64,000 nt of DNA from Hymenobacter daecheongensis DSM 21074 (GTDB lineage Bacteria; Bacteroidota; Bacteroidia; Cytophagales; Hymenobacteraceae), in contig NZ_FQYN01000002.1 in assembly GCF_900141805.1 (NCBI RefSeq), positions 496,001-560,000 of the forward strand, read 5' to 3'. Position numbers and translations under genes: made by a program. The notes under the pieces are model-generated. The model made no database searches and was not told the DNA's origin. It saw only the letters and a list, made by a program, of their open reading frames with translations. The stretch's first letter is position 1; each line of letters starts with the position of its first letter. Positions 1 to 64,000 of this stretch are shown here, piece by piece.

Positions 1-63
1 GGCCGCAGCCTTCTTTTACTCCGCCTGCAGCAGGCGGGCCACCGGCCTTACAAATGGCAAAAA

Positions 64-627
64 TTACAATCCATGCTGGCGGGCCAGCTCCAGTAGCTTC
101 TTGCGGGCCCGGCTGTATTGCGACTTGGACGTCGATTCGGTGATGCCCATAATGCCGGCTATTTCGGCGTGGTCGTAGCCTTCAAGCAGGTACAGGCTCA
201 GCACCACGCGGTAGCCGTCGGGCAGCTCCTGCACGCAGCGGCGCACCACATCGGCCCGCCACGACACTTCCTCGGGGTCGAGGCCGCCGTCGGCTTCCTC
301 GGCCGCCGGCGCGTCGTGCTGCTCGGCCAGGGGCACCAGCTGCAGGCGGCGGCTGCGCAGGCAGTTGATGCTTTTGTTGATGACGATGCGCTTGAGCCAA
401 GAGCCGAACGACGAGTCGCCCTTGTAGCTGTGCAGCTCGCGAAAAGCGCTCAGAAACGACTCTTGCAGCACATCCTCCGCCTCGGCGTAGTCGCCGGTGA
501 TGCGCACGGCAGCGTTGAACATGGCCTTGGCGTAGCGCTTGTAAATCTCGGCTTGGGCGCGCCGGTCGCCCAGGCGGCAGCGCTCCACGAGTGGAGCGTT
601 GATGTCGGTGTATGCAAAGGCCTCCAT
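64..627 (-). CDS. RNA polymerase sigma-70 family (ECF-like) sigma factor
   Basis: A 187-residue sigma factor with region 2 (the EAEDVLQESF segment in the first half) and a C-terminal region 4 helix-turn-helix (ELPDGYR followed by HAEIAGIMGITESTSKSQ). It should direct core RNA polymerase to a limited promoter set. The reading frame stays open upstream to 771, but the Met at 627 directly precedes the conserved domain, while the upstream 48 residues look non-coding. No anti-sigma factor is adjacent. This size without region 1.1 or 3 is usual for ECF sigma factors. A short GC-rich hairpin lies downstream near 22-37, without a U tract. Confidence 0.9.
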   Translation of the reverse strand: MEAFAYTDINAPLVERCRLGDRRAQAEIYKRYAKAMFNAAVRITGDYAEAEDVLQESFLSAFRELHSYKGDSSFGSWLKRIVINKSINCLRSRRLQLVPLAEQHDAPAAEEADGGLDPEEVSWRADVVRRCVQELPDGYRVVLSLYLLEGYDHAEIAGIMGITESTSKSQYSRARKKLLELARQHGL

Positions 628-856
628 ACGATCCTGGGTTGGCGTTGAAGTGGAATCTGAGGGAATGTAAATATCCACCTTTCCGGGCTTAGCTGCTAGT
701 GCTGATGGGTAAGTGCGGAAAAGACAAGCGGGCGGCCGCGGGGGTTGCATGGCGGGCCCGCATTCGCCCATTCACTCTCTCACTACCTATTTCCTCTTTC
801 CGGCAGTGAAACAGTGGTTGCACCGGGGTTAGTTTATTCATTTTCTCATAAAACGT

Positions 857-892
857 AAAAAACCTGCTCCGCTTCCGGAACAGGCTTTTTTG
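857..892 (-). terminator. Rho-independent terminator of the aldehyde dehydrogenase gene
   Basis: A hairpin (CCTGTTCCGGAAGCGGAGCAGG on the minus strand, one mismatch) is followed by a run of T on the minus strand. It lies just past the stop codon at 910. Confidence 0.75.
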
Positions 893-909
893 CGACGCCA
901 GAGCGGAGC

Positions 910-2505
910 TTACACGTCGAACTTGATGCCCTGGGCCAGCGGGAGCTGGTCGGAGTAGTTGATGGTGTTGGTCTGGCGGCGCATGTATACTTTCCAGGCG
1001 TCGGAGCCCGACTCGCGGCCGCCGCCGGTTTCCTTCTCGCCGCCGAACGCCCCGCCGATTTCGGCGCCCGAGGTGCCGATGTTCACGTTGGCAATGCCGC
1101 AGTCGGAGCCGGTGGCGGAGAGGAAGGCTTCAGCCTCGCGCATGTTCAGGGTGAAGATGCTGGACGACAGGCCCTGCTTCACGCCATTCTGCAGCGTAAT
1201 GGCATCATCCACCCCGCCCGAGTATTTGATGAGGTACAGAATGGGCGCGAAGGTTTCTTCCTGCACCGTGTGGTACTCGTTTTTAGCCTCAACCAGCGCC
1301 GGCTGCACGTAGGTGCCAGTCGGGTAGTCGGCGCCTTCCAGCACCTGGCCGCCGGTGAGCAGCTTGCCGCCTTCGGCCTGCACGGCCGCCAGAGCTTTGG
1401 TGAACATTTCCACGGCCTGCGTATCAATCAGCGGACCTACGAGCGTGCCTTCTTTCAGCGGATTGCCGATGGGCAGCTTAGGGTAAATGGCGAGCAGGCG
1501 CTGCTTCACATCCTCGAAAATGGACTCGTGGATGATGAGACGGCGCGTGGTGGTGCAGCGCTGCCCGGCGGTGCCCACGGCTCCGAACACCACGGCCCGC
1601 ATAGCCATATCCAGGTCGGCGTGAGGCGTCAGAATGATGGCATTGTTGCCGCCCAGCTCCAGCAGGGCGCGGCCCAGGCGGCCGCCCACTACTTCGCCCA
1701 CTTTCTTGCCCATACGCGTGCTGCCCGTGGCCGATACCAGCGGCACCCGCCCATCAGCGGCCATAGCGGCCCCAATTTCGGCCCCGCCGATGATAACGCT
1801 GAACACGCCTTCCGGCACGTCGTTTTCGGCCAGCACGTCTTTGATGATGTGCTGCACGGCCACGGCCACCAGCGGGGTTTTCTCCGAGGGCTTCCAGATG
1901 CTTACGTCGCCGCACACGGCGGCCAGCATGGCATTCCAGCTCCACACGGCCACCGGGAAGTTGAAGGCCGAGATGATGCCCACAATGCCCAGCGGCTGAT
2001 ACTGGTCGTACATGCGGTGGGCGGGGCGCTCGGAGTGCATGGTGAAGCCGTGCAGCTGCCGGCTCAGGCCCACGGCGAAGTCGCAGATGTCAATCATTTC
2101 CTGCACTTCGCCCAGGCCTTCCTGCATGATTTTGCCCATCTCGTAGCTCACCAGCTTGCCCAGCGGCTCCTTGAACTCGCGGAGCTTATTGCCGATCTGG
2201 CGCACGATTTCGCCGCGCTTCGGGGCCGGCATCAGCCGCCAGGTTTTGAAAGCTTCCTGGGCCGTGCGCACCACCTGCTCGTAGTCTTCCTCCGACGCCA
2301 TGTGCACGGCGGCAATCTTGCGGCCATCGGCGGGCGAATAGACGGTTTTCAGGTCGGTGGTGCTGCCGCCCCAGGCCCGGCCGGTGCTGTAGGCGGCATT
2401 CTGGGGCTGCACGCCCAGCTCGCGCAATACGTGCTGGATGCCGTGCGGATCGGCGTGGGCCGGCGCGTCGCCGGTGGCAACGGCTTCTTCGAAGGCTTGT
2501 TTCAT
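910..2505 (-). CDS. ALDH7-family aldehyde dehydrogenase (alpha-aminoadipic semialdehyde / piperideine-6-carboxylate dehydrogenase type)
   Basis: A 531-residue NAD-dependent aldehyde dehydrogenase. It matches the ALDH7 (antiquitin, AmaB) family closely along its length, including PAPKRGEIVRQIG, SAFNFPVAVWSWN and the C-terminal GGGRESGSDAWK-YMRR-TNTINYS block. The catalytic Cys is C317 in GTAGQRCTTTRR and the general-base Glu is E283 in LLELGGNN. The family oxidises alpha-aminoadipic semialdehyde in lysine catabolism and also detoxifies other aldehydes. The actual substrate here is inferred, because no other lysine-degradation gene is nearby. The start is the ATG at 2505; an in-frame extension to 2571 is not conserved. 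It is a single gene with its own terminator. Confidence 0.9.
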   Translation of the reverse strand: MKQAFEEAVATGDAPAHADPHGIQHVLRELGVQPQNAAYSTGRAWGGSTTDLKTVYSPADGRKIAAVHMASEEDYEQVVRTAQEAFKTWRLMPAPKRGEIVRQIGNKLREFKEPLGKLVSYEMGKIMQEGLGEVQEMIDICDFAVGLSRQLHGFTMHSERPAHRMYDQYQPLGIVGIISAFNFPVAVWSWNAMLAAVCGDVSIWKPSEKTPLVAVAVQHIIKDVLAENDVPEGVFSVIIGGAEIGAAMAADGRVPLVSATGSTRMGKKVGEVVGGRLGRALLELGGNNAIILTPHADLDMAMRAVVFGAVGTAGQRCTTTRRLIIHESIFEDVKQRLLAIYPKLPIGNPLKEGTLVGPLIDTQAVEMFTKALAAVQAEGGKLLTGGQVLEGADYPTGTYVQPALVEAKNEYHTVQEETFAPILYLIKYSGGVDDAITLQNGVKQGLSSSIFTLNMREAEAFLSATGSDCGIANVNIGTSGAEIGGAFGGEKETGGGRESGSDAWKVYMRRQTNTINYSDQLPLAQGIKFDV

Positions 2506-2653
2506 GGGAAGTAGAGTGGGGTGGATGGGATTGGGTTGGCGGGAGAGACTACCGGAGCGTAAAGCTAGCAAATAGGCGCGGGCCGGGCGGCACCAACGTC
2601 TGCCAACCCACCCTCGCCTGCGCCCCCCAACGGGCGGTCCTGACCACCGAAGG

Positions 2654-2690
2654 CAAAAAAAGTCCCCGCCAGTAGCTGACGGGGACTTTC
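2654..2690 (-). terminator. Rho-independent terminator of htrA
   Basis: The arms AGTCCCCG and CGGGGACT are separated by 11 nt and followed on the minus strand by a T7 run (the A run at 2655-2660). It is placed directly after the htrA stop. Confidence 0.8.
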
Positions 2691-2708
2691 GGTTATCGCA
2701 CCAAGCTG

Positions 2709-4205
2709 TTAGTTCGACTGGCCAATGGGGTAATACGCCTTGCGCCCATCGGGGTACACGCCTTCTACCAGCGTGCCGTCGCCGTTCTTGGCATCTTCTA
2801 GGTAGCGCTGCACGTCCTGCGGATTGCTGACGCGGTTCTTGTCGATGCGGGTGATGATGAAGCCGTCGGAAATGCCGGTTTCCTTGAAGTTGGAGCCCTT
2901 GATGCCCGTGATTTTGGCCCCGCCATCCAGGCCCAGCTTATTCAGCTCCTGCCGGCTCACCGGCGATATGGTGGCGCCTTCGTACTTGAGGCCGGTGCTT
3001 TCGCGCACCACTTCGGTGGTGCCGGTGGCATTGCGCAGCGTGGCGCTGGTGATGCGGGCCTCGGAGCCGCGCAGGAAGCCAACCTTGATCTTGTCGCCGG
3101 GGCGGAAGCGGGCCACCTGCTCCTGCAGCTGCGAGGAGGTGTTTACTTTGGCCCCGTTGATTTCCGTGATGATGTCGCCTTCCTTCAGGCCGGCCTCGGC
3201 GGCGGCGCTGTTGGCCGTGAGGCCCACCACGTACACGCCGTTCAGGGTGCTGAGCTTCTTTTCGGAGGCCAGGGTGGCATCTACTTCGCGCATGTTCACG
3301 CCCAGCAGGGCACGCTGCACTACTTTGTACTTCAGCAGGTCGTCAATCACCTTGCTCACAATGGAGCTGGGCACGGCAAACGAGTAGCCCTCGAAAGCGC
3401 CCGAGCGTGAGGCAATAGCCGAGTTGATACCGATCAGGTCGCCGTTCAGGTTTACCAAAGCGCCGCCCGAGTTGCCGGGGTTCACCACGGCGTCGGTCTG
3501 CAGGAAGGACTCGATGCCCATGCCCTGCCGGTCGCGCAGAATGTTGATGTTGCGGCCCTTGGCTGAGATGATACCGGCCGTCACGGTCGAGTTCAGGTTG
3601 AAGGGGTTGCCCACGGCCAATACCCACTCCCCGATCTTCACGTTGTCGGAGTTGCCGTAGCGTACGAAGGGCAGATTATCGGCCTTCACCTTGAGCAGGG
3701 CCAGATCGGTGTTGGGGTCGGTGCCCACCAGCTCAGCCTCGAACTTGCGCTTATCGTCCATCACCACCTCAATCTTGTCGGCCTTGTCGATGACGTGGTT
3801 GTTGGTCACGATGTAGCCGTTGGCGGCAATGATAACGCCGGAGCCGGAGCCCATCTGCGGCCCCTGGCGGCCATGAAACTGCTCGGCATCATCGCCGAAA
3901 AACTGACGCAGGAAGGGGTCCATGCGCATGGCCGCGTTCTGGTCGCTCTGCTTCGGGCCGTACTCGGTCATCACGTGCACCACGGCCGGCGTCACGGAAG
4001 AGGCGGCGGCCACGAAGTTCAGGCCTTCGGGCACTACATAATTGGTGCTCTTCAATTCGCTGGTGTAGCGCACGTTGGGGTCGGCAGCCACTACGGCGGG
4101 CGCATTGGTGCGCTCGGGCTCCAGTAGCTTGTACCCACCCACGGCCACGCCGCCGCCAAGAACCGCGGAACCGAGCAGGCCGAGCATCATCTGTTTTGCT
4201 TGCAT
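2709..4205 (-). CDS. Do-family periplasmic serine protease (DegP/DegQ/HtrA-like)
   Basis: A 498-residue envelope protease/chaperone. The N-terminal hydrophobic segment (MLGLLGSAVLGGGVAVGGY) is a signal or membrane anchor. The trypsin-like domain has the full catalytic triad: H137 (TNNHVID), D167 (TDLALLK) and S246 (NPGNSGGAL). Two PDZ domains follow, the first around AAEAGLKEGDIITEING and the second degenerate at the C-terminus. Do-family proteases degrade or refold misfolded periplasmic and outer-membrane proteins. The ATG at 4205 is chosen because it immediately precedes the hydrophobic leader; the 56 upstream in-frame residues lack family features. It lies next to an Hsp20 gene, which fits a protein-quality-control neighbourhood, but each gene has its own terminator. 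Confidence 0.93.
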   Translation of the reverse strand: MQAKQMMLGLLGSAVLGGGVAVGGYKLLEPERTNAPAVVAADPNVRYTSELKSTNYVVPEGLNFVAAASSVTPAVVHVMTEYGPKQSDQNAAMRMDPFLRQFFGDDAEQFHGRQGPQMGSGSGVIIAANGYIVTNNHVIDKADKIEVVMDDKRKFEAELVGTDPNTDLALLKVKADNLPFVRYGNSDNVKIGEWVLAVGNPFNLNSTVTAGIISAKGRNINILRDRQGMGIESFLQTDAVVNPGNSGGALVNLNGDLIGINSAIASRSGAFEGYSFAVPSSIVSKVIDDLLKYKVVQRALLGVNMREVDATLASEKKLSTLNGVYVVGLTANSAAAEAGLKEGDIITEINGAKVNTSSQLQEQVARFRPGDKIKVGFLRGSEARITSATLRNATGTTEVVRESTGLKYEGATISPVSRQELNKLGLDGGAKITGIKGSNFKETGISDGFIITRIDKNRVSNPQDVQRYLEDAKNGDGTLVEGVYPDGRKAYYPIGQSN

Positions 4206-4362
4206 GGGTGTTGAAATGAGGATTGGGTTGAAAAAAAGAGGTAGTGGGAAGTTACGGCCGAAAACCAAATTCGGGCTGCGCCGCCGGCCTGCTAACGCTA
4301 GAGTCGCGCCGCGTGGTATAGCGTTGCATTCCGCACCCGAATCTACTAACACCGAAGCCAAC

Positions 4363-4392
4363 AAAAAAGACACCGCCGGGGTGTCTTTTCTG
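4363..4392 (-). terminator. Terminator of the hsp20 gene
   Basis: The arms AAGACACC and GGTGTCTT have a GC-rich loop, with A/T runs on both sides (A6 on the plus strand, giving T6 on the minus strand). It lies 27 nt past the hsp20 stop. Confidence 0.75.
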
Positions 4393-4418
4393 CCGGCCTT
4401 GGGTGGGCTGATGCGAAA

Positions 4419-4868
4419 TTAACGCACTTCAATGTGGTGCTTGGTCACTTTTTTGGTATCGAAGGGCAGCGTAACGCGCAGTACGCCGTCGGTCATTTCG
4501 GCCCCGATGGCGGTAGCATCCACGGTGTCGGGCAGGCGGAAAGTGCGGGTGAAGGTGCCGTAGGCGGTTTCGACGCGGCGGAACTTCGGGGCCTCTTCAC
4601 CCTCGGTAGCCGGGGCTTTGCGCTCCCCGCTAATTACGAGGTTGCCCTCCTGAAAGTCAATAGCCACGGTGTCTTTGGCTACGCCGGGCAGCGGGAGCAG
4701 CAGCTCAAAGCCGGCCGCCGACTCCAGCACGTCAGCCTGAGGCACAAAGGAGTTGCCGGGCGTGGTGGCGGCTACCTGCTGGTCGCGCAGCAGCTCATTC
4801 AGCACAGAACTGAACGCGGCGCGGGAAGGACGAACGGAAGGGCGGTTGTTATAAACGAGAGTTGCCAT
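4419..4868 (-). CDS. Small heat-shock protein, Hsp20/alpha-crystallin family
   Basis: A 149-residue cytoplasmic holdase chaperone. It has a variable N-terminal arm (about residues 1-40), then an alpha-crystallin domain beginning at PQADVLESAAGFELLLPLPGV and containing the conserved beta-strand VAIDFQEGNLVISGERK. The usual A-x-x-x-n-GVL-x-v-x-P signature appears as MTDGVLRVTLPF. The C-terminus lacks a clear I-x-I tail and ends HIEVR. It binds unfolding proteins without ATP for later refolding. An AT-rich 229-bp leader precedes it, as expected for a stress-induced gene. Confidence 0.93.
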   Translation of the reverse strand: MATLVYNNRPSVRPSRAAFSSVLNELLRDQQVAATTPGNSFVPQADVLESAAGFELLLPLPGVAKDTVAIDFQEGNLVISGERKAPATEGEEAPKFRRVETAYGTFTRTFRLPDTVDATAIGAEMTDGVLRVTLPFDTKKVTKHHIEVR

Positions 4869-5097
4869 GATATGCAGAATGTTAAGGTTTGAAGGTTAAG
4901 CACCGGTTGCGGTACGCCTCCTACCAATAAATTCTGTACCAACCAGCCTAAGATATTATTTCAAGACAAAAAGTCCTGATTTCATTTATTCGATCTTGTC
5001 AATTATTCACACTTTGTCCTAAGAGCAACGCCCATCATTTCTAAACAACGATTTTGTACTTTTTATTATCCCGCCATTATGTCACCCACACCAACAA

Positions 5098-5910
5098 TTA
5101 GTGCTGAGTCGGCAGTTGGCGGCGCTCGAACACGGTGCCGCCCCGGAACAGCGTCAGGCGCAGATCCAAGCCTACTACCGGGGTCACGACATTGGTACGG
5201 CCGCCCGAAATCTGGTTATTATTCGCGTCGAACTGAGGTATGGTATTAAGGTAAGTGGTTTGGGAGGCCACCCAGGGCGTGAAGTCGAAGCGGGGCGACA
5301 CGCGCACCCCCAGCTCCGCCCGTAGCGTCCCGAAGTCGATAACCCGCTCTTTTTCCTGGGTTTCGTCGCGCTGCAGACGCAGGTAGGCGCGGGCTTCATA
5401 GGCCAGCCGGGGCCGTAGCGCCAAGCGGCCCAGCGGAATCAGCCGGTCCAGATCGAGGCGCAGGCTGGTGAGGGCGCGGTTTTGGCTGCCCGGGCCGCCC
5501 AGCACCTGATATTCCACTCCCAACCGTTGGCGGAAGTTGAAGCTCCCAATCGTGTTCCAGTGCCGCCCAAACAGCTCCGGACGCGCATCCAGGAACAGAT
5601 AGAGCACATCGCCGCCGTTGCGGGTGGCCGTGTACGCGTCCGCGCCCAGGGTGGCCCCGGCACTCCAGCGGGCGTTCCAGAAGTGCTCGTAGCCGGCATT
5701 CAGTCCCAGCCGGTCGAGGTTCAGGCCCTGGTAGCCGCCCGTGCTCAGGGGGGTGCTGATGCCAACCAGCACGTAGTCGTCGCCGTGCAGGGCATATTCG
5801 GCCTGCAGATTGGGCCGCAAGCCAAGCCCATTCACCGTGCGTCGCTGAGCCAGCGCGGGGTGAACAGCCAGCAGTAGTATCAGAGCAGATAAGCGTAGCA
5901 ACCTGAACAT
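5098..5910 (-). CDS. Predicted outer-membrane beta-structured protein, function unknown
   Basis: A 270-residue protein with a clear signal peptide (RLLRLSALILLLAVHPALA, cleavage before Q). It then has alternating aromatic/hydrophobic strands such as LQAEYALHGDDYVLVGIS, WSAGATLGADAY and LRAELGVRVSPRFDFTPWV. It ends VVGLDLRLTLFRGG, a pattern typical of transmembrane beta-barrel strands. I do not recognise a named family; it resembles DUF2490-type or other small Bacteroidota barrels only in style. It sits alone between hsp20 and an M20 peptidase on the same strand, with 51 bp to the latter. A cell-surface location is inferred from the leader and strand pattern. Confidence 0.6.
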   Translation of the reverse strand: MFRLLRLSALILLLAVHPALAQRRTVNGLGLRPNLQAEYALHGDDYVLVGISTPLSTGGYQGLNLDRLGLNAGYEHFWNARWSAGATLGADAYTATRNGGDVLYLFLDARPELFGRHWNTIGSFNFRQRLGVEYQVLGGPGSQNRALTSLRLDLDRLIPLGRLALRPRLAYEARAYLRLQRDETQEKERVIDFGTLRAELGVRVSPRFDFTPWVASQTTYLNTIPQFDANNNQISGGRTNVVTPVVGLDLRLTLFRGGTVFERRQLPTQH

Positions 5911-5961
5911 TGGGTAAGTATATGGCGTTGAGAAAAGCCGAATCCGGCGAGTGGGCAGCGT

Positions 5962-7158
5962 TTAGTCTTCGGCCGCCAGCTCGCGCAGCGTGAGCCAGGC
6001 CATCAGGCCGGGACCGGTTTCCAGGGCTTTGGTGTCGATATCGAAGGTGGGCGTATGCACGGAGGCGGCGAAGCGGCCATCGGCGGCACGGGTGCCCAGG
6101 CGGTAGAAGCACGCGGGGGCGGCCTGCGAGTAGTAGGCGAAGTCTTCGGCGGCCATCCACTGATCCAGCTCCACTACATTTTCGGCCCCCAGGTATTCTT
6201 CGGCGGCGGCGCGGGTGCGGGCTGTAAGTTGCGGCTCGTTTTCCAGATACGGGTAGCCGCGCCGGATTTCCAGCTCGCAGGTGGCCCCCATCGATTCGGC
6301 CAGCCCTTCCACCAGCCGGCGCAGGTGGCCATGCGCCTCCTCGCGCCACTCCTCGTTCAGGGTCCGGAACGTGCCTTCCAGCTTCACTTCGTTGGGAATG
6401 ACGTTGGTCGCGCCGTTGGCAATGACTTTGCCGAACGACAGCACCGAGGGCAGCTTGGGGTTGGCGCGCCGGCTCACAATCTGCTGGGCCGCCACAATGA
6501 TGTGGGCCGCCACCAGGACCGGGTCGATATTCTGCTCGGGCATGGCCCCGTGGCCGCCCTTGCCGCGCACGGTCAGGTACAGCTCGTCGGTGCTGGCCAT
6601 GTAGCGGCCGGCCCGCAGCCCGATTTTGCCGGCCGGCAGCAACGGAAATACGTGCTGCCCCAGAATACTGGCCGGCGCGGGGTTTTTCAGCACGCCTTCC
6701 TGAATCATCAGCGAAGCTCCACCAGGCAGCAGCTCCTCGCCGGGCTGAAAAATCAGCTTCACGGTGCCCTCAAACTCGGTGCGCAGCTGGCTCAGAATGC
6801 GGGCCGTGCCCAGCAACGACGACGTATGCACGTCGTGGCCGCAGGCGTGCATCACGCCCGGGTTCCGGGAGCGGTATGGCACCTCGTTCTGCTCCTGAAT
6901 GGGCAGCGCGTCCATGTCGGCGCGTAGCGCCACCACACGCCGGCCGGGGTTTTGGCCCTCAATGAGCACGACCAGACCCGTAGTGGCCATCGGCTGCGGA
7001 TGCAGGCCCAGTTTTTCCAGCTGCTCTTTCACGAAAGCCGCCGTATTGAATTCCTGAAACGACAATTCCGGATGAGCGTGCAGATGCTGGCGCAGCGCCA
7101 CGGTATCGGCGGCAGCTTCGGCAGCCAGGGTTTTGATGCGGGGAAGCAGGTGGAGCAT
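5962..7158 (-). CDS. M20 family metallo-amidohydrolase (hippurate hydrolase / N-acyl amino acid amidohydrolase type)
   Basis: A 398-residue di-metal hydrolase of the M20D group. Metal-binding motifs are visible: ADMDALPIQE, ACGHDVHTS (with the Cys ligand position typical of M20D) and the catalytic FQPGEE. A dimerisation domain, with GKGGHGAMPEQNIDPV at its start, occupies the middle third. The C-terminal metal ligand lies near ASVHTPTFDID. The family hydrolyses N-acyl or N-aminoacyl bonds, as in hippurate, N-acetyl amino acids and IAA conjugates; the substrate cannot be told from sequence. A TTG at 7170 also opens the frame, but the ATG at 7158 is the normal start. The upstream region is occupied by a dispersed inverted repeat. 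Confidence 0.9.
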   Translation of the reverse strand: MLHLLPRIKTLAAEAAADTVALRQHLHAHPELSFQEFNTAAFVKEQLEKLGLHPQPMATTGLVVLIEGQNPGRRVVALRADMDALPIQEQNEVPYRSRNPGVMHACGHDVHTSSLLGTARILSQLRTEFEGTVKLIFQPGEELLPGGASLMIQEGVLKNPAPASILGQHVFPLLPAGKIGLRAGRYMASTDELYLTVRGKGGHGAMPEQNIDPVLVAAHIIVAAQQIVSRRANPKLPSVLSFGKVIANGATNVIPNEVKLEGTFRTLNEEWREEAHGHLRRLVEGLAESMGATCELEIRRGYPYLENEPQLTARTRAAAEEYLGAENVVELDQWMAAEDFAYYSQAAPACFYRLGTRAADGRFAASVHTPTFDIDTKALETGPGLMAWLTLRELAAED

Positions 7159-7195
7159 GGGAAGGAGCAAGCGAAAAGCGACAGACGTTTGTCGT

Positions 7196-7284
7196 TGTCA
7201 TGCTGAGCTTGTCGAAGCATCTCTACCGCAACGGTAATTAATTAGCATTGCAGTAAAGATCCTTCGACAAGCTCAGCATGACAG
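7196..7284. repeat. Dispersed inverted repeat, TCATGCTGAGC family, copy A
   Basis: The left arm begins TGTCATGCTGAGCTTGTCGA and the right arm ends with its complement TCGACAAGCTCAGCATGACA, 20 identical bases each, with an AT-rich loop. Copies B (25027), C (36273) and D (41130) share the outer CATNCTGAGC core. It contains no open reading frame. It separates the M20 gene from the SPOR lipoprotein. Confidence 0.85.
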
Positions 7285-7294
7285 TTCCGGTGTT

Positions 7295-7843
7295 CTAAAA
7301 CGTGGTTTTATTCAGCACTACCTGCGTGGACTGTAGCTCGGCTTTGGGCACCAGGGGCCGGATGCGGAGCATGGCCTGCTCGGCTTCCAGGCGGGTGAGG
7401 TAGTCGCCCACCCAGAGGCGGTAGATAGGTTGCTTGTAGGTGAGGTAGTCGGTTTCCTCGGGGTAGCGGCTGATGACGGCCCGGCGAATGGCCATGGCCT
7501 GGTCGCGCTCCAGGCCCACGTAGGCCAAGATGCGGAAGCCCTGGGCGTACTTCACGTTCTGGTTGGTGTAGGCCTGGTCGCGCAGACGCTGCTCCACCTG
7601 AGCATTTACGTGGTTGGTGGGCGCGACGAAGGTTTTGGCCCCGGCGGCGGGCGCGGCCGCCGGTTTGGGGGCCGCAAATACGGGCCGGTAGCGGCTCAGG
7701 TCTTCGGGCACCACGGCGGCCGGGGCGCGGCGGGCGGTATCGGGGGCCTGGGCGGCGCTGGTGGCGGCGGGCCCGGAGGCGGCGCAGGCACCCAGCGCCA
7801 GCAGGGCAGGAAATAGCAGCACGTTAGGAAGCAGGGTTTTCAT
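7295..7843 (-). CDS. Lipoprotein with SPOR-like (peptidoglycan-binding) domain
   Basis: A 182-residue protein. The signal peptide ends in a lipobox LLALGAC, giving acylation at C20. A Pro/Ala-rich linker (to about residue 75) follows. The C-terminal 75 residues (QGFRILAYVGLERDQAMAIR to VGDYLTRLEAEQAMLRIRPL) have the SPOR-domain pattern of two aromatic-containing beta-alpha repeats with xVGDYxTRLEAExA. SPOR domains bind denuded septal glycan strands, so a role near the division site or in envelope anchoring is plausible. Its start codon overlaps the end of deoC by 20 bp, so the two are probably co-transcribed. Confidence 0.75.
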   Translation of the reverse strand: MKTLLPNVLLFPALLALGACAASGPAATSAAQAPDTARRAPAAVVPEDLSRYRPVFAAPKPAAAPAAGAKTFVAPTNHVNAQVEQRLRDQAYTNQNVKYAQGFRILAYVGLERDQAMAIRRAVISRYPEETDYLTYKQPIYRLWVGDYLTRLEAEQAMLRIRPLVPKAELQSTQVVLNKTTF

Positions 7844-8504
7844 TTTCTGCCAGCAAAGCTAAGCTATTGGACGACCCGATGCGGTCGGCCCCGGCGGCTA
7901 CCAGCGTGAGGGCCGCCGCCCGGGTGCGGATACCGCCGGATGCCTTGATGCGCATATCCCCCGGCAACGCCTTGCGCATCAGCTCAATATCGGCCACCGA
8001 TGCGCCCCGGCTGGCGAAGCCGGTGGAGGTTTTCACGAAGTCGGCCCCGGCGGCCACGCACAGCTGGCAGGCCGCCAGGATTTCCGCTTCCGTGAGCAAA
8101 GCCGTTTCAATAATCACCTTCAGCAGGGCCTGCCGGAAGTGGCACAGCTCGGCCAACTGCCCGATTTCATCCTCCACTTCCTCCAGCCGCCCCGATTTGA
8201 ACGCGGCCACGTTCATCACCATATCCAGCTCCGTAGCGCCATCGGCCAGCGCTTGGTGCGCCTCGAAGAACTTCACCTTGGTAATCTGATACCCCAGCGG
8301 AAAGCCGATAACCGTGCAAACGGGCACGCCGGAGCCCTGGAGCCGCTCGGCGGCAAAGCGCACGTAGCACGGCGGCACGCATACGGAGGCAAAGCCGGCC
8401 GCCGCCGCCTCGGCGCAGAGCTGGGCAATCTGGGCTTGGGTGGTATCGGGGCGCAGCAGCGTGTGGTCGATGCGGGCGGCGAGGTCGGTGAACTTCTTGC
8501 TCAT
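7824..8504 (-). CDS. deoC: Deoxyribose-phosphate aldolase
   Basis: A 226-residue class I aldolase that cleaves 2-deoxyribose-5-phosphate to glyceraldehyde-3-phosphate and acetaldehyde in deoxynucleoside salvage. Family features in order are IDHTLLRPDTT, the PLGYQ turn, the catalytic-lysine segment LLKVIIETALLT, the Schiff-base lysine in DFVKTSTGF, and the phosphate-binding KASGGIRT near the end. The ATG at 8504 is chosen; the 13-residue upstream extension runs into the secA terminator. The 3' end overlaps the start of the SPOR lipoprotein gene by 20 bp. No other deo genes are nearby. Confidence 0.95.
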   Translation of the reverse strand: MSKKFTDLAARIDHTLLRPDTTQAQIAQLCAEAAAAGFASVCVPPCYVRFAAERLQGSGVPVCTVIGFPLGYQITKVKFFEAHQALADGATELDMVMNVAAFKSGRLEEVEDEIGQLAELCHFRQALLKVIIETALLTEAEILAACQLCVAAGADFVKTSTGFASRGASVADIELMRKALPGDMRIKASGGIRTRAAALTLVAAGADRIGSSNSLALLAENENPAS

Positions 8505-8525
8505 GATAAGGTGATATAAACGAGT

Positions 8526-8561
8526 AGTGGCAGGCCGTTCCACCGGAACGCACCTGCCACT
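8526..8561 (-). terminator. Hairpin downstream of secA
   Basis: The arms AGTGGCAGG and CCTGCCACT enclose an inner TTCCxxxGGAA stem. It lies 40 bp past the secA stop and 22 bp before the deoC start. A long T run is lacking, so it may be a weak terminator or processing hairpin. Confidence 0.5.
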
Positions 8562-8601
8562 TAATAGTACTCAATTTTCCGGCAAAGCCGAGTTCAACTC
8601 C

Positions 8602-12000
<3,399 letters not shown>

Positions 12001-12036
12001 ACTGGTCTTGTTAAGCTGAAACGCCGGGGCGTACCT

Positions 12037-12044
12037 CAAATTTA
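12037..12044 (-). promoter_or_regulatory. Predicted -7 box of the secA promoter
   Basis: TAAATTTG on the minus strand matches the Bacteroidota consensus TAnnTTTG exactly. It would start transcription about 30 nt before the secA ATG. No clear TTG sits at the usual -33 distance. Confidence 0.5.
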
Positions 12045-12110
12045 AGGCGATTTTCGGGAATCTCCCGGCCAAATCACCTGCTATTCACCGCCCCGACCTC
12101 CGAAACGACA

Positions 12111-12142
12111 AAACCCCGCACCTCAAAGAGTGTGCGGGGTTT
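12111..12142 (-). terminator. Terminator of the HscA-like gene
   Basis: The arms AAACCCCGCAC and GTGTGCGGGGTTT surround a short loop. It lies about 60 bp past the hscA stop. The stem is strong, but the U tract is only three bases. Confidence 0.65.
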
Positions 12143-12201
12143 GCTGGGTGTGCATTGTTGTCAGGCGGCGCAAGCCGGAAATGACCGGCTGGGCGGCCGG
12201 G

Positions 12202-14061
12202 CTACTCTATCTTTTTGCCGGCCATAGCCTGCCGGATAGAAATGTTCATTACCCGCTCGGCAAATGGGCTGGTCAGGGCTTCCAGCATATCCACGGCGGC
12301 CAGAATGGTGTCTTTGTCGCCGGTTTCGAGGGCCTCGCGCAGGTTCTGGGTCTGGGCGGCGGTCTGGGTGATTTCGTCCTCGGTGAGGTACTGCGAATTC
12401 TTGTCCACGAAGCGCTCCACTTGGTAAATCATCTGCTCGGCCACGGTGCGGGCCTCAATCAGCATGCGGGCCGACACGTCTTCGCGGGCGTGGGTGAGCG
12501 AGTCCATCAGCATCTGCTCCACCTGCTCGTCGGTGAGCCCGTACTGGGGCTTTATCTCCACCGCCTGCCGGGTGTTGGAGCGCAGCTCAATGGCCTCCAC
12601 CTGCAGGATGCCATCGGCGTTGAGCAGGAAGTTCACGTCCACTTTGGGCAAGCCGGCGGGCATGGCCGGAATGCCGCGCAGGTCGAACTCGGCCAGCTTG
12701 CGGTTTTCCTTCACCAAGTCCCGCTCGCCCTGATACACGGATATTTTCAGGTTCACCTGCCCGTCCACGGAGGTGGTGTACTGGCGGCCGGCTTTGGTCG
12801 GAATCTTGGAGTTGCGCGGAATAATCGGGTCCATCAGCCCGCCCAGGGTTTCGATGCCCAGCGTGAGCGGCGTTACGTCGAGCAGGAGCACATCGCGGCG
12901 GTTGCCGGCCAGAATATCGGCCTGAATGGCCGCGCCCAGCGCCACCACCTCGTCGGGGTTGAGCGAGTTGTTGGCGGGCTGCTGAAAGAACTCCGACACC
13001 GAATCGTATACCAGCGGCACGCGCGTGGAGCCGCCCACCAGCAGCACCGCGTCGAGGTCTTTTGGGGTAAGCCGGGCATCGGCCAGCGCCTGCCGGCACG
13101 AGTCGATGGTGCGGGCCACCAGCGGCCGGATCAGGTCGTTGAACTCGGCTTTGGTGAGGCGCAGCACCAAGTCGTTGAAGTTGGCCCCGAAGTCGTCGTG
13201 CTGGCTCAAGTACTTTTTGGCCGATTCGGCCAGCAGGCGCAGCTCCTGCTGCAGCGGGCCGCTGGCAGCCACGGCGGCGCTCAGGTTGTGCTGGGCCGTC
13301 CAGTGGTTGATGATGGCGCGGTCCAGGTCGTCGCCGCCCAGATACGTGTCGCCGTTGGTGCTGAGCACTTCAAAGATGCCCTGCTGAATACGCAGAATGC
13401 TCACGTCGAAGGTGCCGCCGCCGAGGTCGTACACGGCCACGGTTTTTTCCTCATCAGGGCTCAAGCCAATGCCGTAGGCCAGCGCGGCGGCGGTGGGCTC
13501 GTTCACGATGCGCAGCACTTCCAGCCCGGCGAGTCGGCCGGCGTCGCGGGTGGCCTGGCGCTGGGAGTCGTTGAAGTAGGCCGGCACGGTGATTACGGCG
13601 CGGTTTACGGGCGTTTTCAGGGCGTGCTCGGCGCGGGTGCGCAGCTCCTTCAGAATCTCCGCGCTCAGCTCGATGGGCGAGTAGAACCGGTCGCCGACGC
13701 GGATTTTCACCAGGCCCTCGGAGTTGTCGTCGATGACTTTGTAGCCCAGGTCGGCGGCGTGGCCGCCCAGGTCCTGGTAGCTTTTGCCCAGCAGGCGCTT
13801 CACCGAGTAAATCGTGTTCTGCGGATCGGTGAGCAGGTATTCCTTGGCCTCGGTGCCCACGATAGGCTCCTGCCCGCCGGCCGGAAAGTGCACCACCGAA
13901 GGCACGATGGTGCCGCGGTCCAGGTCGTTGATGGCCACGGGCTGCCGGCCGTCGGGGTGGATGTAGGCTACCAGGCTGTTGGTAGTGCCCAGGTCGATAC
14001 CGACGATGATTTCTTCCTGCTGAATAGTGCCGGTGGAAAGGTTGATTGCGACTTTAGCCAT
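12202..14061 (-). CDS. hscA: Hsp70-family chaperone, HscA-like
   Basis: A 619-residue Hsp70. The ATPase domain has the phosphate-1 motif [13 protein letters not shown], the [14 protein letters not shown] and [11 protein letters not shown] segments and [12 protein letters not shown]. The substrate-binding domain begins near [14 protein letters not shown]. The length, and the N-terminal [14 protein letters not shown] leader before the P-loop, are closer to HscA (about 616) than to DnaK (about 638, with an EEVK tail). HscA assists iron-sulfur cluster transfer from IscU with HscB. No iscU, iscS, hscB or fdx gene is adjacent, so HscA rather than a general DnaK paralog remains inferred. The ATG at 14061 matches a -7 box at 14144. 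Confidence 0.8.
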
Positions 14062-14488
14062 GCGAGTAGAGGGCGGCGCGCCGAGGCGCGGGGGTGAGAA
14101 AGTGGCGGATGCGCTATAGACAGCCGGGGCCACTTTGGGGGGTCAAAAGTAGCGAAGAAATGCCGGGCTGGTTTTCGGGGGGCCGCTGCTAGTGGGCAGG
14201 GGAAAGACAATGCCCAAATTTTTTACCGAAAAGTTCTACACCACGCAAACCGGAATCGGGTTGGCCCCCGTATGTGATTTTGTAAGTGGCTGTAAGCCCT
14301 ACTACTCCTTTCTACTGTGCCTCCGTTTCGGATGGCTTATCTGCTTCGCTACCCGCCGCCTGCCGGTCGTCAGCGTTTCTATCCTGCTTACCCCCGCTCC
14401 TTCCCTATTGCCGCCGTTCTCTTTTGCCACCTGAGATTTCAGGCTGGCTGGTGCATGCCTTTTTTATCCACTTTTCCCTTTTCTGATC
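14062..14488. other. 427-bp divergent intergenic region
   Basis: It separates the minus-strand HscA-like gene from the plus-strand DUF4331 gene, so it must hold both promoters. A good -7 box is seen only for the HscA side (14144-14151). The plus-strand half is C/T-rich near the DUF4331 start. Short open frames here show no protein-like sequence. No repeat or RNA was recognised. Confidence 0.6.
14144..14151 (-). promoter_or_regulatory. Predicted -7 box of the HscA-like gene
   Basis: TACTTTTG on the minus strand is an exact match to TAnnTTTG. It implies a leader of roughly 75 nt before the ATG at 14061. Confidence 0.45.
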
Positions 14489-16606
14489 ATGAAAAAGACC
14501 TTTACGCGTCCGATTCTCCACCTCTCGCTGGCGGCCACGGCCGTGGTAGGCGCGCTGGCCTGGAGCGGCCAAAACACCCGTCTGGAGGCTTCCAGCCACC
14601 GCGAAGCCCCGCTCATCGCCGATGACCTGTTGGCTGACAACACGGACGTTTACGCCTTCCGTGACCCTACCAATTCGGAGATGATTAATATCATCGCCAA
14701 CTTCATTCCGTTCCAGCTGCCTCAGGGTGGTCCGAACTATTATCATTTCGGGGAAAATATCCGCTACGAGATTCACGTCAAGAATGACGCGACGACTGTC
14801 GGCGATGATATCACCTACCGCTTCACGTTTACGCGCACAAACCAGGATCCTACTACCCACTTCAATATCCGGTTGGGCAAGGAAAACCTGAAAACGACGT
14901 ATACGCTTGAGCAGAGCATAAAAGGTGCGGCTTTCACGACGTTGGTAACCAATGGTATTGTGCCGCCCTACAACGTAGGCCCACGCGCTATTACCGGTGC
15001 TGCCGGTTTGGGCGCGGCCAGCTATGAGGCGCTCTTCAATGGTGGCATTCAGAACCTGCCCTCTGGCGGGGGTCGGGTGTTTTGCGGACCGGTTGATGAT
15101 CCTTTCTTCGTAGATATTGGCGGCATTGAGGATCTGGGCGGCATCCGCTCGGCCAGCGCCCGCGACGGCTTGTACCACAAAAACGCCAATGCCATTGCCC
15201 TGCAGATTCCGATTTCGGCGTTGCAGAAAACTGGCAAAACCGGCGCGCAGGCAGCTAATATTCTCGACCCGGACTACGTAATCGGGGTATGGGCTTCGGC
15301 CAGCCGGCCCGCTATCCGTACATTGAACACAGATGGTACTCAGACTACCTCGGGTGCTTACGTGCAGGTATCTCGCCTGGGTATGCCGCTGACCAACGAA
15401 GTAGTAAACCCGATTGGTAATAAGGACGAGTACAATGCTCGCACACCTTATAATGAGAACCGGGCATTTGATACCAACTTCGTGAACCCTGAGTTGAGCC
15501 TGTACATGGCTGATGACAACCCGGTCAATGGGGCGGCTCCTAAGCCTCCGGGACAAACGTATTATGGTGAAGCGGTTCCAGGCTTTAACAAGTTGCGCAT
15601 CCAGTCGAAATCGTTGGCTGGCAGAACGGGGCTACCCGCTAATGGATTTGACTTCCGCAACGGGGCCAATGGCCTGTCGGTGCTGACGACGGCGCAACGC
15701 GCCGGAACTGTATTTGCCGACCCTACCTACGGTCCTATCCTGCTTCAGGCTGGTAAGCCCCGCTCGGTAGACTTGTTGCCAATCTTCCAGACGGGTGTTC
15801 CAAACTTAGCTCCGTATCAGTTGGCTACCGGCAAAAACGGCAACCCATTGGCTGCCGGCAAGCCCTTCATCAACAACTTCCTGCCTACACTGGGTGATAT
15901 GCTGCGCCTGAATATGGCTGTGCCCACCACGCCCCGTAACTCGGCTGACTTCAGCTCGGAAGGGCTGCTGGCCGCTGCGGTATTGGGTCTGACGGACGCA
16001 CGGTTCAACACGACTACTACTCTGCAGGCCATTCCAAACATGGATGGTTTCCCGAACGGCCGTCGTTTGGAAGATGACGTGGTACGTATTGAGCTGCAAG
16101 CAGTTGGCGGTGTTGTATTGGCTTCGCTGGGTCTGTGGTATGACGATTTCGGTCCTGCGGCTACCAATCCGGTTACACCTCAGCTGAACAACGTACTGAC
16201 CTTCACCACGGGCATAGAGCGCAACGATACTACGCTCCGGGCGGCGTTCCCTTACATGCAGCTTCCATGGAGCGGCACCAAAGCGCAGCCAACCGTGACT
16301 TCGCAGCGTGGAAGCTCTGCTTTGGGCCTGCAGTCATCGCCGGTGGCAATCGGTCAAAACTATCCTAACCCGTTCAACGAGCGGACTACTTTCCACTACG
16401 AAGTAGCTAAAGCCGGGCCACTGACGCTGACTGTGACGGATATGATGGGTCGCAAAGTAGCTACGGTCTTCAATAACAAAGAGCATAAAGCCGGCACCTA
16501 CGACTTCGTTTGGAAAGTGCCTACGCTGGCTGCCGGCACCTATATTGCTACCGTAAAATCGGGCGCAACGGTGCTGCAATCCATCAAGCTCGTTCATACC
16601 AACTAG
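14489..16606 (+). CDS. DUF4331 family secreted protein with T9SS C-terminal sorting domain
   Basis: A 705-residue exported protein. After a signal peptide (residues 1 to about 27), the DUF4331 start signature appears: SSHREAPLIADDLLADNTDVYAF. The family domain, with NIIANFIPFQLPQGGPNYYHFG, fills most of the chain. The last about 80 residues (NYPNPFNERTTFHYEV, then MMGRKVATVFNN and AGTYIATVKSGATVLQSIKLVH) are a type A T9SS sorting domain, so the protein should reach the cell surface or medium. Its biochemical role is unknown. Codon use is richer in GGT, CGT, GCT and GTA than in the flanking genes and resembles the ribosomal-protein genes here, suggesting high expression. A downstream hairpin pair separates it from the TPR gene. 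Confidence 0.88.
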   Translation: MKKTFTRPILHLSLAATAVVGALAWSGQNTRLEASSHREAPLIADDLLADNTDVYAFRDPTNSEMINIIANFIPFQLPQGGPNYYHFGENIRYEIHVKNDATTVGDDITYRFTFTRTNQDPTTHFNIRLGKENLKTTYTLEQSIKGAAFTTLVTNGIVPPYNVGPRAITGAAGLGAASYEALFNGGIQNLPSGGGRVFCGPVDDPFFVDIGGIEDLGGIRSASARDGLYHKNANAIALQIPISALQKTGKTGAQAANILDPDYVIGVWASASRPAIRTLNTDGTQTTSGAYVQVSRLGMPLTNEVVNPIGNKDEYNARTPYNENRAFDTNFVNPELSLYMADDNPVNGAAPKPPGQTYYGEAVPGFNKLRIQSKSLAGRTGLPANGFDFRNGANGLSVLTTAQRAGTVFADPTYGPILLQAGKPRSVDLLPIFQTGVPNLAPYQLATGKNGNPLAAGKPFINNFLPTLGDMLRLNMAVPTTPRNSADFSSEGLLAAAVLGLTDARFNTTTTLQAIPNMDGFPNGRRLEDDVVRIELQAVGGVVLASLGLWYDDFGPAATNPVTPQLNNVLTFTTGIERNDTTLRAAFPYMQLPWSGTKAQPTVTSQRGSSALGLQSSPVAIGQNYPNPFNERTTFHYEVAKAGPLTLTVTDMMGRKVATVFNNKEHKAGTYDFVWKVPTLAAGTYIATVKSGATVLQSIKLVHTN

Positions 16607-16671
16607 CCATAGCATATCGGCACAGTTGCCAAGCCAGTCTATTTGCAGCCGTGTCGATATTGTGGTAAATT

Positions 16672-16740
16672 GATAGCCGGGCCCGGATGAGCCCGGCTAT
16701 CTTTTTGGAACTATCAGAGGCCAGCGCTACGCTGGCCTCT
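16672..16740 (+). terminator. Two tandem terminator hairpins after the DUF4331 gene
   Basis: The first stem is GATAGCCGGGC/GCCCGGCTATC followed by T5 (16672-16706). The second is AGAGGCCAGCG/CGCTGGCCTCT followed by T4 (16716-16743). Both face the plus strand, 65-137 bp past the stop. No promoter box is visible between them and the TPR gene, so partial readthrough is possible. Confidence 0.75.
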
Positions 16741-16765
16741 TTTACCCACTTCTTAAATAAAAGCT

Positions 16766-18091
16766 TTGCGTAAGTATCTCTACCCAATTCTGGTGCTTTG
16801 CTTTGGAGCGGCTATCGCGGCCCTCTTTTTCTTCCGTAAGCCCGAACTCATTCCAAAGCTGAAAGAGCGCCACGGCGACCTTACCCTGGGCGGGGAATGG
16901 CTGAATACCAAAAATGCCATCGGTGGTCTGATGGCGGAAATCCGGGCCAAGCCCGACGATAACAAGCCCAAGCTGCTGCTGGCCCAGGCGTATATGCAGG
17001 AGGCGCGCGTGACCGGCGACCACCCGTACTACGATATGGCCGCCATGCAGCTGCTGAACGGCATTCTGAAAAAAGAACCCAAAAACTTTGAGGCACTGTG
17101 CTGCAAAGCTTCGTTGTGCCTCACCCAGCACCACTTCTCCGAAGGACTGGCCGTGGCGCAGCAGGCAGTGGAAATAAATCCGCACAATGCCTTCGTATAT
17201 GGCTTGCTCTGCGACGCTAATGTAGAACTGGGCCGCTATGACGAAGCCGTGAAGATGGCCGACAAGATGAACCAGGTGCGGCCTGATCTGCGCTCTTATT
17301 CCCGTGTGTCGTATCTGCGCGAGATTTATGGCGACTATCCGGGGGCTATAGAAGCTATGGATATGGCCGCTAAAGCAGGCTATCCGGGCTTGGAGCAGAC
17401 CGGGTGGGCCCGCACTACCTTGGGACACCTGTATGAGAATACCGGCGACTTGATTAAGGCTGAAAACCAGTACCGGCAGACCTTGCAGGAGCGACCTTTT
17501 TATGCCTACGCGCTGGCCGGCCTGGGCCGGGTGGAAAAAGCCCGTCAGAATTATCCGGCGGCCATCGAGTACTTCCGCAAGGCCCGCGCTACGGTGAAGG
17601 ACTACGCCTTCGCCGACGAGTTGACGGATCTGTACCGCCTGAACCACGAGCCGGCCAAAGCCACGCAAATGGCCAAGGAAGCCATTTCGATGCTGGCCGA
17701 AGATGCCAAGGAGGCCGACGAAAACGAGGAAATGGGCCACTACGCCGACCGGGAACTGGCCTACGCCTACCTCAAAACCAACGAGCTGGACAAAGCCCTG
17801 GCGCACGCCAAGCTGGAATACGACCGCCGCCCCGACAACATCGATGTGAACGAAACCCGGGCCTGGGTGCACTACAAGCGCGGCGAATATAAGGACGCAC
17901 AGACCTACATGGCTAAAGCCCGGCGCACCAGGTCGCAGAACCCAACGCTGCTGTGCCGCGCCGGCCTGATTGCCACCAAAAACGGTAACGCCGCCGAGGG
18001 CCAGGCCCTGATTCGCAAGGCGCTGAGCACGAATCCGTATTTGAGCATGGACCTGGCTGATGAAGGCAAAAAGCTGCTGGCCGCTAACTAA
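16766..18091 (+). CDS. Membrane-anchored tetratricopeptide-repeat protein
   Basis: A 441-residue protein with one N-terminal membrane segment (LYPILVLCFGAAIAALFFF, residues 5-23) and then a long array of TPR-like helix pairs. Examples are PKLLLAQAYMQEARV, ALCCKASLCLTQHHFSEGLAVAQQAVEINPHNAFVYGLL, AGLGRVEKARQNYPAAIEYFRKAR and ETRAWVHYKRGEYKDAQTYMAKAR. TPR arrays mediate protein-protein contacts, probably on the periplasmic side here. The frame opens with TTG at 16766; no ATG precedes the membrane segment, so TTG is the likely start. Its 3' end overlaps the HupE/UreJ gene by 32 bp, indicating translational coupling. Specific function unknown. Confidence 0.85.
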   Translation: MRKYLYPILVLCFGAAIAALFFFRKPELIPKLKERHGDLTLGGEWLNTKNAIGGLMAEIRAKPDDNKPKLLLAQAYMQEARVTGDHPYYDMAAMQLLNGILKKEPKNFEALCCKASLCLTQHHFSEGLAVAQQAVEINPHNAFVYGLLCDANVELGRYDEAVKMADKMNQVRPDLRSYSRVSYLREIYGDYPGAIEAMDMAAKAGYPGLEQTGWARTTLGHLYENTGDLIKAENQYRQTLQERPFYAYALAGLGRVEKARQNYPAAIEYFRKARATVKDYAFADELTDLYRLNHEPAKATQMAKEAISMLAEDAKEADENEEMGHYADRELAYAYLKTNELDKALAHAKLEYDRRPDNIDVNETRAWVHYKRGEYKDAQTYMAKARRTRSQNPTLLCRAGLIATKNGNAAEGQALIRKALSTNPYLSMDLADEGKKLLAAN

Positions 18092-18788
18092 GGGGCATTT
18101 TGCTCCGGCCCTGACAAAAGCTTCCGGCCGCTTGGCGGTCGGCTCTGCCCTGGTGCTGCTGCTCATGGCGCTGCCGCAGCTGGCCGCGGCGCACGTGCTG
18201 GATGTGGACTTGAGCAAGCTGTCGCGCACCGACATTGCCTGGACTTATATCAAGCTGGGCTACACGCACATTCTGCCGCTGGGCCTGGATCATATTCTGT
18301 TCGTGCTCAGTATTTTCTTCCTGGAGCCGCGGCTGAAGCCGGTTTTGTGGCAGGCCACGGCCTTCACGGTGGCCCACTCCATCACGCTGGGGCTGGCTAT
18401 TTATGGCTTCATCAACCCGCCGGCCGGTATTATTGAGCCGGTCATTGCGCTGTCCATCCTGTTTGTGGCCATCGAAAACATCTTTGCCGAGCGGCTGAAT
18501 CCGTGGCGCGTGGCCATTGTGTTCGGGTTCGGGCTGATTCACGGCATGGGTTTCGCCAGCGCCCTTACCTCGCTAGGGCTGCCGCGCTCCATGTTTTTTG
18601 AGTCGCTGATTTCCTTCAACGTGGGCGTGGAATTGGGGCAGGTTTCGGTAATTCTGCTGGCCTGGCTGCTCATCGGTCACTGGTTTGCTCACAAGCCCTG
18701 GTACAAGCAGCGCGTGGTGGTGCCGGCTTCGGTTATCATCGGCCTGGTAGCAGCGTACTGGACGGTAGAGCGGGTTTTCTTCGCCTGA
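18060..18788 (+). CDS. HupE/UreJ-like polytopic membrane protein
   Basis: A 242-residue protein with a signal-like first segment (SALVLLLMALPQLAAAHVLDVD) and about six further hydrophobic helices. Histidine-containing motifs conserved in the HupE/UreJ family lie in the helices: GLDHILFVLSIFFLEP, TVAHSITLGLAIYG and GLIHGMGFASAL. HupE and UreJ are described as nickel (sometimes cobalt) permease-type accessory proteins. The substrate here is unproven, and no hydrogenase or urease gene is present. It begins inside the TPR gene and is followed by two small ORFs and a TonB-dependent receptor, which suggests an envelope transport unit. Confidence 0.82.
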   Translation: MKAKSCWPLTKGHFAPALTKASGRLAVGSALVLLLMALPQLAAAHVLDVDLSKLSRTDIAWTYIKLGYTHILPLGLDHILFVLSIFFLEPRLKPVLWQATAFTVAHSITLGLAIYGFINPPAGIIEPVIALSILFVAIENIFAERLNPWRVAIVFGFGLIHGMGFASALTSLGLPRSMFFESLISFNVGVELGQVSVILLAWLLIGHWFAHKPWYKQRVVVPASVIIGLVAAYWTVERVFFA

Positions 18789-18835
18789 AATGCTTTCAGT
18801 TGCTCATTATAAATTCCTCATTACTAATTTCTAAA

Positions 18836-19222
18836 ATGCTGCGCTCCGTCCTCGTTTTGCTGCTGCTCTGCCCCTACCTGCTGGTAGTGTGCGCGGGCCT
18901 GGTGAACCGGCCGGAGCCGCCGCGCTACACGGCCGCGCATCCTTACGTGCATAGCAAAACGTGCCAGCAGCAGAACTACCTGCGTCTCGACTGCTTCAGC
19001 ACCTGCAACGGCGACCAGCCCACGCTGACCAAAAACATCAAGCCCCTCACGCCGCACCAGCTGCTCACGCTCAGCAAAGGCATCGATCTGCACTGTCTCA
19101 CAGCTTCTGTAGTACTTCCCAACGCCGTATTTCGGCGCGCCCGAAATTTTGGACCGGGTATTATTCTGCGGGTGCAGACGGGCTTTGAAGGGAAATTATA
19201 CGCACCACCCCGTCGGGGATAA
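18836..19222 (+). CDS. Small exported Cys/His-containing protein, unknown
   Basis: A 128-residue predicted protein. It has an N-terminal signal or anchor segment (RSVLVLLLLCPYLLVVCAGL). A hydrophilic part follows with HPYVHSKTC, DCFSTC and DLHC, that is, paired His and four Cys in about 60 residues. That spacing could bind a metal or form disulfides. I do not recognise a family. An upstream GTG/ATG-like extension to 18800 is less likely, because the ATG at 18836 starts exactly at the leader. It sits 47 bp after the HupE-like gene on the same strand and 360 bp before the TonB receptor. Coding status is supported by the leader and position rather than by homology. Confidence 0.55.
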   Translation: MLRSVLVLLLLCPYLLVVCAGLVNRPEPPRYTAAHPYVHSKTCQQQNYLRLDCFSTCNGDQPTLTKNIKPLTPHQLLTLSKGIDLHCLTASVVLPNAVFRRARNFGPGIILRVQTGFEGKLYAPPRRG

Positions 19223-19315
19223 GTCGAGGGCTGGCCTAGAACGGGCCGGCTAAGCACCGCGCGCACCAGACTGCGGCTGCTCGTCTTGTCTTTTTTACCC
19301 TGCGGCCGCTGGCAG

Positions 19316-19579
19316 ATGCTTTGCCATGCCCGGTCGCCATTTCCCGATGGTATGCAACCTTCCGTTACAACTTTTTCGGTCGCTCCGGCCAACCCCGCTG
19401 TGCGGTCAGCTGGCATCAGACTGCCACTTCAAGCCCTTGCTCAACCCGTGGCCTCGCCCGCCCATCTGCCGCAGGAGCAGGCCCACAAGGTCCGCAATAT
19501 CGCCAGCCTCCACGCGCATCGTGCGCAGGTGCTGAACCAGCGCCGCAACGCCATCCGTTCGTCTGCTAAGCGTTGGTAA
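19316..19579 (+). CDS. Possible small basic protein upstream of the TonB receptor
   Basis: An open frame of 87 codons (ATG at 19316; another ATG at 19352 would give 75). The second half has strongly coding-like, GC-ending codons and reads LPQEQAHKVRNIASLHAHRA followed by an Arg/Asn-rich tail. This loosely recalls the LTxxQ helices of Spy/CpxP-type proteins but is not enough to assign a family. It ends 2 bp before the ATG of the receptor gene, the spacing expected of co-translated genes. An antisense frame (19406-19600) is open too, so confidence is limited. Confidence 0.4.
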   Translation: MLCHARSPFPDGMQPSVTTFSVAPANPAVRSAGIRLPLQALAQPVASPAHLPQEQAHKVRNIASLHAHRAQVLNQRRNAIRSSAKRW

Positions 19580-19581
19580 GC

Positions 19582-21990
19582 ATGAAGAATTCTTACCCAA
19601 ATCATCGATTAGCCGCCTCAGTGGCCGGACTCAACGTGCTGCTACAGCGCTTACGCGCTACGACTTTCCAGCGGCCACGAGCAGCCTGGCGGCGGCTCGT
19701 GGCCGGGCTGCTGTGCGGCTTGCTGGCCTTGCCCCTGGCTGCTCAAAACCCTGCTTTCCTGCGCGGCTTCGTTGCCGATTCGGCCTCCGGGCAGCGCCTG
19801 CCGGGCGTGGGCGTGCAGCTGCTGGGCCAGCCCGGCGGCACGGCCACCGATGCGCTGGGCAACTTCCGTTTCGGGGGCTTGGCGGCCGGCACCTACGCCG
19901 TGCAGGTCACGGCCCTGGGCTATGCTGCCCGCCCGCGGGTGGTGCTGCTGCAGGCTGGCGAAACCCGCACCATAGCGCTGGCGCTGCCGGCAGTGGCCTT
20001 GAGTTTGCGCGAAGTAACCGTGTCGCAGCCCCGGGACGTGAACCAGTCGCTGGCGGCTATTTCGCATATCGACCAGGCACTGCGGCCCCTGAACTCGGCG
20101 CAGGATCTGCTGCAGCTGGTGCCGGGGCTGTTCATTGCCCAGCACGCGGGCGGCGGCAAGGCCGAGCAGATTTTTCTGCGCGGCTTCGATGTGGACCACG
20201 GCACCGATTTCGCCGTGAGTATCGATGGACTGCCGGTGAACATGGTGAGCCACGCCCACGGCCAGGGCTACGCCGACTTCCACTTTGTGATACCCGAAAC
20301 AGTGGACCAGCTGCGGGTGTACAAAGGCCCCTACACGGCCCGATTTGGCGATTTTGCTACCGCCGGAGCCGGCGACTTCACCACCAAAACCAGCCTGGAG
20401 CGCAGCCAGGTGAAGCTGGAGCTGGGCCAGTTTGACACGCGCCGGGCCGTGGTGCTGCTCAATCTGCTGGGGGCTGATGGCCTCGCTGGCCGGCAGCTGC
20501 TCAGCAAAAAGCCCGAAAGCGCCTACGTGGCGGCCGAATACAGCTTCACCAACTCCTACTTCGACGCCAAGCAGCACTTCAACCGCTTCAACGGGCTGGC
20601 CAAATACACCGGTCAGCTCTCGGACAATACGTCGCTGATGCTGCTGGGCTCCCACTTTGCCTCGCGCTGGGATGCCAGCGGCCAGGTGCCGGAGCGCGGC
20701 GTGCGCGAGGGCCTGATTTCGCGCTTCGGCAGCATCGATCCTACCGAGGGCGGGCGCACCAGTCGCACCAACGCCACGGCGGTGCTGACTACGGCGCTGC
20801 CGCACGACGCCACGCTGCGCCAGCAGGCCTACTATTCGAAGTACGATTTCAGCCTGTACTCCAACTTCACCTTTTTCCTGCAGGACCCGGTGAACGGCGA
20901 CGGTATCAACCAGACCGACGACCGCCACCTGCTGGGCTACACGGCTACGTATGAGCGAGATACCCAGCTGGGCCGGCGCGACCTGCACTCGGCGCTGGGC
21001 GTGGGCACCCGCAACGACTTTTCGGACCTGGGCCTGCGCCACACCGTGCGGCGCAGCGTGCTGGACACCCTCACGACCGGCCGGCTGTATGAGCGCAACG
21101 TGTACGCCTACCTCGACGAAACCCTGCGCCTGACCGAGCGCCTGACCGTGAATGCCGCCGTACGCGCCGACGTATTCACGTTCGACTTCCGCGGCCTGCT
21201 CTATGACACTACGGCCCTGGCCCTGCGCCCGCTGCGGGGCCGCACGAGCCGGGCGCGGGTGTCGCCCAAGCTGAACCTGTACTACCAGCTCACGCCGGCC
21301 GTGCAGCTGTTTGCCCGCTCCGGCTTCGGCTTTCACTCCAACGATGCGCGGGGCGTGATTCGGGGCACGGGCGCCGACAACGTGCTGCCCCGCGCCCTGG
21401 GCTATGAGGTGGGCAGCACTTTCAAGGTCGGGCCGAGCCTGGTGGTGAATACGGCCCTGTGGGCGCTGCATCTGCAGGATGAACTGGTGTATGTGGGCGA
21501 CGCGGCCGAGGTGGAAAGCAGCGGCCCCACCCGCCGCTTCGGGCTGGATGTGGCCGCCCGCTACCAGCTCACGCGGGTCCTGTTTGCCGACCTCGACCTG
21601 AACTACAACCACGGCCGGCAGGTGCAGGCCCCCGCCGAGGCCCGCTACATTCCGCTGGCCCCCAGCTTCACCAGCATCGGCGGGCTCACGCTGAAGCAGC
21701 CCGGCGGCCTGAGCGCCAGCCTGCGCTACCGCCATCTCAACGACCGCCCCGCCAACGACGACGGCAGCATCCGGGCCAAGGGCTACTTTCTGCTCGATGC
21801 CGTGTTGAGCTACACCAAAGCGCGTTTTCAGGTGGGCGCTACGGCCGAAAACCTGCTCAACGCAACGTGGAATCAGGCCCAGTTTGCCACCGAAACCCGC
21901 CTGCCCAACGAGGCCCAGCCCGTAGATGAACTGCATTTCACGCCCGGCACGCCGTTCTTCCTGAAGCTGAATGCCAGCGTGTTTTTCTGA
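19582..21990 (+). CDS. TonB-dependent outer-membrane receptor with carboxypeptidase-like regulatory domain
   Basis: An 802-residue receptor. An unusually long N-region (about 38 residues) precedes the signal peptide core LVAGLLCGLLALPLAAQ. A CarboxypepD_reg-like domain follows (FLRGFVADSASGQRLPGVGVQLLG to GYAARPRVVLL). The plug domain (QDLLQLVPGLFIAQHAGGGK to ARFGDFATAGAGDF) contains a cluster of histidines, VDHGTDF and SHAHGQGYADFHF. The rest is a 22-strand-type barrel ending in the aromatic KLNASVFF. It would import a bound substrate using TonB energy. No SusD partner follows, so it is not a polysaccharide-utilisation pair. The neighbouring HupE-like gene and the plug histidines suggest a metal or metal-complex substrate (inference). 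Confidence 0.92.
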   Translation: MKNSYPNHRLAASVAGLNVLLQRLRATTFQRPRAAWRRLVAGLLCGLLALPLAAQNPAFLRGFVADSASGQRLPGVGVQLLGQPGGTATDALGNFRFGGLAAGTYAVQVTALGYAARPRVVLLQAGETRTIALALPAVALSLREVTVSQPRDVNQSLAAISHIDQALRPLNSAQDLLQLVPGLFIAQHAGGGKAEQIFLRGFDVDHGTDFAVSIDGLPVNMVSHAHGQGYADFHFVIPETVDQLRVYKGPYTARFGDFATAGAGDFTTKTSLERSQVKLELGQFDTRRAVVLLNLLGADGLAGRQLLSKKPESAYVAAEYSFTNSYFDAKQHFNRFNGLAKYTGQLSDNTSLMLLGSHFASRWDASGQVPERGVREGLISRFGSIDPTEGGRTSRTNATAVLTTALPHDATLRQQAYYSKYDFSLYSNFTFFLQDPVNGDGINQTDDRHLLGYTATYERDTQLGRRDLHSALGVGTRNDFSDLGLRHTVRRSVLDTLTTGRLYERNVYAYLDETLRLTERLTVNAAVRADVFTFDFRGLLYDTTALALRPLRGRTSRARVSPKLNLYYQLTPAVQLFARSGFGFHSNDARGVIRGTGADNVLPRALGYEVGSTFKVGPSLVVNTALWALHLQDELVYVGDAAEVESSGPTRRFGLDVAARYQLTRVLFADLDLNYNHGRQVQAPAEARYIPLAPSFTSIGGLTLKQPGGLSASLRYRHLNDRPANDDGSIRAKGYFLLDAVLSYTKARFQVGATAENLLNATWNQAQFATETRLPNEAQPVDELHFTPGTPFFLKLNASVFF

Positions 21991-22159
21991 GCTGGGAATG
22001 CCTATGCTGGCGCAACGCCGCTGGCGGAAGTCTGAAGCCGCAGGCGTGACTTCCAGCCGCCCGCCCGCGGTCAGTCTCCAGACTGACGACCGTTGCACGA
22101 CGACCGTTGAACGATACACCACCTGATTTCCACCCTAATCATACCTGACCTGGCGGCGC

Positions 22160-22167
22160 TATCTTTG
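22160..22167 (+). promoter_or_regulatory. Predicted -7 box of the L,D-transpeptidase-like lipoprotein gene
   Basis: TATCTTTG is an exact TAnnTTTG match. It implies a start about 20 nt before the ATG at 22194. No TTG is found at the -33 distance. Confidence 0.5.
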
Positions 22168-22193
22168 GTACTTCCGCCAGCGAAGAACAGTTG

Positions 22194-23027
22194 ATGAATT
22201 TCCGAACTCCCTTATTCAGCGGCAAAACCTCGTTCTGGCTGCTGCTTCTGCTGCTGAGCGGCTGCCAAACCGCCGAGCAGCAGCAGCAGGAAAAGCCGCG
22301 CCCCGCCACGACGCGGACGGCTCCCGCCCGCGCCACTGCCCCCGCCGACACGCTGCAGCCCCCGCCGCTGCCGCCGCTGGCCGCGGTGCCGGCCGAGCTG
22401 CGGCGGCGCATTGGCCAGCTGCACGCGGCGCTGGGCACGGAGGCCGCCGAACTGCGGCCGGCCGTGTGGGAACGGGCCTGCGTGGGCTATCTGGTGCTGC
22501 GGCAGCAGGGCAAAGTGCGCCGGTCGGGCCTGCTGGCCGTGGCCGATATGGAGCTGCCCTCGTCCAGCCAGCGGCTATGGGTGATTGATCTGCGGGCCGG
22601 CAAAGTGGTGCAGCGCAGCTACGTGGCCCACGGGCGCGGCTCGGGCCGGCTGCTGGCGCGGCGCTTTTCCAACCGCATCAAGTCGGCGTGTACGGCGCTG
22701 GGCTTCTACCGTACGGCCGATACCTATGGCGGCTCGCACGGCCTGTCGCGCCGGCTGCGGGGGCTGGATGCGGGGCAGAACAGCAATGCCGAGGACCGCT
22801 ACATTGTGCTGCACGCCGCCGACTATGCCGGCCGCGCCCACCTGGCGCGGCACGGGCAGCTGGGCTACAGCCGGGGCTGCCCGGCCCTGCCGCCCGAGCA
22901 GTACCGCGCCGTGATTGGGGCCGTGGGTGAGGGCGCGTGCCTGCTGCTGAGCGGCGCGGCCCTGCAGTCGCGCTGGCTCGATGGGGCCGCGGCGGGCCGG
23001 GCCTTCGCGGCGCGGGGCTGGAACTAG
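22194..23027 (+). CDS. Lipoprotein of the murein L,D-transpeptidase catalytic-domain family
   Basis: A 277-residue protein. The lipobox LLLSGC places the acylated Cys at about residue 24. A Pro/Thr/Ala-rich linker runs to about residue 65. The C-terminal domain contains MELPSSSQRLWVIDLRAGKVV, VAHGRGSG, GSHGLSRRLRGLD and the presumed catalytic block VLHAADYAG to LGYSRGCPALP (conserved His and Cys). The family is related to YkuD-type L,D-transpeptidases that act on peptidoglycan stem peptides. A paralog without lipobox is at 39127. It is upstream of and co-directional with the kdp regulator, but a separate promoter box near 23062 suggests independent expression. Confidence 0.85.
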   Translation: MNFRTPLFSGKTSFWLLLLLLSGCQTAEQQQQEKPRPATTRTAPARATAPADTLQPPPLPPLAAVPAELRRRIGQLHAALGTEAAELRPAVWERACVGYLVLRQQGKVRRSGLLAVADMELPSSSQRLWVIDLRAGKVVQRSYVAHGRGSGRLLARRFSNRIKSACTALGFYRTADTYGGSHGLSRRLRGLDAGQNSNAEDRYIVLHAADYAGRAHLARHGQLGYSRGCPALPPEQYRAVIGAVGEGACLLLSGAALQSRWLDGAAAGRAFAARGWN

Positions 23028-23061
23028 GTTGGCAGGCCGCGCCGGAACCGCCGTTTTTGCG

Positions 23062-23069
23062 TAGCCTTG
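23062..23069 (+). promoter_or_regulatory. Possible -7 box of the NtrC-type regulator
   Basis: TAGCCTTG fits TAnnTTTG at seven of eight positions and lies 55 nt before the regulator ATG at 23125. Supported by motif only. Confidence 0.35.
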
Positions 23070-23124
23070 CGCCCTCAATGCCGGTTTGCGCTGGCTGCTG
23101 CCCTACACTCCTCTACCTCACCCG

Positions 23125-24477
23125 ATGCCCAAAGGAACGCTGCTGCTCATCGACGACGAAACCAGCCTGCGCCAGATGCTGGCCCGGGTGCTGGAGCTGG
23201 AAGACTACACCGTGCTGCAGGCCCCCGACGCCCGCCGCGGCCTGGAACTGCTGCGCCAGCACGCCGACGAGGTGCTGGTGGTGCTGAGTGATGTGAAGCT
23301 GCCCGATGGCCACGGCCTCGACCTGCTGCCGCGCTACAAGCAGGCGGCGCCGCTGGCCGAGGTGATTCTGATGACCGCCTACGGCACCATTCCCGACGGC
23401 GTGCGGGCCATGAAGGAAGGCGCCTTCGACTACCTGACCAAAGGCGACTCCGACGACCAGCTGCTGGTAGTAGTGGAGCGCGCCGCCGAAAAAGCCCGCC
23501 TGCAGCGCCGCGTAGCCGACCTCGAGAAAAAAGTAGGCGCCCAGTACAGCTTCGCCAGCATGATTGGCCGCTCCGGGGCGCTGCTGCAGGCCAAAAAGCT
23601 GGCCGAGCGCGCGGCGCCCACCGACAGCACTGTGCTGCTGGAAGGTCCCACCGGCGCCGGCAAGGAGCTGTTTGCCCAAGCCATCCACCAGGCCAGTCCG
23701 CGCCGCAGCAAGCCATTCGTGGCCGTTAACTGCTCGGCCTTCCCGAAGGACTTGCTGGAGTCGGAGCTGTTTGGGTACCGGAAGGGCGCGTTTACGGGGG
23801 CTCTGACGGATAAGAAGGGCTTGCTGGAAGAAGCTAACGGCGGCACGCTGTTCCTAGACGAAATTGGGGAGCTGGAGTTGAACGTGCAGGCCAAGTTTCT
23901 GCGGGTGCTCGAAACCCAGCAGTTCACCAAGCTCGGCGACACCAAGCCCACCAGCGTGAATGTGCGCATCATTGCCGCCACCAACCGCAACCTGCGGCAG
24001 GAAGCCGAGCAGGGCCATTTTCGGCCCGACCTCTACTACCGCCTGGCCGTATTTACGGTGCCGGTGCCCGGCCTGAACGAGCGGCGCGAGGACGTGCCGC
24101 TGCTGGCCGAGTACTTCCTGCAGTTCTTTGCCGGCAAGCTGCGCCGCCGCCTGCGCGGCCTCGAGCCCGAGGTGCTGGAGCAGCTGCGCCGCCACGACTG
24201 GCGCGGCAACGTGCGGGAGCTGAAAAACGTGCTGGAGCGCGCCGCCATCCTCGCCGACGGCGACACGCTCACCACCGACGACCTACCCGCCGACTTCCAC
24301 TACTTCGCGGCCGCGCCTGCCGCCGACGAAGCCTCCGACAAAAGCCTGCGCACCCTGGAAAAGCGCCAGATCCGGCAGGTGCTGCTGGACACCGGCGGCA
24401 ACAAGATGGAAGCCGCCCGCCAGCTCGGCATCGGCACCAAAACCCTCTACCGCAAAATTCAGGAGTACGGGCTGTAG
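23125..24477 (+). CDS. Sigma-54-dependent response regulator (NtrC family) upstream of kdp
   Basis: A 450-residue regulator. The receiver domain (residues 1 to about 120) has acidic DDE, phospho-acceptor D56 in VVLSDVKLPDG, and K106. The AAA+ sigma-54 interaction domain (about 145-375) has Walker A EGPTGAGKEL, the RNA-polymerase-contacting RKGAFTGALTDK loop and the GTLFLDEIGEL Walker B. A Fis-type helix-turn-helix ends the chain (NKMEAARQLGIGTKTLYRKIQEYG). It sits directly upstream of the kdpFABC genes, and no KdpE-like OmpR regulator occurs in the locus. It is therefore the probable partner of the split KdpD/histidine kinase system 9 kb downstream (inference). Alternate start TTG 23086 rejected. 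Confidence 0.93.
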   Translation: MPKGTLLLIDDETSLRQMLARVLELEDYTVLQAPDARRGLELLRQHADEVLVVLSDVKLPDGHGLDLLPRYKQAAPLAEVILMTAYGTIPDGVRAMKEGAFDYLTKGDSDDQLLVVVERAAEKARLQRRVADLEKKVGAQYSFASMIGRSGALLQAKKLAERAAPTDSTVLLEGPTGAGKELFAQAIHQASPRRSKPFVAVNCSAFPKDLLESELFGYRKGAFTGALTDKKGLLEEANGGTLFLDEIGELELNVQAKFLRVLETQQFTKLGDTKPTSVNVRIIAATNRNLRQEAEQGHFRPDLYYRLAVFTVPVPGLNERREDVPLLAEYFLQFFAGKLRRRLRGLEPEVLEQLRRHDWRGNVRELKNVLERAAILADGDTLTTDDLPADFHYFAAAPAADEASDKSLRTLEKRQIRQVLLDTGGNKMEAARQLGIGTKTLYRKIQEYGL

Positions 24478-24479
24478 AG

Positions 24480-24502
24480 ACGCGACACTTCGCGTCTCGT
24501 CG
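24480..24502 (+). terminator. Short hairpin after the NtrC-type regulator
   Basis: The stem GAGACGCG/CGCGTCTC has a 6-nt loop and starts 2 bp after the stop codon. It lacks a U tract. This short palindrome resembles dispersed intergenic hairpins of other bacteria. Confidence 0.5.
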
Positions 24503-24546
24503 TTGAACGATTGTCGTAACAACCGCCGCACCTGATTCCCCCCGCC

Positions 24547-24618
24547 CCCAGGGTTGAATTCCTGGGCTACGTAGCGCCCAACGATTCTCGCTGACTAGCC
24601 CAGGGCTTCAACCCTGGG
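24547..24618. repeat. Inverted repeat with CCCAGGGTTGAA arms
   Basis: The left arm 24547-24569 (CCCAGGGTTGAATTCCTGGG plus CTA) and the right arm 24596-24618 are near-complementary, and each arm is itself partly self-complementary. It has no coding potential. Confidence 0.75.
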
Positions 24619-24635
24619 ACGCACGCACCTCGTCA

Positions 24636-24687
24636 AACCGGGTTATTCTGACTGCTACACCGGGTCAGAATGACCCGGTTTTTTTGT
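24636..24687 (+). terminator. Strong terminator between the regulator and kdpF
   Basis: The arms AACCGGGTTATTCTGAC (24636-24652) and GTCAGAATGACCCGGTT (24664-24680, one mismatch) are followed by a T7 run. This separates regulator transcription from the kdp structural genes. Confidence 0.85.
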
Positions 24688-24825
24688 GGCCGTCAAGGTC
24701 GTAAGGCAGTTGAAGAAAAATATACTATCTGATAATCAATTATATAAACAGGCTATGCAAAGCAGCAGCGGAAACCGGATCTGGATTGGCAAGAGGCCAC
24801 GAGCAATCCAACCGCGCAACTGCTG

Positions 24826-24921
24826 ATGAATTCTTTCCTGATGATTCCGGTGCTCACGGCCGCTGGCCTGGCGGGCTTCTGGCTCTTCTACAAGTCCGTC
24901 GATTTCTTCGACCAGATCTAA
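24826..24921 (+). CDS. 31-residue membrane microprotein preceding kdpF
   Basis: A short ORF whose product (MNSFLMIPVLTAAGLAGFWL and then FYKSVDFFDQI) has one hydrophobic helix followed by a short charged tail. It lies 12 bp before kdpF on the same strand and is the first ORF after the regulator terminator. Its position and single-helix form suggest a second small subunit or assembly factor of the KdpFABC complex, but I know of no characterised homolog. The evidence is position, hydrophobicity and frame only. An overlapping frame that reads through this region is a shadow. Confidence 0.55.
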   Translation: MNSFLMIPVLTAAGLAGFWLFYKSVDFFDQI

Positions 24922-24933
24922 CCCCGCCCCGCC

Positions 24934-25014
24934 ATGATGGTCGCCCTGTTTTTCCTCTCCCTCGCCACGTTCGGCTACCTCTGCTACGTGCTACTGCGCC
25001 CGGAGAAATTTTAG
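24934..25014 (+). CDS. kdpF: Small subunit KdpF of the potassium-transporting ATPase
   Basis: A 26-residue single-pass peptide (MMVALFFLSLATFGYLCYVL and then LRPEKF). It shows the KdpF pattern: one hydrophobic helix, a Gly-Tyr-Leu-x-Tyr core and a C-terminal (L)RPEKF/NAEAF-type tail. KdpF sits in the inner membrane and stabilises the KdpABC complex. It is immediately upstream of kdpA, as in other kdp operons, although a 92-bp inverted repeat now lies between them. Confidence 0.8.
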   Translation: MMVALFFLSLATFGYLCYVLLRPEKF

Positions 25015-25026
25015 TTTTCCCAGCCG

Positions 25027-25118
25027 GTCATGCTGAGCCTGTCGAAGCATCTCTACCGCTTCGCTGTAGCGCTATTCAGGCGAAGCGGTAGAGATGCTTC
25101 GGCAAGCTCAGCATGACA
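25027..25118. repeat. Dispersed inverted repeat, TCATGCTGAGC family, copy B
   Basis: The left arm is GTCATGCTGAGCCTGTCGAA with extension through CATCTCTACCGCTTCG. The right arm is its complement ending GCTCAGCATGAC, with one mismatch, and the loop is 17 nt. It sits between kdpF and kdpA. The right edge overlaps an ATG (25113) that is not the kdpA start. Confidence 0.9.
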
Positions 25119-25142
25119 GACGCTCCCCAAGACCCTACAACA

Positions 25143-26843
25143 ATGACCAACGAACTACTCAGCATCGGCGGAATCTACCTGATGACGCTGGTGCTGGCCC
25201 TGCCGCTGGGCGCCTACCTGGCCCGGGTATTTCGGGGCGAAAAGAACCTGCTGGATTTCATGCGGCCCGTGGAAAACGGCATCTACCGGCTTTCGGGCAT
25301 TGATGCCCGCCGCGAAATGAGCTGGCAGCAGCACCTGGTGGCGCTGCTGACCATCAACCTCGTGTGGTTTCTGCTGGCTATGCTGGTGCTCTGCACCCAG
25401 GGCAGCTTGCCGCTCAACCCCGACGGCAACCCCAGCATGTCGCCCGACCTGGCCTTCAACACGGCCATTTCCTTTCTGGTGAACTGCAACCTGCAGCACT
25501 ACTCCGGCGAGTCGGGCCTGTCCTACCTCTCGCAGATTGTGGTGATAACCTTCCTGCAGTTTGTAAGTGCCGCTACCGGTATTGCGGCGGCTGTGGTGGT
25601 GTTCAACGCCCTGCAAACCCGCGCCACTGATAAGCTGGGAAACTTCTACGACTACTTCGTCAAGAGCCTCACGCGCCTGCTGCTGCCCGGCTCCCTGCTG
25701 GTGGCCCTCATCCTGGCCTTCAACGGTACGCCCATGACGCTGCAGGGCAAGCAGCAGCTCATCACGCTGCAGGGTGATTCGGTGGCGGTGAGCCGCGGGC
25801 CGGTGGCGGCCATGGTGGCCATCAAGGAGCTGGGCACCAACGGCGGCGGCTTCTACGGCGCCAACTCGGCCCACCCGCTCGAAAACCCCAACTTCCTCAC
25901 CAACGCCGTCGAAAACATTGCCCTGACCGTCATTCCGGTGGCCATGGTGTTTGCGCTGGGCTTCTACCTGAAGCGTCGCAAGCTAGCCTACATGATTTTC
26001 GGGGTGATGACGCTGGGCTTCGTGGTGCTGCTGGCTCCCACCGTGTACTACGAGCTGCACGGCAACCCCGCCATCGACCGGATGGGCGTCAGCCAGGCGA
26101 TGGGCGCCATGGAGGGCAAGGAAATCCGCTTCGGCGCGGCGGCCTCGGCCTACTGGAGCATCACCAATACCATCATCAGCTGCGGCTCTGTGAACTCCAT
26201 GCACGACTCGTTCATGCCGATTTCGGGCCTGGCGCAGATGCTGGGCATGATGACTAACGCCTTCTACGGCGGCTGCGGCGTGGGCCTGCTCAACTTCTTC
26301 GCCTACCTGATTATTGCCGTGTTCATTGCCGGCCTGATGGTGGGCCGCACGCCCGAGCTGCTGGGCAAGAAAATCGAGGCCCGCGAGATGAAGATTGCCG
26401 TCATCGTGACGTTGCTGCACCCGCTGCTGATTCTGGCGGGCACGGCCCTCACGGCCCACCTCTACGCCGACAACCCCACCGAGTACGCCGGCTGGCTGGC
26501 CAACCCCGGCTACCACGGCTTCTCCGAGATGCTGTATGAGTTTACCTCGGCCTCGGCCAACAACGGCTCCGGCTTCGAGGGCCTCGGCGACAACACGCCC
26601 TGGTGGAACATCAGCACCGGTGTAGTGCTGCTGCTGGCCCGCTTCCTGCCCATCATCGGCCCGGTAGCTATAGCCGGTCTGCTGGCTCGCAAGAAGTACG
26701 TGCCCGAAAGCGCCGGCACCCTGCCCGCCGACACGGCCACCTTCGGCGTGATGGTGTTTTTCGTCATCTGGATCATCGCCGCCCTGGCCTTCTTCCCGGC
26801 CCTGGCCCTGGGCCCGCTGGCCGAGCACTTCTCGCTGTATTAG
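25143..26843 (+). CDS. kdpA: Potassium-transporting ATPase subunit A
   Basis: A 566-residue inner-membrane channel-like subunit of the high-affinity K+ pump KdpFABC. It belongs to the superfamily of K+ transporters with four pore repeats. Selectivity-loop segments are recognisable: NTAISFLVNCNLQHYSGESG, LGTNGGGFYGANSAHPLENP, CGSVNSMHDSFMPISG and FTSASANNGSGFEG. About ten hydrophobic helices are present, starting with LSIGGIYLMTLVLALPLGAYLA. The ATG at 25143 is used; the alternative ATG at 25113 falls within the upstream repeat. The length agrees with the family (about 557-570). Confidence 0.97.
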   Translation: MTNELLSIGGIYLMTLVLALPLGAYLARVFRGEKNLLDFMRPVENGIYRLSGIDARREMSWQQHLVALLTINLVWFLLAMLVLCTQGSLPLNPDGNPSMSPDLAFNTAISFLVNCNLQHYSGESGLSYLSQIVVITFLQFVSAATGIAAAVVVFNALQTRATDKLGNFYDYFVKSLTRLLLPGSLLVALILAFNGTPMTLQGKQQLITLQGDSVAVSRGPVAAMVAIKELGTNGGGFYGANSAHPLENPNFLTNAVENIALTVIPVAMVFALGFYLKRRKLAYMIFGVMTLGFVVLLAPTVYYELHGNPAIDRMGVSQAMGAMEGKEIRFGAAASAYWSITNTIISCGSVNSMHDSFMPISGLAQMLGMMTNAFYGGCGVGLLNFFAYLIIAVFIAGLMVGRTPELLGKKIEAREMKIAVIVTLLHPLLILAGTALTAHLYADNPTEYAGWLANPGYHGFSEMLYEFTSASANNGSGFEGLGDNTPWWNISTGVVLLLARFLPIIGPVAIAGLLARKKYVPESAGTLPADTATFGVMVFFVIWIIAALAFFPALALGPLAEHFSLY

Positions 26844-26850
26844 CGCTAGT

Positions 26851-27030
26851 CGCCTCACGTTCGCCTCACCCCCTAGCCCCCTCTCCGAAAAGGAGAGGGG
26901 GGACTAGACTCTAGTCTTTTAGTCTTAGCCTTCTTATTCCAAACCTTCCCAACTAGCTCTAGAAACTAGTAGCTAGTTCCCCCTCTCCTTTTCGGAGAGG
27001 GGGCTAGGGGGTGAGGCGAACGTGAGGCGC
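26851..27030. repeat. Long inverted repeat with self-complementary CCCCTCTCC arms
   Basis: Arms of about 51 bp (26851-26901 and 26979-27030) begin and end with CGCCTCACGTTCGCCTCACC and its complement. Each arm contains a smaller hairpin CCCCCTCTCC-n-GGAGAGGGGG. The loop is AT-rich. It fills the whole kdpA-kdpB gap, ending 14 bp before the kdpB ATG. Confidence 0.9.
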
Positions 27031-27043
27031 TCAACAGAACATC

Positions 27044-29089
27044 ATGTCTACCAAATCCCAATCTCTCTTCCAACCCGCCCTGATCAGCGAGGCCGTGAAA
27101 CAGGCCTTTGTGAAGCTCGATCCGCGCATCATGTTCCGCAACCCGGTGATGTTCACTGTGGAAGTGGGCACGGTGGTGATGCTGCTCGTGACGCTGGGGC
27201 TGCTGGTGAAGCCCGACGCCGCGCAGGGCTCATTCGGCTACAACTTCACCGTGTTTCTGGTGCTGTTTCTGACCTTGCTGTTCGCCAATTTCGCCGAGGC
27301 CATTGCCGAAGCCCGCGGCAAGGCCCAGGCCGAAAGCCTGCGCAAAACCCGCGAGGAAACGCCCGCCCGCGTCATCGACGCCAACGGCAACGTGTCGTCG
27401 GTGTCGTCGTCGCAGCTGCAGAAAGGCCAGATGTTTCTGGTGGAAGCCGGCGAAATCATTCCTACTGATGGCGAGATTATCGAGGGGCTGGCTACCATTG
27501 ATGAATCGGCCATTACGGGCGAGTCGGCGCCGGTGATACGGGAGGCCGGCGGCGACAAATCTTCTGTCACAGGCGGCACCAAGGTGCTGTCGGACCGCAT
27601 CAAAGTAGTCGTCACGACGGCGCCCGGCGAGAGTTTTCTGGACAAGATGATTGCGCTGGTGGAAGGCGCCTCGCGGCAGAAAACGCCCAACGAAATTGCC
27701 CTCACCATCTTGCTGGCGGGATTCACGCTGGTGTTTGTGCTGGTGTGCGTGACGCTGGCGCCGTTTGCCAATTTCGCCAAAACGCCCATTGCCATTTCGG
27801 CCTTCATTGCGCTGTTTGTGTGCTTGATTCCGACCACCATTGGCGGGCTGCTCTCGGCCATCGGCATTGCGGGCATGGACCGCGCGCTGCGGGCCAACGT
27901 CATCACCAAAAGCGGCAAAGCCGTGGAAACGGCCGGCGACATCGATGTGCTGCTGCTCGACAAAACCGGCACCATTACCATCGGCAACCGCAAAGCCACG
28001 CACTTCTGGCCCGCACCCGGCATCGAGGCCCGGCAGTTTGTGGAGCTGGCTACGCTCTCGTCGCTGACCGATGAGACGCCCGAAGGCAAGAGCATTGTGG
28101 AGTTGGCCCGCGAGCAGCAGGTGAGCCCCGAGCAGCTGCTGCCCCGCCTGCAGGGCGCCGAGCTGATCAAGTTCACGGCCGAAACCCGCAGCTCCGGCGT
28201 GACGCTGCCCGACGGCACCCGTATCCGCAAGGGCGCTTCCGACGCCATCCGGCAGCTGGCCGTGAAAGCCGGCCAGGCCTTTCCGCAGGAAACCACGCAG
28301 CGCGTGGAGGCCATTGCCAGCAATGGCGGCACGCCGCTGGTGCTGAGCGAAAACGACCGGGTGCTGGGCGTGGTGGAGCTACAAGACATCATCAAGCCCG
28401 GCATTCAGGAGCGGTTTGAGCGCCTGCGCAACATGGGCATCAAAACGGTGATGGTGACCGGCGACAACCCGCTCACGGCCAAGTTTATTGCCGAGAAAGC
28501 CGGCGTCGACGACTTCATTGCCGAGGCCAAGCCCGAGGACAAAATGACCTACATCCGCAACGAGCAGCAGCAGGGCAAGCTGGTAGCCATGATGGGCGAC
28601 GGCACCAACGACGCCCCCGCCCTGGCCCAGGCCGACGTGGGCGTGGCCATGAACTCGGGCACCCAAGCCGCCAAGGAAGCCGGCAACATGGTGGACCTCG
28701 ACAACGACCCCACCAAGCTCATTGAGGTGGTCGAAATCGGGAAGCAGCTGCTCATGACGCGCGGCACGCTCACCACGTTTTCCATTGCCAACGACGTGGC
28801 CAAGTACTTTGCCATTGTGCCGGCGCTGTTCATGGTGGCCATTCCGGCCCTGGGCGCGCTCAACATCATGGGCTTGAAGTCGCCGCAGTCGGCCATCCTC
28901 TCGGCCGTGATTTTCAACGCCGTCATCATCCCGGCGCTGGTGCCGCTGGCCTTGCGCGGCGTGGCTTACAAGCCCATCGGGGCCTCGGCGCTGCTGCGCC
29001 GCAACCTGCTGGTGTATGGTTTGGGCGGCGTGCTGGTGCCCTTCATCGGCATCAAGGTCATTGACTTGATTGTGGGGGCATTTTTGTGA
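27044..29089 (+). CDS. kdpB: Potassium-transporting ATPase subunit B (P-type ATPase)
   Basis: A 681-residue catalytic subunit that hydrolyses ATP to drive K+ uptake through KdpA. P-type motifs are intact: the A-domain TGES ([11 protein letters not shown]), the phosphorylated aspartate D306 in [10 protein letters not shown], the nucleotide-binding KGAS, and the hinge [10 protein letters not shown] with [14 protein letters not shown]. Transmembrane helices lie in both halves, with [16 protein letters not shown] before the phosphorylation site. The length equals that of the E. coli protein. The last 32 bp overlap the end of an opposite-strand gene inserted between kdpB and kdpC. Confidence 0.98.
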
Positions 29090-29630
29090 GAACCTCGGTA
29101 AAGCGGAAGTCCTGCGCAATGATGTAGCCTTGACCAATGAGCAGCAGATGATGCAATGGTTTCACTAGCTGAGCCTCCATTTTTCCGTGAACATAGGTTG
29201 ACACGCCATACTTCTCGCAAGCTTCAACCATAGCTTGGGCAATAGAAACCGGCGCACCCGCCATAAGTAGGCCAGAGCCGTCAACTATGTTTTTCCTCAG
29301 CTGGTTGGCTCCACCGTTTAAAAACCACTGCCAGTCGCGCCAGCCTTGAAACACTCCTTCTATTCGCTGCTGGATATCGGCCAATAAGTCGTCTGGTTCT
29401 GGCAGGCGGGAGTTGACATATACTCCAACCAGTGAACTGTTGTATGCCAGAAGTAAAGGATGCTCTGTGCAACTAAGAAATTCGCCACGCATTCCCGGCT
29501 TTAAGCGCGCTTCCTTCTTCTCTACATAGTCAATCCGGAATGACTTTCCGGGCATTGTAAGAACCGCAAAAGTAGTTTGAGCTACCATCACGGTAACCAT
29601 TTGATTATCTGGAATCGGGACATCAAGCAT
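29058..29630 (-). CDS. Unrecognised protein encoded on the opposite strand between kdpB and kdpC
   Basis: A 190-residue predicted soluble protein with no signal peptide or membrane helix. Recognisable features are limited to [20 protein letters not shown] at the N-terminus, a Trp-rich middle ([12 protein letters not shown]) and [20 protein letters not shown]. Its base composition is visibly less GC-rich than the kdp genes around it. It is antisense to the operon, overlaps the kdpB end by 32 bp and starts 33 bp before kdpC. A gene in this place interrupts an operon that is continuous elsewhere, so recent acquisition is likely. I cannot name its function. Confidence 0.7.
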
Positions 29631-29662
29631 GCGCCCAATTTACCAATGACTTTGAAACCATC

Positions 29663-30226
29663 ATGAAACAGAACCTGCTTCCCGCATTCCGCCTGACCCT
29701 TGTGCTGCTGCTGGTGTGCTGCCTGATTTACCCCGCCCTGGTGTGGGCCGGCGCTCAACTGGCCCCGGCCGGCGGGCAGGGCGAAACCATCAGCCACAAG
29801 GGCCGCGTGGTAGGCTACGACAACTTGGGCCAGAACTTCACCCGGCCCGACTACTTCCAGGGCCGCCCCTCGGCCGTGGACTACAACGCCGCCGGCTCGG
29901 CCGGCTCCAACAAAGGCCCCAGCAACCCCGAGTACCTGGCCGCCGTGCAGGCCCGCCTCGATACGTTTCTGGTGCAGAACCCCGGCGTAACCAAAGCTCA
30001 GGTGCCGGCCGAACTGCTCACCGCCAGCGGCTCGGGCCTCGACCCGCACCTTTCGCCCGCCGCCGCCGCCGTGCAGGTAGCCCGCGTAGCCAAGGCCCGC
30101 AACCTGGACACTGCCAAAGTGCAGGCTTTAGTGGCCCAGCACACCGAACACAGCGTTTTGGGGCCCGACCGGGTGAACGTGCTGCGCCTGAACGTGGCGC
30201 TGGACGAGCTGGCTGCCCGCCGTTAA
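29663..30226 (+). CDS. kdpC: Potassium-transporting ATPase subunit C
   Basis: A 187-residue subunit with one N-terminal membrane helix (FRLTLVLLLVCCLIYPALVWA) and a periplasmic domain. Family blocks are present: GRVVGYDNLGQNFTRPDYFQGRPSAVDYNAAGSAGSN, then ASGSGLDPHLSPAAAAVQVARVA and TEHSVLGPDRVNVLRLNVALDEL. KdpC stabilises the assembled pump. It is separated from kdpB by the inverted foreign-looking gene, so its expression from the kdp promoter must pass through about 570 bp of antisense gene, or it has its own promoter. Confidence 0.96.
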   Translation: MKQNLLPAFRLTLVLLLVCCLIYPALVWAGAQLAPAGGQGETISHKGRVVGYDNLGQNFTRPDYFQGRPSAVDYNAAGSAGSNKGPSNPEYLAAVQARLDTFLVQNPGVTKAQVPAELLTASGSGLDPHLSPAAAAVQVARVAKARNLDTAKVQALVAQHTEHSVLGPDRVNVLRLNVALDELAARR

Positions 30227-30274
30227 GGTGCCGGTCATTTTTCTTCCGATTCTTCTTTCTCTTTCCTGTTACCG

Positions 30275-31708
30275 ATGAACTACTTTTCCCGCTCCACGGC
30301 CCTCAAAAAACAACTTTCCACCCTGCTCCTGGCCGTAGGAGGTACTACGCCGCTGCTGGCCCAAACCACCGAAACCCGCCCCGGTACCCAGCGCCCCGCC
30401 GCCGACACCACCACGGCCATTCCGGCCAAAGTGCCCTTCGACGGCTACGACCTGACCTGGATCAACGGCCAGAACCGCCAATCGACGTTTCCGCTGCAGG
30501 TGAAGGACGCCAACGGCGAAACCGTGCTGACCGGCGTGGCCTTGCTCGACGGCCACTACAACTACAACTTCGCCCGGCCCATCGACCACACCCAGACCAT
30601 TTCGGCGGTGTCGGGGCGGGCCAATGAATTCTCGCTGGCGCTGGCGTCGGTGGGGCTGGAGTCCAACTACAAAAACATCATCGGGCGACTGTGGCTGCAA
30701 ACCGGGTCCATGGCCCATGTAGTGCAGGAAACCGACGGCTCGGTGTTGCGCGGCCGCAACACGGGCACCGGCAACCTGAAGTTTATCCGCGAAGCCGCCG
30801 CCGGCTACCACTTCAACAAGGCCTACGGCCTGAACGTGGAGCTAGGCATTTTCATGAGCTACATCGGGTTGGAAAGCTACGTGATGCAGGAAAACTGGAG
30901 CTACCAGCGCAGCCTGGTCTGCGACTTCACGCCGTTCTACTTCCAGGGGGCGCGGGTGCAGTTTTTCCCCACCAAAAACTTCAAAACTGAGCTGTGGGTG
31001 ATGAACGGCTGGCAGACCTACAACACGTTCAACCGTCGCCCGGCCTTTGGCAACTCCAACTACTGGCGTCCCAACGAGAACCTTCAGTTGGTGGCCAACT
31101 TCTACTACGGCAACGACTCGCGCCCTGGCCTCGACTCTACGGCGGTGGGCATCGGCAGCTACCCCAACATCAACCGCTTTCACCACGATAACAGCATCGT
31201 GGCCCGCTACTACCACAAGCCCAAAAACCAGCTGCGCGGCATCACGCAGGCTGCTTTCAGCCTGAACACGCACTACGGCTTCCAGAGCGGCGACGGGCTC
31301 AAGGCCAAGAACAACTACATGACCGGCACCTCGTTTGCCAACCGTCTGTGGTTTGCCAAGAACAAGGCCGCCTTCACGCTACGGGCCGGCTTCGTAAAAA
31401 ACCCTTCGCGCTACCTGAGCTTCACGCCGGCCGTGGTGGGCGGCAACGGCTCCAACGCCTTCCTCGACACGCCCGCCAGCAAGCTCACGGCCAAGGAAAT
31501 TACCGGCACCTTCGACCTGATGCCCTCCGACTTCGTGACCTTCCGCATCGAGTACCTGCACCGCTCGGCCAACGTGCCCTACTTCGCTGGCCGCGGCGGC
31601 ACCACCTCGCCCTCCGGTTACGCCGACCAGCCCATCCCCGCCAACTGGCAGCCCGACCTGCGCAAAACCGAAAACCGCATCGTCGGCTCGGTGAATTTCC
31701 GTTTGTAA
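30275..31708 (+). CDS. Outer-membrane beta-barrel porin-like protein (first of two in the kdp locus)
   Basis: A 477-residue exported protein with signal peptide (STLLLAVGGTTPLLA, cleavage before Q). Beta-barrel strands follow, such as YNYNFARPIDH, LNVELGIFMSYIGLESY, QGARVQFFPTKNFKTELWVMNGWQ and LQLVANFYYGND, ending KTENRIVGSVNFRL with the C-terminal aromatic/hydrophobic strand. The pattern fits putative barrel porin families of the BBP2/OmpL type. It starts 49 bp after kdpC. The second barrel gene downstream shares local motifs (SYIGLES versus SHIGLEG), so the two are probably distant paralogs. A role as the outer-membrane K+ entry path is inferred from context alone. Confidence 0.8.
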   Translation: MNYFSRSTALKKQLSTLLLAVGGTTPLLAQTTETRPGTQRPAADTTTAIPAKVPFDGYDLTWINGQNRQSTFPLQVKDANGETVLTGVALLDGHYNYNFARPIDHTQTISAVSGRANEFSLALASVGLESNYKNIIGRLWLQTGSMAHVVQETDGSVLRGRNTGTGNLKFIREAAAGYHFNKAYGLNVELGIFMSYIGLESYVMQENWSYQRSLVCDFTPFYFQGARVQFFPTKNFKTELWVMNGWQTYNTFNRRPAFGNSNYWRPNENLQLVANFYYGNDSRPGLDSTAVGIGSYPNINRFHHDNSIVARYYHKPKNQLRGITQAAFSLNTHYGFQSGDGLKAKNNYMTGTSFANRLWFAKNKAAFTLRAGFVKNPSRYLSFTPAVVGGNGSNAFLDTPASKLTAKEITGTFDLMPSDFVTFRIEYLHRSANVPYFAGRGGTTSPSGYADQPIPANWQPDLRKTENRIVGSVNFRL

Positions 31709-31823
31709 ACCCCACCCCAACCCCTCCCCAAAAGGGAGGGGCTTAGGTTACCATCACAACGACTAAATGACTTTGCCAAAGTAACCTAAGCCCCTCCCTT
31801 TTGGGGAGGGGTTGGGGTGGGGT
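31709..31823. repeat. Inverted repeat with CCCCACCCCAACCCCTCCC arms
   Basis: The arms 31709-31752 and 31781-31823 are complementary over about 43 bp, and each has an inner hairpin CCCCTCCC-n-GGGAGGGG. The loop is AT-rich. It fills the gap between the two porin genes. It is GC-rich like the kdpA-kdpB element but a different sequence. Confidence 0.9.
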
Positions 31824-31872
31824 CTGCGGGACTGTGCAGCCTTTTCTGGCCCCTTTGCCGTAGTATTCCGCT

Positions 31873-32991
31873 ATGAAAACACGTTTATTCCTGGCGCTGG
31901 CCCTCGCGGGGTTGCTGCGCAGCACCCCGGCACTGGCGCAGCAACCCGCCACCACCGACACCACCCGCACCGCTACCCCAACCGCTGAAACCGACCCCAA
32001 GCCCGAGTTTTTCGGCTACGTGGGCGTGTACTACGGCTACGACTTCAATAACCCCGCCGACCTGCGCCGGCCGGGCTTCATCTACTCCGAAAACCTGCAC
32101 AACCAGATTGCCATCAACATTGCACTGCTGGGCGCGCGCTACCAGAGCGAGCGGGTGCGGGGCACCTTCGCCATCCAGACCGGCACCTACCCCGATGCCA
32201 ACTACGCCGCTGAGCCTCAGATTTTCAAGAATATCTACGAGGCCTGGGGCGGCGTGAAGCTGGCTAAAAACCTGTGGCTGGATGCCGGCATTTTCCTTTC
32301 GCACATCGGCCTGGAAGGCCCCATTTCCCGCGACGACCTCACGCTGACCCGCTCCATCATGGCCGACAACTCACCCTACTACGAGGCCGGCGCCAAGCTC
32401 ACCTACGACAACGGCCAGAAGTGGCTCTTTTCGGCCCTGGTGCTCAACGGCTGGCAGGTCATTCGCGACAACAACCAGAACATGGCCGTGGGCACGCAGG
32501 TGCAGTTCCGGCCCAACAGCAAGTGGCTGCTCAACTCCAGCACCTACTTGGGCGAGGGCCGCAACGTGCCCGACTCCGTAGACCAGCGCACCCGCTACTA
32601 CCACGACTTCTACCTCACCTTCAACCCCAGCGAAAAGTGGCGGCTGGCAGCCGCCGTGGACGCCGGTTGGCAGGAAAAAGCCGACGGCCGCGCCGGCTAC
32701 GACCACTGGCACGCCGGCTCCCTCATCGTGCGCCGCCGCCTGGGCAAGAAAACCGGCCTAGTAGGCCGCGCCGAGTACTTCCACGACCCCGCCGCCGTGG
32801 TAGCCAGCACCGCCGTGGGCGGCCTGCACACTGGCGGCTACTCCCTGGGCTTCGACTACAACCCCGTGCCCCGCGTGATTCTGCGCCTCGAAGGCAAGCA
32901 GTTCCGGGCCGCTGATGCAGTATTCACCCAGCGCAAGGAACTGCGCGCGACAAACGCCGCCCTCACGGGCCTGCTGGGCCTCACGTTTTAA
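31873..32991 (+). CDS. Outer-membrane beta-barrel porin-like protein (second of two in the kdp locus)
   Basis: A 372-residue exported protein with signal peptide (RLFLALALAGLLRSTPALA, cleavage before QQ). Strands typical of a barrel follow: FGYVGVYYGYDFNNP, GTFAIQTGTYPDANY, LWLDAGIFLSHIGLEG and WLFSALVLNGWQV, ending ALTGLLGLTF. SHIGLEG corresponds to SYIGLES in the preceding gene. It lies between the first porin and the KdpD-like sensor, with 102 bp to the latter. It probably forms an outer-membrane channel; substrate unknown. Confidence 0.78.
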   Translation: MKTRLFLALALAGLLRSTPALAQQPATTDTTRTATPTAETDPKPEFFGYVGVYYGYDFNNPADLRRPGFIYSENLHNQIAINIALLGARYQSERVRGTFAIQTGTYPDANYAAEPQIFKNIYEAWGGVKLAKNLWLDAGIFLSHIGLEGPISRDDLTLTRSIMADNSPYYEAGAKLTYDNGQKWLFSALVLNGWQVIRDNNQNMAVGTQVQFRPNSKWLLNSSTYLGEGRNVPDSVDQRTRYYHDFYLTFNPSEKWRLAAAVDAGWQEKADGRAGYDHWHAGSLIVRRRLGKKTGLVGRAEYFHDPAAVVASTAVGGLHTGGYSLGFDYNPVPRVILRLEGKQFRAADAVFTQRKELRATNAALTGLLGLTF

Positions 32992-33093
32992 AAAACCCCA
33001 ATAACCAGTCAGGCGGCTGCCGCTGTCTGGCCGGGACGTTCTGTAGGGCATAAGTCGGCCGGCTTTGCAGCCAACTACCACCCAGCCACCCGC

Positions 33094-34266
33094 ATGGAAA
33101 CCTCCACCGAAGACAACCTGCGCGACCAGTCGGCTGAGCGGTTTCTGCGCCTGGTGCAGGACCGCCGCCGCGGCCGGCTCAAGGTGTATATCGGGTTGGC
33201 GGCCGGGGTGGGCAAAACCTACCGCATGCTGCAGGAAGCCCACGACCTGCTGCAGCACCACGTAGATGTGGTGCTGGGCTTCGTGGTGACGCACGGCCGG
33301 GCCGGCACCGAGGCCCAGCTGCAAGGGCTGCCGGTGCTGCCCCGCAAGCAGATTTTCTATAAGGGCCGCATGCTGGAGGAGATGGACGTGCAGGCCATCC
33401 TGCAGCGGCGGCCCTCGGTGGTAATTGTGGACGAGCTGGCCCACACCAACGTGCCCGGCTCGCTCAACGAGAAGCGCTGGCAGGACGTGGAGCAGCTCGT
33501 AAAGGCCGGCATCAGCGTGATTACGGCTGTGAACGTGCAGCACCTGGAAAGCCTGCACGACCAGGTGCTGCGCATTACGGGCACCGACGTGACGGAGCGC
33601 GTGCCCGACCAGCTGCTCAAGCTGGCCGACGAGGTGGTGAACGTGGACCTCACGGTGGGCGAGCTGCGCGGCCGCCTCGAAGAAGGCAAAATTTACGACT
33701 CGCAGAAGGTGCCTACGGCGCTGCAGAACTTCTTTCAGGCCGAAAACCTGCTCCAGCTGCGCGAGCTGGCCCTGCGCGAAGTGGCCAACCTGCTGGGCCG
33801 CCAGATTGAGAGCGACGCCGGCGGCGCGCCCGCCGTGGCCCCGCAGCGTCGCAACACCGACCGCCTGCTGGCCTGCATCAACGCCAACGCCCCGGCCGCC
33901 AAGGAAATCATCCGCAAAACTTCCCGCCTCGCCGACCGCCTCGGCGGGGCCCGCTGGTACGTACTCTACATCCAGACGCCGCGCGAGTCGTCGGACCGGG
34001 TGGGGCTGGCGGCCCAGCGTCACCTCATCAACAACCTGCAGCTGGCTACCGAGCTGGGCGGCCAGATTCTTCGGGTGAAGGCTGACAACGTGGTGCCGGA
34101 AATAATGCGCGTGGCCGCCGAAAAGAACGTGTCGCTGCTCATCTGCGGGGTCACGAGCGAGAAAGGCTGGTGGGCCCGTCTCACCCGCCGCGGCATCACC
34201 ACCGACCTGATCCGCCGCGTAGCCCGCCACGACCAGGACCTGGATATTTTTCTCGTGACGTATTAG
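33094..34266 (+). CDS. Stand-alone KdpD N-terminal sensor domain protein (no kinase)
   Basis: A 390-residue protein matching the cytoplasmic N-terminal half of KdpD. The KdpD domain has Walker A GLAAGVGKTYRML and Walker B VVIVDELAHTNVPGS, with GRMLEEMDVQAILQRRP between them. It is followed by a universal-stress-protein-like domain (ARWYVLYIQTPR to LLICGVTSEKGWW). The four-helix membrane segment and histidine-kinase core of classical KdpD (about 900 residues) are absent. The stop is at 34266 with no kinase sequence continuing in frame. The kinase function appears to be supplied by the separate protein 123 bp downstream. It would sense cytoplasmic K+ or ATP status (inferred from the KdpD family). 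Confidence 0.88.
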   Translation: METSTEDNLRDQSAERFLRLVQDRRRGRLKVYIGLAAGVGKTYRMLQEAHDLLQHHVDVVLGFVVTHGRAGTEAQLQGLPVLPRKQIFYKGRMLEEMDVQAILQRRPSVVIVDELAHTNVPGSLNEKRWQDVEQLVKAGISVITAVNVQHLESLHDQVLRITGTDVTERVPDQLLKLADEVVNVDLTVGELRGRLEEGKIYDSQKVPTALQNFFQAENLLQLRELALREVANLLGRQIESDAGGAPAVAPQRRNTDRLLACINANAPAAKEIIRKTSRLADRLGGARWYVLYIQTPRESSDRVGLAAQRHLINNLQLATELGGQILRVKADNVVPEIMRVAAEKNVSLLICGVTSEKGWWARLTRRGITTDLIRRVARHDQDLDIFLVTY

Positions 34267-34386
34267 GTGGGGGCCTGGGGGCTTGGTTGGTGGGGTCTTG
34301 GGTTGTATTCTGACAAGTTGCACCCCAACATCACCCAGAACCCCACCAACCAAGCCCCCAAGACCCCAAGCCCCTAAGTCCCCCAA
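34267..34386. repeat. Inverted repeat with GGGGGCTTGGTTGGTGGGG arms
   Basis: The left arm around 34270-34314 and the right arm around 34322-34386 share GGGGGCTTGGTTGGTGGGGT and its complement, with related CCCCAAGACCCC segments outside. It fills the whole gap between the KdpD-like gene and the histidine kinase gene, ending next to its ATG. A degenerate relative lies at 57647-57747. Confidence 0.8.
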
Positions 34387-34389
34387 CAC

Positions 34390-36246
34390 ATGAACCTCAA
34401 AACCAAGATAACGCTCGGCTTTCTGGCGGTGCTGCTGCTGCTGGCCGGCATTGGGTCCTACACGCTTTATTCGCTGCGACGACTCGACCGCACGGCCACT
34501 AACGTGCTGAAAGAGAACTTCTACTCGGTACAGCTGGGCCAGCAGCTCTACGCGGCCCTCGACGAGCTGACGCTGGCCCACCAGCAGCGCTACCTGGGCG
34601 GCACCGCGCCGGCCGGCTACGAGGCCACGGTGCGCCAGGGGCTGCGCCGGTTTCAGCAGAGCCTCACCCGCGAGGCCGGCAACATCACCGAGCCCGGCGA
34701 GCGGGAAGTGGTTGATTCGCTCACCCACGCCTTCGATGCCTACCAGCTGTTGCTCGACCCGCAATCGACGGAGCCGCGCACGGCCGCGTTCTACCTGGCC
34801 CGCATTCTGCCCCAGCACCAGCTGCTGCGCACCCAAACCGGGCGCATGGTGCAACTGAACATGCAGGCCCTCACCCGCAAAAACGAGCAGGCCAACCGCG
34901 CCGCCACCCAGGTCACGCGCTACACGCTGGCCATGCTGGTGTTCAGCGGGCTGATTATGCTGTTTTTCGTGCTGAGCGTGCCCGAATCGGCCGTGATGCC
35001 GCTGCGCAAGCTGCAGGCCAGCATCGACCATGCCGCCAACCACAACTTCACGTCTTCCATTCCGGTAGAAAGCCACGACGAGTTCGGGGCCGTGGCGCGG
35101 GCCTTCAACCGAATGCTGGTGCAGCTGCAGGACTACCGCACCTCCACGCTGGCCCAGCTCATGGCCGAGCGCAACCGCGTGACCAGCCTCGTGAACAACC
35201 TCGACGAAGGCTTACTGCTGATTGATGAAAACCGCCGCATCATCGTGGCCAACCCCATCATCAGCAGCTTGCTCGATGTGCCCGCCGCCAAGCTGGTGGG
35301 CCGCCCCGCCGACGAGCTGGCCCGCGAAAATGACCTGTTTCGCGAGATGCTGCGCTACCTCGACGTGCCCGCCGCCCAGCGCGACAAAGACACGCCGCTG
35401 CTCACCATCGCGCAGAGCGGCGAAGAAGCCTACTTTCGCCTCACCGTCAACGATGTCATCAGCTTCAACGAGGCCATTGATAAGATGGAGTTTGTGGGCT
35501 CGGTGCTCACGCTGCGCAACGTGTCGGAATACAAGAAGCTGGATCAGGCCAAGTCCAACTTCTTGGCCACGGTGTCGCACGAGCTGAAAACGCCGCTTTC
35601 CAGCATCAATTTCAGCCTGAAGCTGTTGCAGAATGGCAAGGTCGGCCCGCTCAATGCCGAGCAGCAGAACATTGTGCTCACCCTGAAGCAGGAAAACCAG
35701 CGCCTGCTCAAGATGGTAGGCGAGCTGATCGACGTGTCGCGGCTGGAGTCGGGCAATATTCAACTCAACTTCCAGCCCTCCGGCATCCTCGACATCGTGC
35801 AATTTGCCGCCGATACCATTCAGCTGCAGCTGCAGCCCAAGCAGCTCACGCTGGATGTGCAGGTGCCCGCCACGCTGCCGCCCGTGCGGGCCGACATCGA
35901 AAAGACCACCTGGGTGCTGCTCAATCTGCTGGCCAATGCCATCCGCTATTCGCCCGAGCAGGAGCAGATTCATATCCGGGCCAGCCTCTCCGCCGACCGC
36001 CAGCAGGTGCAGGTCAGCATTCAGGACCACGGCCCCGGCATCGCGCCCCAATACCAGGAAAAAATCTTCCAGCGCTTCGTCCAGATTCCCGACAAGAACG
36101 GCTACAAAGGCGGCTCCGGCCTGGGCCTGAGCATCGCCCGCGAGTTTATCGGCAGCCAGGGCGGGCTGCTGTGGGTCGAAAGCGAGCTGGGGGCCGGCAG
36201 CACGTTTATGTTCACGCTCCCACTGGCCGCGCCCGAGTCGGCGTAG
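34390..36246 (+). CDS. Sensor histidine kinase (HAMP-PAS-HisKA-HATPase) of the kdp locus
   Basis: A 618-residue membrane kinase. Transmembrane helix 1 is at residues 8-29 (LGFLAVLLLLAGIGSYTLYSL). A periplasmic loop of about 150 residues is followed by helix 2 (TLAMLVFSGLIMLFFVLSVPES). A HAMP linker and a PAS domain come next (NNLDEGLLLIDENRRIIVANPIISSLL). HisKA has phospho-acceptor H397 in TVSHELKTPLSS. The HATPase has N (NLLANAIRYSPE), G1 (DHGPGIAPQ) and G2 (GGSGLGLSIA) boxes. It likely phosphorylates the NtrC-type regulator upstream of kdpF, with the stand-alone KdpD domain protein as input partner. That pairing is inferred from gene context. Confidence 0.92.
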   Translation: MNLKTKITLGFLAVLLLLAGIGSYTLYSLRRLDRTATNVLKENFYSVQLGQQLYAALDELTLAHQQRYLGGTAPAGYEATVRQGLRRFQQSLTREAGNITEPGEREVVDSLTHAFDAYQLLLDPQSTEPRTAAFYLARILPQHQLLRTQTGRMVQLNMQALTRKNEQANRAATQVTRYTLAMLVFSGLIMLFFVLSVPESAVMPLRKLQASIDHAANHNFTSSIPVESHDEFGAVARAFNRMLVQLQDYRTSTLAQLMAERNRVTSLVNNLDEGLLLIDENRRIIVANPIISSLLDVPAAKLVGRPADELARENDLFREMLRYLDVPAAQRDKDTPLLTIAQSGEEAYFRLTVNDVISFNEAIDKMEFVGSVLTLRNVSEYKKLDQAKSNFLATVSHELKTPLSSINFSLKLLQNGKVGPLNAEQQNIVLTLKQENQRLLKMVGELIDVSRLESGNIQLNFQPSGILDIVQFAADTIQLQLQPKQLTLDVQVPATLPPVRADIEKTTWVLLNLLANAIRYSPEQEQIHIRASLSADRQQVQVSIQDHGPGIAPQYQEKIFQRFVQIPDKNGYKGGSGLGLSIAREFIGSQGGLLWVESELGAGSTFMFTLPLAAPESA

Positions 36247-36272
36247 CGCCACCAGGCACATGATTTCAACCG

Positions 36273-36373
36273 AACGTCATTCTGAGCGCAGCTGAGGAAT
36301 CTCGCGTGCTGACTTTGGATTAGTAATCTGACATCAGCACGCGAGATTCCTCGGCTGCGCTCGGAATGACGTT
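36273..36373. repeat. Dispersed inverted repeat, CATTCTGAGCGCAGC variant, copy C
   Basis: The left arm runs from AACGTCATTCTGAGCGCAGC through GAATCTCGCGTGCTGA. The right arm is its near-complement, ending GAATGACGTT. It is a variant of the TCATGCTGAGC family, with the same outer CATNCTGAGC and the CTCGCGTGCTGA inner arm found again in copy D (41130). Confidence 0.9.
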
Positions 36374-36399
36374 CAGCTACTGCCTGCTCCAACAAAAAA

Positions 36400-36430
36400 A
36401 GCCTCTCCGCTATCCGGAGAGGCTTTTCAC
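36400..36430. terminator. Bidirectional terminator between the kdp kinase and the alpha-amylase
   Basis: The stem GCCTCTCCG/CGGAGAGGC has a 5-nt loop, with A7 on the left and T4 on the right. It serves the converging histidine-kinase and amylase genes. Confidence 0.8.
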
Positions 36431-36453
36431 TACTGCCATAGCTGTGCCCGGCG

Positions 36454-38832
36454 CTACCGCAGAGCCAGCTTCTGACTAATGCCCAGCTCCGGCACCGCCA
36501 GCTGGTACACGCCGGCCGGCAATATCTTGCCCACGGCCAGCCGCAGCTGGTTGGAGCCCGGATACATGCGGGCCTGCTCCTCGTGCACCAACCGGCCCGT
36601 CAGATCGAACAGGCGCAGCGACACGCGCTGCTCCACGCTCGTTTGCAGCGTCAGCTCGATGCGCTCCGACGTGGTGGGGTTAGGATAAATGGCCAAGCCG
36701 GCTTTTTCGGGCACTACCGCCGCGGCGGCTGTGGGCGTGGGGGTCACGGTTTCGCGGGCCGTCATGGAGCCGGCTACTACCGTAGGGGCGGTGTATGTGG
36801 CTTTCAGAAAGGCGCGTTGGGCGGGGTTGGCGGTGGAGGCATTTTTGGCTTTCAGCGAAATCCAGCCGGCCGTGGTGGGCGTGTAGGTGCCCGTGAGCGT
36901 GCCGGTGCCGGTTTTGCTGCTCACCAGCGTGCCGGCGTTGTTGTAGAGCGCCACCGTAAGGCTGCGCGTGGCATCGGTCGGAAACAGCGTGTAGGCAATG
37001 GTTTTGTTGGCATCGGCGTAGATGCGGCCGGCCGTGCGCAGCGCCGTGGAGCCGGCGGGCAGCTGCCCGCCCTGCTGCAATGAGCGGGTATCTTTGTCGC
37101 CCAGGTCGTCGGCCAGCTCCCATTCCTGGGTGGTGCTCAGCGTGGGGCGGGTGTAGTTGGTGCCGATGCCCGTGGGGGCCCACACCGAGTAGCCGCGCCG
37201 CCCGCCGGTGGCCGTGCCGTTGCAGGGCGGCGTGTTGATGGCTACCGTGCCCGCGCCGCTCACCGTAACGGTGGCCGTGCCGTTGGCCCCGGAATAGTCC
37301 TTCAGCACGGTGCCCGGCGCGAAATCAGTGCTCACCGTGTTGTTCTGCCACACCGAGAAGTTGTCGTTGATGCCGATGATGGCCTTCGTGCTGCGCTCAA
37401 TCACGAGGTGGTCGGCGGCCTGCCAGCGCACTTTGTACGCGCCGTCCTTAAAGCGCAGGTTCTGGTGGCACCAGATCAGGTTTTCCAGGTCGCTGCGGGT
37501 GGGCAGGTCCACGCTGCTTTTGGGGCTGTGCGAGTAGCGCTTGCCCGTGTTGCCCACGTTGAATAGGTCCTCGAAGAAAATCTGGGGCGAGCCATCCAGC
37601 GCCAGCGCCGCGGCATACGTGGCCGACAGGCGCGGGTCAAACGGGTCGATGTGCGGGGCCAGCTCCGAGCCGCCGTTCCAACCGGTGTAGTCGCCGGTGG
37701 CGCTTACCTGGGGCCGGAAGGTGTCGTGGTTGTTCACAAACGGCACCGTGCGGTGCACATACTGCCCGTTGATGAGCACCACGCGGGTGCCTTGCTGGTA
37801 GCCCGGCAGGCTGCCCAGGTCGAAGTTGCCGCCCCCGCTCACGATGCTGTAGAGCCCGTTGCGCAGCGAAAAGTCGAACGTGCCGGCCCGGTTCTGCACG
37901 TTGCCTACCCACGAGTCCATTTGCCCCGCCGAGCCCACCCATTCGCCCACGGCAAACATGGTGGCGCTGCCGTTAGCCCAGCCGGCGTTGCTTTGCAGGT
38001 TGTAGAGAAAGTCTTCCATGGCGAAATCCGGAAAATGCTTTACCGCATCGAGCCGCACGCCGTCAAATCCTTCCTGCTTTTTGTACCACACCAGCCAGTT
38101 GCGGCCGTTGTTGCGCATGTAGTCGCTGCCCTGCACGGGGTTGAAAGTGGCGTTGGAGCTTTGCCCATACGAGCCGGGGTAGTAGCTGATATCGGGCCCG
38201 AAGAGCACGGAGTTCCAGTCGCCGGTGGTGGAGTTGTTGCCCTGGTTCGGATTGAAGTTTGTCCAGTTTTTGGAGAAGCGTCCGCTGCGGGCCAGGTAGT
38301 TGGCCGCCGACTCATCGGTGGCCGGCGTGGCGTAGCTCACGTAGCGGAAGTTTTTGTACTTGCTGGTGGTATAGTCTTCCCAGGCGGCGGGGTCCTGCCC
38401 GCCCACGCCGGTTGCCGAGCCGGCCCCGTCGTTGTGGTTCAGCACGATGTCCTGCACCACCTCGATGCCGTTGGCGTGCAGGATGGCCACGGCCCGCAGC
38501 AGCTCATCTTTCGTGCCCAGGCGCGTGCCCACGAAGCCTTTCTGGTACTTGTCGCCGAGGTCGTAGTTGTCAAACGGCGAGTAGCCATTGCCCTGGTTGG
38601 CATTTTTGACGGATGGCGGCAGCCACACGGCATCTACGCCCATCGTCTTGAGTCGCGGGGCCAGGTCGGCAATGTAGTTGGCCCAGCCGTTGGGGTAGTT
38701 GGTGTTCCAATAGTCCCACCAGAAGCCCTGGAGCACTATTTTTTGGGCGCGGGCCGGGCTGCCGGTCAGCAGCAGGCATAGGGAGAGGGCGGCCAGCAGC
38801 CAGGGGCTGCGGCGTTTGGTAGAAATTTGCAT
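36454..38832 (-). CDS. Secreted alpha-amylase (GH13) with T9SS sorting domain
   Basis: A 792-residue exported glycoside hydrolase that cleaves internal alpha-1,4 bonds of starch-like glucans. After a signal peptide (PWLLAALSLCLLLTGSPARA), the GH13 barrel starts at VLQGFWWDYWN. Catalytic residues are nucleophile D262 (GVRLDAVKHF), acid/base E297 (AVGEWVGS) and D370 (NNHDTFRP). A C-terminal beta domain, a linker domain (ANKTIAYTLFPTDATRSLTV) and a T9SS type A sorting tail (AGLAIYPNPTTSERIEL, ending GISQKLALR) follow. No SusCD pair or other amylolytic gene is adjacent. The upstream 47-residue open extension is not signal-like and was dropped in favour of the ATG at 38832. Confidence 0.94.
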   Translation of the reverse strand: MQISTKRRSPWLLAALSLCLLLTGSPARAQKIVLQGFWWDYWNTNYPNGWANYIADLAPRLKTMGVDAVWLPPSVKNANQGNGYSPFDNYDLGDKYQKGFVGTRLGTKDELLRAVAILHANGIEVVQDIVLNHNDGAGSATGVGGQDPAAWEDYTTSKYKNFRYVSYATPATDESAANYLARSGRFSKNWTNFNPNQGNNSTTGDWNSVLFGPDISYYPGSYGQSSNATFNPVQGSDYMRNNGRNWLVWYKKQEGFDGVRLDAVKHFPDFAMEDFLYNLQSNAGWANGSATMFAVGEWVGSAGQMDSWVGNVQNRAGTFDFSLRNGLYSIVSGGGNFDLGSLPGYQQGTRVVLINGQYVHRTVPFVNNHDTFRPQVSATGDYTGWNGGSELAPHIDPFDPRLSATYAAALALDGSPQIFFEDLFNVGNTGKRYSHSPKSSVDLPTRSDLENLIWCHQNLRFKDGAYKVRWQAADHLVIERSTKAIIGINDNFSVWQNNTVSTDFAPGTVLKDYSGANGTATVTVSGAGTVAINTPPCNGTATGGRRGYSVWAPTGIGTNYTRPTLSTTQEWELADDLGDKDTRSLQQGGQLPAGSTALRTAGRIYADANKTIAYTLFPTDATRSLTVALYNNAGTLVSSKTGTGTLTGTYTPTTAGWISLKAKNASTANPAQRAFLKATYTAPTVVAGSMTARETVTPTPTAAAAVVPEKAGLAIYPNPTTSERIELTLQTSVEQRVSLRLFDLTGRLVHEEQARMYPGSNQLRLAVGKILPAGVYQLAVPELGISQKLALR

Positions 38833-38900
38833 TCGCACGTGGGAATTTGGTTGAGAAAGAGAGCAGCGAAGAAAAATTACTTGCGTAATTCTTTTCGTTT

Positions 38901-38908
38901 GAAAGATA
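38901..38908 (-). promoter_or_regulatory. Possible -7 box of the alpha-amylase gene
   Basis: TATCTTTC on the minus strand matches seven of eight positions of TAnnTTTG. It would give a leader of about 60 nt. It lies in the AT-rich half of the 294-bp divergent region. Confidence 0.35.
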
Positions 38909-39126
38909 TTGAGGAATATGACAATTATAATACAATGCCAAAATCTTCCTCTCCTCCTCTCTCTGCCCGACACTTGCGAAGCACCCTGGGAATTAATCGA
39001 ATATCAGTGATGTTTAATGGACTGCGCCGGGCAGAATCTTACCATAAGCGTTCTGTTTTGCGTATAAGCCTTTGTAGGGCTTCCGGTAGCAGGGAGGCCT
39101 TTTTGATAACCGAAATACCCGAGCAA

Positions 39127-39954
39127 ATGGAAAAGCCAAGTGTAACTCAGCGCAAGCGTCTCAAGATTCGGGCCCGTCGGATGCTGACGCGCCGTGTACT
39201 ACCGTTTGTGGCCGCGTTGTTCCTCGCTACTCCCATGGCCTCGCCGGTCAGCAAATCGATGGCCCACGCTTCGGACGCGCCCACCCGGATGCCTTCGCCG
39301 GATGCCATGCGGGCCGCTTTCTTCGATCAGCAGCTGCACGATATGTACCGCGACCTGAGCGTAGAGCAACAGGGCTTGCGCTACGAGGTGTTTGAGAAGG
39401 CCATGACCGGCTACCTCAACCTGGAAAAAGAAGGCAAGCTGGGCGACAAGAAGCTGCTCACCGTCATCGATTTCGACCTGCCTTCTACTGAAAAGCGCCT
39501 CTGGGTGCTCGATCTGGCTAGCAAGCAGGTAGTGTTCCACACGCTGGTAGCGCACGGCCATAATTCCGGCGAGAACATGGCGACCAATTTCTCCAACGAA
39601 AATGAGTCGAACATGAGCAGCCTGGGTTTCTACGTCACGCAGGGCGAGTACATCGGCAAGCACGGCCGCTCCCTCAAGCTGCAGGGCGTAGATGAAGGCT
39701 ATAACACCAATGCTCTCATGCGTTCCGTGGTGATGCACGGGGCCGACTACGTGAGCGAAGACTTCATTCGGCAATACGGCCGCCTGGGCCGCAGCCTCGG
39801 TTGCCCCGCCCTGCCCATGGACCAGCACGCCCAGATCATCGAGGCAGTGGGCAACGGCACCTGCTTGTTCCTGAATGGCAACGACACGTCGTATTCTTCA
39901 AAGTATCTGGACCAGCAGGTGGCGATGAATACGCTGCTTTCCAATAACAGCTGA
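39127..39954 (+). CDS. Murein L,D-transpeptidase catalytic-domain family protein (second copy)
   Basis: A 275-residue protein with a positively charged N-terminus (KRLKIRARRMLTRR) and a hydrophobic leader VLPFVAALFLATPMASPVS. The domain matches the 22194 paralog: FDLPSTEKRLWVLDLASKQVV, VAHGHNSGENMATNFSNENE and the presumed catalytic VVMHGADYV to LGRSLGCPALP. Unlike the paralog it has no lipobox. It may modify peptidoglycan cross-links in the periplasm. The frame is open to 38827, but the ATG at 39127 directly precedes the leader. A 63-bp terminator palindrome follows. Confidence 0.87.
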   Translation: MEKPSVTQRKRLKIRARRMLTRRVLPFVAALFLATPMASPVSKSMAHASDAPTRMPSPDAMRAAFFDQQLHDMYRDLSVEQQGLRYEVFEKAMTGYLNLEKEGKLGDKKLLTVIDFDLPSTEKRLWVLDLASKQVVFHTLVAHGHNSGENMATNFSNENESNMSSLGFYVTQGEYIGKHGRSLKLQGVDEGYNTNALMRSVVMHGADYVSEDFIRQYGRLGRSLGCPALPMDQHAQIIEAVGNGTCLFLNGNDTSYSSKYLDQQVAMNTLLSNNS

Positions 39955-39957
39955 GAA

Positions 39958-40020
39958 GTTAAATGATAACAAAAAAGGCCGTCTGCGCAGTGCAGACGGC
40001 CTTTTTTGTTATCATTTAAC
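39958..40020. terminator. 63-bp perfect palindromic bidirectional terminator
   Basis: The 29-bp arms are fully complementary (39958-39986 and 39992-40020) around a 5-nt loop. The core GGCCGTCTGC/GCAGACGGCC is flanked by A6 and T6. It separates two converging genes and begins 3 bp after one stop. Confidence 0.9.
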
Positions 40021-40025
40021 CCAGC

Positions 40026-41093
40026 TTACAGCTTCAACCCAAACTTCTTGCCCACGGCCTCCAGATCTTGTATTACCGGAGCCAGCAGCGGAATCCCGTC
40101 CAGCAGACGCACGGCGGCCATTTCGCGCTCCGGGTCGCCGGGGATGAGCACTTTTTTCCCCTCCACTGCCTGAGCATTGCGGAACGTGCTGATCCAGTTA
40201 TCCATGTGGGCTTTGAACTCGGCGGCGGGGCGGAAAGCGTCGATGCGCATGGCACCGAAAAAGTGGCCCAGCCCCTGCCCCACCGGATCGGCGGGCGGCT
40301 GCAGAAAGGCCACGAACGGCGGTACCCACGGCCCGTAGTTGGCCCCGGAAAGCACAGCCGAGAAAATATCGACAATGCTGCCCAGACAGTAGCCCTTGTG
40401 GGAGCCGGTTTCGCCGCCGAGCGGCAGTAGGGCCCCGCCGTTTTTCACGGCATTGGCATCGGTCGAGCCGGAGCCGTCGGCGTTTTGCACCCAGCCCTCG
40501 GGCACGGGCAGCTGCTTGCGCTGGGCTATTTCGAGCTTGCCGTTGGCGGCGGTGGTGGTGGCAAAGTCGGCCACGAAATCGGGCTGGTCGCCGGCCGGAA
40601 TGGCCACGGCAATGGGATTGGTGCCCAGCAGCCGGTCGAGGGAATGGGTCGGCGCTACGAGCGGGCTGGCGTTGGTCATGGCCATGCCAATCATATCGTG
40701 GGCCAGGGCTTTCATGGCGTGGTAGCCGGCAATGCCGAAGTGGTTGGAGTTTTTGACCGAAACCCAGCCCGTGCCCACCAGCCGGGCTTTTTCCAGAGCA
40801 ATGGCCATAGCTTTCGGGGCTACTACCAGCCCCAGCCCGCCGTCGCCATCTACCACGGCCGTGCTGGGGGTTTCGTGTACAATGCCCACGCGGGGCGTAG
40901 CGTTGATGCGGCCAGCTTCCCACAGGCGCACGTAGCCTACCAGCCGCGCCACCCCGTGCGAATCGATGCCGCGCAGGTCCGCCGACAGCAACACTTCGGT
41001 AGCCAGCGTGGCATCGGCCTCGGGGCAGCCCATGCCAAGAAAAACGGACTCGGTGAAGGCGAAAAGGTGGTTATAGGAGAGAGTGGTGGTCAT
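40026..41093 (-). CDS. Malate/L-lactate dehydrogenase family (Ldh2-type) oxidoreductase
   Basis: A 355-residue NAD(P)-dependent dehydrogenase of the Ldh2/YlbC/ComC family, distinct from classical malate and lactate dehydrogenases. Visible blocks are DLRGIDSHGVARLVGYV (active-site His in SHG), GDGGLGLVVAPKAM, VSVKNSNHFGIAGYHAM, TNASPLVAPTH, GTNPIAVAIP and GYCLGSIVDIFSAVLSGANYG. The family interconverts 2-hydroxy and 2-keto acids (malate, lactate, ureidoglycolate and others). The substrate cannot be read from the sequence. It is a single gene flanked by a terminator and a nested repeat. Confidence 0.9.
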   Translation of the reverse strand: MTTTLSYNHLFAFTESVFLGMGCPEADATLATEVLLSADLRGIDSHGVARLVGYVRLWEAGRINATPRVGIVHETPSTAVVDGDGGLGLVVAPKAMAIALEKARLVGTGWVSVKNSNHFGIAGYHAMKALAHDMIGMAMTNASPLVAPTHSLDRLLGTNPIAVAIPAGDQPDFVADFATTTAANGKLEIAQRKQLPVPEGWVQNADGSGSTDANAVKNGGALLPLGGETGSHKGYCLGSIVDIFSAVLSGANYGPWVPPFVAFLQPPADPVGQGLGHFFGAMRIDAFRPAAEFKAHMDNWISTFRNAQAVEGKKVLIPGDPEREMAAVRLLDGIPLLAPVIQDLEAVGKKFGLKL

Positions 41094-41129
41094 GGAGAGG
41101 TTTGGGCAATCAGGATATAAAATGAGCCG

Positions 41130-41298
41130 TCATGCTGAGCGAAGTCGAAGCATCTCGCGTGCTGACGTTGCAATGCTAGTGTCATCCTGAGCTTGCGAAG
41201 GACCTTGTCAGGGTAGAACGTGTCGCTGTTACAATGGTCGTTCTCATCCCATAAGGTCCTTCGCAAGCTCAGGATGACAGTAGTATTGCAACGTCAGC
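41130..41298. repeat. Nested inverted repeats (copy D) overlapping the end of the Ppx/GppA gene
   Basis: The outer element has left arm GTCATGCTGAGC to GCTGACGTTGCAATGCTA and right arm TAGTATTGCAACGTCAGC (41281-41298, one mismatch). Inside it is a second inverted repeat with perfect 26-bp arms: 41181-41206, starting GTCATCCTGAGCTTGCGAAG, and 41253-41278. The outer right arm supplies the stop codon of the Ppx/GppA gene (TCA at 41294-41296). The outer element lacks the complement of its left CATGCTGAGC end. Confidence 0.88.
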
Positions 41299-42241
41299 CG
41301 GCAGCCAGCATCTCCGCCAGCAAGCCTTCTTTCAGAGCGTAGGCCGAGGCGCGGATGTGCGTGAACTCGTAGGTTTTCAGCACGAAATCAATCAGCACGC
41401 AGGCCACCACAATCATGTCGGCGCGGAGCGGGGTCATGCCGGGCATGAGCAGGCGCTGGGCGTGGGTGGTGGTGAGCAGCTGGTCGTAGCTCTGGTAGAA
41501 GCTAGGCAGGGAAATAGGCGTTTCGGGGGGCAACTGGGGGCCGCGCGACTCACCCTCGCGAGCGGCTTGCAGGTCGCCGAGGGTATCGAAGGTGCCCGAC
41601 GCACCCACCAGGGCCTGGGGGCGGTAGTGCTGAATGGCGGCCGTGAGCGGGGCCAGCACCTCGGCCAGATACTCCTGCTCGGCCCGCACGTCGTCGGCCG
41701 TGAGCGGGTCGTGGCGGAAAAATTGATCCAGCAGCCGCTGCGCCCCGATTTCGAAGCTTTGCTTCCAGAAAATGGTTTCCTGGTCGGCCACGATAAACTC
41801 CACGCTGCCGCCTCCGATATCCATCAGCAGGTGCGGCTCGGTGCCCAGGTTCACGGCCTGGCGCACGCCCTTGGCAATCAACTCGGCCTCGCGGGCCCCG
41901 GCAATGATTTCGACCCGAATGCCATTCTGCTCGAAGATATCCTTCACCAACTCGGGGCCGTTGGTGGCGTTGCGCACGGCGCTGGTGGCCGTGGCCCGCA
42001 CCTCGGTGGCCTGGTGCAGCTCAATTTCCTCCTGAAACGCCGCCAGCGTATGCAGGGCGCGGGCATACGCCTCCGGCGCGATTTCGCCCTTACTGATGCC
42101 GCCTTCGCCCAGCTTCACTCCTACTTTGGTGCGCAGCAGCACCACCGGCTCGGCGTGGCGGGCCTCGGGCAGTTCCACGATGAGCAGGTGAAACGTATTG
42201 GTGCCCATATCGATAAGGGCCAGACGGCGGTGACGAGGCAT
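41294..42241 (-). CDS. Ppx/GppA family exopolyphosphatase/guanosine pentaphosphate phosphatase
   Basis: A 315-residue member of the ASKHA-fold Ppx/GppA family. It is the short form containing only the catalytic domains (E. coli Ppx and GppA are about 500). Characteristic segments are RLALIDMGTNTFHLLIVE, ATATSAVRNATNGPELVKDIFEQNGI, the phosphate-binding LLMDIGGGSVEFIV and LVGASGTFDTLGDL. It would hydrolyse terminal phosphates from polyphosphate or pppGpp in the cytoplasm; which is not decidable here. The last codon and stop lie in a dispersed repeat, so the native C-terminus may have been altered. Confidence 0.9.
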   Translation of the reverse strand: MPRHRRLALIDMGTNTFHLLIVELPEARHAEPVVLLRTKVGVKLGEGGISKGEIAPEAYARALHTLAAFQEEIELHQATEVRATATSAVRNATNGPELVKDIFEQNGIRVEIIAGAREAELIAKGVRQAVNLGTEPHLLMDIGGGSVEFIVADQETIFWKQSFEIGAQRLLDQFFRHDPLTADDVRAEQEYLAEVLAPLTAAIQHYRPQALVGASGTFDTLGDLQAAREGESRGPQLPPETPISLPSFYQSYDQLLTTTHAQRLLMPGMTPLRADMIVVACVLIDFVLKTYEFTHIRASAYALKEGLLAEMLAAG

Positions 42242-42244
42242 TGG

Positions 42245-42358
42245 TTTTTGGTTAATGGTTGTCAGTTGCTCGTTGTCAGTTGTTGGTTGCCAGTTATTCG
42301 TTGCCAGTTCTTGAACGACCTAACAACGAACAACCAGCAACTGACAACCAACAACGAG
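42245..42358. repeat. AT-richer imperfect inverted repeat built of GTTGTCAGTTG-like units
   Basis: The left half has repeated TTGTCAGTTG and TTGCCAGTTATTCGTTGCC units. The right half (CAACAACGAACAACCAGCAA to ACCAACAACGAG) is the approximate complement. It fills the gap between the methyltransferase and Ppx/GppA genes. Confidence 0.7.
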
Positions 42359-42360
42359 AC

Positions 42361-43242
42361 TCAGGTGGCAAACCGGCAGAACGTGCCCAGCGGCAGCTTG
42401 CGCTGGCCCCGGTCGTGCAGATAAATCTCGCCGATTTCGCGGGTGGTGTGGGTTTTGGGGAATATTTCCGTCACCAGGTTATCCAGAATCAGGGCCGAAA
42501 AGCCCAGCGAGTACAGGTTAATAAGGAAGAAATGATCCTGCGGATCGAGCAGCTGCTGGCAGAGCTTCAGCAGCTCGTTCAGCTCGTCTTCCAGCTGCCA
42601 CTTCTCGCCGTTGGGGCCGCGGCCGTAGGCGGGCGGATCCAGAATGAGGCCCTGGTACTTGCTGCCGCGCTTCACTTCGCGCTTCACGTATTTCATGGCA
42701 TCTTCCACCAGCCACCGCACGCCGTCGAGGCCACTGGCTTCCATGTTGTCGCGGGCCCAGAAATTCACCTGCTTCACCGAGTCGAGGTGGGTCACGTCGG
42801 CCCCGGCGGCGCGGGCGGCCAGCGTGGCGGCCCCGGTGTAGGCAAACATATTGAGCACCCGCGGCGTGGCGGCCCGGCGCAGCTTGGTTTGCTGGTAGAT
42901 AAACTGCCAGTTGGGGTCCTGCTCGGGAAACAGCCCCACATGCTTGAACGACGACATGCCCAGCCGAAACCGCAGCTTCAGCCCGCCCTGGTCGTAATTG
43001 ATCAGCCACTGCTCGGGCGTACCGGGCTTTATTTTCCACTGGCCGCGCTCCTGGCTGCCTTTTTCGCGGGTAAACGTGGCGTTGGCGCGCTGCCATTCGG
43101 CGGCCGAAAGGTGCGGGTCCCAGATGGCCTGGGGCTCGGGCCGGGCCAGCACGTGCTGCCCAAACCGCTCCAGCTTTTCAAAATTGCCCGAGTCGATCAG
43201 CTCGTAATCAGGCCAGGGACCAGTGGTGAGAAACGAATACAT
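42361..43242 (-). CDS. Class I SAM-dependent methyltransferase, RlmI/RlmK-like
   Basis: A 293-residue methyltransferase. The N-terminal part (SGNFEKLERFGQHVLARPEPQAIW) lacks the PUA domain of RlmI. The Rossmann fold has motif I VLNMFAYTGAATLAARAAGADVTHLDS and the motif IV-like GLILDPPAYGRGPNGEKW. Relatives (COG1092) methylate cytosine or guanine in 23S rRNA. The DPPAYGRGP motif supports a nucleic-acid target, but the exact base is unknown. A -7 box at 43276 gives a short leader. It is divergent from dapF. Confidence 0.85.
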   Translation of the reverse strand: MYSFLTTGPWPDYELIDSGNFEKLERFGQHVLARPEPQAIWDPHLSAAEWQRANATFTREKGSQERGQWKIKPGTPEQWLINYDQGGLKLRFRLGMSSFKHVGLFPEQDPNWQFIYQQTKLRRAATPRVLNMFAYTGAATLAARAAGADVTHLDSVKQVNFWARDNMEASGLDGVRWLVEDAMKYVKREVKRGSKYQGLILDPPAYGRGPNGEKWQLEDELNELLKLCQQLLDPQDHFFLINLYSLGFSALILDNLVTEIFPKTHTTREIGEIYLHDRGQRKLPLGTFCRFAT

Positions 43243-43275
43243 AGAAGGAAGCTAAGCCGCCGCCAGGCGGGCCGC

Positions 43276-43283
43276 CAAAGGTA
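43276..43283 (-). promoter_or_regulatory. Predicted -7 box of the RlmI-like methyltransferase gene
   Basis: TACCTTTG on the minus strand is an exact TAnnTTTG match, 34 nt upstream of the ATG at 43242. Confidence 0.5.
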
Positions 43284-43430
43284 GGGCATCCGGCCCGAAT
43301 GCGCTTTTGCCCCGCGCCCGCGGAATGCGGCCGCCTGGCTGCTGTATCCTGGCTTGTGGGCAGGCCGTAGTGCAGTAGTAGCAACCTTGCTAGCCCAAAC
43401 CTGGTCGTTTCCTGCCATCTTTGTCTTCTT

Positions 43431-44234
43431 ATGATGACCACGACGCTCACCTTCCACAAATACCAGGGCACCGGCAACGATTTCGTGCTGCTCGATGACC
43501 GCCAGCACCAGTTCGACGAAACCAACCACCGCCTCGTGCGCCACCTCTGCGACCGGCGGCGCGGCATCGGGGCCGACGGCCTGATTTTGCTGCGCCACCG
43601 CGCCGGCTACGACTTCGAGATGGTGTACTTCAACGCCGACGGCCACCTGGGCTCGATGTGCGGCAACGGCAGCCGCTGCATTGTCGCCTTCGCCCACCAC
43701 CTGGGTCTGATTCAGGCTGCCGCCCGCTTTCTGGCCGCCGACGGCGTTCACGAAGCCCACCTCGACGCCGACGGCACCGTGCATCTGCGGATGCAGGATG
43801 TGCTGGGCCAGCAGGAAATAGACGAAATGGGCATATTTGTCGATACCGGCTCGCCGCACCTCGTGCAGTTTTTGCCCCCCAGCACGCTGGCCGAGCTGAA
43901 CGTGTTTGCCGAAGGCCGCGCGATTCGCAACAATGAGAAATTCCGCGAAAAAGGCACCAACGTCAACTTCGTGGAAAGCCCCGCCGTGGCCGGGCAGCCC
44001 TGGCAGGTGCGCACCTACGAGCGGGGCGTGGAAGACGAAACCCTGAGCTGCGGCACCGGCGTGACGGCCGTAGCCCTGGCCGCCTCGCGGCGCGGCGCTA
44101 CCAGCCCCGTGCAGCTGCGCACTCCCGGCGGCGACCTGCAGGTGGCCTTCGAAAGCCGCCCCGACGGCTCCTTCACCCAGATTTACCTCAGCGGTCCGGC
44201 CATCCGGGTTTTCGGTGGCCAAATCGACGTGTAG
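43431..44234 (+). CDS. dapF: Diaminopimelate epimerase
   Basis: A 267-residue cofactor-independent racemase that converts LL- to meso-diaminopimelate for lysine and peptidoglycan synthesis. The two active-site cysteines are C77 in SMCGNGSRC and C207 in LSCGTGVTA. Substrate-binding blocks YQGTGNDFVLLDD, GIGADGLILL and GTNVNFVE are present. Two Met codons open the frame. It is followed at 45 bp by a GNAT gene on the same strand, probably co-transcribed. Confidence 0.97.
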   Translation: MMTTTLTFHKYQGTGNDFVLLDDRQHQFDETNHRLVRHLCDRRRGIGADGLILLRHRAGYDFEMVYFNADGHLGSMCGNGSRCIVAFAHHLGLIQAAARFLAADGVHEAHLDADGTVHLRMQDVLGQQEIDEMGIFVDTGSPHLVQFLPPSTLAELNVFAEGRAIRNNEKFREKGTNVNFVESPAVAGQPWQVRTYERGVEDETLSCGTGVTAVALAASRRGATSPVQLRTPGGDLQVAFESRPDGSFTQIYLSGPAIRVFGGQIDV

Positions 44235-44278
44235 CCCGCCTCGCGGCCCCCAATCACTTCCTTTTTCATCCTCTGCTC

Positions 44279-44809
44279 GTGCTCCAGTCCGGTCCGGTTT
44301 TTTTGCGTGCTCTCGAAGCGTCCGACCTGGAGTTTCTGTATGCGCTGGAAAATGACCCCGCCATCTGGGGCGTTTCCGATACGCTGGCCCCCGTTTCGCG
44401 CTACAGCCTGAAACAGTATCTGGAGCACGCCAGCGCCGATTTTCATGAGGTGCGCCAGCTGCGGCTGGTCATTTGCGCCGCTCCTGATGGCCGGGCCGTG
44501 GGCACCCTCGACCTGTTCGGCTTCGAGCCGCTGCACCAGCGGGCGGGCGTGGGCATCACGCTGCTCGCCCCCGAGCGTCGCCAGGGCTTTGCGCGGGCCG
44601 CGCTGGCACTGCTGCTGCCCTATGCTCGCCATACCCTGCGCCTGCACCAACTGTTCTGTACCGTGGCCGCCGCCAACACCGCCAGCCTGCGCCTGTTTCG
44701 GGCCGCCGGATTTCGGCGGGTGGGCGTGCGCCGCGAGTGGCTGCGCACGCCGGATTCGTGGCAGGATGCCGTAGAGCTGCAATGCCTGCTGGGACTACAA
44801 GGTAATTGA
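44279..44809 (+). CDS. GNAT family N-acetyltransferase (RimJ/RimL-like)
   Basis: A 176-residue acetyltransferase starting with GTG. The N-terminal VFLRALEASDLEFLYALEND and the acetyl-CoA-binding GVGITLLAPERRQGFARAALALLL (motif A) are typical of the RimJ/RimL group, as is AANTASLRLFRAAGFRRVGVRREW near the end. Substrates in this group include ribosomal protein N-termini, amino acids and amines. None can be specified. It directly follows dapF. Confidence 0.88.
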   Translation: MLQSGPVFLRALEASDLEFLYALENDPAIWGVSDTLAPVSRYSLKQYLEHASADFHEVRQLRLVICAAPDGRAVGTLDLFGFEPLHQRAGVGITLLAPERRQGFARAALALLLPYARHTLRLHQLFCTVAAANTASLRLFRAAGFRRVGVRREWLRTPDSWQDAVELQCLLGLQGN

Positions 44810-44878
44810 GGCAGAATCACTTACCTGATAGTAGCCTAAGCACTTGACTAGTAGCGTCGAGCTTGGCAAATAGCGTGG

Positions 44879-44908
44879 TTGGCGCGGCCGGCCGCGCCGG
44901 TATCCTTT
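44879..44908 (+). promoter_or_regulatory. Candidate promoter with an 18-bp perfect palindrome in the spacer
   Basis: TTG (44879-44881) and TATCCTTT (44901-44908, near TAnnTTTG) have a 19-bp spacer. The palindrome GGCGCGGCCGGCCGCGCC (44881-44898) fills that spacer. The position, about 90 bp before the glycosyltransferase ATG, fits a regulated promoter or an operator. Confidence 0.45.
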
Positions 44909-44998
44909 TCGGAGATAGCCGCGTATAGGGAACAGGGTGGGAACAAGCGGGCTGCCCCGCTCGCTGCCGGCCTCCACTGCATTCCTAGCTTTTCCACT

Positions 44999-46234
44999 AT
45001 GTCGCCCTCTACTTCGGCGGAGGCTACCACACGCGCTTCCGTGACCACTTCCAACTACTTCGCTACCGCCGCCACCGCTACTCCGTCTCGTCCCAATTTC
45101 ACGTATTCGCTGCCCGATTTCGTTTGTTTCGCGCATCTGCACTGGGATTTTGTTTGGCAGCGGCCCCAGCATCTGCTGTCGCGCTTTGCCCAGTATGGCC
45201 GGGTTTTCTACGTTGAAGAGCCGTTTATTCACCACGACCAGACCGCCGAAAGCTTCGCCCACATGGAGGTGAAGGAGCGGCAGCACGGCCTGAAGGTGTT
45301 GGTGGCGCATCTGCCCGCCGGTCTCACCGAAGAGGCGGCCGATGAGCTTCAGGCTAGATTATTGACGGGCTTTTTCGCCGAGAATTCCATAACGAAATAC
45401 GTTTTCTGGTATTATACCCCCATGGCGCTGAGCAAGTCGCGCCACTTCACGCCGGTGCTCACTGTGTATGACTGCATGGATGAGTTGGCGGCCTTTAAGT
45501 TTGCGCCGCCCAAGCTGCGGCAGCTGGAGCAGGAGCTGTTCCGCAAGGCCGATTTGGTTTTTACCGGCGGTCAGAGCCTCTACGAAGCCAAAAGCCTCCA
45601 ACACGACGATGCCCACGCCTTCCCGAGCAGCATCGACAAGGAGCACTTTGGGCAGGCCCGCACCGCGCTGCCCGAGCCCGCCGATCAGGCTGCTATTCCG
45701 CACCCGCGGGTAGGCTTTTTTGGGGTGGTTGATGAGCGCCTCGATATCGGGCTGCTGGGCGAGCTGGCGCACGCGCATCCGGAGTGGCAGTTTGTCATCA
45801 TCGGGCCAGTGGTCAAGATTGACCCGGCCGACCTGCCGTACTCGGCCAACATCCACTATTTGGGCGGCAAAGAATACAAGGAACTCCCGGCATATTTATG
45901 TGGTTGGGATGTAGCCACGCTGCTGTTCGCCGACAACGAAAGCACGAAGTTTATCTCACCCACCAAAACGCCCGAATATCTCGCGGCCGGCAAACCTGTG
46001 GTGAGTACTCCCATTCGCGACGTGGTGCGGCCCTACGGCGAGCTGAATCTGGTGCAGATTGCTGCCACCGCCGACGAGTTTGGGCAGGCCATTGCCAAAG
46101 CGCTGCTCCAAAAGCACGATACCGACTGGCAAACCCGCACCGATGCGTATCTGAACACTATTTCTTGGGACCTGACCTGGCAGCAGATGCTGGCGCTGAT
46201 GCAGCAGAAGCTCAGCCGCAAGCCGCTTGCCTGA
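44999..46234 (+). CDS. Glycosyltransferase paired with UDP-galactopyranose mutase
   Basis: A 411-residue GT-B type enzyme. The N-terminal region has VCFAHLHWDFVWQRPQHLLSRFAQYGRVFYVEEP. The C-terminal nucleotide-sugar binding region has PRVGFFGVVDERLDIGLLGELA and KFISPTKTPEYLAAGKPVVSTP. The latter motif, with its conserved Glu, is typical of group 1 glycosyltransferases. It is 75 bp upstream of glf on the same strand, so a galactofuranose-transferring role in cell-surface glycan synthesis is plausible but inferred. The frame is open to 44879, but the ATG at 44999 is the first Met. Confidence 0.85.
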   Translation: MSPSTSAEATTRASVTTSNYFATAATATPSRPNFTYSLPDFVCFAHLHWDFVWQRPQHLLSRFAQYGRVFYVEEPFIHHDQTAESFAHMEVKERQHGLKVLVAHLPAGLTEEAADELQARLLTGFFAENSITKYVFWYYTPMALSKSRHFTPVLTVYDCMDELAAFKFAPPKLRQLEQELFRKADLVFTGGQSLYEAKSLQHDDAHAFPSSIDKEHFGQARTALPEPADQAAIPHPRVGFFGVVDERLDIGLLGELAHAHPEWQFVIIGPVVKIDPADLPYSANIHYLGGKEYKELPAYLCGWDVATLLFADNESTKFISPTKTPEYLAAGKPVVSTPIRDVVRPYGELNLVQIAATADEFGQAIAKALLQKHDTDWQTRTDAYLNTISWDLTWQQMLALMQQKLSRKPLA

Positions 46235-46309
46235 GCTGAATCCGGCCCCAACCGCGTACCCGTCTTATCGTTTTTCTCCGCCTTTCTTTCCACCAAGACC
46301 CGCTTAGCT

Positions 46310-47485
46310 ATGTTCGATTATCTCATTGTGGGGGCCGGTTTCGCCGGCAGCGTGCTGGCCGAGCGCCTGGCCACCCGCTCCAACAAAAAAGTGCTTATTA
46401 TCGATAAGCGCAATCATATTGCCGGCAACGCCTACGACCACTACAATGAGGACGGCGTGCTGGTGCATAAATACGGTCCGCACATTTTCCACACCAACTC
46501 CCGCGACGTATTCGAATACCTTTCCAACTTCACCGACTGGCGGCCCTACGAGCACCGCGTGCTGGCTTCCGTGGATGGGCAGCTAGTGCCCATGCCCATC
46601 AACCTCGACACCATCAATAAGCTCTATGGCCTAAGCCTGAACAGCTTCGAGGTAGAGCAGTTTCTGGCCTCGCTGGCCGAAGAAATTCCGGTTATCAAAA
46701 CATCGGAAGATGTGGTGGTGAGCAAGGTGGGCCGCGAATTGTACGAGAAGTTTTTCCGGAACTATACCCGCAAGCAGTGGGGTATGGACCCCTCGGAGCT
46801 GGACAAATCGGTGACGAGCCGCGTGCCGACCCGCACCAACCGCGACGACCGCTACTTCACCGACACCTACCAGGCCATGCCGCTACACGGCTACACCCGC
46901 ATGTTCGAGCGGATGCTGGACCACCCCAACATCAAGGTGATGCTGAACACGGACTACCACGAAATCATCGATTTCATTCCATTTAAGGAAATCATCTTCA
47001 CGGGTCCGGTCGATGAGTATTTCGATTTCAAGTTCGGCAAGCTCCCCTACCGCTCGCTGGAGTTTAAGCACGAAACCCTGAACGTGGAGAAATTCCTCGA
47101 CGCGCCGGTGGTGAACTATCCCAACGAGCACCTCTACACCCGCATCACGGAGTTTAAGGCCCTCACCGGCCAGCAGCACCCCAAAACCAGCGTGGTGTAT
47201 GAGTACCCCAAAGCCGAGGGCGACCCGTACTACCCTATTCCGCGCCTCGAAAACGCCGACCTGTACAACAAGTACAAGAAGCTGGCCGACGAAACTCCGA
47301 ACGTACACTTCGTAGGCCGCCTGGCTACCTATAAGTACTACAACATGGACCAGGTAGTGGCACAGGCCCTCACGCTCTACAAAAAACTCACCGACAAAGT
47401 GGAAAAAGCGGCCGACAAGCCTTCCATCGTTGGCTCACCTTCCATCATGGATAAGCTCGTTCCCCGCGCTCCGGCCAAGGAATAA
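46310..47485 (+). CDS. glf: UDP-galactopyranose mutase
   Basis: A 391-residue flavoenzyme that converts UDP-galactopyranose to UDP-galactofuranose, the donor for galactofuranose-containing surface glycans. The FAD-binding GAGFAGSVLAERLA and KRNHIAGNAYDHYNEDGVLVHKYGPHIFHT motifs are intact. Others include NYTRKQWGMDPSELD, SRVPTRTNRDDRYFTDTYQAMP, RSLEFKHE and the C-terminal VGRLATYKYYNMDQVVAQAL. It is preceded by a glycosyltransferase and followed by a terminator. Confidence 0.97.
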   Translation: MFDYLIVGAGFAGSVLAERLATRSNKKVLIIDKRNHIAGNAYDHYNEDGVLVHKYGPHIFHTNSRDVFEYLSNFTDWRPYEHRVLASVDGQLVPMPINLDTINKLYGLSLNSFEVEQFLASLAEEIPVIKTSEDVVVSKVGRELYEKFFRNYTRKQWGMDPSELDKSVTSRVPTRTNRDDRYFTDTYQAMPLHGYTRMFERMLDHPNIKVMLNTDYHEIIDFIPFKEIIFTGPVDEYFDFKFGKLPYRSLEFKHETLNVEKFLDAPVVNYPNEHLYTRITEFKALTGQQHPKTSVVYEYPKAEGDPYYPIPRLENADLYNKYKKLADETPNVHFVGRLATYKYYNMDQVVAQALTLYKKLTDKVEKAADKPSIVGSPSIMDKLVPRAPAKE

Positions 47486-47504
47486 GTACCCTCTCTACAC
47501 AAAA

Positions 47505-47555
47505 AAGACCGCCTTCCCAATCGAACCAGATGTTCGGTGGGAAGGCGGTCTTTTA
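47505..47555. terminator. Bidirectional terminator after glf
   Basis: The arms AAGACCGCCTTCCCA (47505-47519) and TGGGAAGGCGGTCTT (47538-47552) are perfect complements, with A and T runs outside. Confidence 0.85.
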
Positions 47556-47594
47556 TGCGCTGGTTTTTGCCAGATGCTGGGCCGGCACTTTCGC

Positions 47595-48074
47595 TCACCT
47601 AACCGGTTTTTTGCTGCTGGTTTGCGGGGCCGGAATCAGGCCGAAGCTCAGGATGCGCGTGGCCGTGGAGTCGCGGAATGTGACATCGAGCTGCACCTGG
47701 GGCCGGGGAGCCAGCGTGTCGCTCTTGAACAGGAAGCTGTAGAAGTTGCGCACGTCGTTGCCCTCGCCGATGCGCAGGCCCAGCTTATATAAATCGATGC
47801 TGGGGCCGAACTGCTGGCCTTTTTCATACAGCGGCTGGGCCGCCGCCCGAAAGCGGGCCGGCGTGACGGCGGCGCTGACTTCGGGCGCGAGCAACTGGTA
47901 AGCGTGGGCATAGTCGGCACGCAGAATGGCGAGCAGAAACTGCCGGGCCACCTGTACCTGCGAGGGGCGGGCCGGCGCGGCCGCCAGCGGCGGCACCGCT
48001 GCCAGCAGCAGCACCAGCCCCCACGCGGCCAGCCGCGGCCAGCCCGCACGTAGCCATCCAAAATTCATTTTCAT
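47595..48074 (-). CDS. Small secreted protein, DUF3887-like
   Basis: A 159-residue protein with signal peptide (AAWGLVLLLAAVPPLAAA). The domain ARQFLLAILRADYAHAYQLLAPEVSAAVTPARFRAAAQPLYEKGQQFG resembles DUF3887/NTF2-type folds seen in small exported proteins, but the match is only pattern-level. Its C-terminal half has VRNFYSFLFKSDTL and VQLDVTFRDSTATRILSFGL. No enzymatic motif is visible. The chosen start is the ATG at 48074; a second ATG is at 48068. It lies between converging glf and the large CUB/CARDB gene. Confidence 0.6.
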   Translation of the reverse strand: MKMNFGWLRAGWPRLAAWGLVLLLAAVPPLAAAPARPSQVQVARQFLLAILRADYAHAYQLLAPEVSAAVTPARFRAAAQPLYEKGQQFGPSIDLYKLGLRIGEGNDVRNFYSFLFKSDTLAPRPQVQLDVTFRDSTATRILSFGLIPAPQTSSKKPVR

Positions 48075-48208
48075 ACCGGGGCGCTGGTCAAATACGGGGC
48101 CACGTTCAAACCAAACCCAGCTACGCAAATCGGCGGCACCCGCCCGGAATCAGGTTCCGATTCGAATGCCGCCGACTGTACTTTTCAGACCCGCAGGCCG
48201 CCTACTCG

Positions 48209-51200
48209 CTACTCAATAACGACGCGGCGCGTGGCACTGAGGTTATCCCCCGCAATGCGCAGCAGGTATACGCCCGCTGGCAGCTCCTTGGTGGCGAAAC
48301 GCGCCGGGCCGTGTCCGGCCGTCAGTGGCAGCACTTGCTGGGTAACCAGTTGGCCCAAGCTGTTGTAGAGCAATAGGCTGGCGGCTTTGCCGGTAGCCGA
48401 GCCATCGAGACGTACTTCAAACTGCCCGCGCGTGGCCGGGTTAGGATACACACTCAGCGTGAGGCCGTTGAGCTGATCCTGCGTGGCGGTGCCCGTCGTA
48501 ACGGTGAGGGCGCGGCTGATGACGTTGTTGGTTTCGTCGGTTTCCGTGATGGTGCCCTGCTGATCGGCCACGTAAAGCATAAAGTAGCTGCCCGGCGTGG
48601 TGGTGGCCGGAATAGTTACGGCCGCCGAGCGCGTGAGGGCACCGAACACGCCCATGGCCGGGGCCGCCGTGGTGCCCAGCAGCACGTCGTTAGCGCTCAG
48701 CACATTGTCCGTAGAGAGGTAGAAGCCCACCAGGCTAGCGGCCGCGCTGGCGCTGCCCTGGTTGCTGAGCAGGCACGTGGCCGATACCGAATTGCCCGCG
48801 GCCACACTAGCCGGGGTCAGCGTAGGCTGGGTCAGCACCAGATCAGGAGCCGAAATCGTGACTGTGAGAGCCAGCGAAGCGGTGTTATTCGTTTCGTTGC
48901 TTTCCGTCACGCTGTTCTGCGGATCGACTACATAGAGCACGTAGTAGCTACCAGCCGTGGTAGCGGCCGGAATGGTGAAGTTGCCACCGCGCTGGGCGCT
49001 CAGGCCGGCCCCGAGCAGGCCACCGCTGGTAGTTCCCAGCGAAACGTCGCTCGCGTCGAGCGTCGTGTTGGTCGAGAGGTAGTAGCCCAGCTGGCTGGAG
49101 CCGGCATCGCCGCTGCCCTGGTTGCGCACCGTAGCGCCCAGGTTGATGATGCCCCCGCTGGCCACCGTCGACAGCGAAGCCGTGGGCGTCTGCACAATCA
49201 GATCGGGTGGGCCCAGGGTGATGCATGATACCGTAGCCAGGAAGCCAGGAGCTGCTACGATGGGGTCGCTGGTGAACACCACAGTGAGCGCACCGCTGGT
49301 ATTCTGCGCCGAAGCTGTGATTGGGCCGGTGGGCAAGCTGGTGAACGTACCCAGCAGCGTTGCACTGGTGGTCGGGCCATCGTACACGGATACCGCATCG
49401 CAGCAGGTTTCTACTACCAACGACGTGAAGGTGAGACGAATCTTGTTGCCGGCCGTGGAGGGGTTGATAACCAGCGTTCCGTTTGAGCTGTTGGCGTAGT
49501 CGTCGGCCCCGCCGTTGTCAGCAATGGTAGTGCTGCACGTAGTGATGGTAGCGCTGCCGCTGTAAGGCACGATAGTACCGTTGAAAGGAGCCGTGACGGT
49601 CAGCGCAGCTGAGGCTACGTTGTTCTGCTCGTTGGTTTCAGTTACCTGGCCCAGATGGTCGGCCACGAAGAGCACGTAGTAGTTGCCGGCCGTGGTAGCG
49701 GTCGGAATGGTCAGCGTGGCGTTGCGGTAGTCAGAGCCGCCCGCATACAGAATGGAGCCGGTGGAGGCACCCAGCAGCACGTCGTTGGCACTGAGCGCAT
49801 TATCCGTCGAAAGGTAGTAACCAACGGTGCTGGACGAAGCGCTGGTAGTGCCCTGGTTGTAAATGTAGGCACCTGCGCTCAGACCCGAGCCGGCGGCTGC
49901 CGAGGTGCGGGAAATACCCTGCTGGGCGATAAGCAGGTCGATACCAGGTGCTACCAGCGTGAGCATCAGGGAGCTGACGTTGTTCTGCTCGTTGGTTTCG
50001 GCTACCTGGCTCTGGTCGTCGGCCACGAAAAGCACGTAATAGTTGCCAGCCGCCGTGCTGGCCGGGATGGTCAGCGAGGAATAGCGAGAGCCGTAGTTGC
50101 CAGGCGCGAGGGCACCGCCGGTATTGGAAGCCAGCAGCACATCATTCGCACTGAACGTATTGTCGGTCGAAAGATAGCAGCCCGAGTTGGAGCTGGGCGA
50201 CGTAGTGTTGCCCTGATTGTAGATGTAGAAGCTCGCGTTCAGCGTAGCGCCGGCTACGGAAGTCGAAGTGCCCAGGTAGGGCGACTGAATAACCAGGTCG
50301 ATGCTGGGGGCAACTACCGAAAGGCTCAGGCTGCGCACGTTGTTGGTTTCGTTGCTTTCCGTCACCGTGTTCAGGTGGTCGGCCACAAACAGAATGTAGT
50401 AGGTGCCGGGCGTAGCCGTGGCCGGAATGGTAACCGGGGCGCTGGGGTAAGTGCCCTGGCCCGCCGCCAGCGTGCCGCTGGTGGTGCTGTTCAGCAGCAC
50501 GTCGTTGGCGCTGAGCGTGGCATCCGAGGAGAAGTAGTAGCCGGTCGTACTGGTCGGGGCCGTGGTGTTGCCCTGGTTGTAGAGGTACGCATTAGCCATC
50601 ACCGACGTACCCGCCGACACCGTGTAGGTGCTCAGCCCCGCCTGCGACACAATCAGGTCCACGTTGGGAGCTGCTACCGTCAGCGCTACGCTCGCTACGT
50701 TGTTGGTTTCATTGCTTTCCGTCACCAGATCCTGGTAATCGGCGGCAAACAGGATGTAGTAGGTGCCCGGCGCAGTGCCCGGCGGCACGTTGGTGGTCAC
50801 GCCGCGGTAGGCAGGGTAGCCTGGGGTCAGGGCGCTGCCGTAAGCCGAGGTCAGCAACTGGTCGCTGGCATCCAGGGTGGTGTTGGTAGAAAGGTAGAAA
50901 CCCACGCTGCTGTTGCTGGCCGTAGCGTTGCCCTGGTTCAGAATACCGCAGGAAAGGTTTAGCACGTTGCCCGGAGCCGTGTTCGACGGGCTCACGGCCG
51001 GCTGCTGAATGATGAGGTCCACGGTCGGCGGCACCACGTTCAGGTAGACGCTCGACACGTTGTTGGTTTCATTGCTTTCACTCACCGCATTCTGATAGTC
51101 GGCCGCAAACAGCACGTAGTAGGCGCCCGAGGTAGTGGTGGCTGGCAGCGTTACGTAGCTATTCCGGCTCGAATAAGAGCCTACCTGCAGGCTGCTGCCT

Positions 51201-51865
51201 ACCGAGCTGCCCAGCAGTACGTCCGTGGCATCCAGCGTCGCATCCGTTGACAGATAATAGCCGATAGTGCTGCTGGTGGCCGTAGTGCCCGACAGGTTGT
51301 AGATAGAGCTGTACAGCGACAGGCTGGTGCCCGGCACGGCCGAAATCGGCGTTACGGAAGCGCCCTGAATGGTCAGGTCGGCCTGAGGCACGGTGGTTAC
51401 GCAGGAAATATCGGCGGCGAAACCGTTATAACCGCTGGTGTAGTAGTCTGTGGCAAAGCGCAAAGTGAGCGTGCCGGTGCTGGTGGTAGCATACACCGTT
51501 CCGGGGCTCTGGTAGTCAGAATAAGTCCCGATCAGCGGGGCCGAAGTCGAGGAGCCGTCATAAATCGAAAGCCGGTCGTAGTAGCCCACCGAATATGTGC
51601 TAAACTGCAGCTTCACCTTGTTGCCGGCCGTAGCAGGCATAATGGTGATGGTGCCGGTGCTGTTGGCGGGGTACGAGCCCGTGGGGCCGCCGTTGTCATA
51701 CAGCGTACCGCTGCAGGTGGTAATGGTCGTGGTGCCCGTAGCGGGCATGTTGTACGACTGCGCCGCAGCCCGGCCCGTGAGCAGCAGCAGCAGCACGGCC
51801 ACCAGGCCAAGCCAGGTGTGCCGCAACGGCAGGCACCGCCCATTGTTCGTGTAATTTTCTTTCAT
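48209..51865 (-). CDS. Large T9SS-secreted surface protein with two CUB-like and seven CARDB domains
   Basis: A 1218-residue exported protein with signal peptide (LGLVAVLLLLLTGRAAA). A first CUB-like domain (ITTCSGTLYDNGG to ADISCVTT, residues about 40-160) is followed by five tandem CARDB domains. Each begins PxxDLxIQ-like and ends YYVLFxADxxNxVxESNETNNV. A second CUB-like domain (ITTCSTTIADNGG) precedes two more CARDB domains (PPDLIVQ and APDLVLTQ). The T9SS type A sorting tail starts LSVYPNPATRGQFEV and ends ATRRVVIE. CARDB domains are Ig-like adhesion modules; a surface adhesion or matrix role is inferred. Tandem DNA similarity makes repeat-number variation possible. Confidence 0.88.
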   Translation of the reverse strand: MKENYTNNGRCLPLRHTWLGLVAVLLLLLTGRAAAQSYNMPATGTTTITTCSGTLYDNGGPTGSYPANSTGTITIMPATAGNKVKLQFSTYSVGYYDRLSIYDGSSTSAPLIGTYSDYQSPGTVYATTSTGTLTLRFATDYYTSGYNGFAADISCVTTVPQADLTIQGASVTPISAVPGTSLSLYSSIYNLSGTTATSSTIGYYLSTDATLDATDVLLGSSVGSSLQVGSYSSRNSYVTLPATTTSGAYYVLFAADYQNAVSESNETNNVSSVYLNVVPPTVDLIIQQPAVSPSNTAPGNVLNLSCGILNQGNATASNSSVGFYLSTNTTLDASDQLLTSAYGSALTPGYPAYRGVTTNVPPGTAPGTYYILFAADYQDLVTESNETNNVASVALTVAAPNVDLIVSQAGLSTYTVSAGTSVMANAYLYNQGNTTAPTSTTGYYFSSDATLSANDVLLNSTTSGTLAAGQGTYPSAPVTIPATATPGTYYILFVADHLNTVTESNETNNVRSLSLSVVAPSIDLVIQSPYLGTSTSVAGATLNASFYIYNQGNTTSPSSNSGCYLSTDNTFSANDVLLASNTGGALAPGNYGSRYSSLTIPASTAAGNYYVLFVADDQSQVAETNEQNNVSSLMLTLVAPGIDLLIAQQGISRTSAAAGSGLSAGAYIYNQGTTSASSSTVGYYLSTDNALSANDVLLGASTGSILYAGGSDYRNATLTIPTATTAGNYYVLFVADHLGQVTETNEQNNVASAALTVTAPFNGTIVPYSGSATITTCSTTIADNGGADDYANSSNGTLVINPSTAGNKIRLTFTSLVVETCCDAVSVYDGPTTSATLLGTFTSLPTGPITASAQNTSGALTVVFTSDPIVAAPGFLATVSCITLGPPDLIVQTPTASLSTVASGGIINLGATVRNQGSGDAGSSQLGYYLSTNTTLDASDVSLGTTSGGLLGAGLSAQRGGNFTIPAATTAGSYYVLYVVDPQNSVTESNETNNTASLALTVTISAPDLVLTQPTLTPASVAAGNSVSATCLLSNQGSASAAASLVGFYLSTDNVLSANDVLLGTTAAPAMGVFGALTRSAAVTIPATTTPGSYFMLYVADQQGTITETDETNNVISRALTVTTGTATQDQLNGLTLSVYPNPATRGQFEVRLDGSATGKAASLLLYNSLGQLVTQQVLPLTAGHGPARFATKELPAGVYLLRIAGDNLSATRRVVIE

Positions 51866-51883
51866 ACAGGGGGTTGAAAATGA

Positions 51884-51912
51884 ATAAAGTAAAAAGGAGC
51901 CCTGCCTGGCAA
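51884..51912 (-). promoter_or_regulatory. Candidate promoter of the CUB/CARDB gene
   Basis: TTG (51910-51912) and TACTTTAT (51884-51891) on the minus strand have an 18-bp spacer. This fits -33 TTG and six of eight positions of the -7 consensus. It would give a leader of about 15-20 nt before the ATG at 51865. Confidence 0.35.
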
Positions 51913-51982
51913 TAAGCCCGACGGCAGCAAAATGAAAATTCGGTAGAGGATGCCCACCGCCAGTGGCGGCGCACGGACGGGC

Positions 51983-52297
51983 TTACTGCGCGGCCTGGGG
52001 CACCAGCATAAACACGTCTTCGCCGGGGCGCTTCATGATGTATTTTTCGCGGGCAAACTTTTCCAGCAGCTCAGGGCTGCTCAGCAGCTCGGCGCGGTCT
52101 TTTTTCACCAGGTCAATATTTTTCAGGTAGTATTCTTTCTCGCCCTGCAGCTCCCGCCACTTGGCATACATGTCGTATTGCTTAAACAGGTCATTGGAGT
52201 CGAAAACGAACATCCAGACCAAAAAACCCAGGGTGGTGAGAAAGTAAAAGCTGCGTAGAAAGCGCGGCACCCGCTCGAATAACTGTAGTAACTGCAT
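51983..52297 (-). CDS. DivIC/FtsB-like septum formation initiator
   Basis: A 104-residue protein with one membrane helix (LRSFYFLTTLGFLVWMFVF). A coiled-coil segment follows (LQGEKEYYLKNIDLVKKDRAELLSSPELLEKFAREKYIMKRP), and it ends GEDVFMLVP. This is the architecture of FtsB/DivIC proteins that link FtsQ and FtsL at the division site. In Bacteroidota it is commonly next to eno, as here. The ATG at 52297 is used; the frame extends three residues further. A -7 box almost abuts the start codon. Confidence 0.88.
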   Translation of the reverse strand: MQLLQLFERVPRFLRSFYFLTTLGFLVWMFVFDSNDLFKQYDMYAKWRELQGEKEYYLKNIDLVKKDRAELLSSPELLEKFAREKYIMKRPGEDVFMLVPQAAQ

Positions 52298-52303
52298 AGC
52301 TCT

Positions 52304-52311
52304 CAAAGATA
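52304..52311 (-). promoter_or_regulatory. Predicted -7 box directly before the FtsB-like gene
   Basis: TATCTTTG on the minus strand is an exact TAnnTTTG match, ending 7 nt before the ATG. The transcript would have almost no leader. It lies 6 bp downstream of the eno terminator hairpin. Confidence 0.5.
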
Positions 52312-52316
52312 AAGCA

Positions 52317-52344
52317 AAAGGCCCGGTCTGCGTGCAGACCGGGC
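52317..52344 (-). terminator. Terminator of eno
   Basis: The perfect stem GCCCGGTCTGC/GCAGACCGGGC has a 2-nt gap, followed on the minus strand by CTTTTG. It lies 40 bp past the enolase stop. Confidence 0.75.
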
Positions 52345-52383
52345 CCTATAATTTTCACTGGTTGGCGTGGAATTGTCCTACCC

Positions 52384-53981
<1,598 letters not shown>

Positions 53982-54560
53982 CTACGAAGCAGCTTCTCCG
54001 CTTTTCTCGTCGCGGGTTTCGCCTTCTTTCAGCGTCTCGGTCGGAGCATCGGTGGCAGCAGCAGCTTCCTCGCTTACTACAGCCGCCGGAGCAGCCGTGG
54101 TAGCAGCGGGAGCAGCCGCGTCGGTAGCCTTTTTCTTGCTGCGCGAACGACGGGTAGTCGTTTTAGCTTCGCCGGCAGCCTTGGCTTCCAGCATGGCATC
54201 GTTGTAGTCTACCAGCTCAATGATGCACATCTCGGCGTTGTCGCCCAGACGCGAGTCGCTCAGCTTGATGATGCGAGTATATCCACCGGGACGATTCGCA
54301 ATTTTACCAGCTACCGAGTCAAACAACTCCTTGATAGACTCTTTGTTCTGCAGCGTCGAGAATACCGTCCGCCGCGAGTGCGTGGTGTCGCTCTTAGCTT
54401 TGGTCAGCAGCGGCTCTACGAACTTACGCAGTGCTTTGGCTTTCGCAACGGTCGTCTCAATCCGCTTGTGCATGATCAAAGACGAAGCCATGTTCGAAAG
54501 CATGGCATTGCGGTGCGAGGCCGTCCGGCCCAGGTGGTTGATTTTTTTACCGTGACGCAT
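53982..54560 (-). CDS. rplQ: 50S ribosomal protein L17
   Basis: A 192-residue protein. Residues 1-115 are canonical L17 ([60 protein letters not shown]). A 75-residue Ala/Thr/Glu-rich low-complexity C-terminal extension follows, with a basic patch [12 protein letters not shown]17 binds 23S rRNA near the exit tunnel. It is the last gene of the alpha-operon block, with its own -7 box upstream and a terminator separating it from rpoA. Confidence 0.96.
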
Positions 54561-54683
54561 AAAAGTGAAAATGTGTGAGCTTGCGGACGACGACCACGGC
54601 GGAAAAGCTGCCTTGCGGCACCTTTCTCATTAGAACCGTCGCCCCTTCGGGCTCACTGGTTAGGAAAGTGTGAAAATGGAGTG

Positions 54684-54691
54684 CAAAGGTA
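54684..54691 (-). promoter_or_regulatory. Predicted -7 box of rplQ
   Basis: TACCTTTG on the minus strand is an exact TAnnTTTG match, downstream of the rpoA terminator. It implies a leader of about 120 nt before the rplQ ATG. Confidence 0.5.
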
Positions 54692-54706
54692 CGGAATGAC
54701 CAGACA

Positions 54707-54763
54707 TAAAAAATGTGCTGAAGTGGATATGTGACGAGCACATTACCCACATTCAGCACATTT
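54707..54763 (-). terminator. Terminator hairpin between rpoA and rplQ
   Basis: On the minus strand AAATGTGCTGAA and TTCAGCACATTT form the stem around a long loop, followed by a T run. It begins 14 bp past the rpoA stop. A second smaller stem may form within the loop. Confidence 0.65.
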
Positions 54764-54776
54764 CCACATTTAATCT

Positions 54777-55766
54777 CTATTCTTCGTCGAGCTTATATTT
54801 GCCCAGGTCCATCCCGAAGGTCAGACCTTTTTCCTCTACAAGGTTTTCCAACTCCGTCAGCGACTTCTTACCGAAGTTGCGGAACTTCATCATGTCGCTC
54901 ATGTCCAGCTGCACCAAGTCGCCGAGCGACTTGATGTCGGCGGCCTTGAGGCAGTTGTAAGCACGTACGCTCAGGTCCATATCCGCCAGAGGCGTCTTCA
55001 GAACTTTACGCATGTGCAGCGTCTCCTCGTCCACGGTTTCCTCTTCCTCGGCTTTGGCCGTCTCGAAGGTCATCGTGTTGTCCGAGAACAGCATGAAGTG
55101 TTGAATCAGGATGTTGGCAGCACCTTTCAGAGCTTCTTCGGGGTGGATCGAACCGTCCGTCTGAATCTCGATGAGCAGCTTCTCGTAGTCGGTCTTTTGC
55201 TCTACGCGGGTGTTCTCAATGCTGTACTTCACGTTCTTGATCGGCGTGAAGATGGCATCGATGGCGATTTGCCCGAACACCTGATCCGTAGGGCGGTTTT
55301 CCTCGGCGGGTACGTAGCCGCGGCCTTTCTGCACCGTAAACTCGAACTCCAGCTCTACGCTCGGGTCGATGTGGCAGATAACCAGATCCGTGTTCAGGAC
55401 CTCGAAACCGTTGGTGAACTTATTGATGTCGCCCGCCGAGAAAGCATCCTGGCCCTTGATGCGGACCGTGATTTTATCCTCAATTGCGTCGCTGACCTTC
55501 TTGAAGCGAACCTGCTTCAGATTCAGGATGATTTCGGACATATCCTCAATCACACCTTCAATGGTCATGAATTCGTGCAGCACGCTGGCCGTCCGAACCG
55601 ACGTAATGGCGTAGCCCTCCAGCGACGACAGCAGGATGCGGCGCAGTGCGTTGCCGATCGTGACGCCGTAGCCTTTCTCCAGCGGTTTAAATTCAAACGT
55701 TCCGTAAAAGTCGTCGGATTTCTCCATCACAACTTTCTCCGGCATTTGAAAAGCTAAGATTGACAT
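54777..55766 (-). CDS. rpoA: DNA-directed RNA polymerase subunit alpha
   Basis: A 329-residue core RNA polymerase subunit. The N-terminal dimerisation/assembly domain has [32 protein letters not shown]. The C-terminal domain binds upstream DNA and activators ([42 protein letters not shown]). A long acidic linker lies between. It follows rpsD in the usual order. Confidence 0.98.
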
Positions 55767-55793
55767 AAGTGGGGCTTTTGAAGTATTAAGGAA

Positions 55794-55846
55794 TGAGTAG
55801 TGAGCAACAAGACTTCTTAGTCTAAATACTCACTACTCACTACTAA
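55794..55846. repeat. Inverted repeat GAGTAGTGAG...CTCACTACTC between rpsD and rpoA
   Basis: The 10-bp arms (55795-55804 and 55829-55838) enclose a smaller GACT/AGTC hairpin and tandem ACTCACTACT units. It is AT-richer than the flanking genes and has no T run for termination. Confidence 0.65.
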
Positions 55847-55899
55847 AATCTATTAAATAAACGAAGTAGCAGCGCCCGGCCGCAGCCGGACCGCCAGCA

Positions 55900-56505
55900 T
55901 TACTTCGAGTAAAGCTCGACGATGAGCTGCTCCGTGATTTTCTCGGGGATGAGGTCACGGGCAGGGGCGTTCAGGAACTTACCCACCAGCTCTTTGCCGT
56001 CCCACTCCAGCCACGAGAAAGCGCGGGCATTGCGCGAGGAAAGGCTGGTCGTAATGGCTTCCAGCGACTTCGACTTCTCACGTACGGCAACAACGTCGCC
56101 GGCGCGGAGTTTGTACGACGAGATATTCACCACATCACCGTTCACCGTGATGTGACGGTGCAGCACGAGCTGACGAGCAGCACGGCGCGTTGGGGCGATG
56201 CCCAGACGGTACACCGTGTTATCGAGGCGCGACTCGAGCAGGGCCAACAGGTTTTCACCCGTGATGCCGGGCAGCGCTGCGGCTTTGTGGAAAAGGTTTT
56301 CAAATTGCTTTTCCAGGATGCCGTACATGTACTTCACCTTCTGCTTCTCCATCAACTGCACAGCGTATTCGCTCTGCTTCTTACGACGGCCACGACCGTG
56401 CTGACCTGGAGGATAGTTCTTTTTGTTGAGCGCTTTGCTCGGACCGAAGATCGGCTCTGCGAAGCGACGAGCAATCTTGGATTTGGGACCGGTATAACGT
56501 GCCAT
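55900..56505 (-). CDS. rpsD: 30S ribosomal protein S4
   Basis: A 201-residue primary 16S rRNA-binding protein with the N-terminal [15 protein letters not shown] and a [19 protein letters not shown] helix. The S4 RNA-binding domain is [32 protein letters not shown]. The N-terminal region lacks the Cys4 zinc motif of some S4 proteins, consistent with the zinc-free S14 and L36 here. It may repress the alpha operon translationally, as in other bacteria. Confidence 0.97.
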
Positions 56506-56633
56506 TTCGGGGATGTTGAGTTTTGGAGGGGTTGAACCACGCGTGTCGGGCTTCTCAGACGCAGCTTACTCAGCGTAAGCGCATCAGAAACCCGACACGG
56601 GCGGCCCGCCTTGCGGCGAACCAGTTCAGTATA

Positions 56634-57026
56634 TCAGACGCGACGACGCTTAGGTGGACGGCAGCCGTTGTGCGGCAGCGGGGTCACGTCGCGGATGGTA
56701 GTTACCTCAATGCCCACATTCTGGAGCGTACGGATGGCCGACTCGCGGCCAGCACCCGGACCCTTCACGAACACTTCAGCCTTGCGCATACCCAGGTCGT
56801 GGGCAACTTTGGCGCAATCCGTGGCCGCCATCTGGGCCGCGTAAGGAGTGTTCTTTTTGGAGCCTTTGAATCCCATCTTACCAGCCGAGGCCCAGGAGAT
56901 AACCTGGCCATTGTTGTTGGTGATGGAAATGATGATGTTGTTGAACGAAGCCTTGATGTGAATCTGACCTACTGCCTCAACAACGACAATGCGCTTTTTA
57001 GCCTTGTCTTTTCTTTTTTGTGCCAT
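56634..57026 (-). CDS. rpsK: 30S ribosomal protein S11
   Basis: A 130-residue platform protein of the small subunit with [43 protein letters not shown]. Its C-terminal tail is [20 protein letters not shown]. The ATG at 57026 gives the usual [12 protein letters not shown] start; upstream in-frame residues to 57083 are not conserved. Confidence 0.97.
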
Positions 57027-57111
57027 TTGGTTATCGCAAAAAACTGCGGAAGGTGTTGAAGCCTGTTCGGGTGAGTTACTCACCCGAACAGGCTTCGATT
57101 CCCGCTACAAT

Positions 57112-57489
57112 TTATTTAGTAGCTTTTTTCTTGTTCGCAACGGTCTTCCGCTTGCCCTTACGGGTACGGGAGTTGTTCTTGGTGCGCTGCCCACGAACTG
57201 GTAGACCCTTCCGGTGACGCAAGCCGCGGTAGCAGCCGATGTCCATCAGACGCTTGATGTTCAGCTGCACTTCTGAGCGCAGAACACCTTCCGTCTTGAT
57301 TTCGGCAGCAATGATACTACGAATTTCGCCGGCCTCTGCTTCCGTCCAGTCCTTCACTTTCTTACTCAGGTCGATGCCGGCCTTTGTCAGGATGCGTTGT
57401 GCGGATGGACGGCCGATGCCGAAAATGTACGTCAGCGCGATTTCGCCGCGCTTGTTGTCTGGGATGTCTACCCCTGCAATACGAGCCAT
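57112..57489 (-). CDS. rpsM: 30S ribosomal protein S13
   Basis: A 125-residue head protein that contacts L5 and tRNA. It has [39 protein letters not shown] and the basic tail [20 protein letters not shown]. The gene order rpmJ-rpsM-rpsK is standard. Confidence 0.97.
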
Positions 57490-57513
57490 GTGCTTTTTTA
57501 AAAAGTCTGGTGC

Positions 57514-57630
57514 TTAACCCTGACGCTGTTTGAAGCGTGGGTTCTTTTTGTTGATGACGTACAGTTTGCCGTTGCGGCGAACCAGCTTACAGTCAACGCT
57601 GCGCTTTTTGACCGAGGTTTTAACTTTCAT
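57514..57630 (-). CDS. rpmJ: 50S ribosomal protein L36 (zinc-free type)
   Basis: A 38-residue protein ([20 protein letters not shown], then [18 protein letters not shown]). It matches L36 along its length but keeps only one Cys (C14) of the usual C-C-C-H zinc set, so it is the C-minus type. It is located between infA and rpsM as in other bacteria. Confidence 0.93.
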
Positions 57631-57646
57631 GGAAATGGAATCTGAG

Positions 57647-57747
57647 AGACTTAGGAACTTGAGGTCTGTGCTAGGAAACCGAAGTCGGATGAGGGCTGGT
57701 TATCTAAACGTCAACCAAGACCCGAAGACCCCAGGTCCCTAAGACCC
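57647..57747. repeat. Degenerate inverted repeat between infA and rpmJ
   Basis: The left arm (AGACTTAGGAACTTGAGGTCT) and right arm (AGACCCCAGGTCCCTAAGAC) are approximate complements. The sequence resembles the CCCCAAGACCCC parts of the repeat at 34267. Confidence 0.55.
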
Positions 57748-57966
57748 TTATTTGTAACGGTAGACGATGCGGCCCTTCGACAAGTCGTAGGGCGACATCT
57801 CCAGCTTCACCTTATCTCCCGGCAGGATCTTGATGTAGTGCATCCGCATTTTGCCGGAAATGTGCGCCACGAGGGTGTGACCGTTTTCCAGTTCCACGCG
57901 AAACATTGCGTTGGAAAGTGCTTCGAGAATTACTCCGTCCTGCTCAATGGAGGATTGTTTGGCCAT
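57748..57966 (-). CDS. infA: Translation initiation factor IF-1
   Basis: A 72-residue S1-fold protein ([63 protein letters not shown]). It binds the 30S A site during initiation. It is placed between map and rpmJ. Confidence 0.97.
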
Positions 57967-57970
57967 AAGG

Positions 57971-58741
57971 CTACTGTAAGGCTTTTTCTATGTATTCGAA
58001 GGAGGTCAGAATTTCCGCCTTGTCTTTGCGTATTACTACCGTGTGCTCAAAGTGCGCCGAAGGCTTGCGGTCTTTGGTTCGGATGGTCCAGCCATCTTTC
58101 TCCTGCACCACGTTCTTCGTGCCCAGATTAATCATTGGCTCAATGGCAATGACCAATCCCTCCTGCAGCTTTACTCCTGCGCCGCGCTTGCCATAGTTTG
58201 GCACTTCCGGCCCTTCATGAAGATTCTTGCCTAGTCCGTGCCCGACCAGTTCCCGAACTACGCCATACCCTTTCTTCTCTACGAAGTTCTGGATAGCATA
58301 TCCGATATCACCGATGCGGTTACCAGCAAAAGCAGCCTCAATACCCAGGTACAAAGACTGCTTGGTGTCAGTCAGCAACTGGAGTACTTCCGGAGCCACC
58401 TCCCCGATTGGGTAGGTGTAAGCGCTATCCGAATGATAGCCGTTGAGTAACACGCCGCAGTCTACCGAAACAATATCCCCACTCTTCAGCGGCTCGTCGT
58501 TTGGAAAACCGTGCACCACAACCGAGTTGGGTGAGATGCAAAGGCTGTATTCAAAACCATTATACCCTTTGAAGGAAGGTTGGCCCCCATTATCCCGGAT
58601 GAATTCTTCCGCGCGACGGTCGAGCTGCCGCGTGGTGACTCCCTCCTTGATCATGCCTGCCACCTCTCCGTGGGCTTGAGCCAGCACTTTCGCGCTGGCC
58701 CGGATGAGTTCTATTTCTTCTTCAGTCTTATAAACAATCAT
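57971..58741 (-). CDS. map: Methionine aminopeptidase type I
   Basis: A 256-residue di-metal enzyme that removes the N-terminal Met from new proteins. Conserved pieces are [15 protein letters not shown] (active-site His), [20 protein letters not shown] (Asp ligands), [18 protein letters not shown] (His ligand) and [10 protein letters not shown] (Glu ligand). It sits 4 bp upstream of infA and 7 bp after secY in the operon. Confidence 0.97.
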
Positions 58742-58748
58742 GACCGAA

Positions 58749-60068
58749 TTAAGATGCCATGGCCACGTCCTGAGTAGAGCGGCCGCGGAGCTTACCGGTT
58801 TTCATCATGCCGTCGTAATGACGCATCAGCAAGTAGCTTTCTACCTGATTGAGCGTATCCAATACTACACCCACCATAATGATGAGGGATGTACCGCCGT
58901 AGAAGGCAGAGAACGGGCGCGTCACGCCAGCCAGCAGCGCAAAAGCTGGGAAGATGGCAATCAACGCTAGGGCAATTGCTCCGGGCAAGGTAATGCGGGT
59001 CAGCACCTCGTCCATATGCTCTGAGGTGTCGCGGCCAGGCTTTACACCGGGCACGAAACCACCACTACGCTTCAGATCATCCGCAATCTGGTTAGGATTG
59101 ACGCTGATAGCCGTGTAGAAGTAAGTGAAGACAATGATGAGCGTGGCGAAAACCAAGTTATACTGCCAGGAAGTGTAGTCCGAAAACTTCTGCCCGATGT
59201 AGCTGGCTGTTTCGCTATCCGCCTGCCAGACCGAGGCCAAAATGGCGGGCACGAACATCAGCGACTGGGCGAAAATGATAGGCATAACACCAGCAGCATT
59301 TACCTTCAGCGGGATAAACTGACGCTGCGCATTCAGTTGCGTAGTACCACCTACCTGCTTGGCATACTGCACCGGGATACGGCGAACAGCCTGCGTCAGA
59401 ATGATAACGCCCATTACTACCAAGAACAATACAACCGCTTCGATCAGAAAGATCAGCGAGCCACGCATGCCCTTAGCCAGAGCTTCACCAACGATGGCAC
59501 CAGGGAGACGGGACACAATGCCAATCATGATGATCATCGAAATACCGTTGCCGATACCTTTATCGGTGATCTTTTCCCCCAGCCACATGCAAAAAAGCGT
59601 CCCAGCCGTAATAATCATCATCGTGGAGATGGTGAAGAACGTGCTGGGGTTGATGATAGCATCCGCATTAATGGTGGCAATAAAGCCAACTGACTGCGCC
59701 AACACGATGGGGATGGTCAGAATGCGGGTGTATTGGTTGATTTTCTTGCGCCCTGACTCACCTTCCTTCTGCAGCTTCTGGAAATAAGGAACCGCAATGG
59801 TCAGCAACTGCAGGACGATAGATGCCGAGATGTACGGCATAATGCCCAGGGCAAAAATCGAAGCATTGCTGAAAGCACCGCCGAGCAGCGTATCCAGAAT
59901 CCCGAATACGCCCTCAGAGCCTTGCTTCAACCGGGTTGAGTCGACTCCGGGTAACACAACGAAGGACCCCAGCCGATAGATGGCAATGAAAAAAAGCGTA
60001 TTGAAGATCCGCGTACGCAGATCTTCAATCGCAAAAATGTTCTTTATCGTGGTGATAAACTTGTTCAT
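58749..60068 (-). CDS. secY: Preprotein translocase channel subunit SecY
   Basis: A 439-residue polytopic channel of the inner membrane with ten hydrophobic helices. Characteristic motifs are RIFNTLFFIAIYRLGSFVVLPGVD, ALGIMPYISASIVLQLLTIAVP, GNGISMIIMIGIVSRLP and RRIPVQYAKQVGG. It works with the SecA encoded at 8602. Confidence 0.98.
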   Translation of the reverse strand: MNKFITTIKNIFAIEDLRTRIFNTLFFIAIYRLGSFVVLPGVDSTRLKQGSEGVFGILDTLLGGAFSNASIFALGIMPYISASIVLQLLTIAVPYFQKLQKEGESGRKKINQYTRILTIPIVLAQSVGFIATINADAIINPSTFFTISTMMIITAGTLFCMWLGEKITDKGIGNGISMIIMIGIVSRLPGAIVGEALAKGMRGSLIFLIEAVVLFLVVMGVIILTQAVRRIPVQYAKQVGGTTQLNAQRQFIPLKVNAAGVMPIIFAQSLMFVPAILASVWQADSETASYIGQKFSDYTSWQYNLVFATLIIVFTYFYTAISVNPNQIADDLKRSGGFVPGVKPGRDTSEHMDEVLTRITLPGAIALALIAIFPAFALLAGVTRPFSAFYGGTSLIIMVGVVLDTLNQVESYLLMRHYDGMMKTGKLRGRSTQDVAMAS

Positions 60069-60080
60069 TGCCAGATAGGC

Positions 60081-60527
60081 TTAAAGCGTCACAGCTTTAC
60101 CACCAGCTTTCTCGATGGCTTCAACCGCCGATTTCGAGAAGGCGTGGGCATGTACTTCTAGCGCCTGGGTGATTTCACCGCGACCCAGAACTTTGATTTT
60201 GGCGTTTTTAGAAGCCAAACCGCTGGCTACGAAAAAAGCAGCGTCCATGGTGGTAGCACCATGCTGCTCGTTCAGGCCCTGCAATACGTCCAGGTTAACC
60301 CCTTTGTACTCAATGCGGTTGATGTTCTTGAAGCCGAACTTTGGAACCCGACGCTGCAGGGGCATCTGGCCACCTTCAAAGCCTGACTTCTTGGAGTAGC
60401 CCGAACGCGACTTTTGACCTTTGTGACCACGCGTCGATGTGCCGCCGCGGCCGGAACCCGTACCACGGCCAAGGCGCTTGTTGTTGCGCGTCGAGCCAGT
60501 GGCGGGTGAGAGATTGCTGAGATTCAT
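60081..60527 (-). CDS. rplO: 50S ribosomal protein L15
   Basis: A 148-residue protein. The N-terminal Gly/Arg-rich arm reads [25 protein letters not shown], then [18 protein letters not shown]. The C-terminal domain is [32 protein letters not shown]. It occurs in standard order before secY. Confidence 0.97.
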
Positions 60528-60540
60528 ATCGAAGATGCTC

Positions 60541-60720
60541 CTAGAGTTCAGTTACTTCTACCAGGTGCTGTACTGCCGCAACCATCCCAGCAATCTGCGG
60601 GTTGAGTTCTTTTTCGGAAGTGCTGCCCATTTTGCCCAGGCCCAAAGCCTTGACGGTACGTTTTTGACGCTCAGGGCGGTCAATTACGCTTTTTACGAGT
60701 TTGATGTGGATCTGCGCCAT
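60541..60720 (-). CDS. rpmD: 50S ribosomal protein L30
   Basis: A 59-residue protein beginning [20 protein letters not shown] with [20 protein letters not shown] and ending [10 protein letters not shown]. This is the short bacterial L30 form. It lies between rpsE (6 bp) and rplO. Confidence 0.95.
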
Positions 60721-60726
60721 CTCTAC

Positions 60727-61323
60727 TTAGCCGTTAAAAACTTGGGCGAGGGTGATGCCACGAGCCTGTGCAATCTGCATTGGGTCGCGCATTTTGAGGA
60801 GAGCATCGAACGTAGCCTTTACCACGTTGTGGGGGTTCGACGAGCCTTTCGATTTGGCCAGAACGTCCTTGATGCCGGCGCTTTCGAATACGGCGCGCAT
60901 AGCACCACCAGCAATTACGCCGGTACCTGCTGCTGCGGGCTGCACGAGGACGAAGCCACCCGAGTATTTGCCTTCCATCACGTGGGGAACGGTGTGCTTG
61001 TACAGCGGCACTTTCACTAGGTTCTTTTTAGCATCGTCAATGCCTTTGGCAATGGCGTCGGTTACTTCGTTGGCTTTGCCCAGGCCGTAGCCTACTGTGC
61101 CGTTTCCGTCACCTACTACCACGATGGCCGAGAAGCTGAAGCGACGACCGCCCTTTACTACTTTGGCTACGCGGTTGATGGCAACCACTTTTTCTTTCAG
61201 ATCAGAATCGCCAGTGCGAGACTGCTCGTTGGTGTTACCACGACGGTCGTTGCCAGCGCCGCGACGGTCGTTGCCGCCGCGCTCATTGCCACCACCACGG
61301 GGATTGTTATTCATTTCTGCCAT
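60727..61323 (-). CDS. rpsE: 30S ribosomal protein S5 with Asn/Gly/Arg-rich N-terminal extension
   Basis: A 198-residue protein. The first 45 residues ([20 protein letters not shown]) are low-complexity, absent from standard S5 (about 166). The S5 core follows from [26 protein letters not shown], with [19 protein letters not shown] and [21 protein letters not shown]5 helps maintain decoding accuracy. An alternative start at the internal Met (MNNN) changes little. Confidence 0.96.
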
Positions 61324-61329
61324 GATGCC

Positions 61330-61680
61330 TTAGAAATTGAGGCCGCCTTCGCGGGCTCCTTCTGCCAATGATTTTACGCGGCCGTGGTAGAGGTAACCGG
61401 AACGGTCAAATACCACTTTCGAAATTCCTTTTCCTGTAGCACGGGCAGCAAGTTCTTTGCCGACTGCGGCAGCGAGGGCGACTCCGTTGCCCCCTTCCAC
61501 CGAAACGTGCTTCGAGGAAGCAGACGCCAGCGTGTTGCCGGTAGTGTCGTCAATAATCTGGGCGTAAATGCCCGTATTGCTGCGAAACACCGACAGACGA
61601 GGGCGCTCGGACGTGCCAGCCACCTTAGTGCGGATGATGCGCTGGATCCGTTTTCTTCTAGTTGCTTTATCGAAAGCCAT
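61330..61680 (-). CDS. rplR: 50S ribosomal protein L18
   Basis: A 116-residue 5S rRNA-binding protein with [35 protein letters not shown] and the tail [28 protein letters not shown]. It sits 6 bp from rpsE. Confidence 0.97.
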
Positions 61681-61689
61681 GATGCGAAA

Positions 61690-62244
61690 TTATTTCGAAG
61701 CTGTTTTACCAGCCTTACGACGGATGACCTCGCCCACAAAGCGTACGCCTTTGCCTTTGTATGGCTCGACTTTGCGCAGGGAACGAATCTTAGCGGCTAC
61801 CTGACCCAGCAGTTGCTTATCAATGCTGTTCAGCGTAACAATCGGGTTTTTACCTTTCTCGGTGAGAGCGGTAGCCGTTACTTCCTTGGGCAGAGCCAGG
61901 AAGATGTTGTGCGAGTAACCCAACGACAATTCCAGCGTAGTACCGGCCATTGCAGCCTTGTATCCTACACCTACCAGCTCCAGCTTGTGCTCATAGCCGT
62001 TACTTACGCCAACAACCATGTTGTTGAGCAGCGAGCGGTACAGACCGTGCATCGCCTTGTGGCGCTTCTGCTCGGTCGGACGCTCTACTACCAACTGGCC
62101 ATCGGCGTTGGTGAGGATGATGTCGCGGTCTACGGGAGTCGACAAAGTGCCTTTCGGGCCTTTTACCGTTACCGTGTTGTCGTTGCTTACTTCAACCTGG
62201 ACGCCCGTAGGCAGGCTGATCGGGAGTTTACCAATGCGTGACAT
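61690..62244 (-). CDS. rplF: 50S ribosomal protein L6
   Basis: A 184-residue protein with MSRIGKLPISLPTGVQVEVS, TVKGPKGTLSTPVD and the C-terminal SIDKQLLGQVAAKIRSLRKVEPYKGKGVRF. It contacts the sarcin-ricin loop region. Confidence 0.97.
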   Translation of the reverse strand: MSRIGKLPISLPTGVQVEVSNDNTVTVKGPKGTLSTPVDRDIILTNADGQLVVERPTEQKRHKAMHGLYRSLLNNMVVGVSNGYEHKLELVGVGYKAAMAGTTLELSLGYSHNIFLALPKEVTATALTEKGKNPIVTLNSIDKQLLGQVAAKIRSLRKVEPYKGKGVRFVGEVIRRKAGKTASK

Positions 62245-62262
62245 AGTCTGGTTCTTTCTCGA

Positions 62263-62661
62263 TTAGTAAACGTAGCACAATACTTCGCCACCAACGTTCT
62301 GGGCTTTGGCCTCTTTCTCTGTCATCACGCCTTTCGACGTAGACAGGATTGCGATACCCAAGCCGCTCAGTACGCGGGGCATGTTTTCTACGTGGGCATA
62401 CGTGCGCAGACCAGGCGAGCTGATACGCTCGAGCTTGGTGATGGCCGGAACCTTGGTCGTAGGATTGTACTTCAGCGCGATTTTGATCGTGCCTTGTACC
62501 GATGAGTCATCAAAACGGTAGGACTGGATGTAGCCCTTATGGTAAAGCACTTTCGTGATTTCCTTTTTGATGTTGCTGGCCGGAATTTCTACTACCCGGT
62601 GGTTTGCCTTGATGGCATTGCGTACCCGGGTCAGGTAGTCGGCAATTGGATCTGTATTCAT
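62263..62661 (-). CDS. rpsH: 30S ribosomal protein S8
   Basis: A 132-residue 16S rRNA-binding protein with MNTDPIADYLTRVRNAIKAN and the C-terminal GLGIAILSTSKGVMTEKEA. The ATG at 62661 is used rather than the upstream in-frame Met at 62697, because it matches the family start and lies 34 nt after a strong -7 box. It is separated from rpsN by an unusually long 191-bp gap. Confidence 0.97.
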   Translation of the reverse strand: MNTDPIADYLTRVRNAIKANHRVVEIPASNIKKEITKVLYHKGYIQSYRFDDSSVQGTIKIALKYNPTTKVPAITKLERISSPGLRTYAHVENMPRVLSGLGIAILSTSKGVMTEKEAKAQNVGGEVLCYVY

Positions 62662-62694
62662 TCGGTTTAGAAGAGCACTCGTTTTAACGGAGCG

Positions 62695-62702
62695 CAAAGA
62701 TA
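62695..62702 (-). promoter_or_regulatory. Predicted internal -7 box before rpsH
   Basis: TATCTTTG on the minus strand is an exact TAnnTTTG match, 33 nt upstream of the rpsH ATG. A TTTTTC element lies 18 nt further upstream. Confidence 0.6.
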
Positions 62703-62703
62703 A

Positions 62704-62743
62704 GAAAATTTCGCCCCCGCGAAAAAGCGGCAGCGAAATTTTC
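62704..62743 (-). terminator. Hairpin in the rpsN-rpsH gap
   Basis: The perfect 11-bp arms are GAAAATTTCGC (62704-62714) and GCGAAATTTTC (62733-62743). On the minus strand it is followed directly by TTATCTTTG, the -7 box. It could be a terminator or attenuator for the upstream ribosomal genes. Confidence 0.5.
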
Positions 62744-62852
62744 GGTTAAGACTTCTTGGCTCGACTTATTGAGGCTCGGCCAATGGTTTCTCTCGGCAAC
62801 CTGCCAAGTGGCGTTATCTCGTGGCTAAGCTACTTTGATAACTGAAGCTGTT

Positions 62853-63122
62853 TTACCAGCTCGACTTCGTGACACCGGGGATTTTACCGGCCAGTGCCAT
62901 TTCGCGGAAACGCACCCGGCTGATGCCGAACTTACGCATGTAACCACGAGGACGACCGTCGATCATGTCCCGGTTGTGGAGGCGTACGGGCGAAGCATCC
63001 TTGGGGAGCTTGTCCAGACCTTCGTAGTCGCCGGCAGCCTTCAAAGCTTTACGCTTCTCAGCATAACGAGCAACCGTAGCGATGCGCTTGCGCGCTCTTG
63101 CTTTTGCGGATTCCTTAGCCAT
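62853..63122 (-). CDS. rpsN: 30S ribosomal protein S14 (zinc-free type)
   Basis: An 89-residue protein ([63 protein letters not shown]). It is the C-minus long form: no Cys is present, unlike the about 61-residue zinc form. Its start overlaps the end of rplE by 8 bp. Confidence 0.97.
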
Positions 63123-63675
63123 TGTTTTCTTTCTTGGCGTTAGCGAACGGCATTCCGAAAGCTTTGAGGAGCTCGTAGCTCTGCTCGTCGTTTTCGGCCG
63201 TCGTTACGAAGGTAATATCCATACCCGAAATCGACTTGATCTTATCGATCGAAATTTCGGGGAAGATGATTTGCTCTTTGATGCCCAGGGTATAGTTACC
63301 GCGGCCATCGAAGCCTTTATCGTTGATGCCTTTGAAGTCACGTACGCGGGGCAGCGCCACCGTTAAGAGACGGTCCATGAATTCGTACATCTGGTCACCA
63401 CGCAGCGTTACGCGGGCGCCGATTGGCATGCCTTCGCGCAGCTTAAAGTTCGATACCGAACGCTTGGCGATGGTGGCAACGGCGCGCTGACCAGTGATGG
63501 TCGTCAGTTCGTCCACGCCATTGTCAACCAGCTTTTTGTCGGCTACAGCCGCACCAATACCGCGGTTGATGCAGATTTTGGTGATGCGCGGTACCTGCAT
63601 GATGCTCTTGAACTGGAATTTCTCCTGGAGCGCGGGTACTACGTCTTTCTTATAAATCTCTTTGAGTCGAGCCAT
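63115..63675 (-). CDS. rplE: 50S ribosomal protein L5
   Basis: A 186-residue 5S rRNA-binding protein with [48 protein letters not shown] and [28 protein letters not shown]. Its stop overlaps rpsN by 8 bp. Confidence 0.97.
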
Positions 63676-63687
63676 TGTCGTAACAGA

Positions 63688-63954
63688 TTAGGCGTTTTTC
63701 GAATCAACGGCCTTCACGTTGCTGACGTGGATACCAGCCTCAATCTTGGTGATTCCCCCTTGCGGGTTCTTAGCACTGGGTTTGTTGTGCTTGGTCACCA
63801 GGTTCAGGCCGTCCACGATGACGCGCTGAGTCGTACGGTTCACCGACTTGATGACACCGGTCTTGCCGCGCTCGTCGCCGGCAATCACCTTCACGGTGTC
63901 GCCGGTCTTGACGTGCAGTTTTACGGGCTTCTGTGCTTTCGTTTTCGTTGCCAT
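63688..63954 (-). CDS. rplX: 50S ribosomal protein L24
   Basis: An 88-residue protein with the KOW motif (HVKTGDTVKVIAGDERGKTGVIKSV) and NLVTKHNKPSAKNPQGGITKIEAGIHVSNV. It is shorter than the usual about 105 residues at the C-terminus, ending KAVDSKNA. It assists early 50S assembly. Confidence 0.95.
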   Translation of the reverse strand: MATKTKAQKPVKLHVKTGDTVKVIAGDERGKTGVIKSVNRTTQRVIVDGLNLVTKHNKPSAKNPQGGITKIEAGIHVSNVKAVDSKNA

Positions 63955-63957
63955 TGC

Positions 63958-64000
63958 TTAGAGAACTTCAGGAGCCAACGAAACGATCTTCATGAACTGA
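63958..64000 (-). CDS. rplN: 50S ribosomal protein L14, C-terminal end only
   Basis: The last 13 complete codons before a TAA stop read QFMKIVSLAPEVL, the conserved C-terminus of L14. The rest of the gene lies beyond the right edge. Its position directly before rplX is the standard order. Confidence 0.88.
   Translation of the reverse strand, partial: QFMKIVSLAPEVL

Follow-up and report, generated by a model that had tools for sequence, protein, structure and literature searches.

Does a run of genes that pairs a secreted protein of the DUF4331 family with an outer-membrane receptor and an inner-membrane permease form one uptake module and, if so, for what substrate? The window analysed here is a 64,000-nucleotide stretch of the Hymenobacter daecheongensis DSM 21074 genome (4.39 Mb), whose closest named loci are those of other Hymenobacter. 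It contains genes for a DUF4331 protein, a TPR protein, a HupE/UreJ-type permease, two small open reading frames (sORF1 and sORF2) and a TonB-dependent receptor. From gene identities, gene order, co-occurrence, conserved residues and neighbourhoods we infer each functional step, the direction of transport and the metal, and by a modest balance of probability we favour acquisition of a transition metal across the envelope as the task of the module, with nickel (or cobalt) the likeliest metal. So read, the module is a new form of known metal uptake and gives DUF4331 and sORF1 a first testable role.

The four larger genes lie where the initial annotation had placed them, all on the forward strand (Table 1). 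Its description of the DUF4331 protein as T9SS cargo is borne out at the level of sequence by a sorting tail above cut-off in two models (PF18962 and TIGR04183). As claimed, the TPR and permease frames overlap; with the starts as called, they share 32 nt. The receptor, which has a CarboxypepD_reg domain ahead of its Plug and barrel, was said to lack SusD; it does not belong to the SusC/RagA type, for which TIGR04056 gives it 28.2 bits against a cut-off of 368.25, and the first two genes 3' of it encode a YkuD_2 protein and a sigma-54 response regulator, neither of which is SusD. Two small frames had also been proposed. sORF1 stands as a conserved gene with a corrected start, most likely ATG 18836 (128 aa) and not TTG 18800, whereas sORF2 could be traced in just six relatives, its coding-like conservation being limited to approximately the last 36 codons. 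sORF2 ends 2 nt ahead of the likely receptor start, ATG 19582, and translational coupling of the two is possible. A tRNA scan and an Rfam search at gathering thresholds gave no match in the whole window.

Table 1. Features of the cluster and its first downstream gene, in window positions
Feature	Position	Strand	Evidence
DUF4331 protein, 705 aa	14489..16606	+	PF14224, E 1.6e-120, 403.6 bits (cut-off 27)
C-terminal T9SS type A sorting domain of the DUF4331 protein		+	PF18962, 29.2 bits (cut-off 27); TIGR04183, 36.6 bits (cut-off 23)
Terminator-like hairpin, DUF4331-TPR gap	16672..16701	+	Terminator-like hairpin scan
TPR protein, 441 aa, hydrophobic segment at N-terminus	16766..18091	+	Pfam TPR families
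HupE_UreJ_2 permease, 242 aa as called	18060..18788	+	PF13795, E 1e-46, 158.9 bits (cut-off 24.5)
sORF1, 128 aa	18836..19222	+	23 invariant columns; third-codon-position bias
sORF2, small frame	19286..19579	+	Last ~36 codons conserved, six relatives
TonB-dependent receptor	19582..21990	+	PF07715 (Plug) and PF00593 (barrel), 63.4 and 78 bits (cut-offs 23.9 and 27)
YkuD_2 L,D-transpeptidase	22191..23027	+	PF13645, E 3e-51

Conservation of this order across Bacteroidota is strong within the genus and partial across the phylum. In a genus set of 37 genomes (G000-G036), where a match over 250 bits defined a cluster-type HupE and E 1e-60 or better a receptor, a strong DUF4331 match occurs in 31 and is absent from six (G010, G018, G021, G026, G032, G035). 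Cluster-type HupE is present in 30 of the 31 genomes with DUF4331 and in none of the six without it, which have weaker HupE matches only; the single exception, G036, is an assembly in 340 contigs. Receptors follow the same trend, at 28/31 versus 2/6 (Fisher p = 3e-6 for HupE and 0.007 for the receptor, phylogeny being ignored in both). DUF4331, HupE and receptor coincide in 28 genomes, and sORF1 occurs in 27 genomes, every one of them with these three genes; it is missing only from the fragmented G028. Searches for sORF1 found none in two genomes that retain DUF4331-TPR-HupE and likewise show no receptor match (G015 and G031), and none in G032 and G018, where a receptor is present and cluster-type HupE is absent. 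In G033, DUF4331 is on a separate contig from TPR-HupE-sORF1-receptor.

A scan of named genomes yielded 78 loci (some genomes appear twice, and matches under set bit scores were discarded), of which 41 hold all five genes together: 35 in the order DUF4331-TPR-HupE-sORF1-receptor, two with tandem DUF4331 genes and four in which the receptor is followed by two DUF4331 genes. Another 11 of the 78 show the same order minus sORF1, and the remaining loci are shorter, cut by a contig end, or have DUF4331 alone or in tandem; TPR is absent from the stretch analysed in 17 of the 78. A draw of 395 genomes from across the phylum contained DUF4331 in 25, two of them as broken partial matches. Removing broken loci and those already read left 20 further loci, two on stretches shortened by a contig end, in 19 of which TPR lies 3' of DUF4331, no more than 0.8 kb away and with the same orientation. 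The 20 stretches include a receptor in 10 cases, a cluster-type HupE in four and a weaker HupE in three. Constancy across the phylum is therefore greatest for the DUF4331-TPR pair, followed by the receptor and then HupE. Anywhere in the genome, a receptor was found in 13 of 18 phylum genomes with DUF4331 and 5 of 20 without it (p 0.008, the sets being unmatched for kinship); the two genomes with broken DUF4331 were excluded from this comparison, and of these G211 has a receptor and G160 does not. These linkage counts put the gene arrangement far beyond chance, and the objection that such families are not linked in other genomes fails.

The survey beyond Bacteroidota covers plasmid records. A DUF4331 protein search of plasmids returned 32 records, of which we read 22, two of them from Adhaeribacter (Bacteroidota). 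TPR, by profile or Pfam, adjoins DUF4331 or is one gene off in 14 of the 22 loci, with weak scores in the proteobacterial ones; two Lichenicola loci have a similar-sized protein in its place, with no Pfam match in the one scanned, and six loci (five Rhodobacterales and one short Streptomyces DUF4331 copy) have no TPR neighbour. A permease stands beside DUF4331 and the TPR-position gene in 12 of the 22. It is HupE_UreJ_2 in seven (Marinobacter, Comamonadaceae, Variovorax, two Paraburkholderia, one of these in a different gene order, and two Lichenicola), NicO above cut-off in four (two Streptomyces, Embleya and one Streptomycetaceae strain), and NicO below cut-off in Nonomuraea. Trios of DUF4331, TPR and permease are thus found in Actinomycetota and Pseudomonadota as well as Bacteroidota, and the third position can apparently be filled by either of two Ni/Co-type permease families. 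The Streptomycetaceae NicO carries a His-rich loop. In one Streptomycetaceae locus a class F sortase adjoins DUF4331, and in the five Rhodobacterales loci its neighbours are type II secretion genes, with no TPR or permease alongside; DUF4331 would appear to be placed outside the cell by whichever export route a lineage has. In the Variovorax locus, read without annotation and a single case, UreD (E 1.5e-49) is directly upstream of DUF4331-TPR-HupE, and the same 19 kb includes a receptor of the window's family with a LysR gene beside it. The suggestion that these genes make up one module is partly supported by conserved order and co-occurrence and by the trio in two other phyla; as an invariant unit it does not hold, and the module is variable, with receptor and HupE sometimes elsewhere or not found and DUF4331 sometimes alone or in tandem.

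Two of these components, permease and receptor, carry conserved residues that bear on the question of a metal. Eight positions of HupE (H45, H70, D77, H78, H106, E126, E139, H161) are identical in all 78 aligned sequences, and E191 is conserved in 99%; a search of solved structures with the HupE sequence found nothing credible. The family members tested in the papers cited here take up nickel (PMC5557971, PMC2667541, PMC11247825). HupE/UreJ-2 permeases fused to capture domains with an N-terminal His ('anglerases') were described in 2025 (PMC12537917), and the account given there also presents DUF4198 and DUF6702 as metal binders, with nickel among the metals. The window permease resembles these fusions in family and in its conserved H45, which falls where the mature protein is expected to begin, directly after a hydrophobic segment, with PF13795 beginning at residue 63 of 242; it differs in that no capture domain is fused between signal peptide and permease. 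Searches of the main text of PMC12537917 found no mention of DUF4331 or TPR. The DUF4331-TPR pair may take the place of the anglerase capture domain.

The receptor is marked by the motifs DHGTD, HxHGQGY and FHSND. With numbering from TTG 19573, H191, H209, H229 and H588 occur in 81 of 81 aligned receptors, a set that was not dereplicated, and H237 and H227 at frequencies of 0.99 and 0.95. Proteobacterial relatives (31-35% identity, 41 plasmid records) retain the four: they are present in 12 of 12 aligned sequences, including 6/6 proteobacterial receptors, in which H237 is replaced by Asn in all six and H227 by Asn in two. Seven annotated contexts of such relatives, chosen for variety and not at random, were read, and NikR or NixA/HoxN lies near the receptor in five, a raw count. 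HoxN is 4.4 kb from the relative on Cupriavidus necator pHG1, NixA adjoins that of Bradyrhizobium, where hydrogenase genes are also present, Paraburkholderia has both NikR and NixA nearby, and Methylomagnum and Comamonadaceae have NikR. The Methylorubrum context contains neither NikR nor NixA and has corrin genes 3.4 kb off; that of Indioceanicola contains no metal-related gene. The immediate neighbours of the window receptor gene are HupE and sORF1, not NikR or NixA.

Nickel TonB transporters recorded in Proteobacteria include FecA3, FrpB4, CntO, Bll6948, Daro_3944, Rgel01002199 and NikH (PMC11247825). We liken these to the window receptor by description: its proteobacterial relatives, which share its histidine signature, lie near NikR, NixA/HoxN or hydrogenase genes, and it is unlike the listed transporters in being joined to DUF4331, TPR, HupE and sORF1 and in its CarboxypepD_reg domain. 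A second comparison, again by description only, is with the copper receptor CrtA, a TonB receptor under a CruR-type leader and for which an invariant ligand-filter histidine has been proposed (PMC12914433); the one solved structure matched by the window receptor at E 1e-5 or better is 9gbc. A literature search conducted largely without subscription journals found no paper joining nickel, a TonB-dependent receptor, NikR and HoxN. The histidine signature offers a sequence handle for a family of outer-membrane receptors present in both Bacteroidota and Proteobacteria, and context ties this family to nickel.

sORF1, between HupE and the receptor, is judged from its pattern of substitution to be a genuine conserved gene. 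Its alignment has 23 invariant columns in 21 sequences, and nucleotide changes fall chiefly at the third codon position (39, 20, 57 by position between the window and L021; 5, 4, 22 between L022 and L023). The predicted product has a hydrophobic N-terminus, HSxxCQ, CxxxC and DxH motifs and a C-terminal PP; C53, C57, P124 and P125 are present in 21/21 sequences, and PP is followed by exactly three residues in 20/21. Neither Pfam nor NCBIfam has a matching family, and the DUF2946 model (PF11162) does not match, Crl at E 0.1 being the only hit at E up to 10. CruR of Bordetella pertussis, a copper-responsive regulator of a TonB transporter, carries an export signal, a CXXC motif and a RAPP three residues short of the C-terminus (PMC9426467). 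sORF1 is likewise small, is predicted to be exported, precedes a TonB receptor gene and has a Cys pair and a PP three residues from the end; it differs from CruR in having CxxxC and no RAPP, in the missing DUF2946 match, and in lying between HupE and receptor, whereas CruR heads its operon (PMC9426467). CutF has both CxxxC and a proline-rich end, and some CutF-like families adjoin HupE/UreJ genes (PMC9973294); sORF1 shares the CxxxC and the C-terminal prolines and is unlike these sensors in matching no family, while the HupE-linked clusters published there have His-rich motifs only (PMC9973294). By analogy with CruR and CutF, sORF1 is probably a metal-sensing leader of the receptor gene. A survey of RAPP/RGPP frames reports TonB-type uORFs throughout Gram-negatives and counts Bacteroidota among the groups that lack copper-type ones (PMC12992588). 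sORF1 is a candidate metal-sensing leader in Bacteroidota that a RAPP or RGPP search would miss.

Further copies of sORF1 occur elsewhere, of which eight were read and a ninth, at the end of L093, was left out. Two precede a receptor and DUF4198, with an ECF sigma-like frame between in one; two stand ahead of a receptor with ABC transporter genes (Pfam identifies one permease, and the ATPases were read by eye); one precedes a second cluster-type receptor and one a 459-aa HupE_UreJ_2; the last two have no transporter directly downstream. Upstream of the receptor at a distant locus, L035, is a 150-aa His-rich frame with a proline-rich end.

The DUF4331 family itself is large, secreted and highly conserved and has no assigned role, and a literature search, again largely without subscription journals, found no paper naming it. 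Its invariant residues include a SHREAP block, many Asp and one His. An AlphaFold model from nine sequences reached pLDDT 44.3; a second, from the window sequence plus 73 of 94 non-redundant domain sequences (21 were removed by hand), reached 85.7. Foldseek returned no match to the second model at E 0.001 or better, the best probability among matches listed being 0.20, VIA-align gave a maximum Z of 6.2, to antibody beta-sandwiches, with no convincing fold relative, and the sequence compared with solved structures gave nothing credible. That DUF4331 binds metal is guessed from its gene company, because there is no convincing fold match and a single invariant His stands among many Asp. Its trio with TPR and a Ni/Co-type permease in three phyla provides a first testable function.

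The enzymes encoded by the host and its genus count against the reading as nickel or cobalt uptake. Host urease is reduced to a 73-aa fragment with two stops and no [NiFe]-hydrogenase was detected in the host (it is present in 1/37 genus genomes), leaving nickel for either enzyme there unsupported. A full urease match occurs in 18/31 genus genomes with DUF4331 and 3/6 without it; urease therefore does not follow the module. The reading is further weakened by the two receptor contexts of seven with neither NikR nor NixA, by the five Rhodobacterales loci, and by the copper-like features set out below for sORF1 and the Ang-1 domain. CbiC, lacking in the host, is found in just 2/37 genus genomes, and cobalt for corrin synthesis was set aside; nickel for lactate racemase was set aside as well, LarA being absent from the host and from all 59 genomes searched. 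Ni-SOD matches were also 0/59, with controls equally silent. Nickel transporters have been noted before in ten organisms without known nickel enzymes (PMC2667541), and DUF4198, secreted and reported to bind nickel, is encoded near TonB receptors and NikR (PMC12537917). The hint in the initial annotation that the substrate might be a metal is strengthened by the receptor histidines, the His, Asp and Glu residues of the permease, the replacement of HupE by NicO in some trios and the presence of NikR or NixA genes close to relatives of the receptor.

In the mechanism we propose, exported DUF4331 (by T9SS here), an extracellular or surface component, would presumably capture the metal or a metal complex. 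The receptor would carry the complex across the outer membrane by way of histidines in the plug and one barrel segment, TPR, anchored by its N-terminus, would serve as a periplasmic scaffold or hand-over factor, and HupE_UreJ_2 would carry the ion across the inner membrane. sORF1, translated just ahead of the receptor, may sense the metal by its Cys/His cluster, and slowing at its C-terminal proline pair could tune receptor expression. More tentatively, and at somewhat less than an even chance, DUF4331 would be an extracellular protein dedicated to Ni/Co capture that, with TPR for hand-over, makes up a capture apparatus working in three phyla with interchangeable permeases (HupE_UreJ_2 or NicO) and wired in Hymenobacter to a histidine-signature receptor under a previously unrecognised Cys/His-Pro-Pro leader family.

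The same genes could serve copper, with sORF1 a copper-sensing leader like CruR or CutF, the receptor importing copper chelates and HupE_UreJ_2 carrying copper. We regard this as unlikely. The CxxxC of sORF1 recalls CutF and its PP three residues from the end recalls CruR (PMC9973294, PMC9426467), copper gave the strongest stabilisation of the HupE-fused Ang-1 domain (PMC12537917), a receptor with ABC transporter and not nickel-type genes follows two of the extra sORF1 copies, and no nickel enzyme (intact urease, hydrogenase or LarA) was found in the host. Nickel is favoured over copper by the position of receptor relatives near NikR, NixA or HoxN, by the two extra sORF1 copies near DUF4198, a reported nickel binder (PMC12537917), and by the failure of the TonB-copper model TIGR01778 on the window receptor (19.5 bits, cut-off 472.45).

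Two other readings separate the components in different ways. DUF4331-TPR may be a distinct extracellular system, such as an enzyme with a partner protein, whose inheritance next to metal transport genes is coincidental; the 17 named loci with DUF4331 alone or in tandem and no TPR in the stretch, and the Rhodobacterales genes beside type II secretion, are consistent with this, and many invariant Asp with one His fit an enzyme equally well. Recurrence of DUF4331 with two permease families in three phyla, together with the partition of HupE by DUF4331 presence in the genus (30/31 versus 0/6), makes it quite unlikely. Very unlikely, in our estimation, is a response to metal excess, in which the permease exports or sequesters, DUF4331 scavenges outside and the receptor is loosely connected. 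Part of the NicO family (RcnA) exports nickel and cobalt, which lends this some weight, as does the His-rich loop of the Streptomycetaceae NicO. HupE/UreJ and TonB receptor genes are also up at high nickel in Sphingobium sp. ba1 (PMC5557971). Against it, TonB-dependent receptors import, one is present in 28 of the 31 genus genomes with DUF4331, and tested HupE members take up nickel (PMC5557971, PMC2667541, PMC11247825). Acquisition of nickel or cobalt across the envelope remains the reading we prefer.

The five-gene cluster need not be one transcript. A single operon was considered and the claim was not kept because of the strong terminator-like hairpin between DUF4331 and TPR; the scan that identified it found 12 sites versus 8.5 expected, and a simple script found comparable hairpins in 28 of 88 homologous gaps. 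A sigma-70 promoter scan of the forward strand, with a model that does not cover Bacteroidota promoters, found nothing, and RNA folding of positions 19195-19600, in the sORF1-receptor region, predicted no unusual structure (z -0.27). Downstream of the receptor, the YkuD_2 gene is a common neighbour in Hymenobacter and was left out of the proposed mechanism.

In the host genome, Hymenobacter daecheongensis DSM 21074, urease has decayed, with urease alpha left solely as a short fragment carrying two stops. Remnants of this kind, extra sORF1 copies, a His-rich frame, and the other genes found beside module components in the window and in the loci read for comparison are collected in the table. 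Many Hymenobacter loci have one or two YkuD-type genes downstream of the TonB-dependent receptor, and the permease of the ABC transporter genes in locus L163, which holds an extra copy of the 128-aa gene sORF1, contains DUF3526.

Tandem DUF4331 pairs in which the second copy is a very long frame occur in 11 loci (L103, L104, L112, L117, L119, L124, L127, L129, L130, L136, L138), either following the receptor or in a stretch that shows no module genes. In five Rhodobacterales plasmid loci (L145, L147, L148, L155, L156) DUF4331 neighbours genes for type II secretion and for a prepilin peptidase, an arrangement suggesting that it may be the cargo there. The DUF4331 protein of a Streptomycetaceae plasmid locus (L151) has a hydrophobic, basic C-terminal tail.

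Features in the window, the host genome (G000) and the comparison genomes (G) and loci (L); C, contig
Feature	Location	Strand	Setting
YkuD_2 L,D-transpeptidase gene	window 22191-23027	+	next after receptor gene
Urease alpha remnant	G000:C7:39535-39711		short fragment, two stops
DUF4331 remnant, broken by internal stops	G211:C5:115869-120682		cluster-type receptor gene (window receptor's family) ~2 kb away
DUF6702 gene adjoining HupE_UreJ_2 gene (185 aa)	L060:12384-13447		just after DUF4331-TPR
Sigma factor and anti-sigma factor pair	L142:4598-5823 (Pseudoalteromonas)		immediately ahead of DUF4331
Class F sortase gene	L151:7794-8537 (Streptomycetaceae plasmid)		between DUF4331 and TPR gene
Extra sORF1 copy, then receptor gene, then ABC transporter genes	L163:5501-10001
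Extra sORF1 copy, then receptor gene, then ABC transporter genes	L166:5418-8829
His-rich 150-aa frame with proline-rich end	L035:6237-6689		just upstream of receptor (window receptor's family)
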